Shown piece by piece: positions 1-64,000 of a stretch of DNA of 64,000 nt. Location of the stretch: contig LVBB01000109.1 of assembly GCA_001603075.1 (NCBI GenBank), forward strand, positions 186,001 through 250,000, written 5' to 3'. Positions within the stretch are counted from its first letter, which is position 1, and every line of letters starts with the position of its first letter. The notes beneath the pieces were generated by a model, which saw only the letters and a program-made list of their open reading frames with translations, had not been told where the DNA came from and did not search any database. A program made the translations under genes and the position numbers. The DNA is from Phycisphaerales bacterium Planc_01. Its GTDB lineage: Bacteria; Planctomycetota; Phycisphaerae; Sedimentisphaerales; Anaerobacaceae.

Positions 1-100
1 TACCTCCGGGTGCATCCCGGTAGGCATCATCTCGTCACGGCCAATCCGAGCGTCGCCGCTCCGTCCTCAGGCCACTCCGAAACGCACGTTTAGTGCAGGG

Positions 101-952
101 CTATTGCAGGGCCCCCGCCGGCATATGAGAGGCATTCGGGCCCGGTTCCGGCCGGTGTATCTCCCGGTGCGATCCCGAAGACTGGTTGATCTGGTAGTAG
201 CGGTCCACCACCGCCGCCAGTCGTGACAGAACTTCCCGGCCTTCGTCGCTCGCTTCAAGCCCGACGATCTGCAGACCCAGACACAAGCCCGCGCGGTCCG
301 CGGTGGGAAGGACATTGCGGATCTGGGCGCTGAACATCAAAGGCGTCTCATACGGCATGGGCGTAAAGCGCACACCGATGAACTGCCCTTTTCGGAACTC
401 CGACTCGCTGACACCGGAGGTGTCCGTTTCCGAGGACTTCATCGGAAGGGTCAACTGGGCCCCGCCGGCGGAGATGTCCATCAGTCGGCCTTCGAAGTAC
501 TCGTGACCCGATCCTTTCGACTTGCGCTGGCTGGTGCGATGCCAGAGCACAACCTTGACCTTGAGCGACTCCGGCACGTTGACGCGGAAATAGCTTCGCC
601 GCTGCACGACACCGATACGATCCGGCACGGCCAGGACGATGGTCCCGCCAGCCGCCGGGTCGGGCGAAGGTTCCAGCGCAACGACGCTGGTATCGAAGAC
701 GAACTTGCCATAGGCGTGTTTGAAATTCACGCCGACGGGCTGGTCGACGCGGATGTTGATCGGGTGCGGTTTGCCGGAAGCGTGGCAACCTTCGACGTAC
801 AGCTTCCCGCCGGAAAGTTCCCGCATGACGACCTTCGCCACGTGCCACTTGTCCTTCGACAGATACGACATGATCGCCGGCGCACGCTCTGCGGCCACCG
901 TCTGAAGCACGGACTGAGACTCATGCCCTTCCAGCATGACGATTTCGCTCAT
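101..952 (-). CDS. PilZ-domain protein, YcgR-like
   Basis: A 283-residue cytoplasmic protein with the two signatures of a cyclic-di-GMP-binding PilZ domain: an arginine-rich RRSYFR stretch near residues 118-123 and DISAGG near 159-164, followed by a beta-barrel-like segment. The N-terminal ~110 residues look like the YcgR N-terminal domain (PilZN) that precedes PilZ in flagellar-brake proteins. The start at 952 is chosen because GGAGG lies 5 nt upstream; an in-frame upstream extension to 1057 has no such site. It stands alone on the minus strand. The PilZ call rests on both motifs; the cellular target (motility, adhesion or polysaccharide output) cannot be told. Confidence 0.8.
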   Translation of the reverse strand: MSEIVMLEGHESQSVLQTVAAERAPAIMSYLSKDKWHVAKVVMRELSGGKLYVEGCHASGKPHPINIRVDQPVGVNFKHAYGKFVFDTSVVALEPSPDPAAGGTIVLAVPDRIGVVQRRSYFRVNVPESLKVKVVLWHRTSQRKSKGSGHEYFEGRLMDISAGGAQLTLPMKSSETDTSGVSESEFRKGQFIGVRFTPMPYETPLMFSAQIRNVLPTADRAGLCLGLQIVGLEASDEGREVLSRLAAVVDRYYQINQSSGSHREIHRPEPGPNASHMPAGALQ

Positions 953-1445
953 GTCAACCTCCCGTACCCACATCCAAAATTGGTGCTCTGATGGGGCAAG
1001 CCGACGCAACGACCCGGTTCGATTCGCCGGGACAGGCCGTTGCACATGCGCCCTCATCCGGGCCCCCCGGCCGACCAGCCGGCCGAGATCCCTTCAGAGG
1101 CCCCCGTTAAAACATAGATTATAATCGGCTATCGACAAGACTCGCGTTAGGCGAAATCGCCCTTGCTCCTGATTGTGCGAAAAGGCCCTCCGGGCAGTCC
1201 GTTCGCAGGAGCTCGGGCCGAGACAGGTCCTGTAATCATCCCCCTGGCAGCATCGAAGGGACGGTTCGCTCTGCCACGTCGGATTCCACGTTGCACCGAC
1301 CATGCGCGGGGCGTTCCGGCGTAACGCGATGTATTCGGCCGCGGCCGCGTGAATCGCACAAAGCGATTGAAAAGGGCGCCGCCGGCGACTATTCTACGGC
1401 ACGGCAGGGTACGGCGATCGCCGGGACCGGATTGGGAAGACGAAC
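953..1445. other. Intergenic region between divergent genes
   Basis: About 490 bases separate the PilZ gene (minus) from the aldo/keto reductase gene (plus). No supported coding sequence was found. A TATAAT hexamer reads on the minus strand at 1123-1118, roughly 170 bases upstream of the PilZ start. I see no good -35 at normal spacing, so it is only a weak promoter candidate. Confidence 0.3.
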
Positions 1446-2408
1446 ATGAAGAAACGAAGGCTGGGCGATACCGAACTGCAATTGACCACCGTGGGTCTGG
1501 GCACCTGGGCCATGGGTGGCCCGTGGGAGTTCGGCTGGGGCCCCCAGGATGATGAAGACGCCCTGGCCGCGATATGGGCGGCGCTCGAGCGCGGCATCAA
1601 CTGGATCGACACAGCGCCGGTGTACGGACTGGGCCATTCGGAAGAGTTGGTCGGCCGGGCTCTGAAACAAACCCAATATAGGCCGATCATCGCCACGAAA
1701 TGCGGCCTGCTCTGGAACGACAGGCGTCAGAAGGTCTCCTGCCTTGATCCTCAGAGCATTCGCCGTGAGTGCCACGCCAGTCTCGAACGACTGGGCATCG
1801 AGACCATCGACCTGTACCAGATGCACTGGCCCGATCCCGATGATGGGATTGAAGCGGCGTGGGAACAGATGGCCCGCCTCGTGCAAGAGGGCAAGGTCCG
1901 ATACATCGGCGTCTCCAACTACAGCGTGGCCCAGCTCGAACGCATCGGCAGGATCCATCCGCCCGCGTCGTTGCAGCCGCCGTATAGTATGCTCCACCGC
2001 GAGGCCGAGGCCGAACTGCTGCCCTATTGCGCTCAACACCGCATCGGCGTCGTGGCCTACAGCCCCATGCAGCGCGGCCTGCTTACGGGCCGGTTCAGTC
2101 GCGAGAGACTGGCGACGCTGGCCCCGGACGACCATCGCAGACGCCATCCGGACTTCCAGGAGCCCCGGTTTGGTGCGACGCTGGAGATGGTCGAGCACCT
2201 GACGCAGATCGCCCAACGCAGCGGACACACCTGTGCTCAACTGGCAGTCACTTGGGTCCTGCGGCGCAAGGAAGTCACCGCCGCCATCGTCGGGGCCCGC
2301 CGGCCCGACCAGATCGAAGAGACCGTCCAAGCCTCGGATTGGGACCTGAGCCATGATGAGATTGAGCAGATCGAGCGACTCCTGGCGGACACACGACGGG
2401 TCGGATAG
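1446..2408 (+). CDS. Aldo/keto reductase
   Basis: A 320-residue NADPH-dependent oxidoreductase of the aldo/keto reductase superfamily, reducing aldehydes or ketones to alcohols in the cytoplasm. The catalytic tetrad is readable as D55, Y60, K85 and H127 (contexts [25 protein letters not shown]). The C-terminal part carries the usual cofactor-side segment ([14 protein letters not shown]). Length is normal for the family. A GGAAGA lies just upstream of the ATG. purB follows after about 25 bases, so co-transcription is possible, but substrate and physiological role cannot be told from sequence. Confidence 0.88.
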
Positions 2409-2434
2409 GACCGATTGGATCGATGGGAGTAGAG

Positions 2435-3868
2435 ATGACAGAAGAACAAAAGCGCTATGTCAGTCCCTTGGTCGAGCGGAACGCCTCGCCCGAGATGGCA
2501 GCCCTGTTCGGGGCCCAGAAGAAGTTCAGCACGTGGCGACGGCTTTGGCTCGAACTGGCGAAGGCCCAGAAGAAACTCGGACTGGACATCAAGAAGAGCC
2601 AGATCGATCAGATGGCCCGCCACCTCGACGACATCGACTTCGCGAAGGCGGCGCGCTATGAGAAGGAGCTGCGTCACGACGTGATGGCCCACATCCGCAC
2701 GTTCGGTGACGCCGCCCCGAAGGCCGCGCCGATCATCCACCTGGGCGCCACCAGTTGTTACGTCGGCGACAACACCGATCTGATCCTCATGCGCGAGGCC
2801 CTGCACATGGTCGCAGGCAAGCTGGCGTCGGTGATCGACCTGCTCGGCGAGTTCGCCGCAAAGCACCGGGCGATGGCCACGCTGGGCTTCACGCACTACC
2901 AGCCGGCCCAGTTGACCACGGTCGGCAAGCGCGCGACGCTGTGGTGCCAGGAATTCGCGATGGACCTCCAGGAGATCGAGTACCGCATCGCGAACCTCCC
3001 GTTCCGGGGTGTCAAGGGCACGACCGGGACGCAGGCCTCGTTCCTGGCGCTGTTCGACGGCCGGCACAATAAGGTCAAGCAGCTCGACAGGGACGTCGCC
3101 GCCGCGTTCGGTTTTGCGAAGCTCTGTCCCGTCACCGGCCAGACGTACTCGCGCAAGATCGACTGCCTCGTAGTCAACGCGCTGGCCTCGATCGCCCAGT
3201 CGGCACACAAGGTCTGCAACGACATCCGCCTTCTGGCGAATCTCAAGGAGATGGAGGAGCCGTTCGAGAAATCGCAGGTGGGATCGTCGGCAATGGCCTA
3301 CAAGCGCAATCCGATGCGGTGCGAGCGCGTGACCTCGCTGAGCCGGCTCGTGCTGAGCCTGGCGACCAGCCCCGCCATGACGGCCGCGGAGCAGTGGTTC
3401 GAGCGCACGCTCGACGACTCGGCCAACCGCCGCGTGGTGCTGCCGGAGTCGTTCCTGGCCGTCGATGGCATCCTTCGGATTCTGATCAACGTCTTCGACG
3501 GATTGGTGGTGTACCCGAAGGTGATCGAGGCCCACGTCGAAGCCGAGCTGCCGTTCATGGCCACCGAGAACCTCCTCATGGCGGCCGTCAAGGCCGGCGG
3601 CGACCGGCAGGAACTGCACGAGAAGATCCGCCTGCACTCGCAGGCCGCCGCCGCCCAGGTCAAGACGTTCGGCAAGCCCAACGACCTGATCGGACGCCTG
3701 CGGGCCGACATCGCCTTCGCCAAGATCGACTTCGCGAAGGTGCTCGACCCCCAGGCCTACGTCGGCCGCGCGCCCCAGCAGGTGGACGAATTCATCAAGG
3801 CCGTCGTGGCCCCCATCCGCAAACGATACAGCAAGCACCTCAACCGGCGAGTTGAACTCAACGTCTAA
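2435..3868 (+). CDS. purB: Adenylosuccinate lyase
   Basis: A 477-residue fumarase/aspartase-superfamily lyase. It cleaves SAICAR and adenylosuccinate, releasing fumarate, in purine synthesis. The flexible signature loop [10 protein letters not shown] lies near residues 285-294 and the [10 protein letters not shown] region near 107-116. An ATG also exists at 2423, but GGGAG sits 5 nt before the ATG at 2435, so the shorter start is preferred. It is followed after 14 bases by pyrE, pairing a purine and a pyrimidine gene. Architecture is like the longer, eukaryote-type PurB proteins; assignment is firm at family level. Confidence 0.9.
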
Positions 3869-3882
3869 GGAGGTCGTTCCCC

Positions 3883-4407
3883 GTGACCAGGAAAGAACTG
3901 ATTCAGCGCATCAAAGAGACGGCGTATCTCGAAGGCGACTTTACGCTGCGCAGCGGCAAGAAGAGCAAGTACTACCTCGACAAGTATCTGTTCGAGACCT
4001 GCCCGGACATCCTCAAGGCCCTTGGTGCCGAGTTCGGCAAACACATGACCGATGACGTGACGCTGATCGCCGGCGCCGAACTCGGCGGCGTGGCGCTGGC
4101 AGCCGCAACTGCGATGGAGACGGGAAAGAACTGGGTCATCATCCGCAACAGCAAGAAGGGCTATGGCACCGGCAAGATGGTCGAGGGCGTTTTGAAGGCC
4201 GGCGACGTCGTACTCCTCGTCGAGGACATCGCCACCACCGGCGGCCAGGTCCTCGAAGCCGCGAAGGTTATCGCCGAGGCCGGCGCGACCGTCAAGAAGA
4301 TCGTCTGCGTCATCGACCGCCGCCAGGGCGCCGAAGAGAACATCACCGCCGCCGGCCACGTCTTCGAGGCCATCCTGACCAAGACCGACCTGGGAATTGT
4401 CGATTGA
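3883..4407 (+). CDS. pyrE: Orotate phosphoribosyltransferase
   Basis: A 174-residue type I phosphoribosyltransferase that converts orotate and PRPP to orotidine 5'-phosphate in pyrimidine synthesis. The PRPP-binding signature VLLVEDIATTGGQ lies near residues 108-120, and the N-terminal FTLRSGKKSKYYLD segment is typical of PyrE. The start is GTG, supported by a strong AAGGAGGTC ending about 8 bases upstream and overlapping the end of purB. It is slightly shorter than the E. coli enzyme (213 residues) but within the family range. Confidence 0.92.
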   Translation: MTRKELIQRIKETAYLEGDFTLRSGKKSKYYLDKYLFETCPDILKALGAEFGKHMTDDVTLIAGAELGGVALAAATAMETGKNWVIIRNSKKGYGTGKMVEGVLKAGDVVLLVEDIATTGGQVLEAAKVIAEAGATVKKIVCVIDRRQGAEENITAAGHVFEAILTKTDLGIVD

Positions 4408-4431
4408 CGACTGATAGTTGGGGTACATTGA

Positions 4432-5526
4432 ATGATCATTGGCGTACCGAAAGAGATCAAGAAGGACGAGTACCGCGTGGCATTGCTGCCGGTAGGAGCC
4501 AATCTGTTGACCAGCGACGGCCACACGGTACTGCTCGAACGAGGGGCCGCGCTGGGCAGCGGTTTCGACGATGAGACCTATGCCGAGGTCGGCGCCGAGA
4601 TTGTGGAGTCGGCCGAGGAAATCTACCGGCGCGCCGATCTGGTCGCCAAAGTCAAGGAGCCCCAGCCGTCGGAGATCGAGCAGCTTCGACCGGACCAGAC
4701 GCTGTTCTGCTATTTCCACTTCGCCGCCTCGCGACCTTTGACGGTCGGCTGCCTCAAGTCCGGCATCTCGGCGGTCGCCTATGAGACCCTGGCCGATCCG
4801 CGCGGCCGGCTTCCCCTGCTGACCCCCATGAGCGAAATCGCCGGACGCATGTCGATCCAGGAAGGCGCCAAGTGCCTGGAGCGGCCCATGATGGGACGGG
4901 GCCTTCTTCTGGGCGGGGTCCCCGGCGTGGCGCCCGGCGAGGTCCTGGTTCTGGGGGGCGGTGTCGTCGGGACTCATGCCGCACGAATGGCCGCGGGGCT
5001 GGCGGCGCATGTTACAATCATGGACATCAATCTCGACCGGCTCCGCTATCTCCACGAAGTCATGCCCGCCAACGTCACGACGATCTACTGCGATCCGCAC
5101 ACGGTCGAGGAGTACGCCATGGAGGCCGACCTGGTCATTGGCGCCGTCCTGATCCCGGGCGACCGCGCTCCTCATCTTATCAGCCGCGCACTCGTATCCA
5201 AAATGAAGCCGGGCAGCGTCATTGTCGACGTCTCCATCGACCAGGGCGGGTGCGCCGAAACGTCCAGACCCACCACACACAGCGACCCGATCTACCTCGT
5301 CGATGGCGTCGTGCACTATGCGGTGGCCAATATCCCCGGCGCCGTCAGCCGCACTTCGAGCGTCGCCTTGTGCAATGCGACGCTGCCCTACCTGCGGGCG
5401 TTGGCGTCCAAGGGTGTCGACGCGTTCGCCGCAACCGACGCCGGACACGCCGCCGCCGTCAACATGCGCAACTTCCACCTCACCAACCCCGCCGTTGCCC
5501 ACGCCTTCCCCGACCTGCCCACCTGA
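4432..5526 (+). CDS. ald: Alanine dehydrogenase
   Basis: A 364-residue NAD-dependent L-alanine dehydrogenase interconverting alanine with pyruvate and ammonia. The substrate-site lysine and histidine of the family are at K75 (AKVKEP) and H96 (YFHFA). The dinucleotide fold [14 protein letters not shown] starts near residue 171. Length matches the family. A GGGG lies 8 bases before the ATG. It lies 24 bases after pyrE on the same strand and converges with coaB, from which it is separated by about 30 bases with no obvious hairpin. Confidence 0.92.
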
Positions 5527-5557
5527 CAAATCGGCGCCGGGCAGTTGATTGTGCGGG

Positions 5558-6205
5558 TCATCGCTGGCGGAAAAGTCTCTCGATTTCTCGGATAATGCGC
5601 CGGCTACTGGCGGTCTTGTGCAATTCGCTGATTTCAATCCAATCGGAATCGATGGGTTTGATATGCAGAACTGAAGTGGTGGCGTTGAGGGCGGCCGGCG
5701 TGTTGGCGACGATCATGTCGAGGCGCTTGTCACGCATCTTGCGTTCGGCGTTGGCACGCAGGTTGCGGTCCTCGAGGGCGAAGCCGACGACGATCTTGGA
5801 ACGGTGTGCGGTGCACACCCTGCGTTGCCGTCCGGCCCAGCGGAGGATGTCCGGCGTGGGTTTGAGCTGTAGGGTGAGTTTCAGCCCACCGTCCTTCTTG
5901 ATCTTGGTCTTCGACGGCCTCGCCGGCGTGAAATCAGCGACGGCCGCGGCCATAATCAGGCAGTCGCACCGGGCGAAGTGCTCTTTGACGGCCTTGAACA
6001 TCTCGGCGGCACTCTCGACGGTGACGAACGTGGCGCCGGCCGGCGGTTTCAGCGCCGTCGGCGCCGAGATCAGCGTCACCTCATGGCCGGCCTTCAGCGC
6101 CGCGGCTGCCAGGGCATACCCCATCCTTCCGCTGCTGGCGTTGGAGATGAAGCGGACCGGATCGATGTATTCACGGGTGCCACCGGCTGTGATGAGAAAA
6201 CGCAT
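5558..6205 (-). CDS. coaB: Phosphopantothenate-cysteine ligase (CoaB domain)
   Basis: A 215-residue stand-alone CoaB protein that couples 4'-phosphopantothenate to cysteine in coenzyme A synthesis. The diagnostic N-terminal motif ITAGGTREYIDPVR and SNASSGRMGYALA are present, as is the K-rich loop (PSKTKIKKDGG) near residues 107-117. In most bacteria this domain is fused behind CoaC; here the two are separate genes in the order coaC then coaB, with a short tandem-repeat spacer. It is the last gene of the minus-strand housekeeping run. The Shine-Dalgarno match before the ATG is weak. Confidence 0.88.
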   Translation of the reverse strand: MRFLITAGGTREYIDPVRFISNASSGRMGYALAAAALKAGHEVTLISAPTALKPPAGATFVTVESAAEMFKAVKEHFARCDCLIMAAAVADFTPARPSKTKIKKDGGLKLTLQLKPTPDILRWAGRQRRVCTAHRSKIVVGFALEDRNLRANAERKMRDKRLDMIVANTPAALNATTSVLHIKPIDSDWIEISELHKTASSRRIIREIERLFRQR

Positions 6206-6223
6206 GGGCGATTCTCGTTCATT

Positions 6224-6254
6224 CGATAGGACCTATGGGACCGATAGGACCTAT
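6224..6254. repeat. 9-bp tandem repeat between coaC and coaB
   Basis: About three and a half 9-base units related to CGATAGGAC / CTATGGGAC run head to tail. The array overlaps the coaC stop codon and lies 19 bases upstream of coaB. A related sequence (GGATAGGACCGATTGGAT) occurs at 2403-2420, between the aldo/keto reductase gene and purB. Role unknown. Confidence 0.6.
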
Positions 6255-6805
6255 TGATTGTTGTCGGTCAGGGCCTCGATAGCCGCGACGATCTCGCTCG
6301 GTTCGGCCATCCTCCCGGTGCCTTCGGTGCCGCAGGCCAAGCGTCCCGTGGCGGGACCGACCATCCGAAAACCCACCCTCGTCAACGTTGCGACATTGGC
6401 CTGAACAATGGGGTTGGCCCACATTCGGCTGTTCATCGCCGGCGCGAACAGCATCGGCGTACCCCAGCAGGCACAGAGGGTTACGCTGAGCAGGTCGTCG
6501 CAGATCCCGTGGGCGACCTTGCCGAGGATGTTGGCCGTCGCCGGCGCCACGACCACGAGGTCGGCCCAGTCGGCCAGGGCGATGTGGGCGCTGCTGTGCT
6601 GATCGGCGGCGCTCCAGAGACCGGTGAACACCGGCGCACGTGTCACGGCCTCGAAGCTCTTGGGACCGACGAACCGGCAGGCCCCCTCGGTCATCACCGT
6701 CCGCACGGCGACGCCGGCCGCCGTCAGCTTGCTCGCCAGGTCCACCGCCTTGTAGGCGGCGACGCCCCCAGTGACTCCCAGCAGGATATTGCGCTTCTCG
6801 ACCAT
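6251..6805 (-). CDS. coaC: Phosphopantothenoylcysteine decarboxylase (CoaC domain)
   Basis: A 184-residue flavoprotein of the HFCD family that decarboxylates phosphopantothenoylcysteine in coenzyme A synthesis. Visible marks are the N-terminal GVTGGVAAYKAVDL flavin-site segment, the active-site histidine in SSAHIALA, PATANILGK, and the substrate-clamp PAMN motif (FAPAMNSRMW). Length equals a stand-alone CoaC domain. It lies downstream of rpoZ, a neighbourhood (gmk-rpoZ-coaBC) conserved in many bacteria, which supports the assignment over other HFCD-family decarboxylases. Confidence 0.88.
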   Translation of the reverse strand: MVEKRNILLGVTGGVAAYKAVDLASKLTAAGVAVRTVMTEGACRFVGPKSFEAVTRAPVFTGLWSAADQHSSAHIALADWADLVVVAPATANILGKVAHGICDDLLSVTLCACWGTPMLFAPAMNSRMWANPIVQANVATLTRVGFRMVGPATGRLACGTEGTGRMAEPSEIVAAIEALTDNNQ

Positions 6806-6845
6806 AGGAATACGGCGATGGGCCCGGTCCGGCCCCCTGAGCAGG

Positions 6846-7091
6846 CTACAGCTTCAGCCTCCAGAAGTCGGCCTCGCCCCCCTTGCCCATGCCCGCGGTC
6901 CCCTCGATGGTGATCTTGTCCTGCAAGATCTCCTGCGCGACGATCTCCAGCAGGGTCAGCCCCGACGAATCGTCGATCAGAGGCCGCGAGCCCTGAAGCA
7001 GCTCGGCCATGCGCTTCTGCACAAGGGCGGCCAGTTTGAATCGCCCCCCAATCTTGTTCACGACTTCAGCACTCTTGAGTTCGTCCAGCAT
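6846..7091 (-). CDS. rpoZ: RNA polymerase omega subunit
   Basis: An 81-residue omega-like protein that helps beta-prime fold and assemble. The sequence IGGRFKLAALVQKRMAEL corresponds to the conserved omega segment near residues 15-32. The start could be GTG at 7094 or ATG at 7091; the ATG overlaps the gmk stop (TGATG) and has GGAG at a better distance, so it is chosen. Position directly after gmk and before coaC is the classic context for rpoZ, and with the short size it makes the call solid. Confidence 0.85.
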   Translation of the reverse strand: MLDELKSAEVVNKIGGRFKLAALVQKRMAELLQGSRPLIDDSSGLTLLEIVAQEILQDKITIEGTAGMGKGGEADFWRLKL

Positions 7092-7726
7092 CACTGTTCT
7101 CCAACGGAGCCGCCTCGTCGGCCCGACGACGCATCGCCGTCCAGGGCCCGTTCGATGATCTGAACCACCTCATCGACGGCACGCTCCAATTCTTCGTTGA
7201 TGACCATATTGTCATAGTGCTCCCGGGCCGAAGCGATCTCGGCGCGGGCCTTGTCCAGACGCCTCCGGACGACTTCGGCGCTGTCGCGCCCGCGCCGCCC
7301 GATGCGATCGGCCAGCACCTTCTCCTCCGGCGGCAGGATGAAAATCATCACGGCATCCGGATAGACAGCCTTGGCCTGCCTGCCCCCCTGGACATCGATC
7401 TCGAGGATGACGCCCTGCCCGGCGTGAAGCGCCTCGTCCACCTTGTCTTTCGGTGTCCCGTAGAGGTTTCCGAACACGTTGGCATATTCCAGAAGCAGTC
7501 CCTGCTCGATGCGCTCGCGGAATTCCTGTTCCGAGACAAACCAGTAGTCGCGTCCATTCTGCTCCCCCGGCCCCGGCGGACGGGTGGTCAGCGAAACGCT
7601 CAGGTGCACGTTCTTCAGCCGGCGGAGTGCTTCGCGGCAGATGGTGCTCTTTCCCACGCCGGATGGGCCGCTGATGACAATCACCTTGCCGCGTCGATGG
7701 GTCTGCTGATCTGCTTTGGTGGTCAT
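7091..7726 (-). CDS. gmk: Guanylate kinase
   Basis: A 211-residue nucleotide kinase phosphorylating GMP to GDP. The P-loop GPSGVGKST is near residues 19-27, followed by SLTTRPPGPGEQNGRDYWFV (GMP-binding) and the LID-region RIGRRGRDSAE. Two starts are possible: GTG at 7747 or ATG at 7726. Neither has a clear Shine-Dalgarno sequence, and the ATG is preferred because the extension is not conserved in the family as I know it. It is translationally coupled to rpoZ by a TGATG overlap. Confidence 0.92.
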   Translation of the reverse strand: MTTKADQQTHRRGKVIVISGPSGVGKSTICREALRRLKNVHLSVSLTTRPPGPGEQNGRDYWFVSEQEFRERIEQGLLLEYANVFGNLYGTPKDKVDEALHAGQGVILEIDVQGGRQAKAVYPDAVMIFILPPEEKVLADRIGRRGRDSAEVVRRRLDKARAEIASAREHYDNMVINEELERAVDEVVQIIERALDGDASSGRRGGSVGEQ

Positions 7727-7799
7727 GGTCACAATCCGATGCGGCACGACCGGCCGGAAGACCGATCCCGCCCGTGAGGCTCCACGGATACGCCGCCCG

Positions 7800-8684
7800 T
7801 CACTCCACGTTCTGGATCTGCTCTTTCAACCTCTCGATCAGGCATTTCATATCGACGACGCGCCGGACGATTTCAGCGTCGGCCGCCTTGCTCGCCACCG
7901 TGTTCGCTTCCCGAAGCATCTCCTGACTCAGGAAGTCCAGCCGACGGCCCGCCTGGCCCTCCGTCCGGCAGATCTGCGCGAACTGCTGCAAGTGCGCATC
8001 CAGTCGGGAGATCTCCTCGGAGATGTCCGACCGATCCGCGAGAATCGCCACCTCGCGCGACAGCGTCTCCTCGTCCAGCTTCAGTTTCGCCTCGGCCAGC
8101 AGCGCGTCGACCCGTCGGCGCAACCGCCTGGCATACTCATTGATCAACCCGTCGCTCTTGCTGCGTATGGCCGCCAACTCCCGTGCCATCGCTTCGCAGT
8201 TGCCCCGCAGATCGGCTTCGAGAAACCGGCCTTCCGCTTCTCGCATCTGCTGGAGCTTGCCGATCGCCTCGCGAGCGATCGCCAGCACCACCTCGCGGAT
8301 TCTCTCGCTCTCCTGCTCGTCGGGCACCACCGGATGGACAACCCCGGGTAAGTCCAGCAGGCTGGCCAGATCAATGGTCCCACCGACGCCGACGGACGAT
8401 CCGACGGCGTTGAGCCGCTCGACAACCGACCGCAGCGCGACCTCGTCGATTTCGAACAGGGCGCTGGCGACAACTCCCTTGAGTCGAACCACACAGTTGA
8501 TCGTGCCGCGTGACAGGTTCTTGCGCAGCAACTTGTCGATGTCGTCTTCCAGAAACGCGACGGCTTCGGGCAGCTTGAGAATGGTCTTGAGGTAGCGATT
8601 GTTCACCGCCTTGATCTCGACGGCATAGCAGACCCCGTCGAGTTGACCATCAGCGCTACCGTAACCCGTCATGCTGTTGAGCAT
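7800..8684 (-). CDS. YicC/YloC family endoribonuclease
   Basis: A 294-residue protein of the YicC family, members of which are endoribonucleases. The family N-terminus (LNSMTGYGSADG) and the conserved C-terminal segment near residues 248-260 (RRLDFLSQEMLRE) followed by NTVASKAADAEI are both present. Length is typical. AGGAG lies 5-6 bases before the ATG. Its position directly upstream of gmk matches the yicC-gmk linkage seen in many genomes. RNA targets in this organism are unknown. Confidence 0.9.
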   Translation of the reverse strand: MLNSMTGYGSADGQLDGVCYAVEIKAVNNRYLKTILKLPEAVAFLEDDIDKLLRKNLSRGTINCVVRLKGVVASALFEIDEVALRSVVERLNAVGSSVGVGGTIDLASLLDLPGVVHPVVPDEQESERIREVVLAIAREAIGKLQQMREAEGRFLEADLRGNCEAMARELAAIRSKSDGLINEYARRLRRRVDALLAEAKLKLDEETLSREVAILADRSDISEEISRLDAHLQQFAQICRTEGQAGRRLDFLSQEMLREANTVASKAADAEIVRRVVDMKCLIERLKEQIQNVE

Positions 8685-8774
8685 AATCTCCTGCCTTCAC
8701 GAACGCGAAGCGGCGTCTCTGCGCGTCGGGCCCCACTGCACCCGCCCCATCGGGATTCCGCTCTACCGCCCCGT

Positions 8775-9185
8775 CTACTGATCCGATCCACCCGCAGCGG
8801 CGTCCACGTCGCCGGTCACCGGCGGGGCCGTCGGCTGCGGGACCGCCTCACCGGCGGCCGGGGCCGAGCCCTCGGTGGCCGGCTGCGGCATCGTCACCGT
8901 CGACTCGGTGCCGTAGTCGCTGATCGTGGGCCTGTAGTACTTGTTCATCACCACGGCCAGCAGCAAGAAGACCGCCACCAGGACGATGGTCACCCACGTC
9001 AGGAAGTCGCCCGTCTTCGAGCCCAGAAGACCGCCGGCCATGCCCCCGCCAAAGGCCGCCGACAGTCCACCGCCGCGACCCTTCTGGACCAGGATCACCA
9101 GAACCAGCACGATGGCCACGAGGACGAACAGCGCGGCCACCAGCTTCATCAGAATACCAACCGCCAAAATCGGTAGAACAGTCAT
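8775..9185 (-). CDS. secG: Protein translocase subunit SecG
   Basis: A 136-residue membrane protein of the Sec translocon. Two hydrophobic segments (about residues 5-30 and 58-78) flank the conserved cytoplasmic loop VILVQKGRGGGLSAAFGGG, the hallmark of SecG. The C-terminus is extended by about 50 residues rich in Pro, Ala and acidic residues. An upstream in-frame ATG exists at 9209, but the ATG at 9185 starts directly before the first membrane helix. It sits between tpiA and yicC; tpiA-secG linkage is common in bacteria. Confidence 0.87.
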   Translation of the reverse strand: MTVLPILAVGILMKLVAALFVLVAIVLVLVILVQKGRGGGLSAAFGGGMAGGLLGSKTGDFLTWVTIVLVAVFLLLAVVMNKYYRPTISDYGTESTVTMPQPATEGSAPAAGEAVPQPTAPPVTGDVDAAAGGSDQ

Positions 9186-9250
9186 GTTGGTGCCCCAAAC
9201 ACACATCATTCAATTGGATCTCGGTCGCCCTTCGGCCCAACGGCGGTCCG

Positions 9251-10012
9251 TCAAGCGGCCGCCTCGATGATCTGCACGAAATCATCGGCTTTCAGACTGG
9301 CCCCACCGACCAGACAGCCGTCCACATCCTCCTGGCCCATCAGTTCCTCGGCGTTGTCGGCCTTGACCGACCCGCCGTAAAGAATCCGCATCTCCCCGGC
9401 CACGCTCACATCGTACATCCCGACCAACAGCTTGCGGATGAACGCGTGAACCTCCTGGGCCTGTTCGCGCGTCGCCGTTCGGCCCGTACCGATGGCCCAG
9501 ACCGGTTCGTATGCGATTGTCACAGCGGACACCTTCTCGGCGCTGAGTCCGGCCAGGCCGGCCCGGGTCTGTCGCTCGACCACCTGCTCGGTCCGCGAAG
9601 CGTCGCGTTCTTCCAGCAGTTCCCCGACGCACAGAATCGGCAGCAGGCCGCCGGACAGCGATGCCGTCAGCTTCTTGTTGATCAACTCGTCGCTCTCGCC
9701 CAGAACGTGCCGCCGCTCCGAGTGTCCACAGAGGACATAGGTGCAACCGACATCCTTGAGCATCGCGGCACTGATCTCCCCGGTGAACGCACCCTTGGCT
9801 TCGAAATAGACGTCCTGGGCGCCAAGCGCCACGCCCGACGAACTGATGGCCTGCCCGACCGACGACAGATATACGAACGGCGGGATCACGGCCACGTCCA
9901 CGCTGCTGCCGGCCAGCCCCGACGAACCGTCGACGACGGCCTTGGCCAGATCCACGCCCGAACGGCAGTCGGTGTTCATTTTCCAGTTCCCGGCTACAAA
10001 CGGCTTTCTCAT
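9251..10012 (-). CDS. tpiA: Triose-phosphate isomerase
   Basis: A 253-residue glycolytic isomerase interconverting dihydroxyacetone phosphate and glyceraldehyde 3-phosphate. The catalytic residues are visible: N and K in AGNWKMN near residues 8-14, H in LCGHSERR near 94-101, and E in AYEPVWAIGTG near 167-177. The phosphate-binding LYGGSVKADN is near 211-220. AGGAGAGCACA precedes the ATG. It belongs to the minus-strand run between pheA and secG. Confidence 0.95.
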   Translation of the reverse strand: MRKPFVAGNWKMNTDCRSGVDLAKAVVDGSSGLAGSSVDVAVIPPFVYLSSVGQAISSSGVALGAQDVYFEAKGAFTGEISAAMLKDVGCTYVLCGHSERRHVLGESDELINKKLTASLSGGLLPILCVGELLEERDASRTEQVVERQTRAGLAGLSAEKVSAVTIAYEPVWAIGTGRTATREQAQEVHAFIRKLLVGMYDVSVAGEMRILYGGSVKADNAEELMGQEDVDGCLVGGASLKADDFVQIIEAAA

Positions 10013-10040
10013 TGTGCTCTCCTGTCGTGGTCTCTCACTC

Positions 10041-11111
10041 TCACAGTAACTCGGTCGCCCGCGGGAAGCTGCCCAGGATCGACAGTTGCAGGCAGTGCTG
10101 CCGCGACTCTTCCAGGCCGACCTGAATCCTCTCCTCGGTGTGATGCCCGAGGAAATCGACGAAGAAGTAGTATTCCCACCCGCGCTTCTTGCTCGGCCGC
10201 GATTCGATATTGGTCAGGTTGATATTGTACTTCTTGAACACCTCCAGCACGTCGGCCAAGGCCCCGGCCTTGTGCGCAGTGCTGAAGAGGATCGCCGTCT
10301 TGTCCTCGCCGGTCGGCTTGGCATCCTCCCTGCTGACAACCAGAAACCGCGTGACATTGTTGGCGATGTCCTCGACGTTCTCGCAGATCATCTTGAGCCC
10401 GTACAGCTCGGCAGCGATCTTCGATCCGATGGCGGCGGCATGCGGCTCCTCGGCCGCCATCTGGGCCGCCCGAGCCGTCGAGGCGACGGGAATCGTCTTG
10501 GCCTCCTTGAACGTCGCCGTCAGCCAGTTGCGGCATTGCGCGAATACTTCGGGCTTCGAGTAGATCTTCTCCACCTCCTCCAGCGAGCAGTTCGCCAGCA
10601 GGTTGTGGTGGATCGACATCAACACCTCGGCACAGACCTTCACGTCCGTGTCGATCAGCGCGTCGAGCGTCTCGATAACGCCCCCGCCGGTCGAATTCTC
10701 GATCGGGACGATCCCGAGGTCACAGTGCTCTCTGCCGATCTCGTCGAAGACGCTGCGGATGTCGGCCAGCGGTTCGTACTCGACGCTCTGGCCGAACTTG
10801 AGCATGGCGGCGGTGTGACTGAAGCTACCCGCCGGGCCGAGATAGGCGATCCGAAGCGGCTTCTCCAGCACGAACGACCCGCTCATCAGTTCCCGCCAGA
10901 TCGCAATGAGGGTGCGGTCGGGCAGAGGCCCCTCGTTCGCCCGGCGGATCTTGGCCAGCACCTGCTTCTCGCGATCCGGCGCATAGATCGGCCCGTCGGT
11001 GCGGCTCTTGAGCTTGCCCACTTCCACAACCACACGCGCGCGCTCATTGAGCAGCTTGACCAACTCAAGGTCGATTTCGTCTATCCGATTTCGCAGGTCA
11101 TCCAACGACAT
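10041..11111 (-). CDS. pheA: Bifunctional chorismate mutase / prephenate dehydratase
   Basis: A 356-residue P-protein catalysing two consecutive steps of phenylalanine synthesis. Residues 1-85 are an AroQ-type chorismate mutase (LRNRIDEIDLELVKLLNERA). Residues ~88-265 are prephenate dehydratase starting at IAYLGPAGSFSHTAA. Residues ~275-350 form a regulatory ACT domain with the ESRP motif (NIESRPSKK) that mediates phenylalanine feedback in the family. It is the first gene of the long minus-strand run and diverges from the DNA-repair gene at 11410. The Shine-Dalgarno match is weak. Confidence 0.93.
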   Translation of the reverse strand: MSLDDLRNRIDEIDLELVKLLNERARVVVEVGKLKSRTDGPIYAPDREKQVLAKIRRANEGPLPDRTLIAIWRELMSGSFVLEKPLRIAYLGPAGSFSHTAAMLKFGQSVEYEPLADIRSVFDEIGREHCDLGIVPIENSTGGGVIETLDALIDTDVKVCAEVLMSIHHNLLANCSLEEVEKIYSKPEVFAQCRNWLTATFKEAKTIPVASTARAAQMAAEEPHAAAIGSKIAAELYGLKMICENVEDIANNVTRFLVVSREDAKPTGEDKTAILFSTAHKAGALADVLEVFKKYNINLTNIESRPSKKRGWEYYFFVDFLGHHTEERIQVGLEESRQHCLQLSILGSFPRATELL

Positions 11112-11409
11112 AAGCCCAACTCGATTTCGTCCGCGACGCGCACCACCGGCGAGAGACTGGTCGCTCCACGCCGAGGGTACTCATGAGCGAACCCCTGTTG
11201 CCGGCCCGGTCGTCCTTCGCAGGCCCGATTCGATTTCGTGAAAACTCTTTCTCTTATCAGGATTTTGCCCTTGCGTCAATGGATTTCGCCCGTAAGGTAA
11301 ATATTTGTGTGAGAAATGCCCCATCGCGAACCGACCCACAGGGAATTGAGCCACGTATGGGTCAGCGAGTCCTTCACGTTCAGACGCACTAAGGCAGGAG
11401 GCCGATCGC
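11112..11409. other. Divergent intergenic region, pheA / repair methyltransferase
   Basis: About 300 bases between two divergently transcribed genes, so promoters for both directions are expected here. The stretch 11240-11310 is more AT-rich than its surroundings, but I cannot assign a convincing -35/-10 pair. No small gene is supported. Confidence 0.3.
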
Positions 11410-11988
11410 ATGACGGCGAGCATGCTGAGATATACGATCTTTGACACCCGCTGGGGCTGCTTCGGCCTGGCCTGCACCGGTGAGCGGGTATGTCGAACCA
11501 TCCTTCCCATGCCGGACGCCGCAGCGGTCCGCACGGCCCTGTTGGCCGGCTGGGGATGTTCGTCGCGGGAGGCGGTCTTCGAAAAGGGGCTGGCCCGCGC
11601 TGTCCGGCAGCGTATCGTTGCCTATTTTGAGGGGGAAAACATCGATTTCAGTACTGCTCCGGCGGTAGACCTCGGCGGTCTGGGGCTGTTTACGCAGGCC
11701 CTTCTGACGGCCTGCCGACAGATTCCGATCGGCCAGACGCAGACCTACGCGGCTTTGGCTCGAAGCATCGGCCGCAGCCACGGGGCCCGGGCAGCCGGCA
11801 ATGCCCTCGCCGCCAACCCCATCCCCCTGATCGTGCCTTGCCACCGCGTTCTGCGAACCGACGGGGGCCTTGGAGGCTTCTCCGCCCCTGGCGGCACGGC
11901 AACCAAACAGAAAATGCTCCTGCACGAGCAATCCATGTGCCCATCGCAGGCACAGACCATATCAAGCGGATCCCTATGGATACACTGA
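11410..11988 (+). CDS. ogt: Methylated-DNA-[protein]-cysteine S-methyltransferase
   Basis: A 192-residue suicide DNA-repair protein that transfers alkyl groups from O6-alkylguanine to its own cysteine. The active-site motif PCHRV is near residues 142-146, and the preceding segment (GQTQTYAALARSIG, then ARAAGNALAANP) is the family's DNA-binding helix region. AGGAGG lies 8 bases before the ATG. The N-terminal domain is short and divergent, as in Ogt rather than Ada. The last 13 bases overlap the start of the lipoprotein gene, suggesting translational coupling to an apparently unrelated protein. Confidence 0.9.
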   Translation: MTASMLRYTIFDTRWGCFGLACTGERVCRTILPMPDAAAVRTALLAGWGCSSREAVFEKGLARAVRQRIVAYFEGENIDFSTAPAVDLGGLGLFTQALLTACRQIPIGQTQTYAALARSIGRSHGARAAGNALAANPIPLIVPCHRVLRTDGGLGGFSAPGGTATKQKMLLHEQSMCPSQAQTISSGSLWIH

Positions 11989-13373
11989 GCCGATCAGCCC
12001 GAAGAAACCGGGCCCTCTCGATTCCCTCGGACGCCAGACGGCCGGCCCTGTTGGCCGCCGCATTGCTGGTCTGGACGCTGGCGGGATGCCGAACGGTCAA
12101 CAGGCGTCTGACCGAGGGCGTCCTGGATGGAGGGCACGCCAGACAGTGGCACATCCGCTACGGAAGCCAGAGCTTCTACAGCCTCGGCGATGAGGGGCTG
12201 GCCAAGATCGAATTCGAAGGCCTCCTCGGCACCGACCGGGTTCGGGTGCGATACCAGCGGGGCATGCGGGGCCAGGCTCGATGCGTCGCCGACATCACGA
12301 CGGACCTGATCGAGAGGGTGGAGCGGCAGGTGGGTATGACCATTACCACATTGAGCAGTATCGACATGCTGCGGTTCGACGAACCACCTCAGAATTTCGA
12401 CGTTCAACTGACGGTTGAGCCGAACGAGTTTCCGCTTCCGCTGTTCGTCCGGGCCGGTGACGAGTCCTGCACATCCATTCTGGCCCAGAACTCCAGCTAT
12501 CCCTATGTTCTCGTGCATGAGCTGGTCGAGACCTCGCTGGCCGGCCGCGAGGGGGGGCGGGTTCTTCCTGACGTGGGATACGGCCGGTTTGGGCTTGGTG
12601 GGTCGGTCAACAACTACACCCGATGGTTCCGCGACGGGCTGGCCAACTATGCCGGCTACCTGGCCTGCGAGATCCTCTCCGACGAGCTGGACTGCCCCGA
12701 ATGCCCAATGCGCGTCGCATCCCCCCTGCACACCAGCCCGCTTTCGAGGCTGGCCACGGTCAGGACGCGACTGTTTTCCTGGTCTCAGTCATCGTCGGGC
12801 GAGCACGAACGCGACTATTACGACGCCGCCCTGGGCCTGTTCCTGCTGATCGAGGACCGATTCGGGCAGCAGGCGATTCGCGATATACTGGCCGAGGTCG
12901 CTACGCGAGAGACCGTAGACGGGCGGGACCTCCGCGCGATCACAAGCCAAGCCATCGGCACCGACGTCAGACAGCTCGTCGCGGATTTCGAATTCCCCGT
13001 CGCTGGGGTGGTGTTGACGCGCGTCACGCGGGCCTTGGCGGCCAACAAGGGGCTGGACGTGGCCGACGGGCTGCTGGTCGAGACCGTCGAGCCCAACAGT
13101 GCCGCCGACCGGGCGGGCCTGATGGCCGACGACGTGATCGTTGCGGCCGATTCGGCCCCGGTAGCCGACACGCTCGACTTCGAACTGGCGCTGCTGCGGG
13201 CCGGACGGCGACCCGCAATCCCCCTGGCGATCTGGCGCAAGGAAGCTGGAGCGATCCAAGTCGAGCTGCCGCTCGAACTACCGGATAGAGGTCGCAAGAC
13301 CCCTGGAAAACGCATTGACCCCTTGAAAAAGGGCAGGATAGATTTCTTCGGTGTCTTGCCTTTCATCCCGTGA
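11976..13373 (+). CDS. PDZ-domain lipoprotein with degenerate zincin-like motif
   Basis: A 465-residue exported protein. The N-terminus carries a hydrophobic segment ending in LAGC, a lipobox with Cys near residue 36. The middle resembles a gluzincin peptidase: LVHELVE with H181/E182, then WFRDGLANYAG with D220. The expected HExxH reads HELVE, so the second metal-binding histidine is replaced by Glu185, and the usual glutamate before GLA is Asp. The C-terminal ~90 residues are a PDZ domain (LLVETVEPNSAADRAGLMADDVI). It may be an inactive protease-like receptor or a variant enzyme. The start overlaps the repair methyltransferase gene by 13 bases. Family assignment is inference from motifs. Confidence 0.6.
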   Translation: MDTLSRSARRNRALSIPSDARRPALLAAALLVWTLAGCRTVNRRLTEGVLDGGHARQWHIRYGSQSFYSLGDEGLAKIEFEGLLGTDRVRVRYQRGMRGQARCVADITTDLIERVERQVGMTITTLSSIDMLRFDEPPQNFDVQLTVEPNEFPLPLFVRAGDESCTSILAQNSSYPYVLVHELVETSLAGREGGRVLPDVGYGRFGLGGSVNNYTRWFRDGLANYAGYLACEILSDELDCPECPMRVASPLHTSPLSRLATVRTRLFSWSQSSSGEHERDYYDAALGLFLLIEDRFGQQAIRDILAEVATRETVDGRDLRAITSQAIGTDVRQLVADFEFPVAGVVLTRVTRALAANKGLDVADGLLVETVEPNSAADRAGLMADDVIVAADSAPVADTLDFELALLRAGRRPAIPLAIWRKEAGAIQVELPLELPDRGRKTPGKRIDPLKKGRIDFFGVLPFIP

Positions 13374-13464
13374 CCGTAACAGACCCAAGCTTGTAGACCG
13401 CAGGCCGCAGGCTGGAGGATGCTCAGGGAACGGACTGGCGGGGACGGGCCTGGTGAAATGCAGA

Positions 13465-13605
13465 ATGGGGCCGATGATCATCGCGATCGAGGCGGGCAAG
13501 CACGCACTGCCGCTACTGCTGGCCTTCGGCATCGCCAGCGCCTTCGGCGTCAGTGTCGAAGACGTCTTCCAGTATGACGGTCAAGCGGACGTGCCGCCTG
13601 CTTAG
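13465..13605 (+). pseudogene. Remnant of a small XRE-family regulator
   Basis: About 45 codons encode IIAIEAGKHALPLLLAFGIA followed by FGVSVEDVFQYDG. This matches the C-terminal half of compact HTH_3 regulators of the YozG type, where IIAIExGKYxPSLxLAFKIA is followed by FGVSIEEVF. The N-terminal half with the first helices of the HTH is absent: upstream codons in this frame show no resemblance. Several positions usually conserved (S, K/R) are changed. I read it as a decayed regulator. It could instead be a very short translated peptide; no ribosome-binding site supports that. Confidence 0.5.
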
Positions 13606-13843
13606 TGAACCGCATCGCAGCGCGCGATCCTGTGAGGGTCAGGGCGATCCGCCTGTGGCCGACGTCGCCTCTACGCCATACAATGCGAAGTCTGGCGACG
13701 CCGTAGACTGACAGCACCCGACGAGAATTGCACTTGCGGGCGGTGATTCGGATGGGGTAAGGTTGTGTCGTCGCCGGGCCTGATTACCGCCAGCGGACCG
13801 GCACGGGTGCGAAGGGTTCACGCCAATTGACGAGGTGCAAACG
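13606..13843. other. Intergenic region after the regulator remnant
   Basis: About 240 bases with no coding sequence I can support. GAGGTG at 13832-13837 is the likely ribosome-binding site of the oxidoreductase gene that follows. Confidence 0.3.
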
Positions 13844-15172
13844 ATGGGGACATTGAATCGTCGCGCATTCTTGAGAAGCTCCTTTGGTACGGTCGGTGCA
13901 CTGGCTCTGTGGCCGTCGGCCCGCGCGCTGGGGGCCAACGACAAGATCGTAATGGGCGTGATGGGCCTGGGCGGCCGGGGCACCTACCTGGCCGAGAAGT
14001 TCGCCGAGCGGCCCGACGTCGAGGTCGCCTACCTGTGCGACCCAAACACGCGGCGCTTTGCGCGGGCGCGGGAGGCGGTCGAAGAGGCGCAGGACCGCAG
14101 CCCGAAGATGGTGCAGGACTTCCGCAGAATGCTCGACGACAAGAGCGTGGACGTGCTGATCAACGCGACGCCGGACCACTGGCACGCGATGGCCTCGATC
14201 CTCGCCTGCCAGGCGGGCAAGGACGTCTTCGTCGAGAAGCCGCTCGCCCACAACATCTGGGAGGGCCGCAAGATGGTCGAGGCCGCCCGCAAATACCAGC
14301 GTGTGATCCAGGTCGGCATGCAGTCGCGCAGCGCCCCGTACGCACACAAGGCCAGAGACTACATCCGCGCCGGTAAGCTGGGCGAGGTCTATCTGGTTCG
14401 CGTCTACAACATGATGCAGCACCCCAAGCAACGGGAAGCGCCCGATGGCCCAGTCCCGGACGGCTTCGACTACGAACTCTGGTGCGGACCGGCGCCAAAA
14501 CGGCCGTACAACCCCTCGCGCCAGTGGCTCAATCAATTCGACTACAGTTGCGGCCCCATCGCCGGAGACGCCGTCCACCAGTTCGACCTGGCTCGGTTCC
14601 TCGTCGGCGATCCGCTCTATCCAAGCGCCGTTTCGCAAACCGGCGCCATCCGCTCGCTTCGCGACGGTCGCGACATGCCCGACACGCAGATGGCGCTGTT
14701 CGAATACGATGGGCTGACGATGACGCTCGATGCGTCGCTGTGGACGCCGTACATGAAGAAGATCCCCGCGAGCATTCGCGATTCCGACCGGTTCCCCGAC
14801 TGGCCGTTCTGCAGCACGAAGGTCGAGGTCCTGGGCACGCAAGGGTTCATGGTCTTCGGCCGGCACGGCGGCGGCTGGCAGGCCTACGACGGCAACAGCG
14901 AGCTGGTCCACTCGGAATTCGGCCGCCAAGGCGACAAGGAGCACCAGGACAACTTCATCGACTGCATCCGCAGCCGGAAGAGGCCGACGTCCGACGTCGA
15001 GATCGGACACCTCTCCGTGCTGCCGTTCCACATCGCCAATATCTCGTACCGCGTCGGCAATCAGCGTCTGCAATTCGATCCGGCGACCGAGTCGTTCACG
15101 AACTGCGACGAGGCCAACCAGTATCTCAAGCGCCAGTACCGCCCCGGCTGGGCCATCCCGGAGAGCGTATGA
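13844..15172 (+). CDS. Tat-exported Gfo/Idh/MocA oxidoreductase (copy 1)
   Basis: A 442-residue NAD(P)-dependent sugar oxidoreductase of the Gfo/Idh/MocA superfamily, predicted to act outside the cytoplasm. The N-terminus has a twin-arginine signal (LNRRAFLRSS then a hydrophobic stretch). A Rossmann fold starts at VMGVMGLGGRGTYLAE, and the family EKP motif reads VEKPLAHN near residue 138. The C-terminal substrate domain has a GDAVHQFDLAR active-site segment with the conserved D and H. ATG at 13844 is preferred over GTG at 13835 because GAGGTG sits 6 bases before it. A SUMF1-fold gene follows on the same strand. Substrate unknown. Confidence 0.85.
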   Translation: MGTLNRRAFLRSSFGTVGALALWPSARALGANDKIVMGVMGLGGRGTYLAEKFAERPDVEVAYLCDPNTRRFARAREAVEEAQDRSPKMVQDFRRMLDDKSVDVLINATPDHWHAMASILACQAGKDVFVEKPLAHNIWEGRKMVEAARKYQRVIQVGMQSRSAPYAHKARDYIRAGKLGEVYLVRVYNMMQHPKQREAPDGPVPDGFDYELWCGPAPKRPYNPSRQWLNQFDYSCGPIAGDAVHQFDLARFLVGDPLYPSAVSQTGAIRSLRDGRDMPDTQMALFEYDGLTMTLDASLWTPYMKKIPASIRDSDRFPDWPFCSTKVEVLGTQGFMVFGRHGGGWQAYDGNSELVHSEFGRQGDKEHQDNFIDCIRSRKRPTSDVEIGHLSVLPFHIANISYRVGNQRLQFDPATESFTNCDEANQYLKRQYRPGWAIPESV

Positions 15173-15219
15173 CAAGAGTTGAACGTCCTGCTCCTGAGAA
15201 GATGGCTGGACCGCGACGT

Positions 15220-15319
15220 TGTCATTCCGAGCGCAGTCGAGGAATCTGGCGCTGAATGAGAGGTGCGCATCGTCTATGGCCAGACCCCTCGGCTGCACTT
15301 CGTTCCGCTCGGGGTGACA
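15220..15319. repeat. Imperfect inverted repeat (TGTCATTCCGAGCG type)
   Basis: A 100-base palindromic element lies between the oxidoreductase and SUMF1-fold genes. The left arm begins TGTCATTCCGAGCG and the right arm ends GCTCGGGGTGACA, its near reverse complement. Inner parts GAGGAATCT and AGACCCCTCG also pair approximately. It resembles a dispersed palindromic repeat type seen in many environmental genomes; it could fold as a long hairpin in RNA. I see one copy in this window. Confidence 0.65.
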
Positions 15320-15367
15320 AACGAGTTGTCGCGCAGGGTTCTTCCGAATCGATCAGAGGATACGCTG

Positions 15368-16516
15368 ATGGCAAGACAGAGGAGGCTTCGAAGTATCAGG
15401 GTGTGCGCCGCTATTTGGCTGGCGTTGTGCGCCGGCGTGGAAGCGCGGTGGCTGCCGACGCACGATGTGAAGGTGCGGGTCGAGCACACAGAGATGGGCG
15501 GCCCTCGGATCGCTGTCGAGTACGAGCTGAAGGACCCAAACATCTCGCCCGAATCGCCCGCCTACGTCTTCCTGCGCTACAGCAAGGACCTCGGGGACAA
15601 CTGGCAGTTGGTTCCGATGGATGCTCTGCAAGGCAACGGTTTCGACATCGTCGAACGACCCGGACGCAAAGAGGTGTTCTGGTGGGGCACGGACCAGACG
15701 GTGACGACCGATCCGGAGCAAATCGAGGTCCGCGTCCGCGCGATCGCGATGGCCCGCGCCCCGTCCGGGCGGTTCGTGATGAAGGCCCTGCCGGGCGGCG
15801 GACGGGACGAATCGAGAAAGACCGGTCCGGACACGAACCTGCCGCTCTACTACATGGCGAAATACGAAACGACGGTCGCGATGTACGCCGACTACCTCAA
15901 CGAGGTCGGTGGCGAAGGCGCGGGCTGGAACCAGCGAATGGCCCGAGCCGATCGCTGCGGCATCATCCAGGAGAGCAACCACACCTACAGCGTGGCCCCC
16001 GGCCGGGAGGATTATCCCGTCACATACGTCTCGTGGTACGATGCGATGGGGTTCCTGCGATGGTGCGGCCTGCGGTTGCCGACCGAGGCCGAGTGGGAGA
16101 AGGCCCTCCGCGGCGGACTCTATCTCGACGGCGACGAGGCCAAAGCCCGTCCGAACCCCAGGCCCGAGCGGCGCTATCCCTGGGGCGACGAGGCCCCGGA
16201 TGAGGGGGGCGTGTACCGCTGCAACTTCGACGGCGAGGACGACGGCTTCGAGCGTCTGGCGCCGGTGGGCAGCTTCGGCAAGTTCGCCAGTCCCTACGGC
16301 ATCTGCGACCTGGCCGGAAACGTCGCCGAATGGACACTCGACTGGTACTCGACCTCGTACCACGTCGGCCTCGACGGGTTCCGCACCGTCCGAGGCGGCT
16401 CATGGATGGCCGTGCCCGAAGGGTGCGACGCCGTCACAGGTGCGACGCAACTGCCGCTGCAGGAAAGCTCCATCATGGGCTTTCGCGGCGTCCAAAGCCC
16501 CGCCACCGCGCCATAG
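15368..16516 (+). CDS. Secreted protein with SUMF1/FGE-fold domain
   Basis: A 382-residue exported protein with signal peptide (residues 1-27). Residues ~28-150 form a beta-rich domain. Residues ~155-378 form a formylglycine-generating-enzyme-sulfatase (SUMF1) domain: YYMAKYETTVAMYADYLN, PVTYVSWYDAMGFLRWCG, LRLPTEAEWEKALRG, YPWGDEAP, GNVAEWTLDWY and VRGGSWMAVPEGCDA. The position that in true FGE carries the catalytic cysteine pair and CRxAxR has a single cysteine followed by DAVTG, so sulfatase activation is unlikely; it may be a binding or structural protein. AGAGGA precedes the ATG. It lies 195 bases after the oxidoreductase gene, with the palindromic repeat in between. Confidence 0.75.
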   Translation: MARQRRLRSIRVCAAIWLALCAGVEARWLPTHDVKVRVEHTEMGGPRIAVEYELKDPNISPESPAYVFLRYSKDLGDNWQLVPMDALQGNGFDIVERPGRKEVFWWGTDQTVTTDPEQIEVRVRAIAMARAPSGRFVMKALPGGGRDESRKTGPDTNLPLYYMAKYETTVAMYADYLNEVGGEGAGWNQRMARADRCGIIQESNHTYSVAPGREDYPVTYVSWYDAMGFLRWCGLRLPTEAEWEKALRGGLYLDGDEAKARPNPRPERRYPWGDEAPDEGGVYRCNFDGEDDGFERLAPVGSFGKFASPYGICDLAGNVAEWTLDWYSTSYHVGLDGFRTVRGGSWMAVPEGCDAVTGATQLPLQESSIMGFRGVQSPATAP

Positions 16517-16606
16517 AGGCGAACTCGCCGGGGGGTTGACGCATTGGATGGGAATTGGCCTGATTTGGCACAGAGCAAGACCGCTTAGCATCTCGCACAG
16601 GAGTAA

Positions 16607-16689
16607 TGGGCCGGGCTGGATTCGAACCAGCGTAGGCTCACGCCAACGGGTTTACAGCCCGTTCCCTTTAGCCACTCGGGCACCGACCC
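16607..16689 (-). tRNA. tRNA-Tyr (anticodon GTA)
   Basis: The minus strand folds as an 83-nt class II tRNA. A 7-bp acceptor stem pairs GGGTCGG with CCGGCCC (one T-G pair) and the discriminator base is A. The anticodon stem-loop ACGGG-CTGTAAA-CCCGT carries GTA. There is a long variable arm as expected for bacterial tRNA-Tyr, and the T-arm contains GGTTCGAATCC. CCA is not encoded. It lies between two plus-strand genes and is probably transcribed on its own. Confidence 0.95.
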
Positions 16690-17005
16690 AAACTCTATCA
16701 CAACAAGCCGCATCTGCTCTGTAGGATATGCCTAAATTCCGCCAAATGAACAACTTACGACTGTCGTTCCAGCCGAAATCCCCGTCGGCGGCAAAGGGCA
16801 ACCCAAGCGACTCGTGGTTACTTTACACACAATGGACCGTCACTGCAAGAAAAATCACGCCTCTTTGCCGCCAGAAACGCGTTTCCGGGCCAAGGAAGGG
16901 ACGCGCCCGGCGATTATCGGGACGTGGGTGCGTCGATCCCTGGTCTGTCCTCGCCGAAGCTGCAGCGGTATAATCCACATGACTTCAGTCCCAGGAGATG
17001 ACATC
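16690..17005. other. Intergenic region upstream of the WbsX-like glycosidase
   Basis: About 315 bases between the tRNA gene and the next coding start. The reading frame of the downstream gene stays open back to 16814, but codons there show no protein-like pattern. AGGAG at 16993-16997, 8-9 bases before GTG 17006, marks the real start. No other feature seen. Confidence 0.4.
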
Positions 17006-19354
17006 GTGAACCAAAGGCCGCCTTTTGCAGTTGTCTTGATCTTGCTGACATTCTCGGCCGTCGGGATATCCCCCGCACGCGATGCCGCCGAATCGCCGGA
17101 CGCTCTCGACCCTCCGACCAGTCCCGGCCGGGTATCCACCGCACTTGCCGAATGGGAGTTCGAGTCGCAGCAAGACCTGCACGCCTGGCAACCCAACGCC
17201 CACCTGGACAAACTGACGATCAGGGATGGTGCGCTGCACGCCCGAGCGATCGACTGGGACCCGTTTCTCCTGTGTCGGGGCATCTCGTTCGAAGCCCGCC
17301 CTCAGCAGTACGTGATCGTCAGGATGCGGGCCGGTCGAGGGGGTATCGGTGAGCTGTTCTGGTCCGGCCAGTTGGAGGGTCCGTACGGAGGACTGACGGA
17401 GGCCAAGAAGCTGCGATTCGGCGTTGCCGGCGCGTACCAATGGCAGGAGATCGTGCTGTTCCCCATGTGGCACACCGAGCGGGCGATCCGTCAACTCCGC
17501 CTGGACCTGTACGAGAACAGCGACTTCGAGATCGACTGGATTCGCATCAGGGAATGGGGCCGGAGCGAGCCATCGCACGGCCTGCCCATATGGGACCTCG
17601 GTGGCGATACGAGCGCGTGGCAGGTCCACCCGAGCGCTTCGGAACTCTTCGCTCCGGCGGCCGAACTGGATGTGAGCGGAAAGACGTGGGTGACCGTTGA
17701 GCTTGCCTCGGACCGCGACGGCCTGGCCGCCGTTCTTTGGGCGTGTGAGGGGGCCCCCGGTCTTCAGACCGAAGAGTTCCCCGTGCGTGGGGACGGTCGA
17801 TCGCACATCTACAACGTGCCAATGGCGGATGTCCGTGCATGGCGTGGCCGCATCGTCGCCTTCGGCATTCGTTCGCCCCAGGACGCCACGATTCGGCCGG
17901 CCCGCATTCAGATCGCCGACGGGCCCTCCGGGCCGGGGGAGCTGGCGGTCGCTTACTTCGGCTTTGAGAACGGCGTCAATCGGGCCGGCCGACCGTGCCG
18001 CCTGCTGGCGCAAGTGATCAACCTCGGCGGCGGCGGACAGGGAATCCGTCAGGTCCATCTCCGTATCCCCGAAGGGCTGCAAGTCCTTTCCGACCCATAT
18101 AGACTGGGACATCCGGGTCTCGAACACGGCGATGTCGCCCGTTTCGTCTGGGAGATCGCTGCGGTACGCCCTGGCACGTACCCGGTCCATCTCTCGTTCA
18201 GCGGGAGGGGACGACTGCCGTCGAAGCAGACGGCGACGCTCACGTTCACCGAGGCTCCGGCGACACCCCGTGTGGCGTACGTCCCTGCGCCCAAGCCGAT
18301 CACAACCGATGTTGACGTGTGCGCGTTTTACTTCCCAGGCTGGGAATCAGACGCCAAGTGGGACTGCATTCGCAAGGTGGCCCCGGGCCGCAAGCCCCTG
18401 CTCGGCTACTACGATGAGTCCAATCCGGAGTGCGTCGACTGGCAGATCAAGTGGGCGGTGGAGAACGGCATCTCGTGCTTCCTCGTGGACTGGTACTGGG
18501 TGCGGGGGCGTCAGCAACTGGCGCATTGGTTCGACGCATATCGCAAGGCGCGATATCGCGATCTCCTGAAGGTCGCCATCATGTGGGCCAATCACAACCC
18601 GCCCGGCACCCATTCAACAGAAGACTGGCTCCAGGTCACAGGTCACTGGATCGAGCGCTACTTCTCCCTTCCCGGCTACTACCAGATCGACGGCAAGCCC
18701 GCCGTCTTCATCTGGGATCCCAAGGCCATCCGCACGGACCTGGGAGGATCGCGTGCCGTGCGCGAGGCCTTCGACAAATCGCAGACATTGGCTCGCCAGG
18801 CCGGTTTCGGCGGAATCACCCTGGTCGCCCTTGGGCACGATTTCTCCGAGAGCCATATCCAGACGCTACGGGAGGAAGGCTATCGCGCCGTGACGACCTA
18901 CCACGAGTGGGGCCCTGGAATCGACGGGCAGGTGGCCCGAAGACTCTTCTCTTATGAAGATGTGGTTCGGCAAAGCCCCGAAGCATGGAAGAGCAAGAAC
19001 GAGGCGGCGAACGGCCTGATGTACTATCCTCTTGTGGACACCGGCTGGGACAGTCGGCCATGGCACGGCCACAAGGCGATGGTCATTGAAGGACGAACCT
19101 CGCCTCTGTTCGAAGCATTGCTTCGCGACGCCCGGACCTTCGGTCGGACCAACGACAAGGACCTTCTGATCCTCGGTCCCGTCAACGAGTGGGGAGAAGG
19201 CAGCTACATCGAGCCGTGTACGGAGTTCGGCTTCGACATGCTCGAAGCGATTCGCAGGACCTTTGCCACGGAGCCGGCCGGTGACTGGCCGGTCAACATC
19301 TCGCCCTCGGACGCAGGGCTCGGTCCTTACGAATTCGATGCACAACAGCCGTAG
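17006..19354 (+). CDS. Secreted WbsX/GH99-like glycosidase
   Basis: A 782-residue exported protein with signal peptide (residues 1-26). Residues ~40-220 and ~220-330 look like carbohydrate-binding beta-sandwich segments (EWEFESQQDLHAWQPNAHLD; IWDLGGDTSAWQVHPSASEL). From ~435 the C-terminal half is the WbsX/GH99-like TIM barrel: AFYFPGWESDAKWD, ENGISCFLVDWYWV, YYQIDGKPAVFIWDP and the signature GPVNEWGEGSYIEP. GTG is chosen as start because AGGAG lies 8-9 bases upstream and the hydrophobic signal follows at once. Related enzymes cleave mannose-containing or other complex glycans; the actual substrate is not predictable. Confidence 0.8.
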   Translation: MNQRPPFAVVLILLTFSAVGISPARDAAESPDALDPPTSPGRVSTALAEWEFESQQDLHAWQPNAHLDKLTIRDGALHARAIDWDPFLLCRGISFEARPQQYVIVRMRAGRGGIGELFWSGQLEGPYGGLTEAKKLRFGVAGAYQWQEIVLFPMWHTERAIRQLRLDLYENSDFEIDWIRIREWGRSEPSHGLPIWDLGGDTSAWQVHPSASELFAPAAELDVSGKTWVTVELASDRDGLAAVLWACEGAPGLQTEEFPVRGDGRSHIYNVPMADVRAWRGRIVAFGIRSPQDATIRPARIQIADGPSGPGELAVAYFGFENGVNRAGRPCRLLAQVINLGGGGQGIRQVHLRIPEGLQVLSDPYRLGHPGLEHGDVARFVWEIAAVRPGTYPVHLSFSGRGRLPSKQTATLTFTEAPATPRVAYVPAPKPITTDVDVCAFYFPGWESDAKWDCIRKVAPGRKPLLGYYDESNPECVDWQIKWAVENGISCFLVDWYWVRGRQQLAHWFDAYRKARYRDLLKVAIMWANHNPPGTHSTEDWLQVTGHWIERYFSLPGYYQIDGKPAVFIWDPKAIRTDLGGSRAVREAFDKSQTLARQAGFGGITLVALGHDFSESHIQTLREEGYRAVTTYHEWGPGIDGQVARRLFSYEDVVRQSPEAWKSKNEAANGLMYYPLVDTGWDSRPWHGHKAMVIEGRTSPLFEALLRDARTFGRTNDKDLLILGPVNEWGEGSYIEPCTEFGFDMLEAIRRTFATEPAGDWPVNISPSDAGLGPYEFDAQQP

Positions 19355-19401
19355 CGGATGCACCTTTCGCGACCAGACCAATCCATCCTGCAACGGGACC
19401 G

Positions 19402-20364
19402 TCAGATGGCTTCGAGCGTTGAGGGAGGTTTCGAACTGATATTGTAGGTCACGCTGACCACGCCGGGCACGTCGCGGTGGATCTGTTCGGCAAGGGTCTG
19501 GAGAATCTCGAACGACAGCCGCGTCGGGGTCGCCGTGCGGGCGTCGACGCTGTCCCAGCAGCGCACCTCGATCTGAAAGCCGAAATCGCGTTTGCCGTCC
19601 CGCATTCCGGTGACGCGATCTTCGTGCAAGATCGCCATGTACTGAAATGCTCCTGTGCCTTTCAGCAAGCGTTCGACGACAGTGGTCGCTCCGCGCACGG
19701 TCGCAATGCGTTGCGGCGTCACCTCGCCGATCACCCGAGCCGCCAGCGCCGGTCCGGGGAACGGAATGCGATCGAACAGTTCACTCTGAAGCCCCAGCGC
19801 CTTGCCGACCTTGCGGACACCGTCTTTGCGGAGTTGGATCAGCGGCTCGATGATACGATAGCCGAAGGCCTCCTGTGGATCGATTCCCAGTTGCTCAAAG
19901 ACGTTGTGCTGCCGCTTGATTCCCGCGACGGTCTCGTCGATGTCGGTCAGGATCGTGCCCTGCAACAGACACTTGGCTCGGCTTTCCCGGACGAGGCGTC
20001 CAAACACGTTGCGATAGAACGTCTGGGTGATCGCCTCGCGCTTTTCCTCCGGGTCGGTCACTCCCTTGAGCGCCGCGAAGAACTCCTCGCGTGCGTCGAC
20101 CACTTCCACGGTCACGCCGAGAGCGCGGAAGAAGTTGACGACCTGCTCGGCCTCGCCCTCCCGCATCAGGCCATTTTCGATGAAGACGGTCCTCAGACGC
20201 TCGCCCAGGGCCCGATGTCCAAGCATCGTGACGGCCGACGAATCGACTCCTCCCGACAGCGCGTTGATCGCCGTTTCACTTCCGACCGCCTTCTGGATCT
20301 CTGCGACTTTGTCCGCAATGAATTGTTTGGTGTCAAGCGTCTGTGCGGGAATCTCTGTAGTCAC
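19402..20364 (-). CDS. GMP synthase ATP-pyrophosphatase subunit, no GATase domain
   Basis: A 320-residue protein homologous to the C-terminal two thirds of GuaA. The N-type ATP-pyrophosphatase P-loop SGGVDSSAVT is near residues 37-46. KCLLQGTILTDIDET and IPFPGPALAARVIGEV follow, and then the dimerisation domain (FDFxxEVR-like FGFQIEVRCW). The N-terminal glutamine amidotransferase domain of bacterial GuaA is missing, so the protein resembles the archaeal GuaAb subunit. It would need a separate GATase partner or free ammonia to aminate XMP. GTG start with AGGAGAAG upstream. It converges with the WbsX-like gene. It could supplement a full GuaA encoded elsewhere. Confidence 0.8.
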   Translation of the reverse strand: MTTEIPAQTLDTKQFIADKVAEIQKAVGSETAINALSGGVDSSAVTMLGHRALGERLRTVFIENGLMREGEAEQVVNFFRALGVTVEVVDAREEFFAALKGVTDPEEKREAITQTFYRNVFGRLVRESRAKCLLQGTILTDIDETVAGIKRQHNVFEQLGIDPQEAFGYRIIEPLIQLRKDGVRKVGKALGLQSELFDRIPFPGPALAARVIGEVTPQRIATVRGATTVVERLLKGTGAFQYMAILHEDRVTGMRDGKRDFGFQIEVRCWDSVDARTATPTRLSFEILQTLAEQIHRDVPGVVSVTYNISSKPPSTLEAI

Positions 20365-20551
20365 GTAGTCTTCTCCTCAATGTCTTAGGGCTGGACTTCT
20401 GCCGAGCAGCGTACGTTTCTGAGGCACCGCGCCCCGAACGAGCCCGGGCACTCCGAACGAACCTCTGCCGAGTCCGTCGCATGGTACCGCCCAAGGAGCG
20501 GCCGGGCAAGCGGTGTCTTCGTGGTATTTCGGCCCAAGCTCTGTGAGACCG

Positions 20552-21910
20552 TCAGAGATACTGGCGGGGGAACGTCCACGGCGCCCGGTATTGCGGGATG
20601 GCCCGGCGGGCGGCCTCGTCGTCGAGGATCTTCTCCGTCGTCGGGTCGAAGCGGATGGCCCGGCCCAATCGCATCGAGAGATTGGCCAGACAGATCGGCA
20701 CGTCGATCCTGCAGTGATAGTCGGCGTTGCAGCTCGGCTGCTTGCGGCTGCGGATGCAGTCGAGCCACTCGTGCTCGTGACCGGGCGAGGACGGAATCGA
20801 CTTCTCCGGCGGCTGGGCGTCCGCCAGCATGTCCCCTTCCGGGACGATCTCGTGCCGGCCGTAGTCGGAGTACAGCGTACCGTTGAGCCCGTGGAAGTAG
20901 ATGCCCAGCCTTCGAGCGGGGCTGCCGCGACCGAAGTCGAAGGCAAAGCTGTTGACCAGCGACATCATCCAGGTCATCGTAAAGTTCGGGTATTGCCACA
21001 CGATCTCCTGGACGTCGGGGGCGTCGCCGACGTCGCGAACGACGTAACGACCACCGGAGCAGTACGTGCTCTGCGGGTAGCCCAGTTCCAGCGCCCAGAT
21101 CGGCAGATCGATGATGTGCGGCGCCATGCCGGGGGTCCAGCCGCCACTGTAGGCCATGAAGGAGCAGTTGTAGTAGGCGTCTCTGACGATCAGCGGGTTG
21201 AACGGCTGCATCGGGCCGGGACCGACCCACTGGTCCCAGTCGATCTCGGCCGGCGGAGCGCTGTTGGGCGTATCGCCGACGCCGTTGGGGCCCTGGTTCA
21301 TCACGTTGAACGTCCGGGCGACGCTGATCGGTCCGAGCTTGCCCGAGCGAATGAACTCCACGACGCGCCGGTAGTTCTCCGAGGCGTGAATCTGCGTGCC
21401 GACCTGGCAGATCCGCCGATGGCGGCGCACGGCGTTGCGGACGGCGAAGCTCTCGCCGACGTGAAGGGTCATGGGCTTCTGCAGGTAGAGGTCCTTGCCG
21501 GCCTCGCAGGCGTCGACCGCCATGCGGCAGTGCCAGTGGGGCGGCGATGCGATGATGACGGCGTCGATGTCTCTGGCCTGCAACATCTCACGATAGTCGT
21601 GGTATGGCCTGGCAGTGCCCTGGTGCTGAGCCACCACGGCATCGCGCCGGGGCTTCCACACGTCACACGCGCCGGTGACGACCACATCGGCTCGGCCGGC
21701 GCACGCATCCAGATTGGCCCGACCCATGCCGCCGCAACCGATCAGGCCCAGACCGATCCGATCGTTGGCGCCGCCTTGACCCGCCTGGCCCAGGGCACTG
21801 GCGGGAACGTAGTAGGGAACCGCTATGCCGGCCAGACCGGCCGTGGTGGCCTGGCGAATGAAGCGGCGTCGTGACACATGCCGGGTCGTGGACATTCTCA
21901 TCTTCTCCAT
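20552..21910 (-). CDS. Tat-exported Gfo/Idh/MocA oxidoreductase (copy 2)
   Basis: A 452-residue member of the Gfo/Idh/MocA superfamily with twin-arginine signal VSRRRFIRQA. The Rossmann segment is IGLGLIGCGGMGRANLD. The family motif EKP is changed to YLQKPMTLH, with Gln in place of Glu but the catalytic-type Lys kept. The C-terminal domain ends in the planctomycete-type HEWLDCIRSRKQPSCNADYH segment. Alternative starts lie at 21964, 21901 and 21895; 21910 and 21895 both have purine-rich sites at reasonable distance. A prepilin-like gene lies directly upstream (67 bases), possibly in the same transcript. Confidence 0.82.
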   Translation of the reverse strand: MEKMRMSTTRHVSRRRFIRQATTAGLAGIAVPYYVPASALGQAGQGGANDRIGLGLIGCGGMGRANLDACAGRADVVVTGACDVWKPRRDAVVAQHQGTARPYHDYREMLQARDIDAVIIASPPHWHCRMAVDACEAGKDLYLQKPMTLHVGESFAVRNAVRRHRRICQVGTQIHASENYRRVVEFIRSGKLGPISVARTFNVMNQGPNGVGDTPNSAPPAEIDWDQWVGPGPMQPFNPLIVRDAYYNCSFMAYSGGWTPGMAPHIIDLPIWALELGYPQSTYCSGGRYVVRDVGDAPDVQEIVWQYPNFTMTWMMSLVNSFAFDFGRGSPARRLGIYFHGLNGTLYSDYGRHEIVPEGDMLADAQPPEKSIPSSPGHEHEWLDCIRSRKQPSCNADYHCRIDVPICLANLSMRLGRAIRFDPTTEKILDDEAARRAIPQYRAPWTFPRQYL

Positions 21911-21976
21911 ACCTTGGATTTCCTTTTTCTCTTCACAGGCGAATACACACAAAGCCTCTCTCACGCACGCGCCGAC

Positions 21977-22801
21977 CTACCATGCGGTCATCCAGCGAAG
22001 GTCGTCCCCGACATCCACCGGCTGCGACTGCCGATTCCACTTGAGCGTCCACAAATCTTCCGCTCGCACGTACCGGACGCTCGCATCACCGAAGCAGATG
22101 TTGAGGCCGGCCCTGTGGCGTCTCATGGCATAGCATACCATGCGCGACCAGTTGCCGATATGGAACATCTGCTCCTCGGTCGCCACGCCGGCCGGTACGG
22201 GGTCGCCGGAGTCGGGCCAGGCGTTGTTCCACCGCGCATCACCGATGAAAGGGACGTCCTTGATGCCCTTGACGTCGATGGCCGCCCACGTCTGGTCTGT
22301 CTGAAGCCGGTTGCCGCCGGCGTCCATCGAATTGCGGAGCCACGAATTCTCGCCGAAGCTGCCGATGCCCCAGTCGGTGTCGGCCATCCATTCGGCCTGC
22401 GCCACGTCAATCTGCCAGGCATGGCGCGTATACCCGAAGAAGCTCTGGGCCTGAGCGCCGGTCGGATTCCCCGTGGCGACCTGGGTGGCCGACGGACAGG
22501 TCCGCATCTTGTTGATGTCGGCGTAGTAGGGTCGCAGCGAGTCCATGTACGTAGTCTGGTGGGTACCCCCGATGAACACCGGAAGCTTCGACTCGTGGTC
22601 CTGGGCGTACAGATGATAACACAGCCCCCACTGCTTCAACGCCGCCATGCAGACCGTGCCTCGCACCTGTTTGCGGGCCATGTTCAACGTCGGGATCAGG
22701 ATTGCCATGAGCAGGGCGATGATGGCGATGACCACAAGCAGCTCGATCAACGTGAATCCTTCGCGGCATTCCGTCCCGCTTGGATAGGGAGCCTTGGCCA
22801 T
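21977..22801 (-). CDS. Prepilin-like protein (type IV pilin N-terminus)
   Basis: A 274-residue protein with a class III signal: short basic leader, cleavage site G-FTLIELLVVIAIIALLMAILIP, and a single hydrophobic helix near residues 15-37. The rest is a globular exported domain ending in CFGDASVRYVRAEDLW, resembling the DGSVR-type tail found in the very numerous pseudopilin-like proteins of Planctomycetota. AGGAGG lies 6-7 bases before the ATG at 22801, which fixes the start. It probably forms part of a pseudopilus or is surface-anchored by the pilin helix. Which secretion apparatus uses it cannot be told. Confidence 0.85.
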   Translation of the reverse strand: MAKAPYPSGTECREGFTLIELLVVIAIIALLMAILIPTLNMARKQVRGTVCMAALKQWGLCYHLYAQDHESKLPVFIGGTHQTTYMDSLRPYYADINKMRTCPSATQVATGNPTGAQAQSFFGYTRHAWQIDVAQAEWMADTDWGIGSFGENSWLRNSMDAGGNRLQTDQTWAAIDVKGIKDVPFIGDARWNNAWPDSGDPVPAGVATEEQMFHIGNWSRMVCYAMRRHRAGLNICFGDASVRYVRAEDLWTLKWNRQSQPVDVGDDLRWMTAW

Positions 22802-23005
22802 GAGGACCTCCTGATCAAATGCTGCACCGGAAACACTCTTCACGTCGAATATGACATGCGTCAGATGCTCTGATTCTATCCCACGCATCGCAATCGCGGC
22901 GTTCGATATCGTCCGGGAGAATTTCCAACAGCCGCCCAACGGGTCCGGAGTCGAGATGGCGTTTGTCTGCCACCACTTCCCCTTTCGACCTGGAAGCGGC
23001 GGTTC

Positions 23006-23905
23006 TCATGATTCGAATGCCTCGCGGAGGGCCGTCGTTCGATACATTCGCGGCGTTACACCCGTGACTCTCCGAAACGTCGTCGCAAAATACTGGCTGG
23101 AAGAATACCCCAGGGCATGGGCGATGGCCGTCACGCTCAGGGCCGGATCGCGCAGAAGCGCCTTGGCCCGGTGCATGCGCTGCTGCGTCAGGTACTCGCC
23201 GGGGGTGACATGAACCTCCTGCGAGAAGCGCCGATAGAACGACGTGGTGCTCAGGCCCACGGCTTCGGCGATCTCATCCATCCTGAAGCACTCCTCCAGC
23301 CGCCGGTCGATCAATTCGAGAGCCTGCCGAATGGGCTTGGAGCATTGCACGCCGACAGTGTTGCGACGTCGGTACAGATCCTGCCCACGAACGACCGCCA
23401 CCAGCAGATCAATCATCGCGGTGCGCACGAGGATGGCGCTGTGCTCGGAGACCTCGCGGTGCTCGTCGATAAGTCTCTTGAACAGCACCGGCGTCTGGGC
23501 CGTTGCGGGAAAACAGCGATGCTCGATCCGGACGAATCGATCGGCCAACGATGCGGTCTCATCGCGGGACAGGCCGGGCAGGTTGCCCTCGGCGGGAAAC
23601 TCCACCTGGACCCAGAACAACTCGCAGGGGTTCATGATGTCGTGGAGGCCGCCGTGCTTCTCGCCGGGAAAGGTGATGAACACGCAGCCCGGCCCCACCT
23701 CGAAGAGGCTCTCTCCCACCCACCAGTCCACTGTGCCATGGGCGATGTAGCAGATTTCATAGGCCCGCTCGTGGACATGGGCGGGGAGATTCTCGACGTC
23801 GTGCACCGGCTCGGGGAACACCGCCCAGCCCACCTGGCAAAGGCAGGGGCTCAAACAGAAAGCCTTGTCGATCTTCAGTCGCAGGACACCTGGGGGCGAG
23901 CCCAT
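23006..23905 (-). CDS. AraC-family transcriptional regulator
   Basis: A 299-residue regulator. Residues ~25-110 form a cupin-like sensor domain (LPAHVHERAYEICYIAHG). Residues ~195-295 carry two helix-turn-helix motifs (FRMDEIAEAVGLSTTSFYRR and LSVTAIAHALGYSSSQYFAT), ending in the AraC signature FRRVTGVTPRMYR. GAGG lies 5 bases before the ATG. It is the last gene of a minus-strand group (UROD-like, PmoA-like, MocA, AraC), so it likely controls that group or the prepilin/oxidoreductase pair downstream in response to a sugar-type ligand. The ligand is unknown. Confidence 0.88.
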   Translation of the reverse strand: MGSPPGVLRLKIDKAFCLSPCLCQVGWAVFPEPVHDVENLPAHVHERAYEICYIAHGTVDWWVGESLFEVGPGCVFITFPGEKHGGLHDIMNPCELFWVQVEFPAEGNLPGLSRDETASLADRFVRIEHRCFPATAQTPVLFKRLIDEHREVSEHSAILVRTAMIDLLVAVVRGQDLYRRRNTVGVQCSKPIRQALELIDRRLEECFRMDEIAEAVGLSTTSFYRRFSQEVHVTPGEYLTQQRMHRAKALLRDPALSVTAIAHALGYSSSQYFATTFRRVTGVTPRMYRTTALREAFES

Positions 23906-23998
23906 GAGAGCCTCATCTTCTTCTTCCTGATGCGCGGCCTGCAGGACGACACGAGCCCCGCAACAATAGAAGACCCTAACAGGCCGACATCGTCTTCG

Positions 23999-25099
23999 TC
24001 AAGAACCACTCCGCAGGGGCAGGGACACCGGACGGCGGCTCCGATAGCACTGCTGGGCGGCAAAGACCACCTCGTGGGTCTTGACGGCGTCGTCGAGGTT
24101 GCAGTGGGATTCCACGTCGTCTTGCAGGCACTGGACAAAGTGATCGATCTGGCCCTGGAACGGGTGGTGGGATACGTCGCTGGAGTCCGGGCAGATGGTG
24201 GGGATCTCGATCCAGTCTTTCTGTCCGGGGAAGGCGGCCGACCAGAGGCGGTTGTTCCTGATCGAGCCGCGATCGCCGAAGACCTCGATGGGAAAGGTGT
24301 ACGGCTGGACACACTCGAAGTTGACCGAGACCTTGCCGAGGGTCCCGTCGGCGAAGCGCACAAGGGCCATCTCTAAGCCGTCGTACTCCATCGGCGCATA
24401 CTCCTGCCACGTGTTGGTTATGGGATTGTACTGACGGGTCTTGCCCTTGCGCCGACCTCCCGCACAGGCGAAGACCTCGACCGGATCGGCGGCCTCGAAC
24501 TCGCCGGGGGCCGCGAACCAGCGCAGGGCATCGATGGCATGACAACCCGCCACGGCCATTGCACTGACGGCGGTCGCCTTCTTGCGGCCGTCTTCCCAGC
24601 CGCCCCACCAGGCGCCGTTGTACGACTGGTAATCCGTCTCGACGCAATAGACCTGCCCCAGGGCGCCGTCGGCGATGAGCCGCTTGATCGTCTGAAAGAG
24701 CGGATTCCAACGGAGCACGAAGCTGACAACGGTCTTGACGCCCGCCTTCCGCACTGCGTCCTGCATCGCGTACAACTCTTCAAGCGAGTTGCCTGCGGGC
24801 TTCTCGATCACGATGTGCTTGCCGGCCGCCGCCGCGGCCAGGACATTCTCGCAGTGTACGTGCTGAGGGGTGCACACGCAGACGATGTCCACACCATCGT
24901 GTCGCAGGGCGGCGTCCAGACTGTCGTAGCAGGCGGCCCCACTGAGGCCGTATTGATCGGCCAGACGCTGTGCGCTGGCCAGGCGCCGACTGGAGATGGC
25001 CACCACATCGGCGTGAGGGTTGTTCAGGAAGGCATGGACGTGCTGGGTCGCCACCCAACCCGCTCCATGCACCAGGACACCATAGCGTCGCATCGTCAT
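23999..25099 (-). CDS. Gfo/Idh/MocA oxidoreductase, cytoplasmic (copy 3)
   Basis: A 366-residue Gfo/Idh/MocA-superfamily dehydrogenase without a signal peptide. The Rossmann fold starts at YGVLVHGAGWVATQHVHAF, and the motif VIEKPAGNS (intact EKP) is near residues 94-102. The C-terminal domain contains AGCHAIDALRWFA with the conserved Asp. The true start is 25099 (MTMRRYG): GGGAG lies 9 bases upstream and the ATG overlaps the upstream stop codon (ATGA), indicating translational coupling to the PmoA-like gene. Being cytoplasmic, it may act on the sugar imported after the exported enzymes of the region have worked. Confidence 0.87.
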   Translation of the reverse strand: MTMRRYGVLVHGAGWVATQHVHAFLNNPHADVVAISSRRLASAQRLADQYGLSGAACYDSLDAALRHDGVDIVCVCTPQHVHCENVLAAAAAGKHIVIEKPAGNSLEELYAMQDAVRKAGVKTVVSFVLRWNPLFQTIKRLIADGALGQVYCVETDYQSYNGAWWGGWEDGRKKATAVSAMAVAGCHAIDALRWFAAPGEFEAADPVEVFACAGGRRKGKTRQYNPITNTWQEYAPMEYDGLEMALVRFADGTLGKVSVNFECVQPYTFPIEVFGDRGSIRNNRLWSAAFPGQKDWIEIPTICPDSSDVSHHPFQGQIDHFVQCLQDDVESHCNLDDAVKTHEVVFAAQQCYRSRRPVSLPLRSGS

Positions 25100-26100
25100 G
25101 GTCGCATTCTCCCACTCGCTGCGTCCGGGGCGCTGTTGAAGAGGTCCCATTGCCTTGTGTACATCGCTTCGCTCGTCTGGCCGCCCGGCCGAATCCACAG
25201 CCGGTATCGGAGGGTGAGCGTCTTGCCTTTCGTCAGCACATAGCGCGTGCCTCGGGCGGGAAACGTGGGTTGGAACCACGGCAGATCGGGATACTCGATG
25301 TAGTCGCCGGGGTAGTCGGGATTGCCGGCCTTCTCGAACACGGCCATACCGACGGACCGATTCCCCCCTTGGCGGGCGCCGAGGCTGTCCGACCATGCCC
25401 GACGCGGGTCGGCCCCGGCTTGATCGGCATGGTGGACCAGTCGCATCTGCTGAATCGGCGATAGACGGATGTTGAGCCCACCATAGGCATCCGTGCCGCG
25501 GCGCGCCAGCGCCACATCGTCGGCCAGGGCCTCGAAGTGAAAGGCCAGATCGATGTGCCGGCCTTCCGCTCCTGCCCGATGCACGCAGATGACAGCCACC
25601 TCGCGCACGATGGGCGTCTGGTCCTCCCACAGCCACAGGCTCTCGGCCTCGATCCGGGCATACTCGGCGCCGCTGCGGAGTTTAACGTTGGCCGTCGGAC
25701 GGGCGATGACGGTCTGAAGGGCGTGAAGATCGCCCCGTTGTCCGCGCCAGTCCACCTCGGGCCACGCCCAGTAGATGCCCCGGTGATGGGGATGATCGAC
25801 CGACCAATCCTGCGTCAGCACCTCGCCGTCCGGACCGTACAGGGGGTGGATGTAGTTGCTCCGGGCCCTGGCATAGCGGCGATTGCCTTCGGCGATCGAC
25901 TCGACATAACCCGCCGGAGGCTGAACCGTCAGGTAGTTGTACTGCAGGACGGGCCTACCGCCCTCCGTGACGACGACTTGGCCCGTGTGCGGGTCTCTGG
26001 CCGCCTGAACGAGCGGTGCGTCGGCGTCCCCAGCCACAGCAACAGGCGACAGACCATAGACAACGAAAGCACCGAAGAGAACTGCTCTGATGAGGAACAT
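25096..26100 (-). CDS. Exported PmoA-like protein (DUF6807 type)
   Basis: A 334-residue exported protein with signal peptide (residues 1-23). It shows the DUF6807/PmoA-like signature DWSVDHPHHRGIYWAWPEV near residues 97-115, with paired histidines, and a beta-sandwich-like remainder. Despite the Pfam nickname, such proteins in Planctomycetota and Bacteroidota occur in carbohydrate loci and have no demonstrated link to methane oxidation. ATG at 26100 is chosen over an in-frame TTG at 26118. The stop codon overlaps the start of the MocA gene. Role unknown; sugar binding or modification is an inference from context. Confidence 0.65.
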   Translation of the reverse strand: MFLIRAVLFGAFVVYGLSPVAVAGDADAPLVQAARDPHTGQVVVTEGGRPVLQYNYLTVQPPAGYVESIAEGNRRYARARSNYIHPLYGPDGEVLTQDWSVDHPHHRGIYWAWPEVDWRGQRGDLHALQTVIARPTANVKLRSGAEYARIEAESLWLWEDQTPIVREVAVICVHRAGAEGRHIDLAFHFEALADDVALARRGTDAYGGLNIRLSPIQQMRLVHHADQAGADPRRAWSDSLGARQGGNRSVGMAVFEKAGNPDYPGDYIEYPDLPWFQPTFPARGTRYVLTKGKTLTLRYRLWIRPGGQTSEAMYTRQWDLFNSAPDAASGRMRP

Positions 26101-26130
26101 AGTATCTGCGTCTCCCAAATGTGGTATTGT

Positions 26131-27261
26131 TCAGGCGTAGAAGCCGGCATATCGCTCCATGGCATCCATCAGGGCCTTGACGTTTTCCAGCGGCACTCCG
26201 GGGTACAGTCCGTAGATCATCATCAGCCCTCCCTGCTTCGACCCCAGTTTGCTCACTTCATCCCGGACAAGGGCGTCGATCTGCTCCGGCGTACCGGACG
26301 GCGTGACCGTCTGACGGTCGATGTCCAAGTCGATGCACACGTGGCCCGCGAGCTTGTCCTTGATCCAGTCGATGCCGTTGACCAGATCCTGCAGGTTGAC
26401 GACGTCCACGCCACCGTCGATGAGATCGTCCAGCAGATCGCGAATCCGGCCGTCGGAGTGCATGTGAATGATACACCCGGCGTCGCGGGCCGGTCTCATC
26501 AGGCGTTCATAACTGGGCTTGATGAACGAACGGAACATCTCGGGCGAGAGCATCGGACCGGTCTGCATGCCAAGGTCTTCCGGATAGCTCATCCACTCGA
26601 CGCCGAGATCGAGATATCGGCGCACGATCGCGGCGTTGAACCGCTCGACCATCTCGACCAGACGCGGTAGATTCGGATGGCAATCGACCATGTCGAACAG
26701 GACGTTCTCATATCCGCGAATGTCCACCAGTGTCTGGAACGTATGCCCGTGGCGCAGCCCCCCCATCGTCAGCTCTCCACAGGCTCGCGCCCGCTCGATG
26801 TTTCGCGCGATCTGCGCCCAGTCGATCGGCCCCTTGCCGGAATCGACCTGCGGGTCGGGGGCTGCATATCCCTCGAACGCCGCCCAATTCGCCAGAGGGT
26901 GCTCCGTCACCGTTCCGGCGGTGCCTTCCATGGTGGTCTCCCATCGACAACCCCAGCCATCGACAAACGGCCGGCCGGGCCGTTCGATGATCCGATAGTC
27001 CAACTCGGTCCGGCCGGTACCCTCGCCGGCAAGGTCCGGAAACAGAAAGGGATGCGACTCCATCAGTTCTTTCAGGACTTCGGGCGGATAGTGATGCCAG
27101 CAGGCCTCGTTGATGTGGAAGTGCATGGGAATGTAGTCGGGTCCGTCCCGTCGGACCGCACGAAGAACGTTCGTTCGCCTCGCCGCGAAGGAATCGACAC
27201 GAGCGGGAGTGCCTCGAACGGGGGCGACTGTAGAATACTGCTCGTTCTTACCCGTGGCCAT
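26131..27261 (-). CDS. Uroporphyrinogen decarboxylase-like (UROD/MtaA superfamily) protein
   Basis: A 376-residue protein of the UROD/MtaA superfamily. It shows a TIM-barrel pattern with FPDLAGEGTGRTELDYRI, GMQTGPMLSPEMFRSFIKP near residues 228-246 and IHMHSDGRIRDLLDDLIDGG near 264-283. True HemE has an FAGAPWT motif, which is absent, so a haem role is unlikely. Such UROD-like proteins with the H-x-D/H-x-C/H-x-S pattern are often methyltransferases or of unknown function in sugar loci. It is the first gene of a minus-strand group followed by PmoA-like, MocA and AraC genes. Confidence 0.75.
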   Translation of the reverse strand: MATGKNEQYSTVAPVRGTPARVDSFAARRTNVLRAVRRDGPDYIPMHFHINEACWHHYPPEVLKELMESHPFLFPDLAGEGTGRTELDYRIIERPGRPFVDGWGCRWETTMEGTAGTVTEHPLANWAAFEGYAAPDPQVDSGKGPIDWAQIARNIERARACGELTMGGLRHGHTFQTLVDIRGYENVLFDMVDCHPNLPRLVEMVERFNAAIVRRYLDLGVEWMSYPEDLGMQTGPMLSPEMFRSFIKPSYERLMRPARDAGCIIHMHSDGRIRDLLDDLIDGGVDVVNLQDLVNGIDWIKDKLAGHVCIDLDIDRQTVTPSGTPEQIDALVRDEVSKLGSKQGGLMMIYGLYPGVPLENVKALMDAMERYAGFYA

Positions 27262-27934
27262 GCTCCTCTCGTTATCCGGCGTCGATACGAATCTGTTTTC
27301 GCCCCCAAAGGGCCCCTTGGACTCGACAGGTCAGCCTCTTCGGTGCAGGCGGCAGTATACGCGCCGCTGCCGCCCCAGACGTTCGATATCATGCCACAGA
27401 ATACCAAACCTTGGCAACCACGAGTGAATCGGGTGCCATATCGTGACGATATCCAGGACGTGTCGCATCTGATTGAAATGTGGCCGGGCCCCAAGTCCGG
27501 CCGAGAGGTCAAGGACAATCATATGCTTGCCAGTTGCATGCCATCTGCCTGTCTGGTAGAATCGTGGACATCGCAGGCGTCGCGCGTGGGCCCCGCTGCT
27601 ACAGATGGGGGCATCAGCCAACAGACGCCGAGCTTCCTGACGGATCGCATATCAGGTCAGGATCGGAGGTTCAGGTGAAATGAGGTGGGTCGGGCATACA
27701 ACAACGCTCCTGTCTGCGAGGCTCTGTCTCCGCGCCCACTTGGGCCGCAGCCGGCCTTCGTCCGCCCTGTCCGGTTCATGCCGAAAGGAGGTGAACGGGC
27801 CCATGTCCTGAACGCATCGATCACCGGGGCACGTGGCAGGAATCGCACAGAATCACACTTAGGTTCAGCGGCCTCCGGAGGGCCGTCGGACACATCACAA
27901 CACTGTCGTGTAACGATTCATAAGGAGGACCATC
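27262..27934. other. 670-base intergenic region upstream of the LamG gene
   Basis: Lies between divergent genes (UROD-like on minus, LamG on plus). Several open frames exist but none has a ribosome-binding site plus protein-like composition. AAGGAGGACCATC directly before 27935 is the ribosome-binding site of the LamG gene. An AAAGGAGGTG at 27782-27791 sits in front of no credible reading frame. A divergent promoter pair is expected but not identifiable. Confidence 0.35.
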
Positions 27935-30820
27935 ATGTGTAAGAACGTTTCTCGTGCGATTGCGCTGGTCTTGGTGTTGAGCCTGGCCGGCGGAGCGTGG
28001 GCCGATCTGGTCGGGCACTGGCGATTCGATGAAGGTGCCGGGACCGTCGCCCGCGACTCCAGCAGAAGTGGAAACAACGGCACCCTCAGCGGCAACGTGG
28101 AATGGGTGCCGGGACAGATCGGAGGCGCGCTTCAGTTCAACGAGGGCGGCTGGGTCGATTGCGGTGATGTCCTGACGTTCACCAGCACGCTCACGATCAC
28201 CTGCTGGGTGAATCCGGCTGTCCTGAGCGGCGACCGGGGGTTCGTCACCCGCGAAGGCGCCTACGCGTTCAAGTCCAGCAGCAATTTCCTGCGGTTCACC
28301 ACGCCGGGAATCCTCGACTACAACGGCAACAATACGATCCTCCAGACCGGGACCTGGCAGCACGTGGCGGTCACCTTCGTGCCCAACCAGACGCAGGGCT
28401 GTGTGTTCTATCTCAACGGCGTCGAAACCGATCGCCTGAACAGCACCGGCCTGAGCGCCGGCGCCGGCCCATTCCGCATGGGTAACAATCAGTGGAGTCA
28501 GCTCTACTCCGGCATGTTGGACGACGTACGGGTTTTCGACCACATCCTGACGCCGGAAGAAATCGTTCAGTCCATGAAGGGCACCGGCCCTGAACTGGCG
28601 GCCGACCCCAGTCCGGAGAACGAGGCGACCGATGTGCCGCGCGAGGTGGTCATGAGCTGGACGGCGGGCCAGTTCGCCGCGACGCACGATGTCTACTTTG
28701 GCACATCGTTTGACGATGTCAACGATGCCGCCCGCAGCAGTGCGATGGGGGTTCTCGTCAGCCAGGGGCAGGCCGCAGCGACCTATGACCCTGCCGGTCT
28801 GCTCGACTTCGACACGACCTATTACTGGCGCATCGATGAAGTCAACGCCGCCCCCAGCAACACAATCTTCAAGGGCGAGGTCTGGAGCTTCACCACCGAG
28901 CCGTTCGCTTATGCGATCCAGACCGTCATCGCCACGACCAACGGCATCTCCGAAGCCGGCGCCGGACCGGAAAACACCGTCAACGGCTCCGGGCTCAATG
29001 CCCTCGATCAGCACTCGACCCTCAGTAGTGACATGTGGGTGGCCAAGGCGCCGGACGACGGGCCCCTGTGGATTCAGTACGAGTTCGATCGCGTCTACAA
29101 GCTCCACGAGCTTCTGGTCTGGAACTACAACGTCCAGTTCGAGCTGATGCTCGGATTCGGGATCAAGAACGCGACCGTCGAATACTCCGTCGACGGAGCC
29201 GAGTGGGAAAGCCTGGGTGACGTCCAGTTGAATCAGGCGGGGGCCAATGCCGCGTACACCTACAACACGACGGTGGACCTGGCGGGTGTGGCGGCCAAGT
29301 TCGTCCGCCTGACCGTCAACAGCGGTTTCGGCGGGCTGGGCCAGTACGGTCTCAGCGAGGTCCGCTTCATGCAGATTCCCGCTCAGGCCCGTGAGCCGCA
29401 GCCGGCGGACGGGGCGGCCGACGTGGAGGTGAGCACCTCGCTGAGCTGGCGCGCCGGCCGGGAAGCGGTCGCGCACGAGGTGTATTTCGGCACCGATCCC
29501 AACGCGCTGGCCCTGGCCGGAACGGTAGGCGCCCCCACATTCGATCCGGCGGCACTTGCTCTGGGAATGACGTACTACTGGCAGATCAGCGAGGTCAATG
29601 AGGCCGAGGCCATCAGCGCCTGGCAGAGCGATCTGTGGAGCTTCTCCACGCAGGCCTATATCGTCGTCGACGACTTCGAAAGCTACACTGACGACATCGA
29701 CGCCGGCCAGGCCATCTTCGACACCTGGCTCGACGGCTGGGTCAACAACACCGGTTCGACCGTCGGCCACCTCCAGACGCCGTTTGCCGAGCGGACCATC
29801 GTTCGTGGCGGAGAGCAATCGATGCCGCTGTTCTATGACAACACGGCAGCGACCGTCTCCGAGGCCGACTTCACCCTCAGCCGGGATTGGACCGCCAACG
29901 GCATCAAGAGCCTCTCGCTGTACTTCCAGGGCGCCGCAGGCAACACCGGGCGACTGTACGTCAAGATCAACGGCGTCAAGGTACCCTACGACGGTGCGGC
30001 AAGCGACATTGCCAAGGCCATGTGGCATCCGTGGAACATCGATCTGTCGGCGGTCGGCACCAACCTGCAGCGCGTAACCTCGCTGACGATCGGCGTCGAG
30101 GGCGCCGGGGCAACGGGAGTGGTGTACATTGACGACATCCGGCTGTATCCCCGCACCCCCGAGTTCGTCGTGCCGGTGGAGCCGGATCAGGCAGGACTGG
30201 TTGCCCATTACGCATTTGAAGGCAACCTCAATGATTCGGTGGGGTCCCGTCACGGCACGGCCCTCGGCGATGCTCGAACCACGAGCGATCCGGTCCGAGG
30301 CCAGGTTCTGACTGTGGACGGCACGGGCGACGCCGTAGACATCGCCTACAGCGAAGCACTGAACCCCGAGGCGTTCACGGCAAGCGTCTGGGCCAATCCG
30401 GACCCAACCGGCAGCGAGCATCGTTCGCCGCTCACCTCGCGCGATGACACCCCACAACGGGGCTACATTCTTTACCTGACGCCGACCAACACGTGGGAAT
30501 TCTGGACCGGCACCGGCACCGGGTGGAATGGCACGGCCGGCCCGGCGGCGCAACTGGGCGAGTGGACCCACATCGTCGCCACCTTCGCCAACGAGCAGAA
30601 GGCCCTCTACATCAACGGCCGACTGGTCGCCGAAGGCACTGCCCCGCTGTCGTTGAACACACAGCGTCCGCTGCGAATCGGCGGCGGAGCGACGGAAGGG
30701 GCCGGCAACTACTTCTTCCGTGGAATGCTTGACGAGGTTCGTATCTACAATCGGGCCTTATCGGCGGAGGAGGTAGCCGGATTAGCCGGACACACCGAGC
30801 CACTGCACAAGTCGTTCTGA
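27935..30820 (+). CDS. Secreted LamG / discoidin multidomain protein
   Basis: A 961-residue exported protein. Order of domains: signal peptide 1-23; LamG (concanavalin-A-like) 24-215 beginning LVGHWRFDEGAGTVARDSS; a fibronectin-III-like unit ~218-325; an F5/8 type C (discoidin) domain ~330-485 with YEFDRVYKLHELLVWNYN; a second Fn3-like unit ~487-585; a carbohydrate-binding-like domain ~590-750 (VDDFESYTDD); and a second LamG 765-955 (LVAHYAFEGNLNDSVG). The two LamG and two Fn3-like units look internally duplicated. It has no visible catalytic module, so adhesion or polysaccharide binding is the likely role. An excellent AAGGAGGA site precedes the ATG. Two hairpins follow the stop codon. Confidence 0.85.
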   Translation: MCKNVSRAIALVLVLSLAGGAWADLVGHWRFDEGAGTVARDSSRSGNNGTLSGNVEWVPGQIGGALQFNEGGWVDCGDVLTFTSTLTITCWVNPAVLSGDRGFVTREGAYAFKSSSNFLRFTTPGILDYNGNNTILQTGTWQHVAVTFVPNQTQGCVFYLNGVETDRLNSTGLSAGAGPFRMGNNQWSQLYSGMLDDVRVFDHILTPEEIVQSMKGTGPELAADPSPENEATDVPREVVMSWTAGQFAATHDVYFGTSFDDVNDAARSSAMGVLVSQGQAAATYDPAGLLDFDTTYYWRIDEVNAAPSNTIFKGEVWSFTTEPFAYAIQTVIATTNGISEAGAGPENTVNGSGLNALDQHSTLSSDMWVAKAPDDGPLWIQYEFDRVYKLHELLVWNYNVQFELMLGFGIKNATVEYSVDGAEWESLGDVQLNQAGANAAYTYNTTVDLAGVAAKFVRLTVNSGFGGLGQYGLSEVRFMQIPAQAREPQPADGAADVEVSTSLSWRAGREAVAHEVYFGTDPNALALAGTVGAPTFDPAALALGMTYYWQISEVNEAEAISAWQSDLWSFSTQAYIVVDDFESYTDDIDAGQAIFDTWLDGWVNNTGSTVGHLQTPFAERTIVRGGEQSMPLFYDNTAATVSEADFTLSRDWTANGIKSLSLYFQGAAGNTGRLYVKINGVKVPYDGAASDIAKAMWHPWNIDLSAVGTNLQRVTSLTIGVEGAGATGVVYIDDIRLYPRTPEFVVPVEPDQAGLVAHYAFEGNLNDSVGSRHGTALGDARTTSDPVRGQVLTVDGTGDAVDIAYSEALNPEAFTASVWANPDPTGSEHRSPLTSRDDTPQRGYILYLTPTNTWEFWTGTGTGWNGTAGPAAQLGEWTHIVATFANEQKALYINGRLVAEGTAPLSLNTQRPLRIGGGATEGAGNYFFRGMLDEVRIYNRALSAEEVAGLAGHTEPLHKSF

Positions 30821-30852
30821 GTGGAGGACGCAGGGGCGTAGGAGCCAACAGA

Positions 30853-30880
30853 GCAGGGGCGAATGACCATTCGCCCCTGC
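30853..30880. repeat. 28-nt palindrome, GGGCGAAT family (intergenic copy 1)
   Basis: A perfect inverted repeat with 13-base arms (GCAGGGGCGAATG and its complement) around a 2-base centre. It lies 33 bases after the LamG stop codon. It belongs to a family with three other members in this window (39546, 41177, 47941). As RNA it forms a strong hairpin and could act with the next hairpin in termination. Confidence 0.85.
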
Positions 30881-30892
30881 CTCCAGATACAG

Positions 30893-30919
30893 GGCAGGGC
30901 AACTTCACGTTGCCCTGCC
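30893..30919 (+). terminator. Terminator-like hairpin between convergent genes
   Basis: An 11-bp perfect stem (GGCAGGGCAAC / GTTGCCCTGCC) with a TTCAC loop is followed by ATTTTCAT. It ends the LamG transcription unit (+). Because it is symmetrical and lies before the convergent isomerase gene (ending at 31034), it may work in both directions, although the T-tract is short and only on the plus side. Confidence 0.6.
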
Positions 30920-31033
30920 ATTTTCATATCGACACATCCGGGCAGTGGAAGAACGAATTGCTGTCGCCTTTGAGCTGGAACGGATCGACATGGTTGGCTG
31001 AGATTCACTTCCGTCCATGCGGCAGAAGCAACG

Positions 31034-31945
31034 CTACGCATCCATCGACGCGGCGAAGTCCTCGACAAACCTGGCGCACTGGGCAACGTCTTCGATCAGC
31101 CGACCTGACAAATGCTCGTACTCGATGGTTGCGAGGCCGCGAAATTTCAGGTCATACAATGTCTGTAATACCTGCGTGAAATTCGCCTTGCCCTCACCGA
31201 GAGGCACGTCACGCGATTCGCGGTTGCCGAATTCGGCGGCGTCTTTGAGGTGAACGGCAAGGATACGGCCACTCAGCTTCCGGAGACACTCGGCAGGGTC
31301 GAGCCCCGAACGGACCCAGTGTCCGGTGTCCGGACAGGCGCCGATGAACCTGCTGCGGCCCTCGCAGACCTTCAGCACGTTCTCCGGACGCCAGTATCTC
31401 GACTGTTCCGATTGCGGGTGATTGTGCACCGCCAGACCGATCTCATACTCGCGACACAGCTCGTCGAGCGCCTCGAACACCTCTGCCGGCGGCTCGGCGA
31501 CGAGCGTCTCGACGCCCATTTCCTTGGCGAAGTCGAACACTTTGCGGAAACCGGACGCGTCGGCTTCGAGGGGCGCGTAGTAACTGGCCATCTGCATGCC
31601 GCGATCCTCCAATCGCGTCTTCATCTCGCGGCGCTGTGCCGGCGTGAGCGACTCGCTCGTCTTGAGATCCGGCTGCTCCTTGCTCAGCGGCAGGAAGAAG
31701 GCCGGCTCGACCCGCCGGATGCCCAGAGCACCGATCACATCCAGCGCTTCGTAGAAGCTGCGATCGCGGAACGTGTAGAGTCCACACGACAGCCGCCAGC
31801 CGAGCTTCTCCGCGTGGGGCGTGCTCACTTTGACTTTCCGCTGCTCCGCCGACATCCCCCCCGCCGTCATGCCCAGGACGGCTCCTGCTCCCCAACCTCC
31901 TGCAGACACGAGAAACCCGCGACGACTCAATCGACTCGCTCTCAT
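31034..31945 (-). CDS. Tat-exported sugar phosphate isomerase/epimerase-like protein
   Basis: A 303-residue protein of the xylose-isomerase-like TIM-barrel superfamily. It starts with a twin-arginine signal (LSRRGFLVSAGG). Barrel features include LSCGLYTFRDRSFYEALDVI, a conserved-type H in AVHNHPQS, CPDTGHWVRSGLDP and GKANFTQVLQTLYDLKFRG, with IEYEHLSG at the end. These match metal-binding positions of IolE/TIM-barrel epimerases. GGAGGTGATCTT precedes the ATG at 31945; the frame extends upstream but that part is not protein-like. It diverges from the large glycosidase gene at 32243, so the pair may be co-regulated. It could be an isomerase or an epimerase; the substrate is unknown. Confidence 0.82.
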   Translation of the reverse strand: MRASRLSRRGFLVSAGGWGAGAVLGMTAGGMSAEQRKVKVSTPHAEKLGWRLSCGLYTFRDRSFYEALDVIGALGIRRVEPAFFLPLSKEQPDLKTSESLTPAQRREMKTRLEDRGMQMASYYAPLEADASGFRKVFDFAKEMGVETLVAEPPAEVFEALDELCREYEIGLAVHNHPQSEQSRYWRPENVLKVCEGRSRFIGACPDTGHWVRSGLDPAECLRKLSGRILAVHLKDAAEFGNRESRDVPLGEGKANFTQVLQTLYDLKFRGLATIEYEHLSGRLIEDVAQCARFVEDFAASMDA

Positions 31946-32242
31946 AAGATCACCTCCATACAATGTCCGTGATTCCTGCCAGAACCCAAAGCCCAAAGAC
32001 TCTCCCGAAGAGCATTTCTCAGCGAGCGCCATCCCAGATCTCGAAGAACCGATCCATTGTCTCCACGAGAGCGATGACCCGCAAGCCTCAAATGGATCCG
32101 GCATTTCGGCTTTCGGCCGACCTGCCTCGGGCCCGCAGCGGCATGCCTCCGATGCCGGGAAGTGGCTTGTCGGTTGTGGACGGCCGGTGTAGCATGTTGC
32201 GGATCGACAGCAGAACGCCACCCCTTCAAAGGAGATGCACGT

Positions 32243-35200
32243 ATGGCAACGGCGAGGACGGCAATCGTGGCATGTGTCATGCTTGTCTGCGGTTCACTCT
32301 GGGCGAAGCAGCAAGGCGAGAACAGGACTTCCGAAGGGGTTTGCGATATGGCTCCGTTCGGTTTTCACGTCTCGGACCCCGACGGCCGGTGGCACGGAAT
32401 CCGCTGGACGGAGCCCCGAAAGGTCCGGCGGGTGATCGTCCGGTTCGCGGACGACCAGGCCCTGCCGCAGCAATCCGAGGTAACGCTGCAGTACTGGCGC
32501 CGGACCTGGGATGGAAAGGCCGATCCCGTCCAGGCCGAGCGCGGAGCCGGCGGAATGGGCTGGGATGCGATGGACGACTGGACAAACGGCACGTGGATCG
32601 ATGCCGAGACGTCGGTCATCGCGAACGGCGCGATCTGGACATTTGCGCTGCAACCGATCAGTTCGAAAGAAATCGAGGATGTGGAGGGCCCTGGAGTCAC
32701 GTACCGCAAGACCCTCTGGATTCGCCTGCTCTTCAGCCGGCCCGTGGCACAGCCTCGCAGCCTTCAGGTGCTCACCGAATCGGCATACCAACCCCTGAGA
32801 GTGCGCATCCATTTCGGCAGGCCGGCGTTGTCCGCGATAAGCACAGACAGCGCCGAGACGGGGCGCCTTGAGATCCACAACGGGCGTCTCGTAAACTTGC
32901 GCCACGCCAACGGGGCTCACGTCGATATCGCGGATGACCTCCAATGGTCTCTGGCGGCCGGTGCAGACACCGCTATCGAGGCCGATCTCCTGATCGCCAG
33001 GGACCCCACCGACGACCGCTACGACCGGACAATCGTCACCGTCCGCTCCAGTTGCCGGCCGTTTTCTTTCGCCGCCGATGAAGTGGCCGGAGGCGACCGC
33101 ATTCTCGTCGACGATCTGGGCGTGCTGGTGACTCCGGCTCAGGACGACATAACACTCGACGGCTACCGCGAGGCCCTTCGGACAGGGTTCCGGGGACGCA
33201 CGGTGTACGACCGCGTCAAAGAGGCTCCGGAGCAGACCCTGTCGAGGGCCTGGAACGACATGCCTCTCAAGCGTCCGCTCTGGTTCGTCCACGGGCTGCC
33301 GGGCGACCGCAACACGATTCGGCAGCATCCCAACGGCGACATCGACGTCACCGCCGTGGGACGATGGTTCAACATCCAGCGCAGCGAGCGGGACAGCGCC
33401 CGCAAACAGTGGAATGGCGACATGCTCAGGATCTCGTTCGGACTGCCCGACGAGACGCTTCGAGGCGGGCGGAAGCTGGAGGAAGGCTACCTGCCCCTGG
33501 TGCATACCTGGTGGCAGGATGGACCGGTCTATTACGAGCAGAAGACGATCCTCGATGCTTTGGACGCGGACCTGAATAACATCGCCCTCGACGATCCAAC
33601 GGTCCTTCTGATGCAGATCCGAATGGTCAATGTCTCTGGGTCCGACCGTGCGCCCGTGAAGCTGCGTTTCGCGTCCGGCGCCGGCGGGGAGGGCAAGTTG
33701 ACCGTCCGGCAGGGTCGTGCTGTTGCCCAAACCGATCGTGGCCCCTGCCTGCGGTTTCTGATCGCCGGCAGGGAGAAGGGCGCGTTCACCGAAGAGGGGG
33801 ACTCGACGTCGTGGGCGGCGACCCTCCAACCGAGCCAGGCGATAACGCTGCACCTTTGCATACCGTCGGTGACACTGACGGACGCGAAGGAGATCGAGGC
33901 GCTGCAGAAACGCGATTTCGATTCCGACGCCAGGCGCATCTGCGGCTTCTGGCGTGAATTGACGACGGCGGCCACACAGATCGAGACACCCGAGCCCTGG
34001 ATCAACGACTTCTACAAGGCCCATCTGAGGCATCTGCTGGTCAACTGCTTCAAGGAACTCGATTCCGACCGTCTGCACGCGCACGTGGGCACGTTCCACT
34101 ACGGGGTCTATCCCAATGAATCGGTGATGATGATCAGCGACCTGGATCGCCGGGGCCTGCATGAGGAGGCGCGGCGCAATCTGGATTCGTTCCTGCACTA
34201 CCAGGGCACGGTCTCGATGCCCGGCAACTTCCGAAGCCGCGAGGGGCAGTTCTACGGTGCCGGCGGCCACGAGAGCGGCGGATACAACAAGAGCCACGGA
34301 TACGTCATGTGGAACATGGCCCAGCACTGGTGGATGACGCGAGACCGTACGTGGATGGAGCAGGCCGCGCCCAGGCTCGTCGAGGCCTGTGAATGGGTCA
34401 TCAAGGAGCGTCGAGCCACGATGACCACCCTCAAGGATGGCACGAAACCGCTGGAATATGGCTGGCTCCCGAGCGGCTCACTGGAAGACATCACCGATTA
34501 CTGGTACTGGCTGGCCACGAACAGCGCCACCGTCTGGGGCTTTCAGGCGCTGGCGGAAGCCTTGGCGGATTTCGGCCACATCGAGGGCGCACGACTCCAG
34601 AAGGAAGCACAGGCTTACTACGAAGATGTCATGCGCGGCATCACCGAATCACGTATCCGTTGTCCGGTCGTGCGGCTGCGGGATGGGACAAACGTGCCGA
34701 AGATTCCGTCGCGGCTGTACCAGCGAGGCCGAGCCCACGGCTGGCTGCGCGAGACGCTCGAAGGGTCTGTGTTTCTTCCGGCGTATGGGCTGCTGGGGCC
34801 GGATGCTCCCGAGACCGAGTGGATCATGAAGGACTTCGAGGACAACCTCTATATCTCCGGACAGTATGGTTATGCGATCCCCGTGTTCGATAACTTCTGG
34901 TACTCTCGCGGCGGCTTCTCCATGCAGGCCAACCTGCTGGATGGCCCCCTGCCGTATCTCTGGCGGGACGATATCAAGCACTTCCTCCGCGCCTACTTCA
35001 ACGGCTTCGCCTCCGCGTTCTATCCGGAAATCCGCATGTGCAACGAGCACTCGCTGCCGGAACTGGGATACCCCTTCGGCGATCACTTCAAATCCTCGGA
35101 CGAAGCCCAGTCCACATACTGGCTGCGTTTGATGTTCGTCCGGGAGGCCGGTTCGGAGCTGTACATCGGACAGGCCATCCCCCGTTACTGGCTGTCGCAT

Positions 35201-35479
35201 GGAAACAGGATCGGCATCCGAAACGCACCTTCCAACTTCGGTGCTCTTTCGGTCGGGATGGAATCACAGTCGGCCGAAGGGCGGATCAGAGCGATCGTCG
35301 ATCCCCCTCGGCGCAATCCGCCGCAGAGCATATTCCTGCGTCTGAGGCATCCCGACGGCGCCAGGATCAGGAGCGTGACCGTCAACGGTCGGCCCCATGA
35401 CCGTTTCGACATCGACAAGGAGTGGATCGTTCTGTCGGGACAGGCCGACGGCCGGCTGGAGGTGGTCGCACAGTACTGA
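32243..35479 (+). CDS. Large secreted six-hairpin-like glycosidase
   Basis: A 1078-residue exported protein with signal peptide (residues 1-22). Residues ~25-230 are beta-rich (discoidin-like start), and ~230-560 form a further beta-sandwich region. Residues ~600-960 look like an (alpha/alpha)6 barrel: YKAHLRHLLVNCFKELDS, VYPNESVMMISDLDRRGLHEEA, GYVMWNMAQHWWMTRDR, EYGWLPSGSLEDITDYWYWL. A short C-terminal beta domain follows. This layout resembles alpha-L-rhamnosidase/six-hairpin glycosidases, but I do not recognise a specific GH family. AAGGAG lies 9 bases before the ATG at 32243. It is transcribed divergently from the isomerase-like gene. Confidence 0.65.
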   Translation: MATARTAIVACVMLVCGSLWAKQQGENRTSEGVCDMAPFGFHVSDPDGRWHGIRWTEPRKVRRVIVRFADDQALPQQSEVTLQYWRRTWDGKADPVQAERGAGGMGWDAMDDWTNGTWIDAETSVIANGAIWTFALQPISSKEIEDVEGPGVTYRKTLWIRLLFSRPVAQPRSLQVLTESAYQPLRVRIHFGRPALSAISTDSAETGRLEIHNGRLVNLRHANGAHVDIADDLQWSLAAGADTAIEADLLIARDPTDDRYDRTIVTVRSSCRPFSFAADEVAGGDRILVDDLGVLVTPAQDDITLDGYREALRTGFRGRTVYDRVKEAPEQTLSRAWNDMPLKRPLWFVHGLPGDRNTIRQHPNGDIDVTAVGRWFNIQRSERDSARKQWNGDMLRISFGLPDETLRGGRKLEEGYLPLVHTWWQDGPVYYEQKTILDALDADLNNIALDDPTVLLMQIRMVNVSGSDRAPVKLRFASGAGGEGKLTVRQGRAVAQTDRGPCLRFLIAGREKGAFTEEGDSTSWAATLQPSQAITLHLCIPSVTLTDAKEIEALQKRDFDSDARRICGFWRELTTAATQIETPEPWINDFYKAHLRHLLVNCFKELDSDRLHAHVGTFHYGVYPNESVMMISDLDRRGLHEEARRNLDSFLHYQGTVSMPGNFRSREGQFYGAGGHESGGYNKSHGYVMWNMAQHWWMTRDRTWMEQAAPRLVEACEWVIKERRATMTTLKDGTKPLEYGWLPSGSLEDITDYWYWLATNSATVWGFQALAEALADFGHIEGARLQKEAQAYYEDVMRGITESRIRCPVVRLRDGTNVPKIPSRLYQRGRAHGWLRETLEGSVFLPAYGLLGPDAPETEWIMKDFEDNLYISGQYGYAIPVFDNFWYSRGGFSMQANLLDGPLPYLWRDDIKHFLRAYFNGFASAFYPEIRMCNEHSLPELGYPFGDHFKSSDEAQSTYWLRLMFVREAGSELYIGQAIPRYWLSHGNRIGIRNAPSNFGALSVGMESQSAEGRIRAIVDPPRRNPPQSIFLRLRHPDGARIRSVTVNGRPHDRFDIDKEWIVLSGQADGRLEVVAQY

Positions 35480-35623
35480 CGGCATCGTCCGTATCTGACA
35501 CTGTGCAAGGTGCGCCGTCTGGCGTATCGAGCGCACGGGCCCACCAAATGGTGAGGCCGAATGTACCGCGACCGCTGCGACACAACAGACCGGGTGCCGT
35601 ATGGATGAAAGGATCGTTGTGCC

Positions 35624-37216
35624 ATGCGAGAATTCGTCATGCAACGGGCCAGGCAGCCTCGACGGCGGTTACTGAAGGACTTCCTGCGGTTGGCTCGCGC
35701 CGACGACCTGCTGTCAAGGCTCGGTGCCGTGATGATACGGACCAGCCCCAAGGCCACGATCTGGACCGCGGGAATCATGTCATCCGGCTATCTCTCCAAT
35801 CGGCTCGGCTTCCCCGGCTTCACAGGCGTGGAGGCCCTGGGGGCGCCGATTGTGGTCGGTGTGGGCATGCTGGGTCTGGGACTGGCGATTCGCTTCTTAC
35901 CGACCGTCCTGTCCGGCAGGTGGCTGACCGTCGCAGAGGCCGCCGATCTGAACCTCATGGAGGACTATCGCAAGTCACAGGCTCCGGCGCATCTGAATGT
36001 GCTCTGGGACAAGGTGTTCTTCTACGAATCGAGGATCCGCTATGATGCCCTGGAGCGACAGGACGAGCGGGACGAGATCCAGCGGCTGCGAAGCTATATC
36101 TGTCGGCAGATCCACACATGGGACCGCAGTGCGTTGGAACGACTGGAAATGGCCAACGATGCCGACGTGGACGCCGCGGCCATGGCCGTGCTCAGCGAAC
36201 GGGCGCTCGGCCATATCCAGGAGAAATCGCGCGACGGTTTCATCGTATCTTCGCTCTATGCGCTGCGGCATGCCCTGCCGCAATGCAGCGAGGCCTACGC
36301 GACCGGGCTGCAGCTCAGTCTCTATGAAGACCTGTGCGACGGGGCCTACTTCGACCGAAGCGACATGAAGCTCACTCAGCAGTATAACGGCAATCAACTG
36401 CTTGGGGACATCAAGAAGGCCGTGGCATTGGGAAGGGCCGATCGCCTGCGGCAGTTGCCGGCGGCGCTTTCGGCAAAGATGTGGTGCTTCCTGGTGATGC
36501 GCAGGATCGCAACCGGAGTCGGTCGAGCCGTAACCTATCTCAACGGCAGGTACGCAACCGACATATTCAATTCCCAGGTGCTCCTTTGGCCGGGACAGGA
36601 GACGGCACCGTGGCTTGACGGGTTTCCCGGAGCGTCGGAAGACATCCTGACCCTGCGAAGATCCATCGTGCGATCGGCCCTGGGCAGCGACGATCCTACC
36701 GCGTGTGCGGTCCTCGACAAAATGTTCCTGGCGTGCTTCGAATTCGCAACGGACCTGCGCGCGCGATACGACCCGGAGTACTGCGACGGCAGTCTCGACT
36801 ACACCACGGAGGACACCGGCGAGTCCATCGTGAACAATCTTGTCGATGATCTCAGAGCGCACGACTATCGCCAGACAACCATCGATGGCGCGACGCGATA
36901 CGCCGACGCCGTTCGGCGAGAACAATCCGATTTCGTGGAGTATCTGACGGCAACCGGCCGAACGCAGATTGTAGAAGCCCCGTTGGCCCTCCGAGCCGCC
37001 AGGATCGCATTTCACATCAACAGCAATGGCATCAAGGACACATTCCGGGCACGGGAGTCGGCGGCGGGCGGGTCTTCGCTCGAACGAGAGATCGAAACGG
37101 TGGCGGCAAGAGCGGCGGTATATGGCAGACGACTCGTCGGCCTGCGTCTGCATCACCAACTCACCATTCTGCTTCTCGACGGCTACAAGGATCTGGCCCA
37201 TACACTGGCCTACTGA
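35624..37216 (+). CDS. Orphan protein with N-terminal membrane segment
   Basis: A 530-residue protein I cannot assign to a family. Near residues 60-95 there are two closely spaced hydrophobic stretches (including GAPIVVGVGMLGLGLAIRFL) that could form a membrane hairpin. The remaining ~430 residues are helical, rich in Arg, Asp and Leu, with many aromatic and charged residues but no motif I recognise. AAGGA lies about 10 bases before ATG 35624. Codon use looks like its neighbours. It stands alone on the plus strand between the large glycosidase and a convergent glycosidase gene. Open reading frame and codon pattern support a real gene; function is unknown. Confidence 0.7.
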   Translation: MREFVMQRARQPRRRLLKDFLRLARADDLLSRLGAVMIRTSPKATIWTAGIMSSGYLSNRLGFPGFTGVEALGAPIVVGVGMLGLGLAIRFLPTVLSGRWLTVAEAADLNLMEDYRKSQAPAHLNVLWDKVFFYESRIRYDALERQDERDEIQRLRSYICRQIHTWDRSALERLEMANDADVDAAAMAVLSERALGHIQEKSRDGFIVSSLYALRHALPQCSEAYATGLQLSLYEDLCDGAYFDRSDMKLTQQYNGNQLLGDIKKAVALGRADRLRQLPAALSAKMWCFLVMRRIATGVGRAVTYLNGRYATDIFNSQVLLWPGQETAPWLDGFPGASEDILTLRRSIVRSALGSDDPTACAVLDKMFLACFEFATDLRARYDPEYCDGSLDYTTEDTGESIVNNLVDDLRAHDYRQTTIDGATRYADAVRREQSDFVEYLTATGRTQIVEAPLALRAARIAFHINSNGIKDTFRARESAAGGSSLEREIETVAARAAVYGRRLVGLRLHHQLTILLLDGYKDLAHTLAY

Positions 37217-37257
37217 CCCCGACGATGTCAGCCGGAAACGGAGGGTCCCGACAGGGT

Positions 37258-39063
37258 CTAATCTCTGGCCCGGTCCAGCATTCGACGAACGGCGGCATTG
37301 GGAGAGAGAATCTCCCGAGCCGAGCGGATCGTCACCGTCGGAATAGCCCCATGTTCCAGATGCATCTGCATGCGGCGTTCCTGGTCGGCGTTCTGCCCAC
37401 CCAGGTTGGCGTAGCCGAAGGTGCGGCAGAGTCCATCGAACAGAAACGCATTCAGGTCGCAACCGCCCGTGCGCTCCAGGCCGTCGATGGATTGATGCCA
37501 GCTCTTGAACAGATGCGCCTGCGCGAACGACTGCCCCTGCATGGTGATCTCGTTGAGCCCTTCCCCTGCGACCACCAGACCCCGGCCCAGGCCGGCGACA
37601 TGGCGGATCAGCTTGTGCATGCCCTCCGTGGGTGTGGTGGCCTCCACGAAACAGTTGTGCAGGTTGTGAGAGACCAGGGTGACATCGATGAACGTGGCGT
37701 CCGTCGCCAGATCATCCGTGGCCGCCAGGATCGCGCGGCCCAGAATCGAGCGCCACATGCTCAAGCCGGGATGCACCTTGACCATGACCTTCTTGTCGCG
37801 ATTGGCCAGCAGAGCCGCGTTGGATTCCGGCACGCCCAGCCCCCGGCCCTGGTACCAGCTCCAGCCGCGGAGATCATGACGTTCCAGGCCCCGGTATTGA
37901 AAGTCGCGCACATATGCATAGGCCGGGTTTGACGGATCCATATCGACAGCGTTGAAATGCGGCATCATGTGAAAACCCAAGGTTCGGCCCTTCTTGACGA
38001 AGGCCCTGGCCTTATCGTTCGGCACGTATGCCGGATAGTTTTCGTCGTACGGATCGGTACGCCAGTTGGGAATGTGCAGCAGCACGGTCTTGGGATCCAG
38101 TTCCTGGGCGAGCGCATCGAGAATCGCCTCGTCAGTCGGACACCAGCTCACGGCAAAGCGGACATCGCGGACCCAGGGAGCCCGACGTGCATGCTCGGTT
38201 TTGAGATCGTAGGCCTGCCACAGCCATTGGTGGTAGCGTGTGGCCGGCTCATGCCAGTCGCCGTCAAATACGTTGATCCGCCAGGTGAGCCCTCCGGCGC
38301 TGAGATTATTGTCCACAGGGCCGTAGGCCTGCGTATCGAAGCCCAGTCGCATGGCGTCGTTCGCCGCACCTACGCGCAAGGCTTTGTATCGGTAGCGATT
38401 GTCCTGGGTGTGTACCCAGAAGCCGCCCTGCTCGGCCTGCAGGATCGCCAGAGAGGCCTCCCAGAAGAACGGCCACTCCCAATGACTGTCTTTGATCAGG
38501 GGATCGTCCAACGGGAGCTTCACGCCCTGAAAGAATGGGGCCACCAGCTTCAGATCGGAGCGCAGGCCGGGGAGATTCCAACGGCAGGCCAGCACACCGC
38601 CGCGCGACGAGTAGGCCGCCGGCTCGACGAGGATATCACCCGTTTCCGGCTCGACGGACACGGTCAGCACACCGTCCGCATCCCAACTGTGGAAGACCAC
38701 CTCGGCGCGATGCACCGACAAGGCGTGCGTTTCGATGACGCCGAACTTGCTTTCATCCACGGAGACGGTTTCGCCGCCGCGGTACAGCAGTTGCAGGGCC
38801 GGACCGGATGCATCGGTCTTGCGAATGAATACCTCGCCCGTCTGTTTGCTCTTGAGCGAGGTCAAGATGCCCTTTTCCATGACCGCCGTCTGTGTGGGCG
38901 TGTCGATGAAGAGAATCCCGTCGCGAATCTGGATCGAAGCCTCCCGGCTCCGCGACGTCTCGACTGGCGAACCCTCGGCCGAGATCGACCCGGCCGAGAC
39001 CGAAACCGCATGGCTCAGGGCGATACTACTGCCGGCTGCTTTGAGGAAACTGCGACGATTCAT
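37258..39063 (-). CDS. Tat-exported DUF6259-like putative glycosidase
   Basis: A 601-residue protein beginning with a twin-arginine signal (MNRRSFLKAAGSS). Residues ~45-270 form a beta-sandwich-like N-terminal part. Residues ~290-560 look like a TIM barrel (TVLLHIPNWRTDPYDENYPAYVP, LGFHMMPHFNAVDMDP, DATFIDVTLVSHN, GEGLNEITMQGQS), similar in plan to DUF6259/clan GH-D-like proteins. Candidate acids are Asp in TFIDVT and Glu in GEGLNEI. GGAGCTCACCG precedes the ATG. It converges with the orphan membrane gene. Glycosidase function is inferred from fold resemblance and neighbourhood, not from a catalytic motif I can name. Confidence 0.55.
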   Translation of the reverse strand: MNRRSFLKAAGSSIALSHAVSVSAGSISAEGSPVETSRSREASIQIRDGILFIDTPTQTAVMEKGILTSLKSKQTGEVFIRKTDASGPALQLLYRGGETVSVDESKFGVIETHALSVHRAEVVFHSWDADGVLTVSVEPETGDILVEPAAYSSRGGVLACRWNLPGLRSDLKLVAPFFQGVKLPLDDPLIKDSHWEWPFFWEASLAILQAEQGGFWVHTQDNRYRYKALRVGAANDAMRLGFDTQAYGPVDNNLSAGGLTWRINVFDGDWHEPATRYHQWLWQAYDLKTEHARRAPWVRDVRFAVSWCPTDEAILDALAQELDPKTVLLHIPNWRTDPYDENYPAYVPNDKARAFVKKGRTLGFHMMPHFNAVDMDPSNPAYAYVRDFQYRGLERHDLRGWSWYQGRGLGVPESNAALLANRDKKVMVKVHPGLSMWRSILGRAILAATDDLATDATFIDVTLVSHNLHNCFVEATTPTEGMHKLIRHVAGLGRGLVVAGEGLNEITMQGQSFAQAHLFKSWHQSIDGLERTGGCDLNAFLFDGLCRTFGYANLGGQNADQERRMQMHLEHGAIPTVTIRSAREILSPNAAVRRMLDRARD

Positions 39064-39273
39064 CGGTGAGCTCCTATCTGTCAGTCACAAACACTGCCGA
39101 ATGCGATGAACACCTTACCCCTGGCGGTCAACATAATCGTTTCGCTGCAAGGCGACAATGAACAAGTTGGAACCGCCGCCGGCAGATCGGGGGAGCGCCT
39201 CTACCCGAGCAACTCATCGGGGCACGCGATTCTCTTGCCCCTTGCCTTCTCGATCGGCAAACGCGCTGCGGCG

Positions 39274-40698
39274 TCACAGTCTCCACGGGCTGCGCGTCGC
39301 GCGGGCCAGCAAGCGCGTCGCCTCCGGGTCGCCGACGAACTCTTCCTTCGCGGGGTCCCATTTCAGCGAGCGTCCGAGCTTGTACGCGAGGATGGTCAGA
39401 TGTCCCAACGACGCGCCGCGATGGCCGATCTCCGGAGGGCAGTTCGGCTGGCGGCGTGTGCGAATGCAGTCGAACCAGTTGGCGTGATGATCGTTGTCGC
39501 CGATGTTCACCTCGCGCGTGGTCAGCTTCATGCGTTCGAAGAACTGTAGGGGCGAATCATCATTCGCCCGTACCGCGGGGCCGCCCTCGATTGGCCCGCC
39601 GGTGCTCATCGACGTGACCCAGCCTCGCTCGCCGACGAACACGCCGCCGAAATTCCCTTCCAGCCGGGCGTCTGCGGGCACGGCTTTGTACAGGTCCTTC
39701 ACCATGCCCCAGTGGTCCACCAGGTGCAGGAGCGTGCCGTTGGCGTAGCGGCAGGTGAGCGTCGGGTATTGGCCCGTGCTTGGGTGGATGAACTCGACCG
39801 GCCCGCTGTTCTCGGCGTCCAAGGCGTACTGAATCACGTCCGCGGCGTGCGAGTGGTACCACGTGACTGCGCCGGCGCCGAAGTCGTCATGGAACGCCCA
39901 AGGCACGACGCCGGGGATCGGATTCCTGTGGAAGGCGCTGTTGTACGGCTGCCAAGGGGCGGGACCGACCCACAGGTCCCAGTCCAGTCCCTCGGGCACC
40001 GGCTCGGCCGCCAACGCCGGGCTCACGGGGGCATACGAACGACCGAAGTTCTCGCCCAGGGGCTGCCAGAGTGTGAAGACCGACTTGACCTTGCCCAGCC
40101 CGCCGCTTCGCACGAACGCGCAGACCTGGCGAATCGTCGAAATGGAGCGATACTGCGTCCCGGTCTGGAAGATCCGGCTGTAGCGTTGCGCCGTCTGGAC
40201 CAATCGGCGGCCCTCGCGGACGGTCAGCGAGATCGGCTTTTCACAGTAGACGTCCTTGCCTGCCTCCATCGCGTGGATCGATTGCATCGCGTGCCAATGG
40301 TCCGGCGTGACGATGACGACGGCGTCGATGTCCGGACGGGCCAGCAGTTCGCGGTAGTCGTTGTAGCTGTCACAGCCACGATACGTGCCCGCAGGACGGC
40401 GAGCAGCATAGGCGGCCTCGACGCGCTGCTTGGCTTCGTCGCGGCGCACTTCGTCCACGTCACAGACGGCCAGCACCTGGATCTCCGAGTCGCCGGCGAG
40501 GCGATGCAGGTGGCCCCGACCCATGCACCCGTGCCCGATCAGGCCGACGTTGATCCGATCGCTCGGGGCGGCGTTGCCTTGCGCGCCCCAGACCGAGGAC
40601 GGGACGATCCACGGAACTGCGATCGCGCCGGAAACGGCTGCTGTTCCTTGGATGAACTGACGCCGTGAACATCGTCCGACATGTCTGTCTTGTGTCAT
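39274..40698 (-). CDS. Tat-exported Gfo/Idh/MocA oxidoreductase (copy 4), with palindrome insertion
   Basis: A 474-residue Gfo/Idh/MocA protein with twin-arginine signal CSRRQFIQGT, Rossmann segment INVGLIGHGCMGRGH and an intact VYCEKPISLT motif near residues 144-153. The tail has HHANWFDCIRTRRQPNCPPEIGHRG. Residues 377-384 (RANDDSPL) are encoded by a 28-nt palindrome of the GGGCGAAT family lying in the loop before FFERMKLTT. The gene follows the ThuA-like gene by 11 bases and is probably co-transcribed with it. The reading frame is intact, so the enzyme may tolerate the insert. Confidence 0.85.
   Translation of the reverse strand: MTQDRHVGRCSRRQFIQGTAAVSGAIAVPWIVPSSVWGAQGNAAPSDRINVGLIGHGCMGRGHLHRLAGDSEIQVLAVCDVDEVRRDEAKQRVEAAYAARRPAGTYRGCDSYNDYRELLARPDIDAVVIVTPDHWHAMQSIHAMEAGKDVYCEKPISLTVREGRRLVQTAQRYSRIFQTGTQYRSISTIRQVCAFVRSGGLGKVKSVFTLWQPLGENFGRSYAPVSPALAAEPVPEGLDWDLWVGPAPWQPYNSAFHRNPIPGVVPWAFHDDFGAGAVTWYHSHAADVIQYALDAENSGPVEFIHPSTGQYPTLTCRYANGTLLHLVDHWGMVKDLYKAVPADARLEGNFGGVFVGERGWVTSMSTGGPIEGGPAVRANDDSPLQFFERMKLTTREVNIGDNDHHANWFDCIRTRRQPNCPPEIGHRGASLGHLTILAYKLGRSLKWDPAKEEFVGDPEATRLLARATRSPWRL
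39546..39573. repeat. 28-nt palindrome, GGGCGAAT family (coding copy A)
   Basis: Arms GTAGGGGCGAAT and ATTCGCCCGTAC around CATC, 11 of 12 pairs matched. It lies inside the oxidoreductase gene and is read in frame on the minus strand as RANDDSPL. It shares family and reading frame with the copy at 41177. Confidence 0.85.
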
Positions 40699-40709
40699 AT
40701 GGCTATCCC

Positions 40710-42215
40710 TCAGGTCGGCTTGGTTACAGCCTGGTTGAAAGTCTCGATCGTCCGTTTCAATTCATCGTCGCCGGACTCGACGCAGAAGACCACGGGACCT
40801 TGCTCTTGCCGACGCGTCTCATCGAGAAGCAAATCGATACCTCTGGCGCGCGCGGCCTTGTCCAAGCTGACGATCTGGGGGAGTCTGCCTTCCGGTGCAA
40901 TCCTTGTCCCTGGTGCGACGACGGCCTCGATGCCCATCTTTCGGGCAAATTCGACGATTTTCAACTGGCCCGCGCTGTCGGAGGGCATCGCGTCCAGGTG
41001 ATAGGTGAGCAGACGGACGCTTGCGGCATCCAGCTTGAGTCGAATCCGCTCCATCTCCTCGGCGGTCAGTCGGTCGTGGAACTTCTTGGGGATATCTCGA
41101 CTGATCTTCTGTCGATTGCTGCCGCCGACATACAGCAGACCGTGTTCTGCCGCTTTATCGATCAGTTCGAAGAGATGTAGGGGCGAATCATCATTCGCCC
41201 GTTCTCTCGATGCCGGCGGCACCAGGGCCAAACGCCAGCCGAGTCGCTCCTGCGCGCGAACGGCCGGGGTGAGCTTGGCGCTGGGCGTCGTCGGGGCCGG
41301 CAGGTCGCCGAGGGCGAACTGGGTGGCCGCCAAATAGAACCGCAGCATCTTCGGATCCCAGAAGACCGAAGGATGGTGCGCGATGGTGCAGTAGAAAACC
41401 CGTCCGCGTCCGTACTGGCGAACCCAGGCCAGCGCGTAATCGTCGTCGGCCCGCACGACGGCTCCATAGGACGGCTGCTGTTGCATATCGGTCCTGGCGG
41501 TGTCGATGCTCATGAGCACGCGAACGCGGTGGCGCGAGTACGGCTCGTGCACGCGGAAGAACTCGTCGCGGTAGTCGAAGCCCTGCCCGCCGAAGACCTG
41601 GTTGACCGGGTGGGTCGGATCGTCCAGCTTGATGAAGACGTGCTCATTGTTGGCCTTGTGGTTGGCGCCGCGGGCGCCGAGCATGATGCCGAACTCGGGC
41701 CAGTCCTCGATCGCGCCGGGCCACTGGGTGAAGGCGACGGACGTGCCGTGAACGCCCATCAGTCCGCCGCCGCTGTAGACGAACTCGACCAGGCTCTGCC
41801 TCCGTGCGGGGTCCTCGAAGCAATTGCCCACCGTGTTGTTGAAGAACACCGCGTCGAATTGTCGCAGACTGGCCGGCTCGAATACGGCCGGGTCTTTGCT
41901 GACCACCGTCTCGAACGCGCCGGTCCTCTTGCCCATGAGTGTGAACGCGGTGTTTGCGGTGGGGATGGAGGCGTGGCCGCCATAGTTGACGTTGAGGTCG
42001 AAGATCAACAGCTTGCGAGGACGCAGCGGCCTGGCCGGCGCCTCGGCAGGGATCGCTCGCTCGATGCGCTGTCGATCGTCCATATCCCCTCCGGCCTGCG
42101 GCTGTGCCATGGCCCGCTCAAGCGCCGACGCAGCAAGCGCACCGGCCGTTGCCGCGGTTCCGCCGAGGAACGTTCGTCGAGACACAAGTCCCCTGGGCAT
42201 CGTCCCTTCTTTCAT
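40710..42215 (-). CDS. Tat-exported ThuA-like / TIM-barrel fusion, with palindrome insertion
   Basis: A 501-residue exported protein with twin-arginine signal VSRRTFLGGT. Residues ~55-295 are a ThuA-like (trehalose-utilisation, glutamine-amidotransferase-like) domain: FDAVFFNNTVGNCFEDP, YSGGGLMGVHGTSVAF, GRGRVFYCTIAHHPSVFWD. Residues ~320-500 resemble a shortened sugar-phosphate isomerase/epimerase barrel (LHLFELIDKAAEHGLLYVGG, KLDAASVRLLTYHLDAM). Residues 339-346 (RANDDSPL), at the junction between the two parts, come from a 28-nt palindrome. Start 42215 has GGGAG 7 bases upstream; 42200 is an alternative. It is followed after 11 bases by the MocA gene. Role in sugar catabolism is inferred. 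Confidence 0.75.
   Translation of the reverse strand: MKEGTMPRGLVSRRTFLGGTAATAGALAASALERAMAQPQAGGDMDDRQRIERAIPAEAPARPLRPRKLLIFDLNVNYGGHASIPTANTAFTLMGKRTGAFETVVSKDPAVFEPASLRQFDAVFFNNTVGNCFEDPARRQSLVEFVYSGGGLMGVHGTSVAFTQWPGAIEDWPEFGIMLGARGANHKANNEHVFIKLDDPTHPVNQVFGGQGFDYRDEFFRVHEPYSRHRVRVLMSIDTARTDMQQQPSYGAVVRADDDYALAWVRQYGRGRVFYCTIAHHPSVFWDPKMLRFYLAATQFALGDLPAPTTPSAKLTPAVRAQERLGWRLALVPPASRERANDDSPLHLFELIDKAAEHGLLYVGGSNRQKISRDIPKKFHDRLTAEEMERIRLKLDAASVRLLTYHLDAMPSDSAGQLKIVEFARKMGIEAVVAPGTRIAPEGRLPQIVSLDKAARARGIDLLLDETRRQEQGPVVFCVESGDDELKRTIETFNQAVTKPT
41177..41204. repeat. 28-nt palindrome, GGGCGAAT family (coding copy B)
   Basis: GTAGGGGCGAAT-CATC-ATTCGCCCGTTC, with the central 8-bp arms (GGGCGAAT / ATTCGCCC) perfect. 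It lies inside the ThuA-like gene and is read on the minus strand in the same frame as the copy at 39546, again as RANDDSPL, followed by a shared TCTTCGAA a few bases downstream. Confidence 0.85.
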
Positions 42216-42391
42216 TCTCTGTCTCCCATTGAAGTCCGCAGGACAAGAACCACCATCGACAGATCGAAACCTGCACCCAATGTAGCGGATGGAAGCCGGC
42301 GGAGCAACGGCATTGTCCGCATCGGTTTGCGAAGACCTGCACCGCACCCGTCCCTATACCCCCTGTGTGGAGAATGCGGTGGCCGGTGCCG

Positions 42392-43720
42392 TCACATCTG
42401 CCAAGGCGAGCGCATCGCACGCCCCAGCATGCGATCCGCTTCGCCGTCGTCCACGAAACGCTCTGCCGCAGCATCCCATTTCACTGCCCGTCCAAGACGG
42501 GCCGAAACATCCACCAGATTGCACGTGGTGGTGGCATGATGTCCCACTGCGGCACACGCGGCGGCCGGCTGGCGGCCCCTGATGCAGTCCAGAAAGTTGC
42601 GATGGTGTCCCGGGCTGGTATACAGATGGATCTCATCGGGTCCGATGACGGATTTTGGCACCTCCACGGGGTTGGCGCTGAGGGTGCCGCCGCCGGTAAT
42701 GTGAATCCAGCCTTCGGTCCCCACGAAACGGATCCCGTCGGGATGGGGATGACCCTCGCTGCTGTAGCTCATCCGAACGCCGTTATCGTACAGAACCTCC
42801 GACTGCCAGGCAATCGCATCGTCGACCAGACCGTCGGCAGGTATCTCGGCCGATGTGGCATGCACCCCTACAGGCTTGACGTCATCGCCTATGCCCCATT
42901 GCGCGATATCGACAAAGTGCACGCCGTTGCCGCTGATGAAGCCCGTCGTGTAATCGGAAATGTAATACCAGTAGCATATTTCGTTGCCACGGGCGACCCG
43001 TTGCGGCGAAAACGGCTTCACCGGCGCAGGTCCCAACCACAGGTCGTAGTCAAACCCCTCCGGTATCGGAACCTCTGGGAAGTTCCTGCCCACCTCGACA
43101 CCGGCGTTGATCCCAATGATGCCGACCTCCACGTGTGTCAATCGTCCGATCCGTCCGTTGCGAACCAGCTCACAAGCATACCGATACGCCGCACCGGAAC
43201 GACGCTGCAGGCCCGTTTGAAGGACCCGCCCATATCTCGCGGCCGTCTCAACCACGCGTCGGCCCTCGGCAACGGTAAACGTGAGCGGCTTCTCCACGTA
43301 CACGTCCTTTCCCGCTTGCATCGCCGCAACGGCCAGCACGCCATGCCAATGGTCCGGTGTCGCAATACAGACGGCGTCGATATCCTGACGCGCCAGCAGG
43401 TCGCGGTAGTCGCGGTAGTCGACACACACGTTACCGCCATAGGACTGATTGATGCGATCGCGAAAAGCCTGACGTCTGCTCACGACCGGATCGCAGACCG
43501 CAACGATACGCGCATCCTCCTCCGCCAGAAAGGTCTCGCGGTGGTGACCGCTGATATTGCCCGTGCCAATCAAACCCAGCGTGATGCGATCGCTTGGCGC
43601 GGTCATCTCCCGCTCGCCCATGGCAGAGGACGGAACGACACAAGAGGAGACGAAGGTGCTTGCCGCACCCGCCGAGGCCGCTCGGAGAAATTCACGTCGT
43701 GTTGTTTTCGGACAACCCAT
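42392..43720 (-). CDS. Tat-exported Gfo/Idh/MocA oxidoreductase (copy 5)
   Basis: A 442-residue Gfo/Idh/MocA enzyme with twin-arginine signal TTRREFLRAA. The Rossmann fold begins ITLGLIGTGNISGHH, and the catalytic motif VYVEKPLTFT is intact near residues 139-148. The middle contains GNGVHFVDIAQWGI with the conserved Asp/His positions. The C-terminal HHRNFLDCIRGRQPAAAC is the common tail of this exported subgroup. The start at 43720 is preferred because the twin-arginine signal follows directly; the frame runs on upstream to 43960 but overlaps the AlgJ-like gene. It lies 76 bases after that gene on the same strand. Confidence 0.85.
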   Translation of the reverse strand: MGCPKTTRREFLRAASAGAASTFVSSCVVPSSAMGEREMTAPSDRITLGLIGTGNISGHHRETFLAEEDARIVAVCDPVVSRRQAFRDRINQSYGGNVCVDYRDYRDLLARQDIDAVCIATPDHWHGVLAVAAMQAGKDVYVEKPLTFTVAEGRRVVETAARYGRVLQTGLQRRSGAAYRYACELVRNGRIGRLTHVEVGIIGINAGVEVGRNFPEVPIPEGFDYDLWLGPAPVKPFSPQRVARGNEICYWYYISDYTTGFISGNGVHFVDIAQWGIGDDVKPVGVHATSAEIPADGLVDDAIAWQSEVLYDNGVRMSYSSEGHPHPDGIRFVGTEGWIHITGGGTLSANPVEVPKSVIGPDEIHLYTSPGHHRNFLDCIRGRQPAAACAAVGHHATTTCNLVDVSARLGRAVKWDAAAERFVDDGEADRMLGRAMRSPWQM

Positions 43721-43796
43721 CCTTCGATCCCCTATTCCATTGTGGCACCAAGAACCCCTGGCACCACCCCGGTACGATTGGTCGCATCGGGTCGCG

Positions 43797-44948
43797 CTAC
43801 CCCGATCCATCGGGCGCCGGCAGCGGCACGCGCTGCCAGCCTTCGGTGCCGAAACGAAGGTCCCGCTCCACGAATTCCCAGACCACGACCCTCTTGTCCT
43901 TAAGCAAGGCGGGCTTGCGCGCCAACTGCTGGCGGACCAGCGTCGAGGCGCCGCCGTCACTGACGATGCTGCTCAACCCGAATCCCAGGTTGCTCGCCAG
44001 GTGCGCGACGAAGCCGCCGCTGCCGGGCTCATCCCGCTCGAAGATCCGCAGGAAGCTGTCGCCCAGCACCAGCACCGGCGAGTTCGGATCGTCCGCGTAG
44101 AGCTGTCCGGTTTCCGCATCGACCACCTGCGTGCAATCCATCCCCTGAGGCTCGAAGAGCCGCTCGACCTGCGGCACGCGCATCATTCGGAGCACATCGC
44201 CATGGCGCTCGACGGGAGCGGACCTGGTCTCGTACTTCGTTGCCCTCTTCTCAATCCAGCCCAAATCGAGGAGCCGGTTGGCGACCGCCTCGGCTGCCAA
44301 CCTCATGCCCTCGGGCGACCAATGGCTATCCTGCGCGAGGTAACAGGCAGGACTGCCGGCCACACGCTTCGCGCGGTCATAGACCTCGAAAAGATCGAGG
44401 ATTTCAACGCCCTCTTGCTTCAGTCTCACCAGGATTTCCCTGGTCGATGCGTTGACCGATCCCGTTTCCTTGCGGGTGCGGCCTGTGAGCATCTCGGGAT
44501 ACACGCTCGCCTTGTTCGGCGCCGGCATCACGAGGAGCTGAATGCCGCGTTTCGCCAGATCGTCGCGAAACGAAATGATCGCGTCGAATACGTTTCCCTG
44601 AGTCTGCCCGCCCTCGGGCGACCACGGCTCGATGAGATACTGAACCGCGGGACGGTAGAAGAACCAGCCGTCGCGCCCCAGGATAGCGTTGTCGCCCGCG
44701 TCCTCGAGGAGAACAAAACGAGCGAACTGCATCCAGGGTCGAACCGTCTGTCCGATGCGACAGCCGCTCTCCAGGCTGCTCTCGAGGCGTCTGAGATTCG
44801 CACGCGTCGGCTTCTGCCGGAAGAGCTCCGCGATCTGCGGCGAATCGCCCTGCCGCCATTCGACGATGATCTGGCTCACAGCGACTACCGCGATCATCGC
44901 CAGGAAGACCACGCTCAGACAGATGCATGGGGAGCGACGTGCCGCCAC
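43797..44948 (-). CDS. AlgJ/AlgX-like SGNH-hydrolase-fold protein
   Basis: A 383-residue protein with an N-terminal membrane anchor (residues ~8-27) and a periplasmic AlgJ/AlgX/PatB-like domain of the SGNH fold. The D-x-H motif is AQDSHWSPEGM near residues 220-230, and the serine motif is VLVLGDSFLRIF near 295-306. Such proteins receive acetyl groups from MBOAT partners and place them on exported polysaccharide (alginate, peptidoglycan and others). GTG start with AGGAG 7 bases upstream. It follows the MBOAT gene by 10 bases, completing the pair. The acceptor polymer is unknown. Confidence 0.85.
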   Translation of the reverse strand: MAARRSPCICLSVVFLAMIAVVAVSQIIVEWRQGDSPQIAELFRQKPTRANLRRLESSLESGCRIGQTVRPWMQFARFVLLEDAGDNAILGRDGWFFYRPAVQYLIEPWSPEGGQTQGNVFDAIISFRDDLAKRGIQLLVMPAPNKASVYPEMLTGRTRKETGSVNASTREILVRLKQEGVEILDLFEVYDRAKRVAGSPACYLAQDSHWSPEGMRLAAEAVANRLLDLGWIEKRATKYETRSAPVERHGDVLRMMRVPQVERLFEPQGMDCTQVVDAETGQLYADDPNSPVLVLGDSFLRIFERDEPGSGGFVAHLASNLGFGLSSIVSDGGASTLVRQQLARKPALLKDKRVVVWEFVERDLRFGTEGWQRVPLPAPDGSG

Positions 44949-44958
44949 CGAAGCACTC

Positions 44959-46398
44959 CTAAAACTGGAAATACAGAAACGAGCGGAACGACTGCGCGAA
45001 CATCGTCATCAACGCCAACGCAAACAGAACGACCAGCACGGGGACCTTTGCCCAATGGAACCTGCCGGTCCAATCGCAACCCTGCAAGGGCTGAAACACC
45101 AGCACAGCGCACAGCGCCATGACAATCAGGTGACCACGGGTGTAGATCACGGCGCTCAGGAGCGCCGAGCCGCCCTGGGCCGACTGCGGAACGAACATGA
45201 TCGCCAGCATCCGTCCGGCTTCCGCCAGGTCCGGCGTGCGGAAGATGACCCAGCCGACGGTGATCAGCAGGAAAGTCACCAGGACTCGGACCGGCGAAGG
45301 CAGGAAGGCATAGAACGGCTTTCGGCCGAACAATCGCTCGATGACCAGCCAGGCTCCGTGCCAGGCGCCCCAGACGATGAAGGTCCAGCCGGCGCCGTGC
45401 CACAGGCCGCAAAGGAGAAAGACGATCATCAGATTGAGGTAGGTCCGGCCCGTCCCGGCACGATTGCCGCCGAGCGGGATGTACAAGTAGTCCCGCAGCC
45501 AGCCCGATAGCGAAATGTGCCAGCGCCGCCAGAAATCGCCGAAGCCCTCCGCCCTGTACGGTGCGTCGAAGTTGCGAGCGCACTCGAACCCGAACATCAG
45601 TCCCAGGCCGATGGCCATCTCCGAATACGCGGAAAAGTCGAAGTACAACTGGAACGAGTACGCCAGAGCGCCGAACCAGGCATCCAGAGTGCCCGGCGAC
45701 GCGGCGGTAAAGACCGCGTCGGCCACTTGGGCGACGCCATCGGCCAGCAGAATCTTTTTGGCGAACCCGAGCATGAACAGGGCCACACCATGCGAGAATG
45801 TGTTCGGCGTCCACCAGCGAGTGCGAAGCTGGTCGGCGAAGGTCGGTACGATCTCGCCCTTGGCGTCGATCGTGCCGAATCGCTGGATCGGGCCTGACAG
45901 AAGCTGCGGGAAAAACGAGACGTAGCAGGCGAAGTCCAATAGCGATCGAGCCGCCGGCGACCGGCCACGGTAGACATCCACGATGTAGCTGATGACCTTG
46001 AACGTGTAGAACGAGATCCCCACGGGAAGGACGATTCGCAGGATCGGCAAGGTATCACGACCGGCAAAGCGCAGCAGGCTGTTGAGGCTGTCTCCAAGAA
46101 ACGCCGTGTATTTGAAGATGCCCAACACCGCAAGATCAAGCGCAATAGCGCCGGCGGTCATCAGCGATTGAACCCTGCGCGTGGAACTGCCCGCGATGAG
46201 GCGCGACAGCACATAATTGACGACGGTCAGGCCGAAAAGAAGCAGAGTCAGCCGGGGGTCGATCCACGCATAGAACACGTAGCCGGCGACCAGCAGCAGG
46301 ACGTTGCGGGCGGCCAGCCACCGGGCCGGCAGCACGTGATACAGCGCCAGCAGCACCGGAAGGAAGTAGAACAGGAAGATATGCGAGCTGAACGCCAT
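44959..46398 (-). CDS. MBOAT O-acyltransferase, AlgI-like
   Basis: A 479-residue polytopic membrane protein of the MBOAT family, about 10-12 transmembrane helices. Diagnostic sequences are FWRRWHISLSGWLRDYLYIPLGG near residues 290-312 and CGLWHGAGWTFIVWGAWHG near 325-343, the latter containing the catalytic histidine. AlgI-type proteins move acetyl groups across the inner membrane to an AlgJ/AlgX partner, which is the next gene. It begins 3 bases after the small lipoprotein gene's stop codon, so the cassette is tightly coupled. The Shine-Dalgarno match is weak. Confidence 0.92.
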   Translation of the reverse strand: MAFSSHIFLFYFLPVLLALYHVLPARWLAARNVLLLVAGYVFYAWIDPRLTLLLFGLTVVNYVLSRLIAGSSTRRVQSLMTAGAIALDLAVLGIFKYTAFLGDSLNSLLRFAGRDTLPILRIVLPVGISFYTFKVISYIVDVYRGRSPAARSLLDFACYVSFFPQLLSGPIQRFGTIDAKGEIVPTFADQLRTRWWTPNTFSHGVALFMLGFAKKILLADGVAQVADAVFTAASPGTLDAWFGALAYSFQLYFDFSAYSEMAIGLGLMFGFECARNFDAPYRAEGFGDFWRRWHISLSGWLRDYLYIPLGGNRAGTGRTYLNLMIVFLLCGLWHGAGWTFIVWGAWHGAWLVIERLFGRKPFYAFLPSPVRVLVTFLLITVGWVIFRTPDLAEAGRMLAIMFVPQSAQGGSALLSAVIYTRGHLIVMALCAVLVFQPLQGCDWTGRFHWAKVPVLVVLFALALMTMFAQSFRSFLYFQF

Positions 46399-46401
46399 GC
46401 T

Positions 46402-46875
46402 CTATCGCACGACCCGGTTTGTCCACAGGGCCCAGTAGACGGGGTCTTCCGTCTGGCCAAAGTACTTGTTGATAATCCCGCCCATATAGTAGTCGTCGAT
46501 CGGGACCTCCATCGCCAGGCGATGGACGTCGCCGACGCGGAACTGCCTCAGATTGCCGCCGATCTGCCCGACGCGGGCGTCGGCCGCCGCATCGCGCGGC
46601 TTGGCGGGATTGTACTGGCCGACATAGATCACGTCCTTGTCGACCTGGCCGCGATGTACGGTGAGGACCTTGTACTTCACCACGTGCGCGTAGTCATACA
46701 GAGGATCGTTACGAACCTCGCCGGGGATTTCCAGCAGCTCGGCAGTCACTTCCACGCTACCCAGGCTGGTTACCTGGGCATCTACGCCCGGGTCCGTCTT
46801 CTTCGCACACGAGGTACACAGCAGCGGGACAATGAGGAATGCAGAACAGATACAAGCCATACGGTGACGCATCAT
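46402..46875 (-). CDS. Small lipoprotein of the AlgI/AlgJ cassette
   Basis: A 157-residue exported lipoprotein with signal peptide ending LLCTSC (Cys near residue 23). The mature part is a beta-rich domain (SVEVTAELLEIPGEV, AHVVKYKVLTVHRGQV) ending in PIDDYYMGGIINKYFGQ and YWALWTNRVVR. The start ATG at 46875 overlaps the stop of the TolB-like gene (ATGA) and has AGGAG 4-5 bases upstream. I do not recognise a named family. Coupling to an MBOAT gene suggests it takes part in polysaccharide acetylation or export, for example as a periplasmic adaptor. Confidence 0.7.
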   Translation of the reverse strand: MMRHRMACICSAFLIVPLLCTSCAKKTDPGVDAQVTSLGSVEVTAELLEIPGEVRNDPLYDYAHVVKYKVLTVHRGQVDKDVIYVGQYNPAKPRDAAADARVGQIGGNLRQFRVGDVHRLAMEVPIDDYYMGGIINKYFGQTEDPVYWALWTNRVVR

Positions 46876-47894
46876 TTCGCTCCTACTTCGGCATAGGTCC
46901 AGCACGGCTCCCAGCCATCCACAAGCTGGAGAACCGGCGCTTCTTTGGCATCGGGATGCACCTTGCGCAGGTCCGGACTGGGACCGGCAATCGCCGGAGC
47001 ATCCGCCATGCGCATCACGCAGATCGGCGCTCCGGCCCCCTCCGACCCGCCTCCATCCTGGGCGCAGCGCGTGAACAGCACGTATTTCGCATCGGGGGAC
47101 AGCGCCCCGCCATAGATGTGATAGCCGTCTTCGCCGTAGATCATCTTCGCTCCGCCGCCCTCGCCGTCGCTCATCCAAAGCTGCGTGAATCCGTAGCCCT
47201 TCTGGCCGGCGGGACGCGACGGGTAGATGATATGCTTCGAGTCGGGAAACCAGTCCGGCGTGCAGCTCTGAAACTCCTGCACGATGTTCAGCTCGCCTGT
47301 CTCGGCGTTCATCCGAACGACGGTCCACATGATCCGTGCGTTGGCGACGCCGCAGAACCACCGGCCGTCGGGCGACCAGAACAGTTGCTGGTAGATACCC
47401 TTTCGCGGCAACTGCCTGACCATCTGCTTCGTGTCGAGATCGACGATCTGAATCCCTTTCATCGTCAGGCAGGCGATCTGCGTGCTGTCGGGCGACCACG
47501 AGGCCCAGGGGTACTCCTTGTCGGCGCCGACCTGAACGGGAGCGGAGCCGTCGCCGGCCGCGATCATCAGTTCGCCCTGGAAGCCCCAGAGGTCGTGATG
47601 GATGACCGTGCCTTTGGCAAACCGGCGGTAGAGCAGCCGCCTGCCGTCGGCGGAAAATTGCGGGCCGCCTTCTTCGTGGTCCGGCGTATTCGTGATATTG
47701 CGGCGCTGCGATCCGTCCGGACGCATCAGGAACAAATCCCACGTCCCGTTCTCCGCGCTGCGCGCCGCGTACACAATCCATCCCTTCGAGCCGACCTCTG
47801 CGGCGAGCTGCGCCACGCCGGCTTCGTCGGCGGCGGCGAACGCCGACATCATCTGCACGACCGCGAAAAGCAAAACGATTCGTTTTATGACCAT
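46872..47894 (-). CDS. Exported TolB-like beta-propeller protein
   Basis: A 340-residue protein with signal peptide (residues 1-22) and several PD40/WD40-like beta-propeller repeats: FLMRPDGSQRRNIT, GPQFSADGRRLLYRRF, YPWASWSPDSTQIACL, LFWSPDGRWFCGVA, TPDWFPDSKHIIYPSR, GGALSPDAKYVLFTR. About six blades are visible, similar to the TolB C-terminal propeller. AAAGGAG precedes the ATG. Its stop codon overlaps the next gene (ATGA), so it is the first gene of the lipoprotein/MBOAT/AlgJ cassette. Likely a periplasmic binding scaffold; no enzymatic residues are evident. Confidence 0.8.
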   Translation of the reverse strand: MVIKRIVLLFAVVQMMSAFAAADEAGVAQLAAEVGSKGWIVYAARSAENGTWDLFLMRPDGSQRRNITNTPDHEEGGPQFSADGRRLLYRRFAKGTVIHHDLWGFQGELMIAAGDGSAPVQVGADKEYPWASWSPDSTQIACLTMKGIQIVDLDTKQMVRQLPRKGIYQQLFWSPDGRWFCGVANARIMWTVVRMNAETGELNIVQEFQSCTPDWFPDSKHIIYPSRPAGQKGYGFTQLWMSDGEGGGAKMIYGEDGYHIYGGALSPDAKYVLFTRCAQDGGGSEGAGAPICVMRMADAPAIAGPSPDLRKVHPDAKEAPVLQLVDGWEPCWTYAEVGAK

Positions 47895-47940
47895 TGCGAC
47901 TCCTTTCAGGCCGTTCGTAGTGTGCCCGTGAGGGCATATG

Positions 47941-47968
47941 GTAGGGGCGAATGATTATTCGCCCCTAC
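47941..47968. repeat. 28-nt palindrome, GGGCGAAT family (intergenic copy 2)
   Basis: A perfect 12-bp inverted repeat, GTAGGGGCGAAT-GATT-ATTCGCCCCTAC. It lies in the 88-base gap between the oxidoreductase gene ending at 47983 and the TolB-like start at 47894, so it falls in the leader or promoter region of the acetylation cassette. It could terminate upstream transcription or act as a hairpin in the leader. Confidence 0.85.
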
Positions 47969-47982
47969 TTGAAGGCGACATC

Positions 47983-49245
47983 TTACGACGCCACTACGAA
48001 CTGCGGGATCTTCAGCAGGGCGCCGCCCTGAAGAGCCGACTCATGCGCTACGATTCCGGGTACGGTATACGCCAGCGCCTCGTAGATGTCCACGGTCGGA
48101 CGGCGATTGTGCGTCAGGGCATCGATGAACTCATGGGTCAGGAACGTGTGCGAGCCGTGGTGGCCGCTGTCGTGGCGCAGCGGCTCCGGCAGCATGTCGG
48201 TCTTCCACCAGTCGGGCTGCTCGTAGCGTTCCAGTTCGGGCAGGTCGCGCACAAAGCCGGCGTCGTCCTTCTCCTTGCGTCCCTCGGCCGAACGCACGAT
48301 CACCGGCCCCAGCCCGTTGGGGTCGCCGCAATAGAAGCTCATCCTGTCGCCGATCCACTGGGCCCGCTCGGTGCCGCGATGGGCGCCCTTCCACCACACG
48401 TTGCAGCGGAAGGCGTGGCCGCGATCGGTCTTGAACATGGCCGATTCGTTCCAGAACGGGTTGCGGTATACGTTGTCCTTGCAGATCGGGTCGTCGTCGC
48501 CCCAGCCGTGGCAGACGACCTCGGTAAGCCGCTCGCCCGTGACACCGGTCACGAAGGCGGTGCAGTGCGTCGGATAGTGCATGGGCGCCAGGCCGTGCCG
48601 CCAGGTGCGCTTGCCGTTCTCGAAGTAAAGCACCTCCAGCCCGGCGTGCTGGTACTCGGCCTCATAGTACGTCACCGTGCCGAACTTGCCCTGCTGCTGG
48701 AACCGCCGCGCCGAGATCGTCGGTTGCTGGTAATAGCTGGTCTCGGCCATCATGTAAGTCAGGCCGTACTTCTTGACCGCGTCGAGCAGACGTTCGGCCT
48801 CCTCGACCCCGCCGCCCAGCGAGGCCGGCACCGCCGAGATCGCGTGTTTGCCGTGCTTCATCGCCTCGATCACGTGCTTGACGTGGTTCGGGCCTTCGGT
48901 GAACACGCCGACCGCGTCGATGTTCTTATCGAGCACCAGTTCTTCAAGCGAGTTGTACGACTTGCTGCATCGGTAGGTGCGCATCAGGCCCTCGCGGCGC
49001 TCCGGCCGCAGGTCGCTGACCGCCTCGACCACGCAGTCGGGATGCTCGTGCCACTGAAAGCTCGTGCCGAACCCGCCGCCGACCACGCCGATCCGCACCT
49101 TCCTCGGCGCCGCGTTCACCGCCAAGGTCGCATACAGTGGCAGTGCTGCACCTGCGACCATCGCACTGGTCTTGAGGAACTCCCGCCGCGAGCAGTCATG
49201 TGAAACGCGGGACTGCTCCGAGGTGGTCACATTTGTCGTACCCAT
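47983..49245 (-). CDS. Tat-exported Gfo/Idh/MocA-like protein lacking EKP (copy 6)
   Basis: A 420-residue Gfo/Idh/MocA-fold protein with twin-arginine signal CSRREFLKTS. The Rossmann segment is VRIGVVGGGFGTSFQWHEH. At the position of the EKP motif it reads AISAVPASLGGG, so the lysine central to hydride-transfer chemistry in the family is missing. The C-terminal domain keeps HTFLTHEFIDALTHNRRP. It may be a non-catalytic or mechanistically different member. Start 49245 is supported by AGGAG 8 bases upstream. It lies on the same strand upstream of the TolB-like/AlgI cassette. Confidence 0.8.
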   Translation of the reverse strand: MGTTNVTTSEQSRVSHDCSRREFLKTSAMVAGAALPLYATLAVNAAPRKVRIGVVGGGFGTSFQWHEHPDCVVEAVSDLRPERREGLMRTYRCSKSYNSLEELVLDKNIDAVGVFTEGPNHVKHVIEAMKHGKHAISAVPASLGGGVEEAERLLDAVKKYGLTYMMAETSYYQQPTISARRFQQQGKFGTVTYYEAEYQHAGLEVLYFENGKRTWRHGLAPMHYPTHCTAFVTGVTGERLTEVVCHGWGDDDPICKDNVYRNPFWNESAMFKTDRGHAFRCNVWWKGAHRGTERAQWIGDRMSFYCGDPNGLGPVIVRSAEGRKEKDDAGFVRDLPELERYEQPDWWKTDMLPEPLRHDSGHHGSHTFLTHEFIDALTHNRRPTVDIYEALAYTVPGIVAHESALQGGALLKIPQFVVAS

Positions 49246-49410
49246 ATCAGTTTCTCCTGCATATCGAAGCTGTTTCAAACGCATGCCCCACAACTAACGT
49301 CCGCTGCGTCTGGCCAGGTGCCCGCGATATCGGCCTGGAAGGCCGGCGGCTCCGCCATTTCAAGCAGTCTCCTTGATGCGATCATGGCAACCTCTCTGCG
49401 ATTTCTTGAA

Positions 49411-52362
49411 TCACTGAACCGCGATGACGCGATGGATTTCCAACGACGGCACGGTCAGGCGAATTTCGCCGGTGCGGTACTCGAATGGTATGGACTGCGA
49501 GCCGGGTTCCAGGGTGACCTTCGCAGGCCTGCTCTGCGCTCGGATCGCCACGTCAAGCGGACCGACCGATGCAATGGAATCGACAAGCGGATTGTCCCGA
49601 TCCCAGTGCGCTCCCGAGGTGTTGACCAGATGGATGGTGAGCTTTCCATCGAGGCGACTGACCGAGATATCCACATCGGATGACCCTCTCACTTCCACCA
49701 AAGGCGTTGGGAAGAGCTGGCGGACCAGATCGCTCAGAAAGGCCCTCGCCTGAGGCGACCGATCGGCGAGGTATCCCCTGCTGAACGAGAAGTAGGTCGC
49801 GGCGATCTTCCCATCGCCCAGCGACGTAATTGACGCGGCGGCTTGCGAAGCAGAACTCGCATCGTTGGCAACGTACAGTTTGCCGAAAGCTCGCGCGTTC
49901 GGCCCGAGGACCGGCGTTTGCGTCGCGTCGCGCGTTGCGTACCATCGGCCCTCGCACGCCAGATAGCGAGGCTCCTGCTGCGCGTCCTTGAGAGTAAGGC
50001 CCAATTCAGACGCAAAGAGGGATGCGGCGGCCGGGCCGACGATCAGCACATTGCCGCCGGTCTTTACGTAGTCCACCAGCTCCTCTTTGAACGCCGGCTC
50101 CAGATAGTCGCACTCGGCGATCACGATGAGCGGCCAATCCGCCATGCGACCGGCCAGGTGGTGTTCGCTGACGACGTCCACCGACCACTGGCTTTCCAGA
50201 AGCGCCTGCAAGGTGCCGCTGATCCGCGAGAGATCGCGATTGAACAGCCCGTTCATCTCGCGGTAGTGCCAAGCGGTCGAATAGAGCAAAGCCACCTGCG
50301 GCACGGGGGTCGCATGGTGACTGATCGCCTGCCGCTGCCGGCAGAACTTCGCGACCTCCGCCATCACGGGAAGATTCTCCTCGCGAATCGAGCCATCCCG
50401 CTTCTGCGTGTGGTAGAACTGGAAACCGCCTCCGAGGGCCAGCACCACTGCGGCCTCACGCTGCAACTGCGGCGCTGATTTCTGCCTCGCTCCGTCCTTC
50501 GTAGGCCCCCGGGTGGCGAAACTCCAAGCCATCAGGTCCCATGGCTTGCCCTGGTGCGCCAGATACCGCGCCGACAGCCGGGCGCTATTGACGCTGTCCT
50601 CAGGCGAGTAATCCCCCGAGAGCCAATCGACCGGGGCACAGACCGCCTCCGGCATGTGGTCCGTGAAAGCCCAGTTGCTGCAAAGCTGCATCGCCGGATG
50701 CGTTCTCCTCACCTCGCTGATGTAATATCGCAGATACTTGCGAAAGGCCTCTCGATTGAACTGGAGGAACTCGTACCAGTAGCGTTCTCCCGGCTTACGC
50801 GGTACGGCGTCGATTCCCGTGGCCTCACGGAACGCCTTCAGAGCCGCCTCTCCGTAGTCCGGCTGCGACGCCCAGCATTCGCCGTCCACCCAGGCGCCGT
50901 CGACGCCGTAGTCGCCTGCCAGCTCCCGCAGTTGCGGAATCAGGAGCCGGTCGGCATAGGGACCGAAGAACGAGGTCGCGTTCTTGTTCTTCGAGCCGTC
51001 GGCATTCGTCACCGCCCAGTCCGGATGAAGACGAATCGCCTCCGAATCCCAGACACCGGAATAGTGCATGTACAACGAGACGCCATGCTCGGCGGTGACC
51101 TGCCGCCACAGCCGGAGCGGATCGCCGACGAAGCCGGGGGCCTGGTTGCCAACCTTGGTCGGATAGCTCGACAGGCCGGGATGCCCCTTGCAGTCGATCT
51201 GAATGTAATCGGGCCGCGTCTGGTCGATCACTCGCTCGATCATTTCGCGCGTCGTGTTCTTGCCGATCTCCGTGCAGTCCGTGCCCGCGTGGAAATCAAA
51301 GTGGAGACCGAAGAAGCTGTCGGCGCGCTTCAGACGAGGTGGAAACTTCTTCGCCGAGGATGCATCCAGCCTTGCCTTGATCGCCTGAACCTGCGTCACC
51401 TGCTCTGCGGCGAACGACCCGACCGGCCCGGCCTGCGGATCGTAGTTCGGGCCCATGTCCAGCGTGACCACTCCGCCTCTGGCCAGGACCGACCCCATCC
51501 ACTTCGCCCACTGCTCGTCGGAGTAGCGAATGTCCCTGGCGCCCCAGCGCGAGCCGAGGTACGTCAGGGCATGCCACTGGGAGCCGGCCACCCACCGGTC
51601 CGTCGGCACGAAATCGAAGGGCTCGTTCAATTCCCCGGCGGTGTAGTCCTCCGCGTCGGTCCAGCGGATCAGCCTGACGCCGGGGTTGAAGGTGACGATC
51701 GCCTTGGGGTTGCCGTGCTTGACCGCCGCCGCGTACACCTGCGCGATCGCCTCGTTGAAGCCGATGTGCTCGTAGCCGCCGTCGAACCACCAGCCGGCGA
51801 CCTTCTCGCCGTAGCGGTCGGACCATTCCTGGATCACCTGCGCCCACTTCTTGGCGAACTCGACCGTGATCGGCTGATCCTTGGGGCCCTGTGGCAGTCC
51901 AAAGGCCTCCTGCGCGCGGACATCGCGATTGGGCGCCTGGCACGGCAGGTACAGCATCAGCCTGATGCCTCTGGGCGCCAGCACGCGATACAGGTCCAGC
52001 GGCAGGTCGCGTGTCGAACAGCGTTCTCCGGGCGCGTAACGGGTGATGCGCTCGTAGGCGGAATTGGGCGAGTTCATAAACCCCGAATTTTGACCCAGGG
52101 TGAGCACAAAGTACTTCGCTCCCATGGTCGCCACCTGGTCAGCCAGCGCGTCGACGTCGAAGTCCTTCACGCGCGCCAGCCCCTGGGCATCGCCCGGCAG
52201 GAAGTGCATGAACACGCCATACCCCGCGTCCCTGAACCAGTCCGTGTTCGGATTCCGGACCTCCGCCCGGGCGCCGATCGACTGACACAGGACAAGAGCC
52301 GCCATCCCCACGCACATCGGGACCACGCTCCACCTCATCGCGCTCGTTCGCATCGTCGACAT
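49411..52362 (-). CDS. Secreted GH29-like alpha-L-fucosidase fused to a second barrel
   Basis: A 983-residue exported enzyme with signal peptide (1-34). Residues ~38-345 resemble GH29 alpha-L-fucosidase: WFRDAGYGVFMHFLPG, YFVLTLGQNSGFMN and GWWFDGGYEHIG, whose Asp matches the GH29 nucleophile position. Residues ~365-720 form a second TIM-barrel-like unit (GLHFDFHAGTDCTEIG, YIQIDCKGHPGL, GVDGAWVDGECWASQPDYG). Residues ~725-900 resemble a beta-galactosidase-type Rossmann-like trimerisation domain (ALLYSTAWHYREMNG, GGNVLIVGPAAASL). A beta domain ends the protein. GGAGG lies 5 bases before the ATG at 52362. The two-barrel fusion is unusual; the second barrel's activity is unknown. Confidence 0.65.
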   Translation of the reverse strand: MSTMRTSAMRWSVVPMCVGMAALVLCQSIGARAEVRNPNTDWFRDAGYGVFMHFLPGDAQGLARVKDFDVDALADQVATMGAKYFVLTLGQNSGFMNSPNSAYERITRYAPGERCSTRDLPLDLYRVLAPRGIRLMLYLPCQAPNRDVRAQEAFGLPQGPKDQPITVEFAKKWAQVIQEWSDRYGEKVAGWWFDGGYEHIGFNEAIAQVYAAAVKHGNPKAIVTFNPGVRLIRWTDAEDYTAGELNEPFDFVPTDRWVAGSQWHALTYLGSRWGARDIRYSDEQWAKWMGSVLARGGVVTLDMGPNYDPQAGPVGSFAAEQVTQVQAIKARLDASSAKKFPPRLKRADSFFGLHFDFHAGTDCTEIGKNTTREMIERVIDQTRPDYIQIDCKGHPGLSSYPTKVGNQAPGFVGDPLRLWRQVTAEHGVSLYMHYSGVWDSEAIRLHPDWAVTNADGSKNKNATSFFGPYADRLLIPQLRELAGDYGVDGAWVDGECWASQPDYGEAALKAFREATGIDAVPRKPGERYWYEFLQFNREAFRKYLRYYISEVRRTHPAMQLCSNWAFTDHMPEAVCAPVDWLSGDYSPEDSVNSARLSARYLAHQGKPWDLMAWSFATRGPTKDGARQKSAPQLQREAAVVLALGGGFQFYHTQKRDGSIREENLPVMAEVAKFCRQRQAISHHATPVPQVALLYSTAWHYREMNGLFNRDLSRISGTLQALLESQWSVDVVSEHHLAGRMADWPLIVIAECDYLEPAFKEELVDYVKTGGNVLIVGPAAASLFASELGLTLKDAQQEPRYLACEGRWYATRDATQTPVLGPNARAFGKLYVANDASSASQAAASITSLGDGKIAATYFSFSRGYLADRSPQARAFLSDLVRQLFPTPLVEVRGSSDVDISVSRLDGKLTIHLVNTSGAHWDRDNPLVDSIASVGPLDVAIRAQSRPAKVTLEPGSQSIPFEYRTGEIRLTVPSLEIHRVIAVQ

Positions 52363-52532
52363 GATTACCTCCACATTACAGGTGCGCCGTGCACACATCA
52401 CAGGGCCACGCAAGTCACCTTCACGATCGCTGCGGCTCTATCCCAAAAGGAACCCGGATCAATGAGATCCGGCGATCATGCAAGTATACTCACTCTCCCT
52501 CACACAGTCACGTCTGACACGAACCGAAGAAC

Positions 52533-52571
52533 CCAAGGGTGTCCGGCACCTCTTTTCGACCAGCGATTGGA
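52533..52571 (+). repeat. 39-nt direct repeat flanking GH43 gene, copy 1
   Basis: Begins CCAAGGGTGTCCGGCACC and ends TCGACCAGCGATTGGA. It contains a near-palindromic GGTGTCCGGCACC core followed by a T-rich run. It lies between the GH43 stop and the GH29-like start. A same-orientation copy lies at 53758. Confidence 0.75.
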
Positions 52572-52679
52572 AGGGGAATCGAAAGAAGGGACCGGACGCC
52601 TTCATTCCTCGCGCGAGAAAGAGGCGTGTGACAATTGTGTCACATCGGACATGGCGCGTGCCTGCGCGATTGTCGTCCG

Positions 52680-53654
52680 TCAGTCGCGATCCTTCACAGG
52701 CCGCAGTGTCCTTCTCTCGACGCCCTCGTGAGTGATCTTGATGGGCTTGATCAATCCCTGTTCATCGAAATACATCCTGTCCATGCAGGTCACGCGGTGG
52801 TTGGGGTTGGTTTCACCCAGCGGCCGGCGGTGGTACACGGCGTACCAGAGGTCCGCCTGCGCGTCGTGAATCACCGAGTGATGCCCCGCGCCGGTGGCCA
52901 CGACCGGGTCCTGCTGCAGGACCTTGCCAATCCTCTGGAACGGCCCCAGCGGCGAGTCCGCCATGGCGTAGGCGACGCTGTAGTGAGGTCCGCCCCAGCC
53001 GCCTTCGGACCACATGAAGTAGTACTTGCCGTTCCGAAGGAACATGACCGGGCCTTCCACGTAGCCTTGGGGCGTGATCTCCTTGAAAACCGTGCCGTCT
53101 TCGAACGCCAGGAATCCGGTGAAGTCGCTCTTGAGCCTGGCGATATTGCAGTGGGACCAGCCCCCATAGATCATGTAGTACCGGCCGTCTGTGTCGAGAA
53201 ATACGAACTGATCGATGGGCTGGGCCCCGTTGTGGACCTCGCCGATCAGCGGCTTGCCCAACAGGTCCTTGTACGGGCCGGCCGGCCGGTCGGCGACCGC
53301 GACACCGATGCCGCCGATCTCGCCCGGATGCACGTCGTTGGCCCCGAAGAACAGGTAGAACTTGTCGTCCTTCTGGACGATTGCCGGCGCCCACAGGGCC
53401 CGCCGCAGCCAGGAGATCTCCTGGTTGCTGATGATCCGCTCGTGTTTCGTCCAGGTCACGAGGTCCTTCGACGAGAAGGCGTCGAAGTGAAGCTGTTGGT
53501 CGTAGGCAGCGGAGTACGTCGGAAAGATCCAGTACTCATCCCCGATGATGATGCCTTCCGGATCGGCGTACCAGCCCTCAAAGAGCGGATTCCCCGCGTG
53601 GACGGCAGTAAGGATGGCCACCACCAGTAGAAGAACCAAGTTCGATGCTTTCAT
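52680..53654 (-). CDS. Secreted GH43-like glycosidase
   Basis: A 324-residue exported five-blade beta-propeller hydrolase of the GH43 type, with signal peptide (1-20). The three catalytic positions are readable: Asp in YADPEGIII near residue 30 (base), Asp in QPIDQFVF near 145 (pKa modulator) and Glu in YVEGPVMF near 200 (acid). GH43 enzymes hydrolyse xylosides or arabinosides, which fits the pentonate operon downstream. AAGGGGTGG precedes ATG 53654. The gene is bracketed by two 39-nt direct repeats and has its own promoter-like region upstream. Confidence 0.85.
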   Translation of the reverse strand: MKASNLVLLLVVAILTAVHAGNPLFEGWYADPEGIIIGDEYWIFPTYSAAYDQQLHFDAFSSKDLVTWTKHERIISNQEISWLRRALWAPAIVQKDDKFYLFFGANDVHPGEIGGIGVAVADRPAGPYKDLLGKPLIGEVHNGAQPIDQFVFLDTDGRYYMIYGGWSHCNIARLKSDFTGFLAFEDGTVFKEITPQGYVEGPVMFLRNGKYYFMWSEGGWGGPHYSVAYAMADSPLGPFQRIGKVLQQDPVVATGAGHHSVIHDAQADLWYAVYHRRPLGETNPNHRVTCMDRMYFDEQGLIKPIKITHEGVERRTLRPVKDRD

Positions 53655-53757
53655 ACGAACCACCCCTTACCCATGTCGGTCAGCGTTCACCTTGTCCGAC
53701 CTCCTTCTCCGCCCTGCCCGCGCGTCCAAACCGTCGTAGTGTGGAGTATACGGGAAT

Positions 53758-53796
53758 CCAAGGTTGTCCGGTACCTTTTTTCGACCAGCGATGGGA
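53758..53796 (+). repeat. 39-nt direct repeat flanking GH43 gene, copy 2
   Basis: Same orientation as the copy at 52533, with about 33 of 39 positions identical: CCAAGGTTGTCCGGTACC at its start, TCGACCAGCGATGGGA at its end. It lies between the GH43 promoter-like region and the GH43 start codon, so it would be in the 5' untranslated leader. Confidence 0.75.
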
Positions 53797-53924
53797 GCCG
53801 CCTGCGTCGCCAGCCTCCTGCCGTGCGGGCAATATGAATCGTACTCTTTCCTTTGATCTACCCGATCACCTGGGACACCGCGTACTTCGGCGGGAGCGAC
53901 GAGCTTGTTTTTCACAACTCCCTT

Positions 53925-53952
53925 ATTTTACATAAGTTATGAAGAACAATAA
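53925..53952 (-). promoter_or_regulatory. Candidate promoter of the GH43 gene
   Basis: On the minus strand, TTATTG (53952-53947) and TAAAAT (53930-53925) are separated by 16 bases, the latter matching five of six bases of a consensus -10. It lies in the most AT-rich stretch of the region, about 270 bases before the GH43 start. Prediction only. Confidence 0.35.
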
Positions 53953-53977
53953 GCATAGCAGCTCTCAATTCAAATCG

Positions 53978-54001
53978 TCATGATGACCATGGTGATCATG
54001 A
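53978..54001. promoter_or_regulatory. 24-nt palindrome, candidate operator
   Basis: TCATGATGACCATGG continues to ...TCATGA, with 11 of 12 positions paired around a central CCATGG. It lies 25 bases upstream of the candidate -35 of the GH43 promoter, where an activator would bind. A regulator is not identified; the AraC protein at 23006 is distant. Confidence 0.45.
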
Positions 54002-54218
54002 TGATCGAGAATTGGCTGCATTTCTGACGCCGAGCTTCGTCGACGCGAGGCGGTCCCACTGTCGCTTGACAGGCACATATTGATTCAATTCCATGATGAG
54101 ATGAGTAATACTGCTGAGTCGGCTTCAGAATTCTCTACTGCCGCAACCCGGCCTAAGGTCCGATTTCCGGTATTCGTTGCCAAGCGTAAAGAGGGCCGTT
54201 CGAAGCCAGATCAAGCCT

Positions 54219-56192
54219 TCAAGCAGAGCCCAATCTCTCAAGTATCTTCTCCAGATCATAAACACAGCCCCCCCAGGTTCCACCGCTCACATTCTGGAGC
54301 GCTGCCCAGAGTCGGGTGTCGTCGGGCAGGTTGTCCCCCGGTTTCAGATCAGGATGCAGAGACCGGGCGTTCAGCACAGCCACCGCCCGCTGCGGCGTGT
54401 AGCGTTTGTTCCCTTCGCCGACAAAATCAATGCTCCCGGTTAGATTCTTCCGGTCGATAATCATCTCGATCACGTCTCCGTCCCGCAGTTTCCCGATGGG
54501 CCCTCCTGCCAGGGCTTCGGGGCCGACATGACCGATACAGGCGCCGGTGGAGACGCCGGAGAAACGGGCGTCCGTAATCACCGGCACGTGTTTGCCCCAG
54601 GGGATGTACTTCAACGCAGACGTGAGTTGATAGGTCTCTTCCATGCCGGTGCCGATCGGGCCGCAACCGATCAAGACAATGATGTCCCCCGGTTGAATCG
54701 GAGGATCGCTCTGGCCCTTGATCGCCTCGATGGCATCCTTCTCCGAGACGAACACTCTCGCCCGGGACGTGTGCCTGTAGACTTGGTCTTCATCGATCAC
54801 ACTCGGATCGACGGACGTGGCTTTGACTACGGCGCCCTGCGGCGCGATATTGCCGGAAGGAAAGACCATTGTGCTGGTCAATCCCGCCCGGCGGGCCGCA
54901 TCGGCGTCCATGATGATCTCATCGAAATCCAGGTTGTCCAGCTCCTTCAGGCGGGCTTTGATCGCCTTGCGTCGCGCGCTCTGCTGCCACCAGTCGAGAT
55001 TCTCGCCGAGGGTCCTTCCGGTGACCGTCATCACGTTCAGAGCGAGCAGGCCCATCTCCCGCAGGTGCAGCATGACTTCCGGGACGCCGCCTGCGGCGAA
55101 GACTTGGACGGTGGGGAAGTTTCGGGGGCCGTTGGGCAGCGCGTCGACCAGACGCGGGACCAGTTTGTTGATCCGGGTCCAGTCCTCCAACGTGGGTCGT
55201 GTCAGTCCGGCGGCATGCGCAACAGCCGGGATGTGCAGCAACATATTGGTCGAACCGCCGAACGCCGCGAAGACCAGCATGGCGTTCTCCAGCGACTCCT
55301 GCGTCACGATGTCTCGCATGGCGATCTTCCGCGTGGCAAGATTCACCAAGGCCAGTGCGGATCGACGCGCCATATCGACCCAGACGGCTTCCCCGGAGGG
55401 CGACAGGGCGCTGTGGGGAAGGGCCATGCCAAAGGCCTCGGCCACAACCTGGGACGATGCGGCCGTGCCGAGGAAGTGACAGCCGCCGCCCGCGGAACCG
55501 CAGCTGCCGCATCCCATCCGGGCGGCATAGTCCCGGTCGATCAACTGATGCGCGAAGCGTGCGCCCAGGGATTGGATCTGGGCGGTGTCTTCGGCGTCTT
55601 TGGTCGGCAACATGGCGCCGCCGGGCACGATGATCCCGGGCAGATTCCCGTTGCCCGCCAAGGCCATCATCATCGCGGGAAGACCTTTGTCACAGGTGGC
55701 CACGCCCATCACTCCTTTGCGGCGCGGCAAGGAACGAATGAGCCGGCGCATCACCTGGGCGGCGTCATTGCGATAGGGAAGGCTGTCATACATGCCTTCG
55801 GTCCCCTGTGTGCGTCCGTCGCACGGATCGCTGCAGAAACCGGCGAAGGGAAGCACGCCCTGTTGCTTCAGGGCCATCGCCGCTTCTTTGACCAGCAGAC
55901 CGATCTCCCAATGCCCCGAGTGGTATCCCAGAGCGATGGGCCGTCCGTCGTCCGCACGCAATCCACCAAGGGTACTGAGGATCAGATATTGATCGAGATT
56001 CGTATCCTCGGGCCTCCATCCCATGCCCGCGTCCTGGGTCATGCCGAACAGGTCGCCGCTGGGTGCGTGTCGCAGGATCTCATCGGTCAGCGGAAGCTGC
56101 CCTTGCGGGCCTTGCCCATGCGTGCGCATCGAGGAGATGGTTTCGTCGCCTCCGACAATCGCTTCGAAGGTTGGACCGTTGCAGTCAGCCAT
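54219..56192 (-). CDS. D-xylonate dehydratase, YjhG/YagF type
   Basis: A 657-residue IlvD/Edd-family dehydratase converting a C5 aldonate (D-xylonate) to 2-keto-3-deoxy-pentonate. Length and sequence fit the YjhG/YagF subgroup. Cysteines for the Fe-S cluster lie in GFCSDPCDG, ATCDKGLPAM and MGCGSCGSAGGGCHF; other conserved segments are AFGGSTNMLLHIPA and ITDARFSGVSTGACIGHVGPEA. AGGAAG precedes the ATG. It is the last gene of a minus-strand operon with a GntP-type permease, a 2-keto-3-deoxy-acid dehydratase-like protein and a semialdehyde dehydrogenase. That set defines a non-phosphorylating pentonate pathway. L-arabinonate is an alternative substrate. Confidence 0.88.
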   Translation of the reverse strand: MADCNGPTFEAIVGGDETISSMRTHGQGPQGQLPLTDEILRHAPSGDLFGMTQDAGMGWRPEDTNLDQYLILSTLGGLRADDGRPIALGYHSGHWEIGLLVKEAAMALKQQGVLPFAGFCSDPCDGRTQGTEGMYDSLPYRNDAAQVMRRLIRSLPRRKGVMGVATCDKGLPAMMMALAGNGNLPGIIVPGGAMLPTKDAEDTAQIQSLGARFAHQLIDRDYAARMGCGSCGSAGGGCHFLGTAASSQVVAEAFGMALPHSALSPSGEAVWVDMARRSALALVNLATRKIAMRDIVTQESLENAMLVFAAFGGSTNMLLHIPAVAHAAGLTRPTLEDWTRINKLVPRLVDALPNGPRNFPTVQVFAAGGVPEVMLHLREMGLLALNVMTVTGRTLGENLDWWQQSARRKAIKARLKELDNLDFDEIIMDADAARRAGLTSTMVFPSGNIAPQGAVVKATSVDPSVIDEDQVYRHTSRARVFVSEKDAIEAIKGQSDPPIQPGDIIVLIGCGPIGTGMEETYQLTSALKYIPWGKHVPVITDARFSGVSTGACIGHVGPEALAGGPIGKLRDGDVIEMIIDRKNLTGSIDFVGEGNKRYTPQRAVAVLNARSLHPDLKPGDNLPDDTRLWAALQNVSGGTWGGCVYDLEKILERLGSA

Positions 56193-56216
56193 TGAACACT
56201 TCCTGGTTGTGGAGGA

Positions 56217-57800
56217 TCACACGTTCTTCTGCGTCCATTCGCCATCGACCAGGCGCCACATGGAGCCGGTCGGATTCTTATCTTGAAGCTCCACGGGCAG
56301 CCGATGCGAACGGACGTTGTCATAACAGTAAAGGGCGGCGAAGCGGAGCATGGAGGCCGGCAATCCCACGGCGGTAAACCCCGGATGTCCCGTGGCCGGG
56401 TACGGGCCGCCGTGATTCATGGACGCAACGACCGCCACGCCGGTCGGCGCCTTATCGTTCAGGAGTCTGCCGACCTTGGGACGCAACTCGGGTTCGAGAA
56501 TCGCGTACTCACGATCGTCCCGACCCTGGGTGTGCGAATACACGCATCCGGTCAGGTTGCCTTCCAGGGCAGAGGCAACCTCTCTCATCTGCTCGATGTC
56601 GTCGGCCACCACAATCAGACTGGCCGTGCCGAACGCCTCGGTCTGAAGCGCATCGGGATTGCCGATGAAGGTCTTGCCGTCCACGCGCATCAGGGTGTTG
56701 GCGAACCGATAGCCATCGCCTTCGACCTTGTTGCCGCCCACGATCAACACCGCCCCGGCGGCCTTGAGGATTTCGACGGCCTCCAGGATACCATCCGGTC
56801 CCTTGGGCGAGAGCAGAACGCCCGGCCGATTCCCGGCGAAGGTCTCGGCCAGCGTTCCGATGAATCGTTCGGTCCGTTCGCCTTTCTGCAAGACCATCAG
56901 TCCCGGATTCGTACAGAACTGGCCGGCGCCCAAGGCGCAGGATCCGAACAGTTCAGCCGCGATTTCGGCCGAGCGTTCCTCCAGGGCCCCTGGCAGGATG
57001 AAGATCGGATTGACGCTGGACATCTCGAGGTAGATCGGTTTGCCGGCCCGGTCCGCCGCGGCTTTGAGCTGCAAGCCGGCGGACTTGCTGCCGGTGAAGG
57101 CGGAAGCGCCGATCTGCGGATGACAGACCAGTTGCAGTCCGAGTTCCGGGGGCGTGCGGTAGATCATCTGCACCGTCGCGGGGGGGAGCCCTGTTTCTGT
57201 AACGGCTTCGAAGGCCAGGCGAGCAAAGGCCAGGGTCGTTCCGGGATGACCTGTGTTGGCCTTGGCGATCACGGGGTTGCCGGCTGCGATGGCGGCGACG
57301 AAGTCACCACCGGCGATCGAGTTGAACGCGAACGGGAAATTGTTCGGCCCGAACACAGAAACCGGACCGTCCAGAGGGCCCATCATGCTGCGGATGTTTG
57401 CCGAAGTGTCGATGGTGGCGTGGCACCAGCTCAATTCGCGCGCCGCCTGGGCGGCCTTGCGCATCTGGTCCGTGGTGCGAGGAAGCTCTCCGTTCCTGAG
57501 TCTCGGTTCCTTGGGAAGACCGGTTTCAAGATTGGCGATCTCGACCAACTCGTCTGTATGGGCCTCGATCTTGTCCGCGAACAGGTCCAGGAACCGGGCG
57601 AACCTCTCCCGAGGGGCCTCTCTCAGTTCAATCGCCGCCTGCTTGCCGGCCACGATCGCTTCGTGTACATCGTCCGGGCCGCAGACGGGATACACCTGGG
57701 GAAGGACCTGTTTGTTTGCGGGATTCACTGCGTGGAAATGCCCGGCCGGGTCTTTGGGGTCCCGCCACCGGCCTGCGATGAGTACGTTCTGGTAATCCAT
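56217..57800 (-). CDS. Alpha-ketoglutarate semialdehyde dehydrogenase
   Basis: A 527-residue aldehyde dehydrogenase of the 2,5-dioxovalerate / alpha-ketoglutaric semialdehyde subgroup, oxidising 2,5-dioxopentanoate to 2-oxoglutarate with NAD(P). The catalytic Cys is in GAGQFCTNPGL near residue 300 and the general-base Glu in YLEMSSVNPIF near 256; FTGSKSAG marks the cofactor site. The sequence FGPNNFPFAFNSIAGGDF is typical of this subgroup. AGGAGAAGAAC precedes the ATG. It lies 24 bases upstream of the xylonate dehydratase gene, in the same transcript. Confidence 0.88.
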   Translation of the reverse strand: MDYQNVLIAGRWRDPKDPAGHFHAVNPANKQVLPQVYPVCGPDDVHEAIVAGKQAAIELREAPRERFARFLDLFADKIEAHTDELVEIANLETGLPKEPRLRNGELPRTTDQMRKAAQAARELSWCHATIDTSANIRSMMGPLDGPVSVFGPNNFPFAFNSIAGGDFVAAIAAGNPVIAKANTGHPGTTLAFARLAFEAVTETGLPPATVQMIYRTPPELGLQLVCHPQIGASAFTGSKSAGLQLKAAADRAGKPIYLEMSSVNPIFILPGALEERSAEIAAELFGSCALGAGQFCTNPGLMVLQKGERTERFIGTLAETFAGNRPGVLLSPKGPDGILEAVEILKAAGAVLIVGGNKVEGDGYRFANTLMRVDGKTFIGNPDALQTEAFGTASLIVVADDIEQMREVASALEGNLTGCVYSHTQGRDDREYAILEPELRPKVGRLLNDKAPTGVAVVASMNHGGPYPATGHPGFTAVGLPASMLRFAALYCYDNVRSHRLPVELQDKNPTGSMWRLVDGEWTQKNV

Positions 57801-57818
57801 GTTCTTCTCCTGATCCTG

Positions 57819-58634
57819 CTATGATTCGACCCGGTTTTCGAGAACCAGGGCGTCGATGGTGATGATGACCTTGTCGCCGACGGACAGCGAAAACTCCTTC
57901 TCCGGAATGATCCCCGTGCCCGTCATGAGAAACGCGCCGAAGGGAAAGCTCATCTCCAGGGTCAGATAGGAGGCCAGTTCTTCGAAGGGCCGTTTGATCT
58001 GCGAGGTATTCGTGTCGCCCTTGAAGATGACTTCGTCGTTTCGTTCGATCACCAACTCGATCGGGAGGTCCCGCATGCGATCCGCCCGTGTGAGACAGAT
58101 TCCCGGGCCGATGGCACAGGACCCGTCATACATCTTGGCCTGGGGCAGATAGAGGGGGTTCTCGCCTTCGATGTTTCGGGAGGAGACGTCGTTGCCCACG
58201 CAATACCCGAGGATTTCCGCGTGGCTGTTGACCAGCAGGGTCAACTCCGGCTCCGGCACGTTCCAGTGACTGTCCCTGCGGATGCGGATGGCCGCCTGGG
58301 TGCCTTTGACTCTCCAACCGATGGCCTTGAAGAACAGCTCCGGTCGCTTCGCCTCGTAGACCAGATCGTAGACGTTCTTGACGTCGGTTTCCGCCTCGCG
58401 CGCGTCCCGGCTGCGTGAATAGGTGACGCCGCAGGCCCAGACCTCCTGATCGTATTCGATCGGAGGCAGCACCTGCCCCACGACCGGCTCGGTCGTCTGC
58501 AGGCTGGCCACATAGGGATGAATCTCAGCCGAGCGCATACCACAGAACCGTTTGAAGTCGAACTCGGGCGACAGAAGCGTTCCATCCAGCGCCCAGCGTT
58601 CGGCGTCTGCACATCGATGTTTGGTCAGGACCAT
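57819..58634 (-). CDS. FAH-family 2-keto-3-deoxy-pentonate dehydratase-like protein
   Basis: A 271-residue fumarylacetoacetate-hydrolase-superfamily protein. Metal ligands typical of the fold are in [10 protein letters not shown] (Glu) and [20 protein letters not shown] (Asp), followed by [13 protein letters not shown]. Members next to xylonate dehydratase and semialdehyde dehydrogenase are 2-keto-3-deoxy-D-xylonate (or L-arabinonate) dehydratases, making 2,5-dioxopentanoate; that function is inferred here from context. Start 58634 is supported by GGAG 8 bases upstream; ATG at 58658 is an alternative. It lies between permease and dehydrogenase genes. Confidence 0.85.
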
Positions 58635-58668
58635 GAATCCTACTCCTTGCGCGGTCATTCGTCGGTTT

Positions 58669-60006
58669 CTACAGCACAATCAAACCAATAATCCAGAGGA
58701 TTGTACAGGCAAGAACCCCCATGCAAATCGTGCCGGTGGTCATGAGTTTGTATCCAGTCTTGACATCCATGCCGCTCATCTGCGTGACCACCCAGAAGAA
58801 ACTGTCGTTGGCGTGTGAGGCGACCATGGAGCCGGCGCCGATGGCCAGCACGGCCAGCGCACGGCCGAGCGGCGAATCCAGTCCCATCGAGCCGAGCATG
58901 GGGGCCACGATCGAGGCGGTCGTGATGATGGCCACAGTGGAGGACCCTTGGGCCGCACGAATCGCTGCCGCCGCCGTGAAAGGCAGCCACAACCCTATCG
59001 TCATCGAGGACATCGCCTTGCCAATCGTATCGGCGATGCCTGAATTCTGGAGCACTTTGCCGAACGCGCCTCCGGCACCGGTAATCAGAATGATCATGGC
59101 CGCGGCCTTCATTGCCTCGCCGACCCAGCCGGACGATGAAAGCATACTCTTGTCGAACGGCCTGGGCAGTGTCACAGCAGTGCCGATTCCGATCAGCAGG
59201 GCGATCAAAGGAGTGCCGACGAAGCTGACGCCCCGATAGAGGCTGCTCTGTCCCAAGGGATGAGTAGGATACTCCGCAATGGATTTCAAAACGATCAAAC
59301 CGATGGGGACAAGAATGGGAAGGACGGCATGAAGAGCCGAAGGAGCCGTCCTCTGTCGGGCGGTGAATTCCTCTTCTGTCAATTCCGGGTTGGGATCGAT
59401 CTGGATACGCCCTGCTACTTTCACCGCCCAGAACCAGCAGAAGAATAGGGTCAAAAGACTCACCGGAATCCCGATCAGAAGGACCCACCCAAGGTCCGCT
59501 TCCAGGATACCAGCGGCCGCGATCGGACCGGGAGTGGGAGGGACCAGCGTATGGGCCACCATAAGGCCCAAGGCAAGCGCAATGGCCGTTGTCGCGAGAG
59601 ACAGCCCCGCCCGTTTGGTCAACGTCTTGTTCAAAGGGGTCAGAATTACAAAACCCGAATCCGCAAATACAGGAATGGAGACGATATAACCAATCAGAAC
59701 CATGGCAGGTGTCACGTTCTTCTTGCCGATGACCTTCAAAATACGTTCGGCCAAGGCAAGGGCGCCTCCGGATTTGTCCAGGAATGCGCCAATAATAGCC
59801 CCTGCAACAATCACGACACCGATCCTCCCGATCGTTCCACCGAAACCCTCTTCGATGGAAGAGACGATTTCGTGCAGAGGCATACGGGAACAGATCCCGA
59901 AGAACAGAGCCGCCATGATCAGGGCCAGAAAGGCATGGAGATTATACCGGGTTGTGGAGATCACAATGAGGACGATGCTCAACACAAGCAGTACCACAAT
60001 CAGCAT
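58669..60006 (-). CDS. GntP-family aldonate permease
   Basis: A 445-residue polytopic inner-membrane transporter of the gluconate:H+ symporter (GntP) family with about 12 transmembrane helices. Family-type segments include [62 protein letters not shown] and [19 protein letters not shown]. The first ATG of the frame lies upstream at 60096, but GGAG 7 bases before 60006 and the immediate hydrophobic start favour 60006. It is the first gene of the pentonate operon, so its likely cargo is xylonate, arabinonate or gluconate. Confidence 0.9.
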
Positions 60007-60336
60007 GATCGGACTCCGTTGACACAAAAAGACCGGCTCGTCAGGCCACACAATCCAAGTGTCCCTCAAGCAAGGCATCTTGGAAAGGAAATTCATCGGT
60101 CTGGGCGATTTCAGGGGTATCTATATCCGTGGCACTATGCGCGACGGCCTGGATAGCTTCCTGGAAGACTCCGGAATCGACTAGCCGTCCCCACGTCTCC
60201 AACGACAACCCCTTTTCCGAAAGTCAGTTCAAGTGAACTTTCGCACTTTTTGATCTGGTAATGTGGATGTGGTATCAAGAGAATCATACCAACCTTCCGA
60301 TGGGTGTTGTGAGAGACATCCGACAATGAGGTTGGT
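60007..60336. other. Intergenic region between pentonate operon and transposase
   Basis: About 330 bases containing the promoter region of the permease gene (minus), not identifiable by eye, and probably the left end of the truncated IS. AAGTGAACTTTCGCACTTTT at 60231-60250 has a 16/20 look-alike in the same orientation at 63364-63383 and is a candidate terminal repeat. No gene supported. Confidence 0.35.
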
Positions 60337-61322
60337 ATGGTTACGACATCTACTGTATCGACATGGACGGCTCTGCTCCAACAGTGTTTCCCCGTGTTCA
60401 CGGCGCCCGGTACCCAGATCTTTCTGGCTCTGGTTACGGGATGGGTCCTGTGCACCGGCCGACACACCATCACCGGCATCCTGCCCTTCGCCGATCCGAT
60501 GGGGCGGCACGCCCACGATGCCTTCCACCGCTTCTTGCCCGATGCCCACTGGGAGAGGGATGCCTTGTGGAAGCTCTTGACGGTTCTGCTGGTCAAGACC
60601 TTCGCCGCCTCGGGCGTCGTCGAACTGGACTTGTACGATACGCTCTTTTATCGCTGCGGGCGAAAGGTCTGTGGCGCCGGCTGGTGGCGCGATGCGGTGC
60701 GGTCCACGCAGACCCGGACCGTCTCGGCCTGGGGCTTGAACCTGGTGGTTCTGACGTTGCGGGTGTATCCGTCCTGGGGTGGCGAACCGCTGGGGCTGCC
60801 GATCCTGATGCGGCTGCATCGCAAACAGGGTGCTTCGCTGATCGACCTGGCTCAGGAGATGCTCCAGCAGGTCGCTGCCTGGCTGCCCGAAAGGGCCTTT
60901 CGGCTGCACGCCGATGAATTTTACGCCACCTTGGCGGGCCGAAGTCTCCTCCGTATCCACCTGATCAGCCGGATGCGACGGGATGCGGACCTCTCCGAGC
61001 CGTCGCGGGCGACGGGCCACAAGAAGAGATCGGGTCGCCCACGCCAAAAGGGGCGTGCCCTGTCTACTCCCCAACAGATGGCCCGCCGCGTCCACTCGTG
61101 GCGGTCGGTCACTACGGTCGAACGGGATCAGGTCAGCAAGCGTTTGATCTATGCCCGGCGAGTACTTTGGCATCGTGTCTGCAAGACCCCGGTGCTGCTG
61201 GCCATCAGCCGGGACCCCGAAGGCAAGGAACACGACGACTTCTTTTTCATGACCGACCTGTCCCTGCCCCCCGCGCAGATCATCGCGGGATTCGCCGGTC
61301 GCTGGAGTATCGAGGACACCTT
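60337..61322 (+). pseudogene. Truncated transposase, IS701-like (DDE_5 type)
   Basis: About 328 codons of a DDE transposase remain: GRHTITGILPFAD, HDAFHRFLPDAHWERDALW, a first-acid-like ELDLYDTLFYRCGRKVCG, a second acid in LHADEFYATL, and the late motif GRWSIEDTF. The protein stops matching exactly where the second IS begins (61323); the open frame runs on to 61377 only through IS sequence. GAGGTT precedes ATG 60337. The missing C-terminal part is not on the far side of the inserted IS, so a deletion accompanied or followed the insertion. Confidence 0.8.
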
Positions 61323-62613
61323 CGAATGGCGGTCCGTTAAGCGGCATGGTGTCTGGCTTTCCATAGGGCACGGGTGATGTGGAGTGAAGGGTAGTGTTTA
61401 TGGTCACGACGCACGGCCCGTGGTTCTAAACGACCGGGTCGGTCCGGATTGAGGTGGCTGGCGATCTCGGTGAGCATGGCGTGGTAGATCCCCGGCACGG
61501 CCGCCGGGGGAGCGTGGCCCAAGGCGGAACTGAAGCTCAGGATCGCACGCACGGCATGCACGAAGCTGATGCGTAACGGGTCCTGCACACCGGCGGCGGT
61601 CGCCGCCTCCAGCATGAGGATGCGCACCAGATTCCGTGCGATCATGCGGGCGATGATCTCCCTGCGAATCCCATCGGGCGTCTGACTTCGCAGCACGTCG
61701 GCCGACAAGGTGATCTTGAGCTCGCGCAACAGCGTCTCGATCCGCCATCGCCAGCCATAGAGCTGGACGACCTGCTCGGCCGGATAGCGAACCGGGTCCA
61801 CCAGAGACGTGACGAACCAGACGTTCTGGCGTCGCCCTCGAACCCGCAGGACCGCTCGGATGAAACGCACGTCGATGTGCGTGGGCAATGACGGGTCCCT
61901 GCGGCGATGGAGTCGGCCCAGATTCAACCGGCCAAGGAAGTCTTCGCTGCTGTAGCGTGTGATGCGTTTGACCTTGGCGATCTTGAGCCAATGGTGCGCC
62001 CGGGTGAGGAACTCCAGGCCGTGGCGTTGGTACTCCACATAGAGCGGAGCCCCCGCAAAATGCCGGTCGCCGATGAATAGATCGCCCTGGCCGAGGGATC
62101 CAAGGATGGACCAGAGCAGGCCCCATTCACTCTGGCGATACGGGCCCAACGCATAGTCCAGGATCGTCATCGTGCGTGCCACGGACAGCGTCACCAGGCG
62201 AGCCCGTGGATAGCGTCCTCGACCGTGGTGGCCCTTGTTGACTCCAAAGGTCTTGACCAGTTCCGGCGTACGAATCATCGACACACAGGTTCCATCGACC
62301 AGAACGACTCCTCGGGCCAGATGGCAGACAGGATCATGTGAAGCACGGTGACCACCGGGGTGATCTTGCGCGTGCGGAAGCGGTAACCGACCTCCTGGCA
62401 GGTGCGCTCGATGAGTTCGTCGGGCACTACATTGCGGATCGAGTGCAGGACCGAACTCTGGAGGGAATCAGAAATCTTCACAGTGGTTCGAGCGCTTTGG
62501 CCGATGGTATCCTTACGCATGTTTGGGTCTCCTTACCGATAGAGGTACTCGTCAATACAACTATCGGCTACGGGAGACCTTTCTCTTTGATTCCCTTAAC
62601 GGACCGCCATTCG
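61323..62613. mobile_element. IS4-like insertion sequence with 18-bp terminal inverted repeats
   Basis: Bounded by perfect inverted repeats CGAATGGCGGTCCGTTAA (61323-61340) and its complement (62596-62613). Total 1291 bases. It carries an IS4-type transposase gene on the minus strand that is frameshifted and internally shortened, so the copy is probably not autonomous. No target-site duplication flanks it (left ...GACACCTT, right CGGGTGGT), consistent with rearrangement at the ends. The left neighbour is a cut transposase gene, the right neighbour a cut esterase gene. Confidence 0.85.
61337..62520 (-). pseudogene. IS4-family transposase, frameshifted and internally deleted
   Basis: Two overlapping reading frames make up the gene. 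62520-62275 gives an N-terminal 81 residues (PDELIERTCQEVGYRFRTRK). 62284-61337, whose frame reads back to VVLVDGTCVSM (first catalytic Asp), gives the rest. The second Asp is in FIGDRHFAG. The IS4 signature Y-x2-R-x3-E-x6-K is exact in YGWRWRIETLLRELK. Only ~75 residues precede VDGT, clearly fewer than in intact IS4-family proteins, so an internal deletion plus frame change is likely. The C-terminus reaches into the terminal repeat. Confidence 0.8.
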
Positions 62614-63222
62614 CGGGTGGTGCCGGAATACGATCCGAAACAGGGTTACGAACTGGCTGGTTCTGTCTGGTTCCAAGGGTGGAACGACTTGGTTGACAGT
62701 TGGACGTATAACAACCGGATGAAGCCCGGCGGGTACGACCTGTATTGCCAACTGCTGACGGATCTCATTCGCGATGTGCGTAAGGATCTGAATGCACCGA
62801 AGTTGCCATTCGTGATTGGGGTGATCGGGATTGGAGGCGTGAAGGAAGGAGAGAAGCGGCCCCAATTATACTTCCGCCAGGCCCAGGCCGCGCCAGCGTT
62901 GCTGCCCGAGTTCCAGGGCAACGTGGTGGCGGTGCAGACGGCGCCCTACTGGGACTGCGATCTGGATGCGCTGCAACAGCGGATGGAGAGACTTGACGCC
63001 AGGATGGAGCAAGAGGTCAAGAAGGATCCGAACCTGAGCCAAGCGGCGAGAGACGAGGCGTACCGGAAGGCCGTGGCGGAGAACCTCACGCCGGAGGAGT
63101 TGAAACGCCTGAAGGGTATCTCCAACGGGGGCTACAATTATCTCGGCGCCGCCAAGATCGTGGCGCCAATCGGCAAGGCCTTCGCTGACGCCATGGCACA
63201 GTTCTGCGGCAAGCAGCCATGA
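62614..63222 (+). pseudogene. 3' fragment of a sialate O-acetylesterase gene
   Basis: About 202 codons begin exactly at the IS boundary with RVVPEYDPKQGYELAGSVWF, then QGWNDLVDSWTYNNRMKPGGYD and LPFVIGVIGIGGVKE. These match the C-terminal half of SASA-family (sialate O-acetylesterase, CE6-like) proteins common in Planctomycetota. A coiled, charged tail (~residues 105-170 of the fragment) follows. The N-terminal half with signal peptide and catalytic serine is gone, and no start codon with ribosome-binding site remains. The open frame extends back into the IS to 62338 only by chance. Confidence 0.8.
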
Positions 63223-63492
63223 GGGCGAATGAAGGATCACCCAACCGGCACTCGCACCGATCATCGCAAAGCCCGAACTCCGCTGTCATCATGAACCTGT
63301 CACAATCAAATCTCACCCGCGCAGCGCTCAGTACGGGCGGGCGAGTAGAGGCAATTTCCCATCAGGTGAACTCTCGCAGTTTCCCCTGGTCTTCGTGCAA
63401 CTCTTGAGAGAGCTTCCAGAAGGCCGGCGGTTCTTTCGTCATGTCCGAGTCGATTGTCTCTCAAAACACCGAAGCCAAGGACGTCTCGTCGC
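63223..63492. other. Intergenic region at end of window
   Basis: About 270 bases between the esterase remnant and the convergent propeller gene. It contains AGGTGAACTCTCGCAGTTTC at 63364-63383, similar to the candidate IS end at 60231. No gene or clear terminator seen. Confidence 0.3.
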
Positions 63493-64000
63493 TCATCGCT
63501 GCAGATCGCCGGGGCGCTCGGGGATGCCCGGATCGTCCAGGATCCAAACAGCGGTGGCCGGGCCGAGATTCTTCCAGTCGTTGAGGCCCCAGACGACCTT
63601 CTTTCCGAGCGTGACTTCCACCAGTTGGGGGTTCTTGCCGCCATTGCCCCTGGAACAGAGGATCGTATTACCGCTGGCCAGACGGACGCAGCTCTGGGAA
63701 TCCGCCAACCGCGCCTCGGGCGGCAGTTCGGACAGCTTGATCTCCCAGGCAGTCTCGTCCTGGGGATTCACTTCACGAGTGAGTCTGTCGCCTTCATCGG
63801 GGATCAGCATATTGCCGTTGTGCAGACGGATGGCGGCCCAGGGGGTCTTGATCGGATAGGACCAGATCTCCTTGAAGCCCTTGTCGTACTCCACGACCTT
63901 GTGCATCTGGAGGAAGGGGACCAGGTACGTGCCCTGGGCGGTCATGCGCAAGCGGCGAAACTGCGCGTGCACGCCCCTGCCAGCATCCTGGTTGGGTGGG
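63493..64000 (-). CDS. Beta-propeller-like protein, 5' end outside window
   Basis: The C-terminal part (about 168 codons visible) of a larger protein. The frame is open through the window edge and protein-like upstream of the first possible start (GTG 63972), so the gene is cut by the window. Repeats such as VVEYDKGFKEIWSYPIKTPW, RLHNGNMLIPDEGDRLTREV and RLASGNTILCSRGNGGKNP have the alternating pattern of PQQ- or NHL-like beta-propellers in which successive blades describe N/G-rich loops. It could be a secreted binding protein or part of an enzyme. Function unknown. Confidence 0.65.
   Translation of the reverse strand, partial: PPNQDAGRGVHAQFRRLRMTAQGTYLVPFLQMHKVVEYDKGFKEIWSYPIKTPWAAIRLHNGNMLIPDEGDRLTREVNPQDETAWEIKLSELPPEARLADSQSCVRLASGNTILCSRGNGGKNPQLVEVTLGKKVVWGLNDWKNLGPATAVWILDDPGIPERPGDLQR

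Follow-up and report, generated by a model that had tools for sequence, protein, structure and literature searches.

How do two unrelated proteins encoded by neighbouring genes come to share the eight residues RANDDSPL? The window examined here, a 64,000-nucleotide stretch of contig LVBB01000109.1 from the planctomycete Planc_01, holds a Gfo/Idh/MocA-family oxidoreductase gene and a ThuA-like gene, and in both of them, as the initial annotation had noticed, a short palindrome is read in frame to give this same peptide. The features concerned are the following, with repeat copies designated REP.

39274..40698, minus strand: Gfo/Idh/MocA-family oxidoreductase gene, 474 aa (Pfam PF01408, PF19051); carries the first insert
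39546..39573, minus strand: REP copy in the MocA gene, letters GTAGGGGCGAATCATCATTCGCCCGTAC, sense strand GTACGGGCGAATGATGATTCGCCCCTAC; read as RANDDSPL, residues 377-384
40710..42215, minus strand: ThuA-like gene (Pfam PF06283); carries the second insert
41177..41204, minus strand: REP copy in the ThuA-like gene, letters GTAGGGGCGAATCATCATTCGCCCGTTC; read as RANDDSPL, residues 383-390 of a 545-aa ORF
30853..30880, no strand assigned: REP copy between genes, GCAG at each end; hairpin of -15.4 kcal/mol as DNA
47941..47968, no strand assigned: intergenic double-foot REP copy (GTAG...CTAC), next to both halves of a different dispersed palindromic repeat, in whose spacer it is inserted

Structure and distribution of the repeat

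The window contains four exact cores, at 30857, 39550, 41181 and 47945, in agreement with the earlier placement of both the genic palindromes and the two intergenic copies. When up to three mismatches are allowed, the core finds six matches in the window versus 0.69 expected, a number that none of 100 shuffles reached. The original description of a 28-nt palindrome holds in part: copies of 28 nt are indeed present, but perfect pairing is confined to the 8+4+8 nt of the core and the outer 4 nt are only partly paired, contributing 3 bp on folding of the MocA copy and none on folding of the ThuA copy, whose other end is degenerate (GAAC on the sense strand).

Exact copies of the core, GGGCGAAT-N4-ATTCGCCC, number 65 across many contigs of the genome, with none found for a reversed-pattern control. 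Six of 60 relatives also have exact cores, among them the sister genome G002 with 111 and G029, from a related genus, with 88, while in a sample of 392 genomes from the phylum the tagged pattern is found in eight, the present one included, the other seven having at most two hits per strand. Alignment of the copies gives the consensus G(T/C)AG + GGGCGAAT-N4-ATTCGCCC, with sharp edges and little-conserved flanks. At the GTAG foot, the 65 aligned copies have G at position -4 in 64 cases, T at -3 in 59 (C in the remaining 6), A at -2 in 63 and G at -1 in all 65; the three G-C pairs of the stem base (GGG/CCC) are present in 65/65, a figure partly set by the search pattern. A double foot (GT[AG]G + C[TC]AC) is seen in 15/65 copies, 13 of them GTAG/GTAG and two GTAG/GTGG, and in the rest the other end is partly conserved.

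These features resemble the GTAG-tagged REPs of Di Nocera et al. (2013; PMC3733652) as the passages on such repeats portray them, that is, GTAG at one end, a short perfect stem, high copy number and a mostly intergenic location, with some copies lying entirely inside ORFs and being translated, including reports from the PVC superphylum (O. terrae, R. baltica). Here too, a GYRG tetranucleotide stands at one foot of the hairpin, and the repeat is a 20-40 bp palindrome that is dispersed, high in copy number and mainly intergenic. The same passages record GTAG repeats in Planctomycetes and within genes, O. terrae having the most intragenic ones, and the novelty is accordingly less than the initial annotation had implied for Planctomycetota: published examples already exist of REPs lying in frame within host genes and within genes for REP-associated tyrosine transposases (TnpA_REP/RAYT). 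The string GGGGCGA is absent from the text of PMC3733652, whose Figure 1 or additional files may list the stem, and the codon-phase rule and net insert lengths given below are not in its passages on GTAG REPs.

Insertions in host genes and their codon phase

At the site of the insert in the MocA protein, which also has a Tat-signal match slightly below cut-off, the motif AN..SP is missing from all 50 relatives whose sequences cover it (46 with at least 58% identity, four distant); at the ThuA site the motif occurs in one of 59, the sister genome G002. The MocA gene has gained a net 27 nt relative to G002, G005, G036 and G003, and the ThuA-like gene a net 21 nt relative to six of seven relatives without the insert and 9 nt relative to G021. 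As judged from these alignments, both window copies are genuine insertions, which upholds the earlier proposal of a mobile palindromic repeat entering unrelated proteins in frame. Upstream, the ThuA ORF extends as far as a GTG at 42347 (40710-42347, 545 aa), from which the insert occupies residues 383-390; counted from the ATG at 42215 these are residues 339-346, as originally numbered, and this ATG is the preferred predicted start, since the alignments with most close relatives begin only at about residue 36-56.

Structure models place both inserts in predicted loops, as had been expected. The MocA insert lies in coil leading into helix 383-390, and the ThuA insert in a loop connecting strand 371-376 and helix 392-401, with pLDDT <50 at residues 383-386. 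For protein function, the two inserts are most likely neutral.

Of 17 sites inspected, 12 have become, on balance, 12-27 nt longer, short of the 28 nt of the element itself, which implies that native bases are lost at insertion. At C144:65302, relatives without the repeat even have a loop that is three residues longer, for a net change of -9 nt. The insertion joints reveal no target duplication and no single fixed position; an attempt to derive clean insertion chemistry from 14 intergenic sites was abandoned, there being few usable empty alleles and differing joints.

By loose gene calling, 38 of the 65 copies are intergenic, 5 overlapping and 22 intragenic. A strict coding test places 12/65 within genes, versus 1497/2836 random positions from the fetched regions and 805/1500 from the window (P ~5e-9), and copies are thus rarer in genes. 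The same test passes 12 of 78 copies examined in G002 and 0 of 22 examined in G029, for which the codon model was trained on the present genome and not on G029. When the 65 copies were tested by codon score, those with both sides coding on one strand were in frame in 11 cases and out of phase in two, which we read as probable boundaries of adjacent genes, and no gene was interpreted as split out of frame.

The strict intragenic copies, which were selected by tests blind to phase, all share a single one (12/12 here and 12/12 in G002; 24 in total, at 19 distinct sites), reading xANxxSPx in 24/24; with the looser gene call, 18/22 intragenic copies are in this phase. The agreement between the two window genes had been presented as one frame out of six, a premise that does not stand: palindromy gives the two strands the same codon phase, so that three phases are available. 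Stops within the element shut one or two of these in most copies, and among the 12 strict copies of this genome 6 keep a single open phase. From the letters of the copies, internal stops and palindromy impose part of the phase bias. Two genes agreeing on one phase are, with so few phases open, weak evidence by themselves, and the weight rests on the genome-wide tally. There are contrary cases: G003 reads a sister REP family in a different phase, and 7/27 hairpins within RAYT open frames lie in other phases.

The protein alignments covered 17 sites (MocA, ThuA and 15 picked by eye), all in the xANxxSPx phase. Sixteen of the 22 loosely intragenic copies are among them, and C47:26759, near a C-terminus, was added. 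The six omitted copies, whose upstream coding scores are zero or negative, are C148:104691, C16:37335, C158:12066 and C47:19181 in other phases and C16:371843 and C47:19138 in the xANxxSPx phase; C143:11455 and C128:83501 were retained despite negative upstream coding scores and were afterwards supported by relatives.

Transposase genes associated with the repeat

Cleavage and strand transfer by TnpA_REP are reported to have been assayed on single-stranded DNA (PMC8266576). In G029, a RAYT (REP transposase) gene is flanked by the same REP and also carries it in frame: upstream of it lie two copies and downstream one, and the gene itself contains two in frame and, at its 3′ end, another that gives the stop codon. 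The gene, which has one internal stop (TAG), was located via this cluster of REP copies and is not listed by a PF01797 search of seven relatives. No RAYT of the G029 group was found in the present genome, a second search giving only a partial match (E 9.7e-4), and the REP family therefore looks orphaned there. The seven Y1_Tnp genes that PF01797 recovers from this genome were rejected as REPtron candidates, the 6.6-9.5 kb fetched around each containing no copy with <3 mismatches. G004 has four Y1_Tnp matches but no REP copy, and at another Y1_Tnp locus of G029 (L120) a copy lies ~1.2 kb off, a proximity that may be coincidental on a rough count.

We read 17 RAYT loci from 24 matches, the other seven being short fragments or second parts of genes already included. 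A tagged hairpin lies within the open stretch at 16/17 loci, at L366 and L368 only in an N-terminal extension, and the same stem occurs inside and outside the gene at 12/17. In the RAYT alignment the variable segment comes after MPNHxH, and NF047646 (REP_Tyr_transpos) gives sub-threshold matches to three of the proteins. Between its HuH and Y motifs, the tnpA_REP gene holds REPs in frame, a trait of the subclass 2.4 REPtrons of Quentin et al. (2018; PMC6006769); the passages on that subclass, which distinguish canonical long and double-foot REPs as two types, further match our family in the three G-C pairs of the stem base and the GT[AG]G foot; a C[TC]AC at the second end, which they give for part of the copies, is seen here in the 15 double-foot copies. 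The transposase of this REP is a putative TnpA_REP/RAYT resembling subclass 2.4 in these features. Unlike the REPtrons in those passages, the same REP family here is also found in many host proteins, in a genome in which no such RAYT was found. Single-stranded GGGCGAAT and GGGCGAGGC hairpins may be candidate substrates of the intact RAYT of G002:C77.

Origin of the inserts

We propose, with a probability of roughly 85%, that the repeat is a GTAG REP moved by a RAYT and that its intragenic survivors are those that keep the frame, offer an open phase and sit in a tolerant loop. In the order of events that we infer, the non-autonomous hairpin would be moved as single-stranded DNA by the transposase and insert widely, intergenic insertions being tolerated. 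Within genes, an insertion would survive if enough native bases were replaced to preserve the frame, if it presented the stop-free codon phase, which by palindromy is the same in both orientations and reads x-A-N-x-x-S-P-x, and if the loop accepted a peptide that is short, polar and flexible. Two survivors of such filtering would be the inserts in MocA and ThuA.

It is rather improbable that the MocA copy instead derives from the ThuA copy 1.6 kb away, through template switching or conversion at the flank TTCGAAGA. The two copies have the same loop letters and these 8 flanking bases in common, and the ThuA insert would be the older one because it is shared with G002; however, most of the common flank is already present in the empty alleles, the MocA copy has a GTAC end (found in 10/65 copies, itself among them) whereas the ThuA copy has GAAC, and the shared CATC/GATG loop is the commonest pair, seen in 25/65 copies. 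The occurrence of most of TTCGAAGA in empty MocA and ThuA alleles also led us to reject it as an insertion target, as did the low conservation outside the element across the 65 copies.

We consider it improbable to a greater degree still that xANxxSPx is an exapted linker, useful to host proteins (for example, as a helix cap or spacer) and kept by protein-level selection. Some inserts are indeed common to diverged species, such as that of an MTHFR/pterin-binding protein (C80:104961; Pfam) reading AGANHHSPVK here, VGANHDSPVK in G001 and VGTNHDSPIK in G003, and in shared copies the stems (228/240) are better conserved than loops (50/60) or flanks (2115/2430). This sum, made by hand over 15/19 rows, is only suggestive as a sign of function, since copies here were picked as perfect and the measure is biased; moreover, DNA-level maintenance could equally conserve stems. 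The four dropped rows, which had a wrong-strand flank, belong to C121:81144 and C158:52264 (loop self-complementary), for both of which protein alignments were used instead. Many inserts, however, are missing in near relatives or have other repeats in their place, and the MocA insert is seen in its own genome only.

The Rickettsia palindromic elements (RPEs), reportedly described by Ogata et al. (2002) and by Claverie and Ogata (2003), are likewise short palindromes inserted in frame into unrelated proteins at tolerant places. The likeness drawn in the initial annotation holds for this behaviour, yet actual relatedness is very improbable: RPEs are found in other bacteria and carry a terminal CGTC tag, and no RAYT link is stated for them in the passages of PMC3733652. 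Because it has a GTAG tag and accompanies a RAYT gene in a related genus, the present repeat is, on sequence features, a GTAG-tagged REP and not an RPE. That the residues are ancestral, with the palindrome arising via codon choice or chance, has the short length of the element in its favour and nothing else, and is refuted by their distribution among relatives (0/50 and 1/59) and the 65 copies genome-wide.

With movement of a GTAG REP by a RAYT as the preferred reading, the case is a well-resolved example of how tiny mobile elements enter conserved proteins, with empty and filled alleles of one site, loss of native bases, a single phase at 19/19 strict sites and, in sister species, different REP families occupying the same loops. 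The kind of event has been described before, and the present data clearly show how insertions survive. It can account for short peptides that recur among the predicted proteins of uncultured Planctomycetota and might otherwise be mistaken for conserved motifs, and provides a natural survey of insertion-tolerant protein loops.

A more speculative extension, which we regard as possible though doubtful, is that REPs are coding-compatible by construction: carried in their own transposase gene, they would be selected for an open, harmless phase, and their loop insertions would restock permissive host loops. The TAG of the GTAG foot and a TGA or TAA in most loops close the other phases, and since the palindrome equalises the strands, a surviving insertion would add the same kind of polar loop peptide. 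If true, the elements would be a source of ready-made loop insertions for host enzymes. Inside the RAYTs of sister families, the corresponding peptides are VGAGPRACP, VGAAPCGRP, RARHASPLP, VGADLRVCP and similar.

Codon phase of the repeat within genes

Both palindromes of the initial annotation were recovered, inside the MocA oxidoreductase gene (39546-39573) and the ThuA-like gene (41177-41204), and the window has two more copies with exact cores, starting at 30853 and 47941. Genome-wide (5.65 Mb, 162 contigs), we found the core GGGCGAATN4ATTCGCCC at 65 sites, as against none for the reversed pattern in the same 5.65 Mb. The 65 aligned copies give the consensus G(T/C)AG-GGGCGAAT-N4-ATTCGCCC, followed by 4 partly conserved nucleotides; the loop is mostly NATN, and conservation stops sharply on both sides. 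GTAG stands at both ends in 13 copies, and GTAC forms the other end in 10.

Loose gene calling placed 38 copies between genes and 22 within them, with 5 overlapping. Eighteen of the 22 are read in the phase yielding xANxxSPx (RANDDSPL in the MocA and ThuA inserts) and two in each other phase. The four off-phase copies have zero or negative upstream coding scores and look like over-long N-termini, although this also holds for several of those 18. Under a strict test that was blind to phase and demanded coding scores on both sides, 12/65 copies passed here and 12 of the 78 examined (111 in total) in the sister genome G002, and all 24 use the xANxxSPx phase. Five sites are common to both genomes, giving 19 distinct sites. 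None of the 22 copies examined in G029, from a related genus, passed with the codon model, which was trained on Planc_01. Since 1497 of 2836 random positions of the fetched regions passed, genes contain only about a third as many REP copies as expected. When we looked for genes interrupted out of phase, the 65 copies gave two candidates, versus 11 in-frame cases: C6:204072 is a gene boundary at which the TAG of the foot terminates the upstream gene, as in three relatives, while C148:108437 sits between two called genes. Coding copies are neither spread evenly over the frames nor accompanied by many disrupted genes, the pattern that the initial annotation had set against its own reading.

Its statement that one of six frames is used was too strong, because in a palindrome sense and antisense share the same codon phase, leaving three options. 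One of these is blocked by the TAG of the foot where GTAG faces 5′, and a second by the TGA or TAA that most loops contain. A single phase is open in 6/12 strict copies here and 4/12 in G002; where two or three are open, every strict copy still uses the polar xANxxSPx phase. Under random choice among open phases, the probability of such uniformity is 0.01 in Planc_01, 1/16 for the G002-only sites and, as a hand-multiplied product, ~6.5e-4 combined, all rough values given that the feet may have changed by mutation once inserted. The phase left unused would encode G-R-(I/M)-x-I-R-P-Y. As a counter-example, a sister REP in G003 (stem GGGCGACGC) uses the other phase (GRRMRRPY) in a homologue of the C20:18042 gene, itself a weak terminase match just below the Pfam cut-off.

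Insertion and net length

The eight residues had been proposed as an insertion lacking a counterpart in relatives, and the homologues bear this out. AN..SP occurs in 0/50 MocA homologues spanning the site (4/50 distant, at 38-45% identity) and in 1/59 spanning ThuA homologues, namely G002's record. ThuA relatives (62) were fetched together with their surroundings; the nearest named ones are Phycisphaerae MAGs, including AS06rmzACSIP_359 (JAAYBV01), and the Planc_01 genome sits among Planctomycetota. The MocA alleles of G002, G005, G036 and G003 read GGPDDL.. versus GGPAVRANDDSPLQF.. in Planc_01, a net gain of 27 nt that can be read as 33 nt replacing 6. At the ThuA site, the gain is 21 nt over six relatives and 9 nt over a seventh. 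Because loop lengths vary among relatives anyway, MocA, with sisters at 91-92% identity, is the one tightly resolved case among the intragenic sites inspected. Its insertion is missing from G002 and every other relative seen, which suggests that the REP family was still mobile after these lineages parted. AlphaFold models, built with 33 (MocA) and 34 (ThuA) sequences, agree with the earlier placement of both inserts at loops or domain junctions: the MocA insert (377-384) is predicted as coil running into helix 383-390 (model mean pLDDT 73), and the ThuA insert (383-390) as a loop that follows strand 371-376 and precedes helix 392-401, its pLDDT falling below 50 at 383-386.

A clean 28-nt insertion shifts the reading frame. 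For 17 intragenic sites, we compared Planc_01 with G001, G002, G003, G005 and G036, and at 12 the net gain over REP-free relatives was 12 to 27 nt, always a multiple of three, as is required where both alleles are open. Being smaller than the 28-nt element, these gains imply that 1 to 16 native bases were lost at each of the 12. At the other five, the comparison was uninformative or contrary to simple gain:

C144:65302, relatives' loop 3 residues longer
C121:81144, relative lacking any repeat distant, +1 residue in Planc_01
C158:52264, relative lacking any repeat distant, +2 residues in Planc_01
C20:18042, relatives' loops differ widely, several containing other repeats
C47:26759, two relatives align, neither clearly empty

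In sister species, other repeats occupy the same loops. The MTHFR/pterin-binding protein of G005 (L172, on C5) carries a GTAGGGGCAACC-type REP of another family plus further repeat sequence, and the G005 homologues of C121:81144 and C158:52264 carry related long hairpin pairs. Decayed copies retain the peptide, e.g., VGTNHDSPIK in G003.

Several host genes deserve mention. The G036 counterpart of L172 (L174, on C110) has an in-frame stretch 27 residues longer (HHRGTEVTE...SRGSLCLCGE) in that loop, and the Planc_01 MTHFR gene (L029; Pfam MTHFR, DUF5981, Pterin_bind) contains two in-frame REPs in different loops (C80:103767 and C80:104961). Homologues of the C20:18042 gene (L162, L163, L166) bear in-frame repeats in the loop holding the REP in Planc_01, with ..SSTINHQSA in G005, ..SSIINHQS in G002 and, in G036, something much like these. 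The REP at C148:178128 (L050) directly follows a signal-peptide-like stretch, as judged by eye, of a GH5-type protein; modified forms occur in G005, G002 and G003, and it is absent in G001.

Relation to known repeats and RAYT genes

The planctomycete element is a GTAG REP, a class that Di Nocera et al. (2013, PMC3733652) report from the PVC superphylum, R. baltica among its members. They also describe REPs within ORFs in several species, with DNA repair genes often concerned. As a lone case, the REP in an AddB-like helicase-nuclease gene (C121:81144, L033) recalls that bias. Membership in the Rickettsia RPE, to which the element had been likened, fails on the tag. In literature searches, mostly outside subscription papers, we recognised no listed report dealing with Phycisphaerae or with rules for phase and net length.

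For TnpA_REP subclass 2.4, Quentin et al. (2018, PMC6006769) describe REPs of canonical long and of double-foot type, as well as in-frame REP insertions in the transposase gene itself. In G029, a RAYT gene with one internal TAG is associated with six REP copies of the family studied here: two lie upstream and one downstream, two more sit in frame within the gene, and the one at its 3′ end provides the stop codon. The RAYT query matched in 14/61 genomes. A tagged hairpin lies inside the open stretch in 16 of the 17 RAYT loci read (in two, only in an N-terminal extension), and 12/17 share a stem inside and outside the gene. GTA is a codon in 10/10 forward-orientation hairpins, and CTA in 10 of 17 reverse ones but not in 7. 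Planc_01 itself yielded no RAYT of this group, so the REP copies of this genome look orphaned; a second search gave one partial match (E 9.7e-4), which lies in a different kind of gene.

Pairing and nesting of copies

We noticed one close inverted pair in Planc_01, 43 bp apart (C47:19138 and 19181), and at least six spaced 60-61 bp in G029, a BIME-like arrangement. A second dispersed palindromic repeat (window 47903-48007; GTTCGTAGTG ... CACTACGAAC, with a TGCCC-GTNA-GGGCA hairpin inside) encloses the intergenic copy at 47941 in its spacer. This host repeat is matched by 19/20 stretches fetched from G001, G002 and G005, one via the left arm only; none has a nested REP in the aligned part, the stretches having been chosen as contiguous matches. 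At two intergenic places, a REP in Planc_01 faces a different hairpin in a relative: C16:446753 (L069) versus L325 of G002, and C122:46991 (L036) versus L329 of G001, where the stems differ by paired changes (GAAT/ATTC versus GAGT/ACTC).
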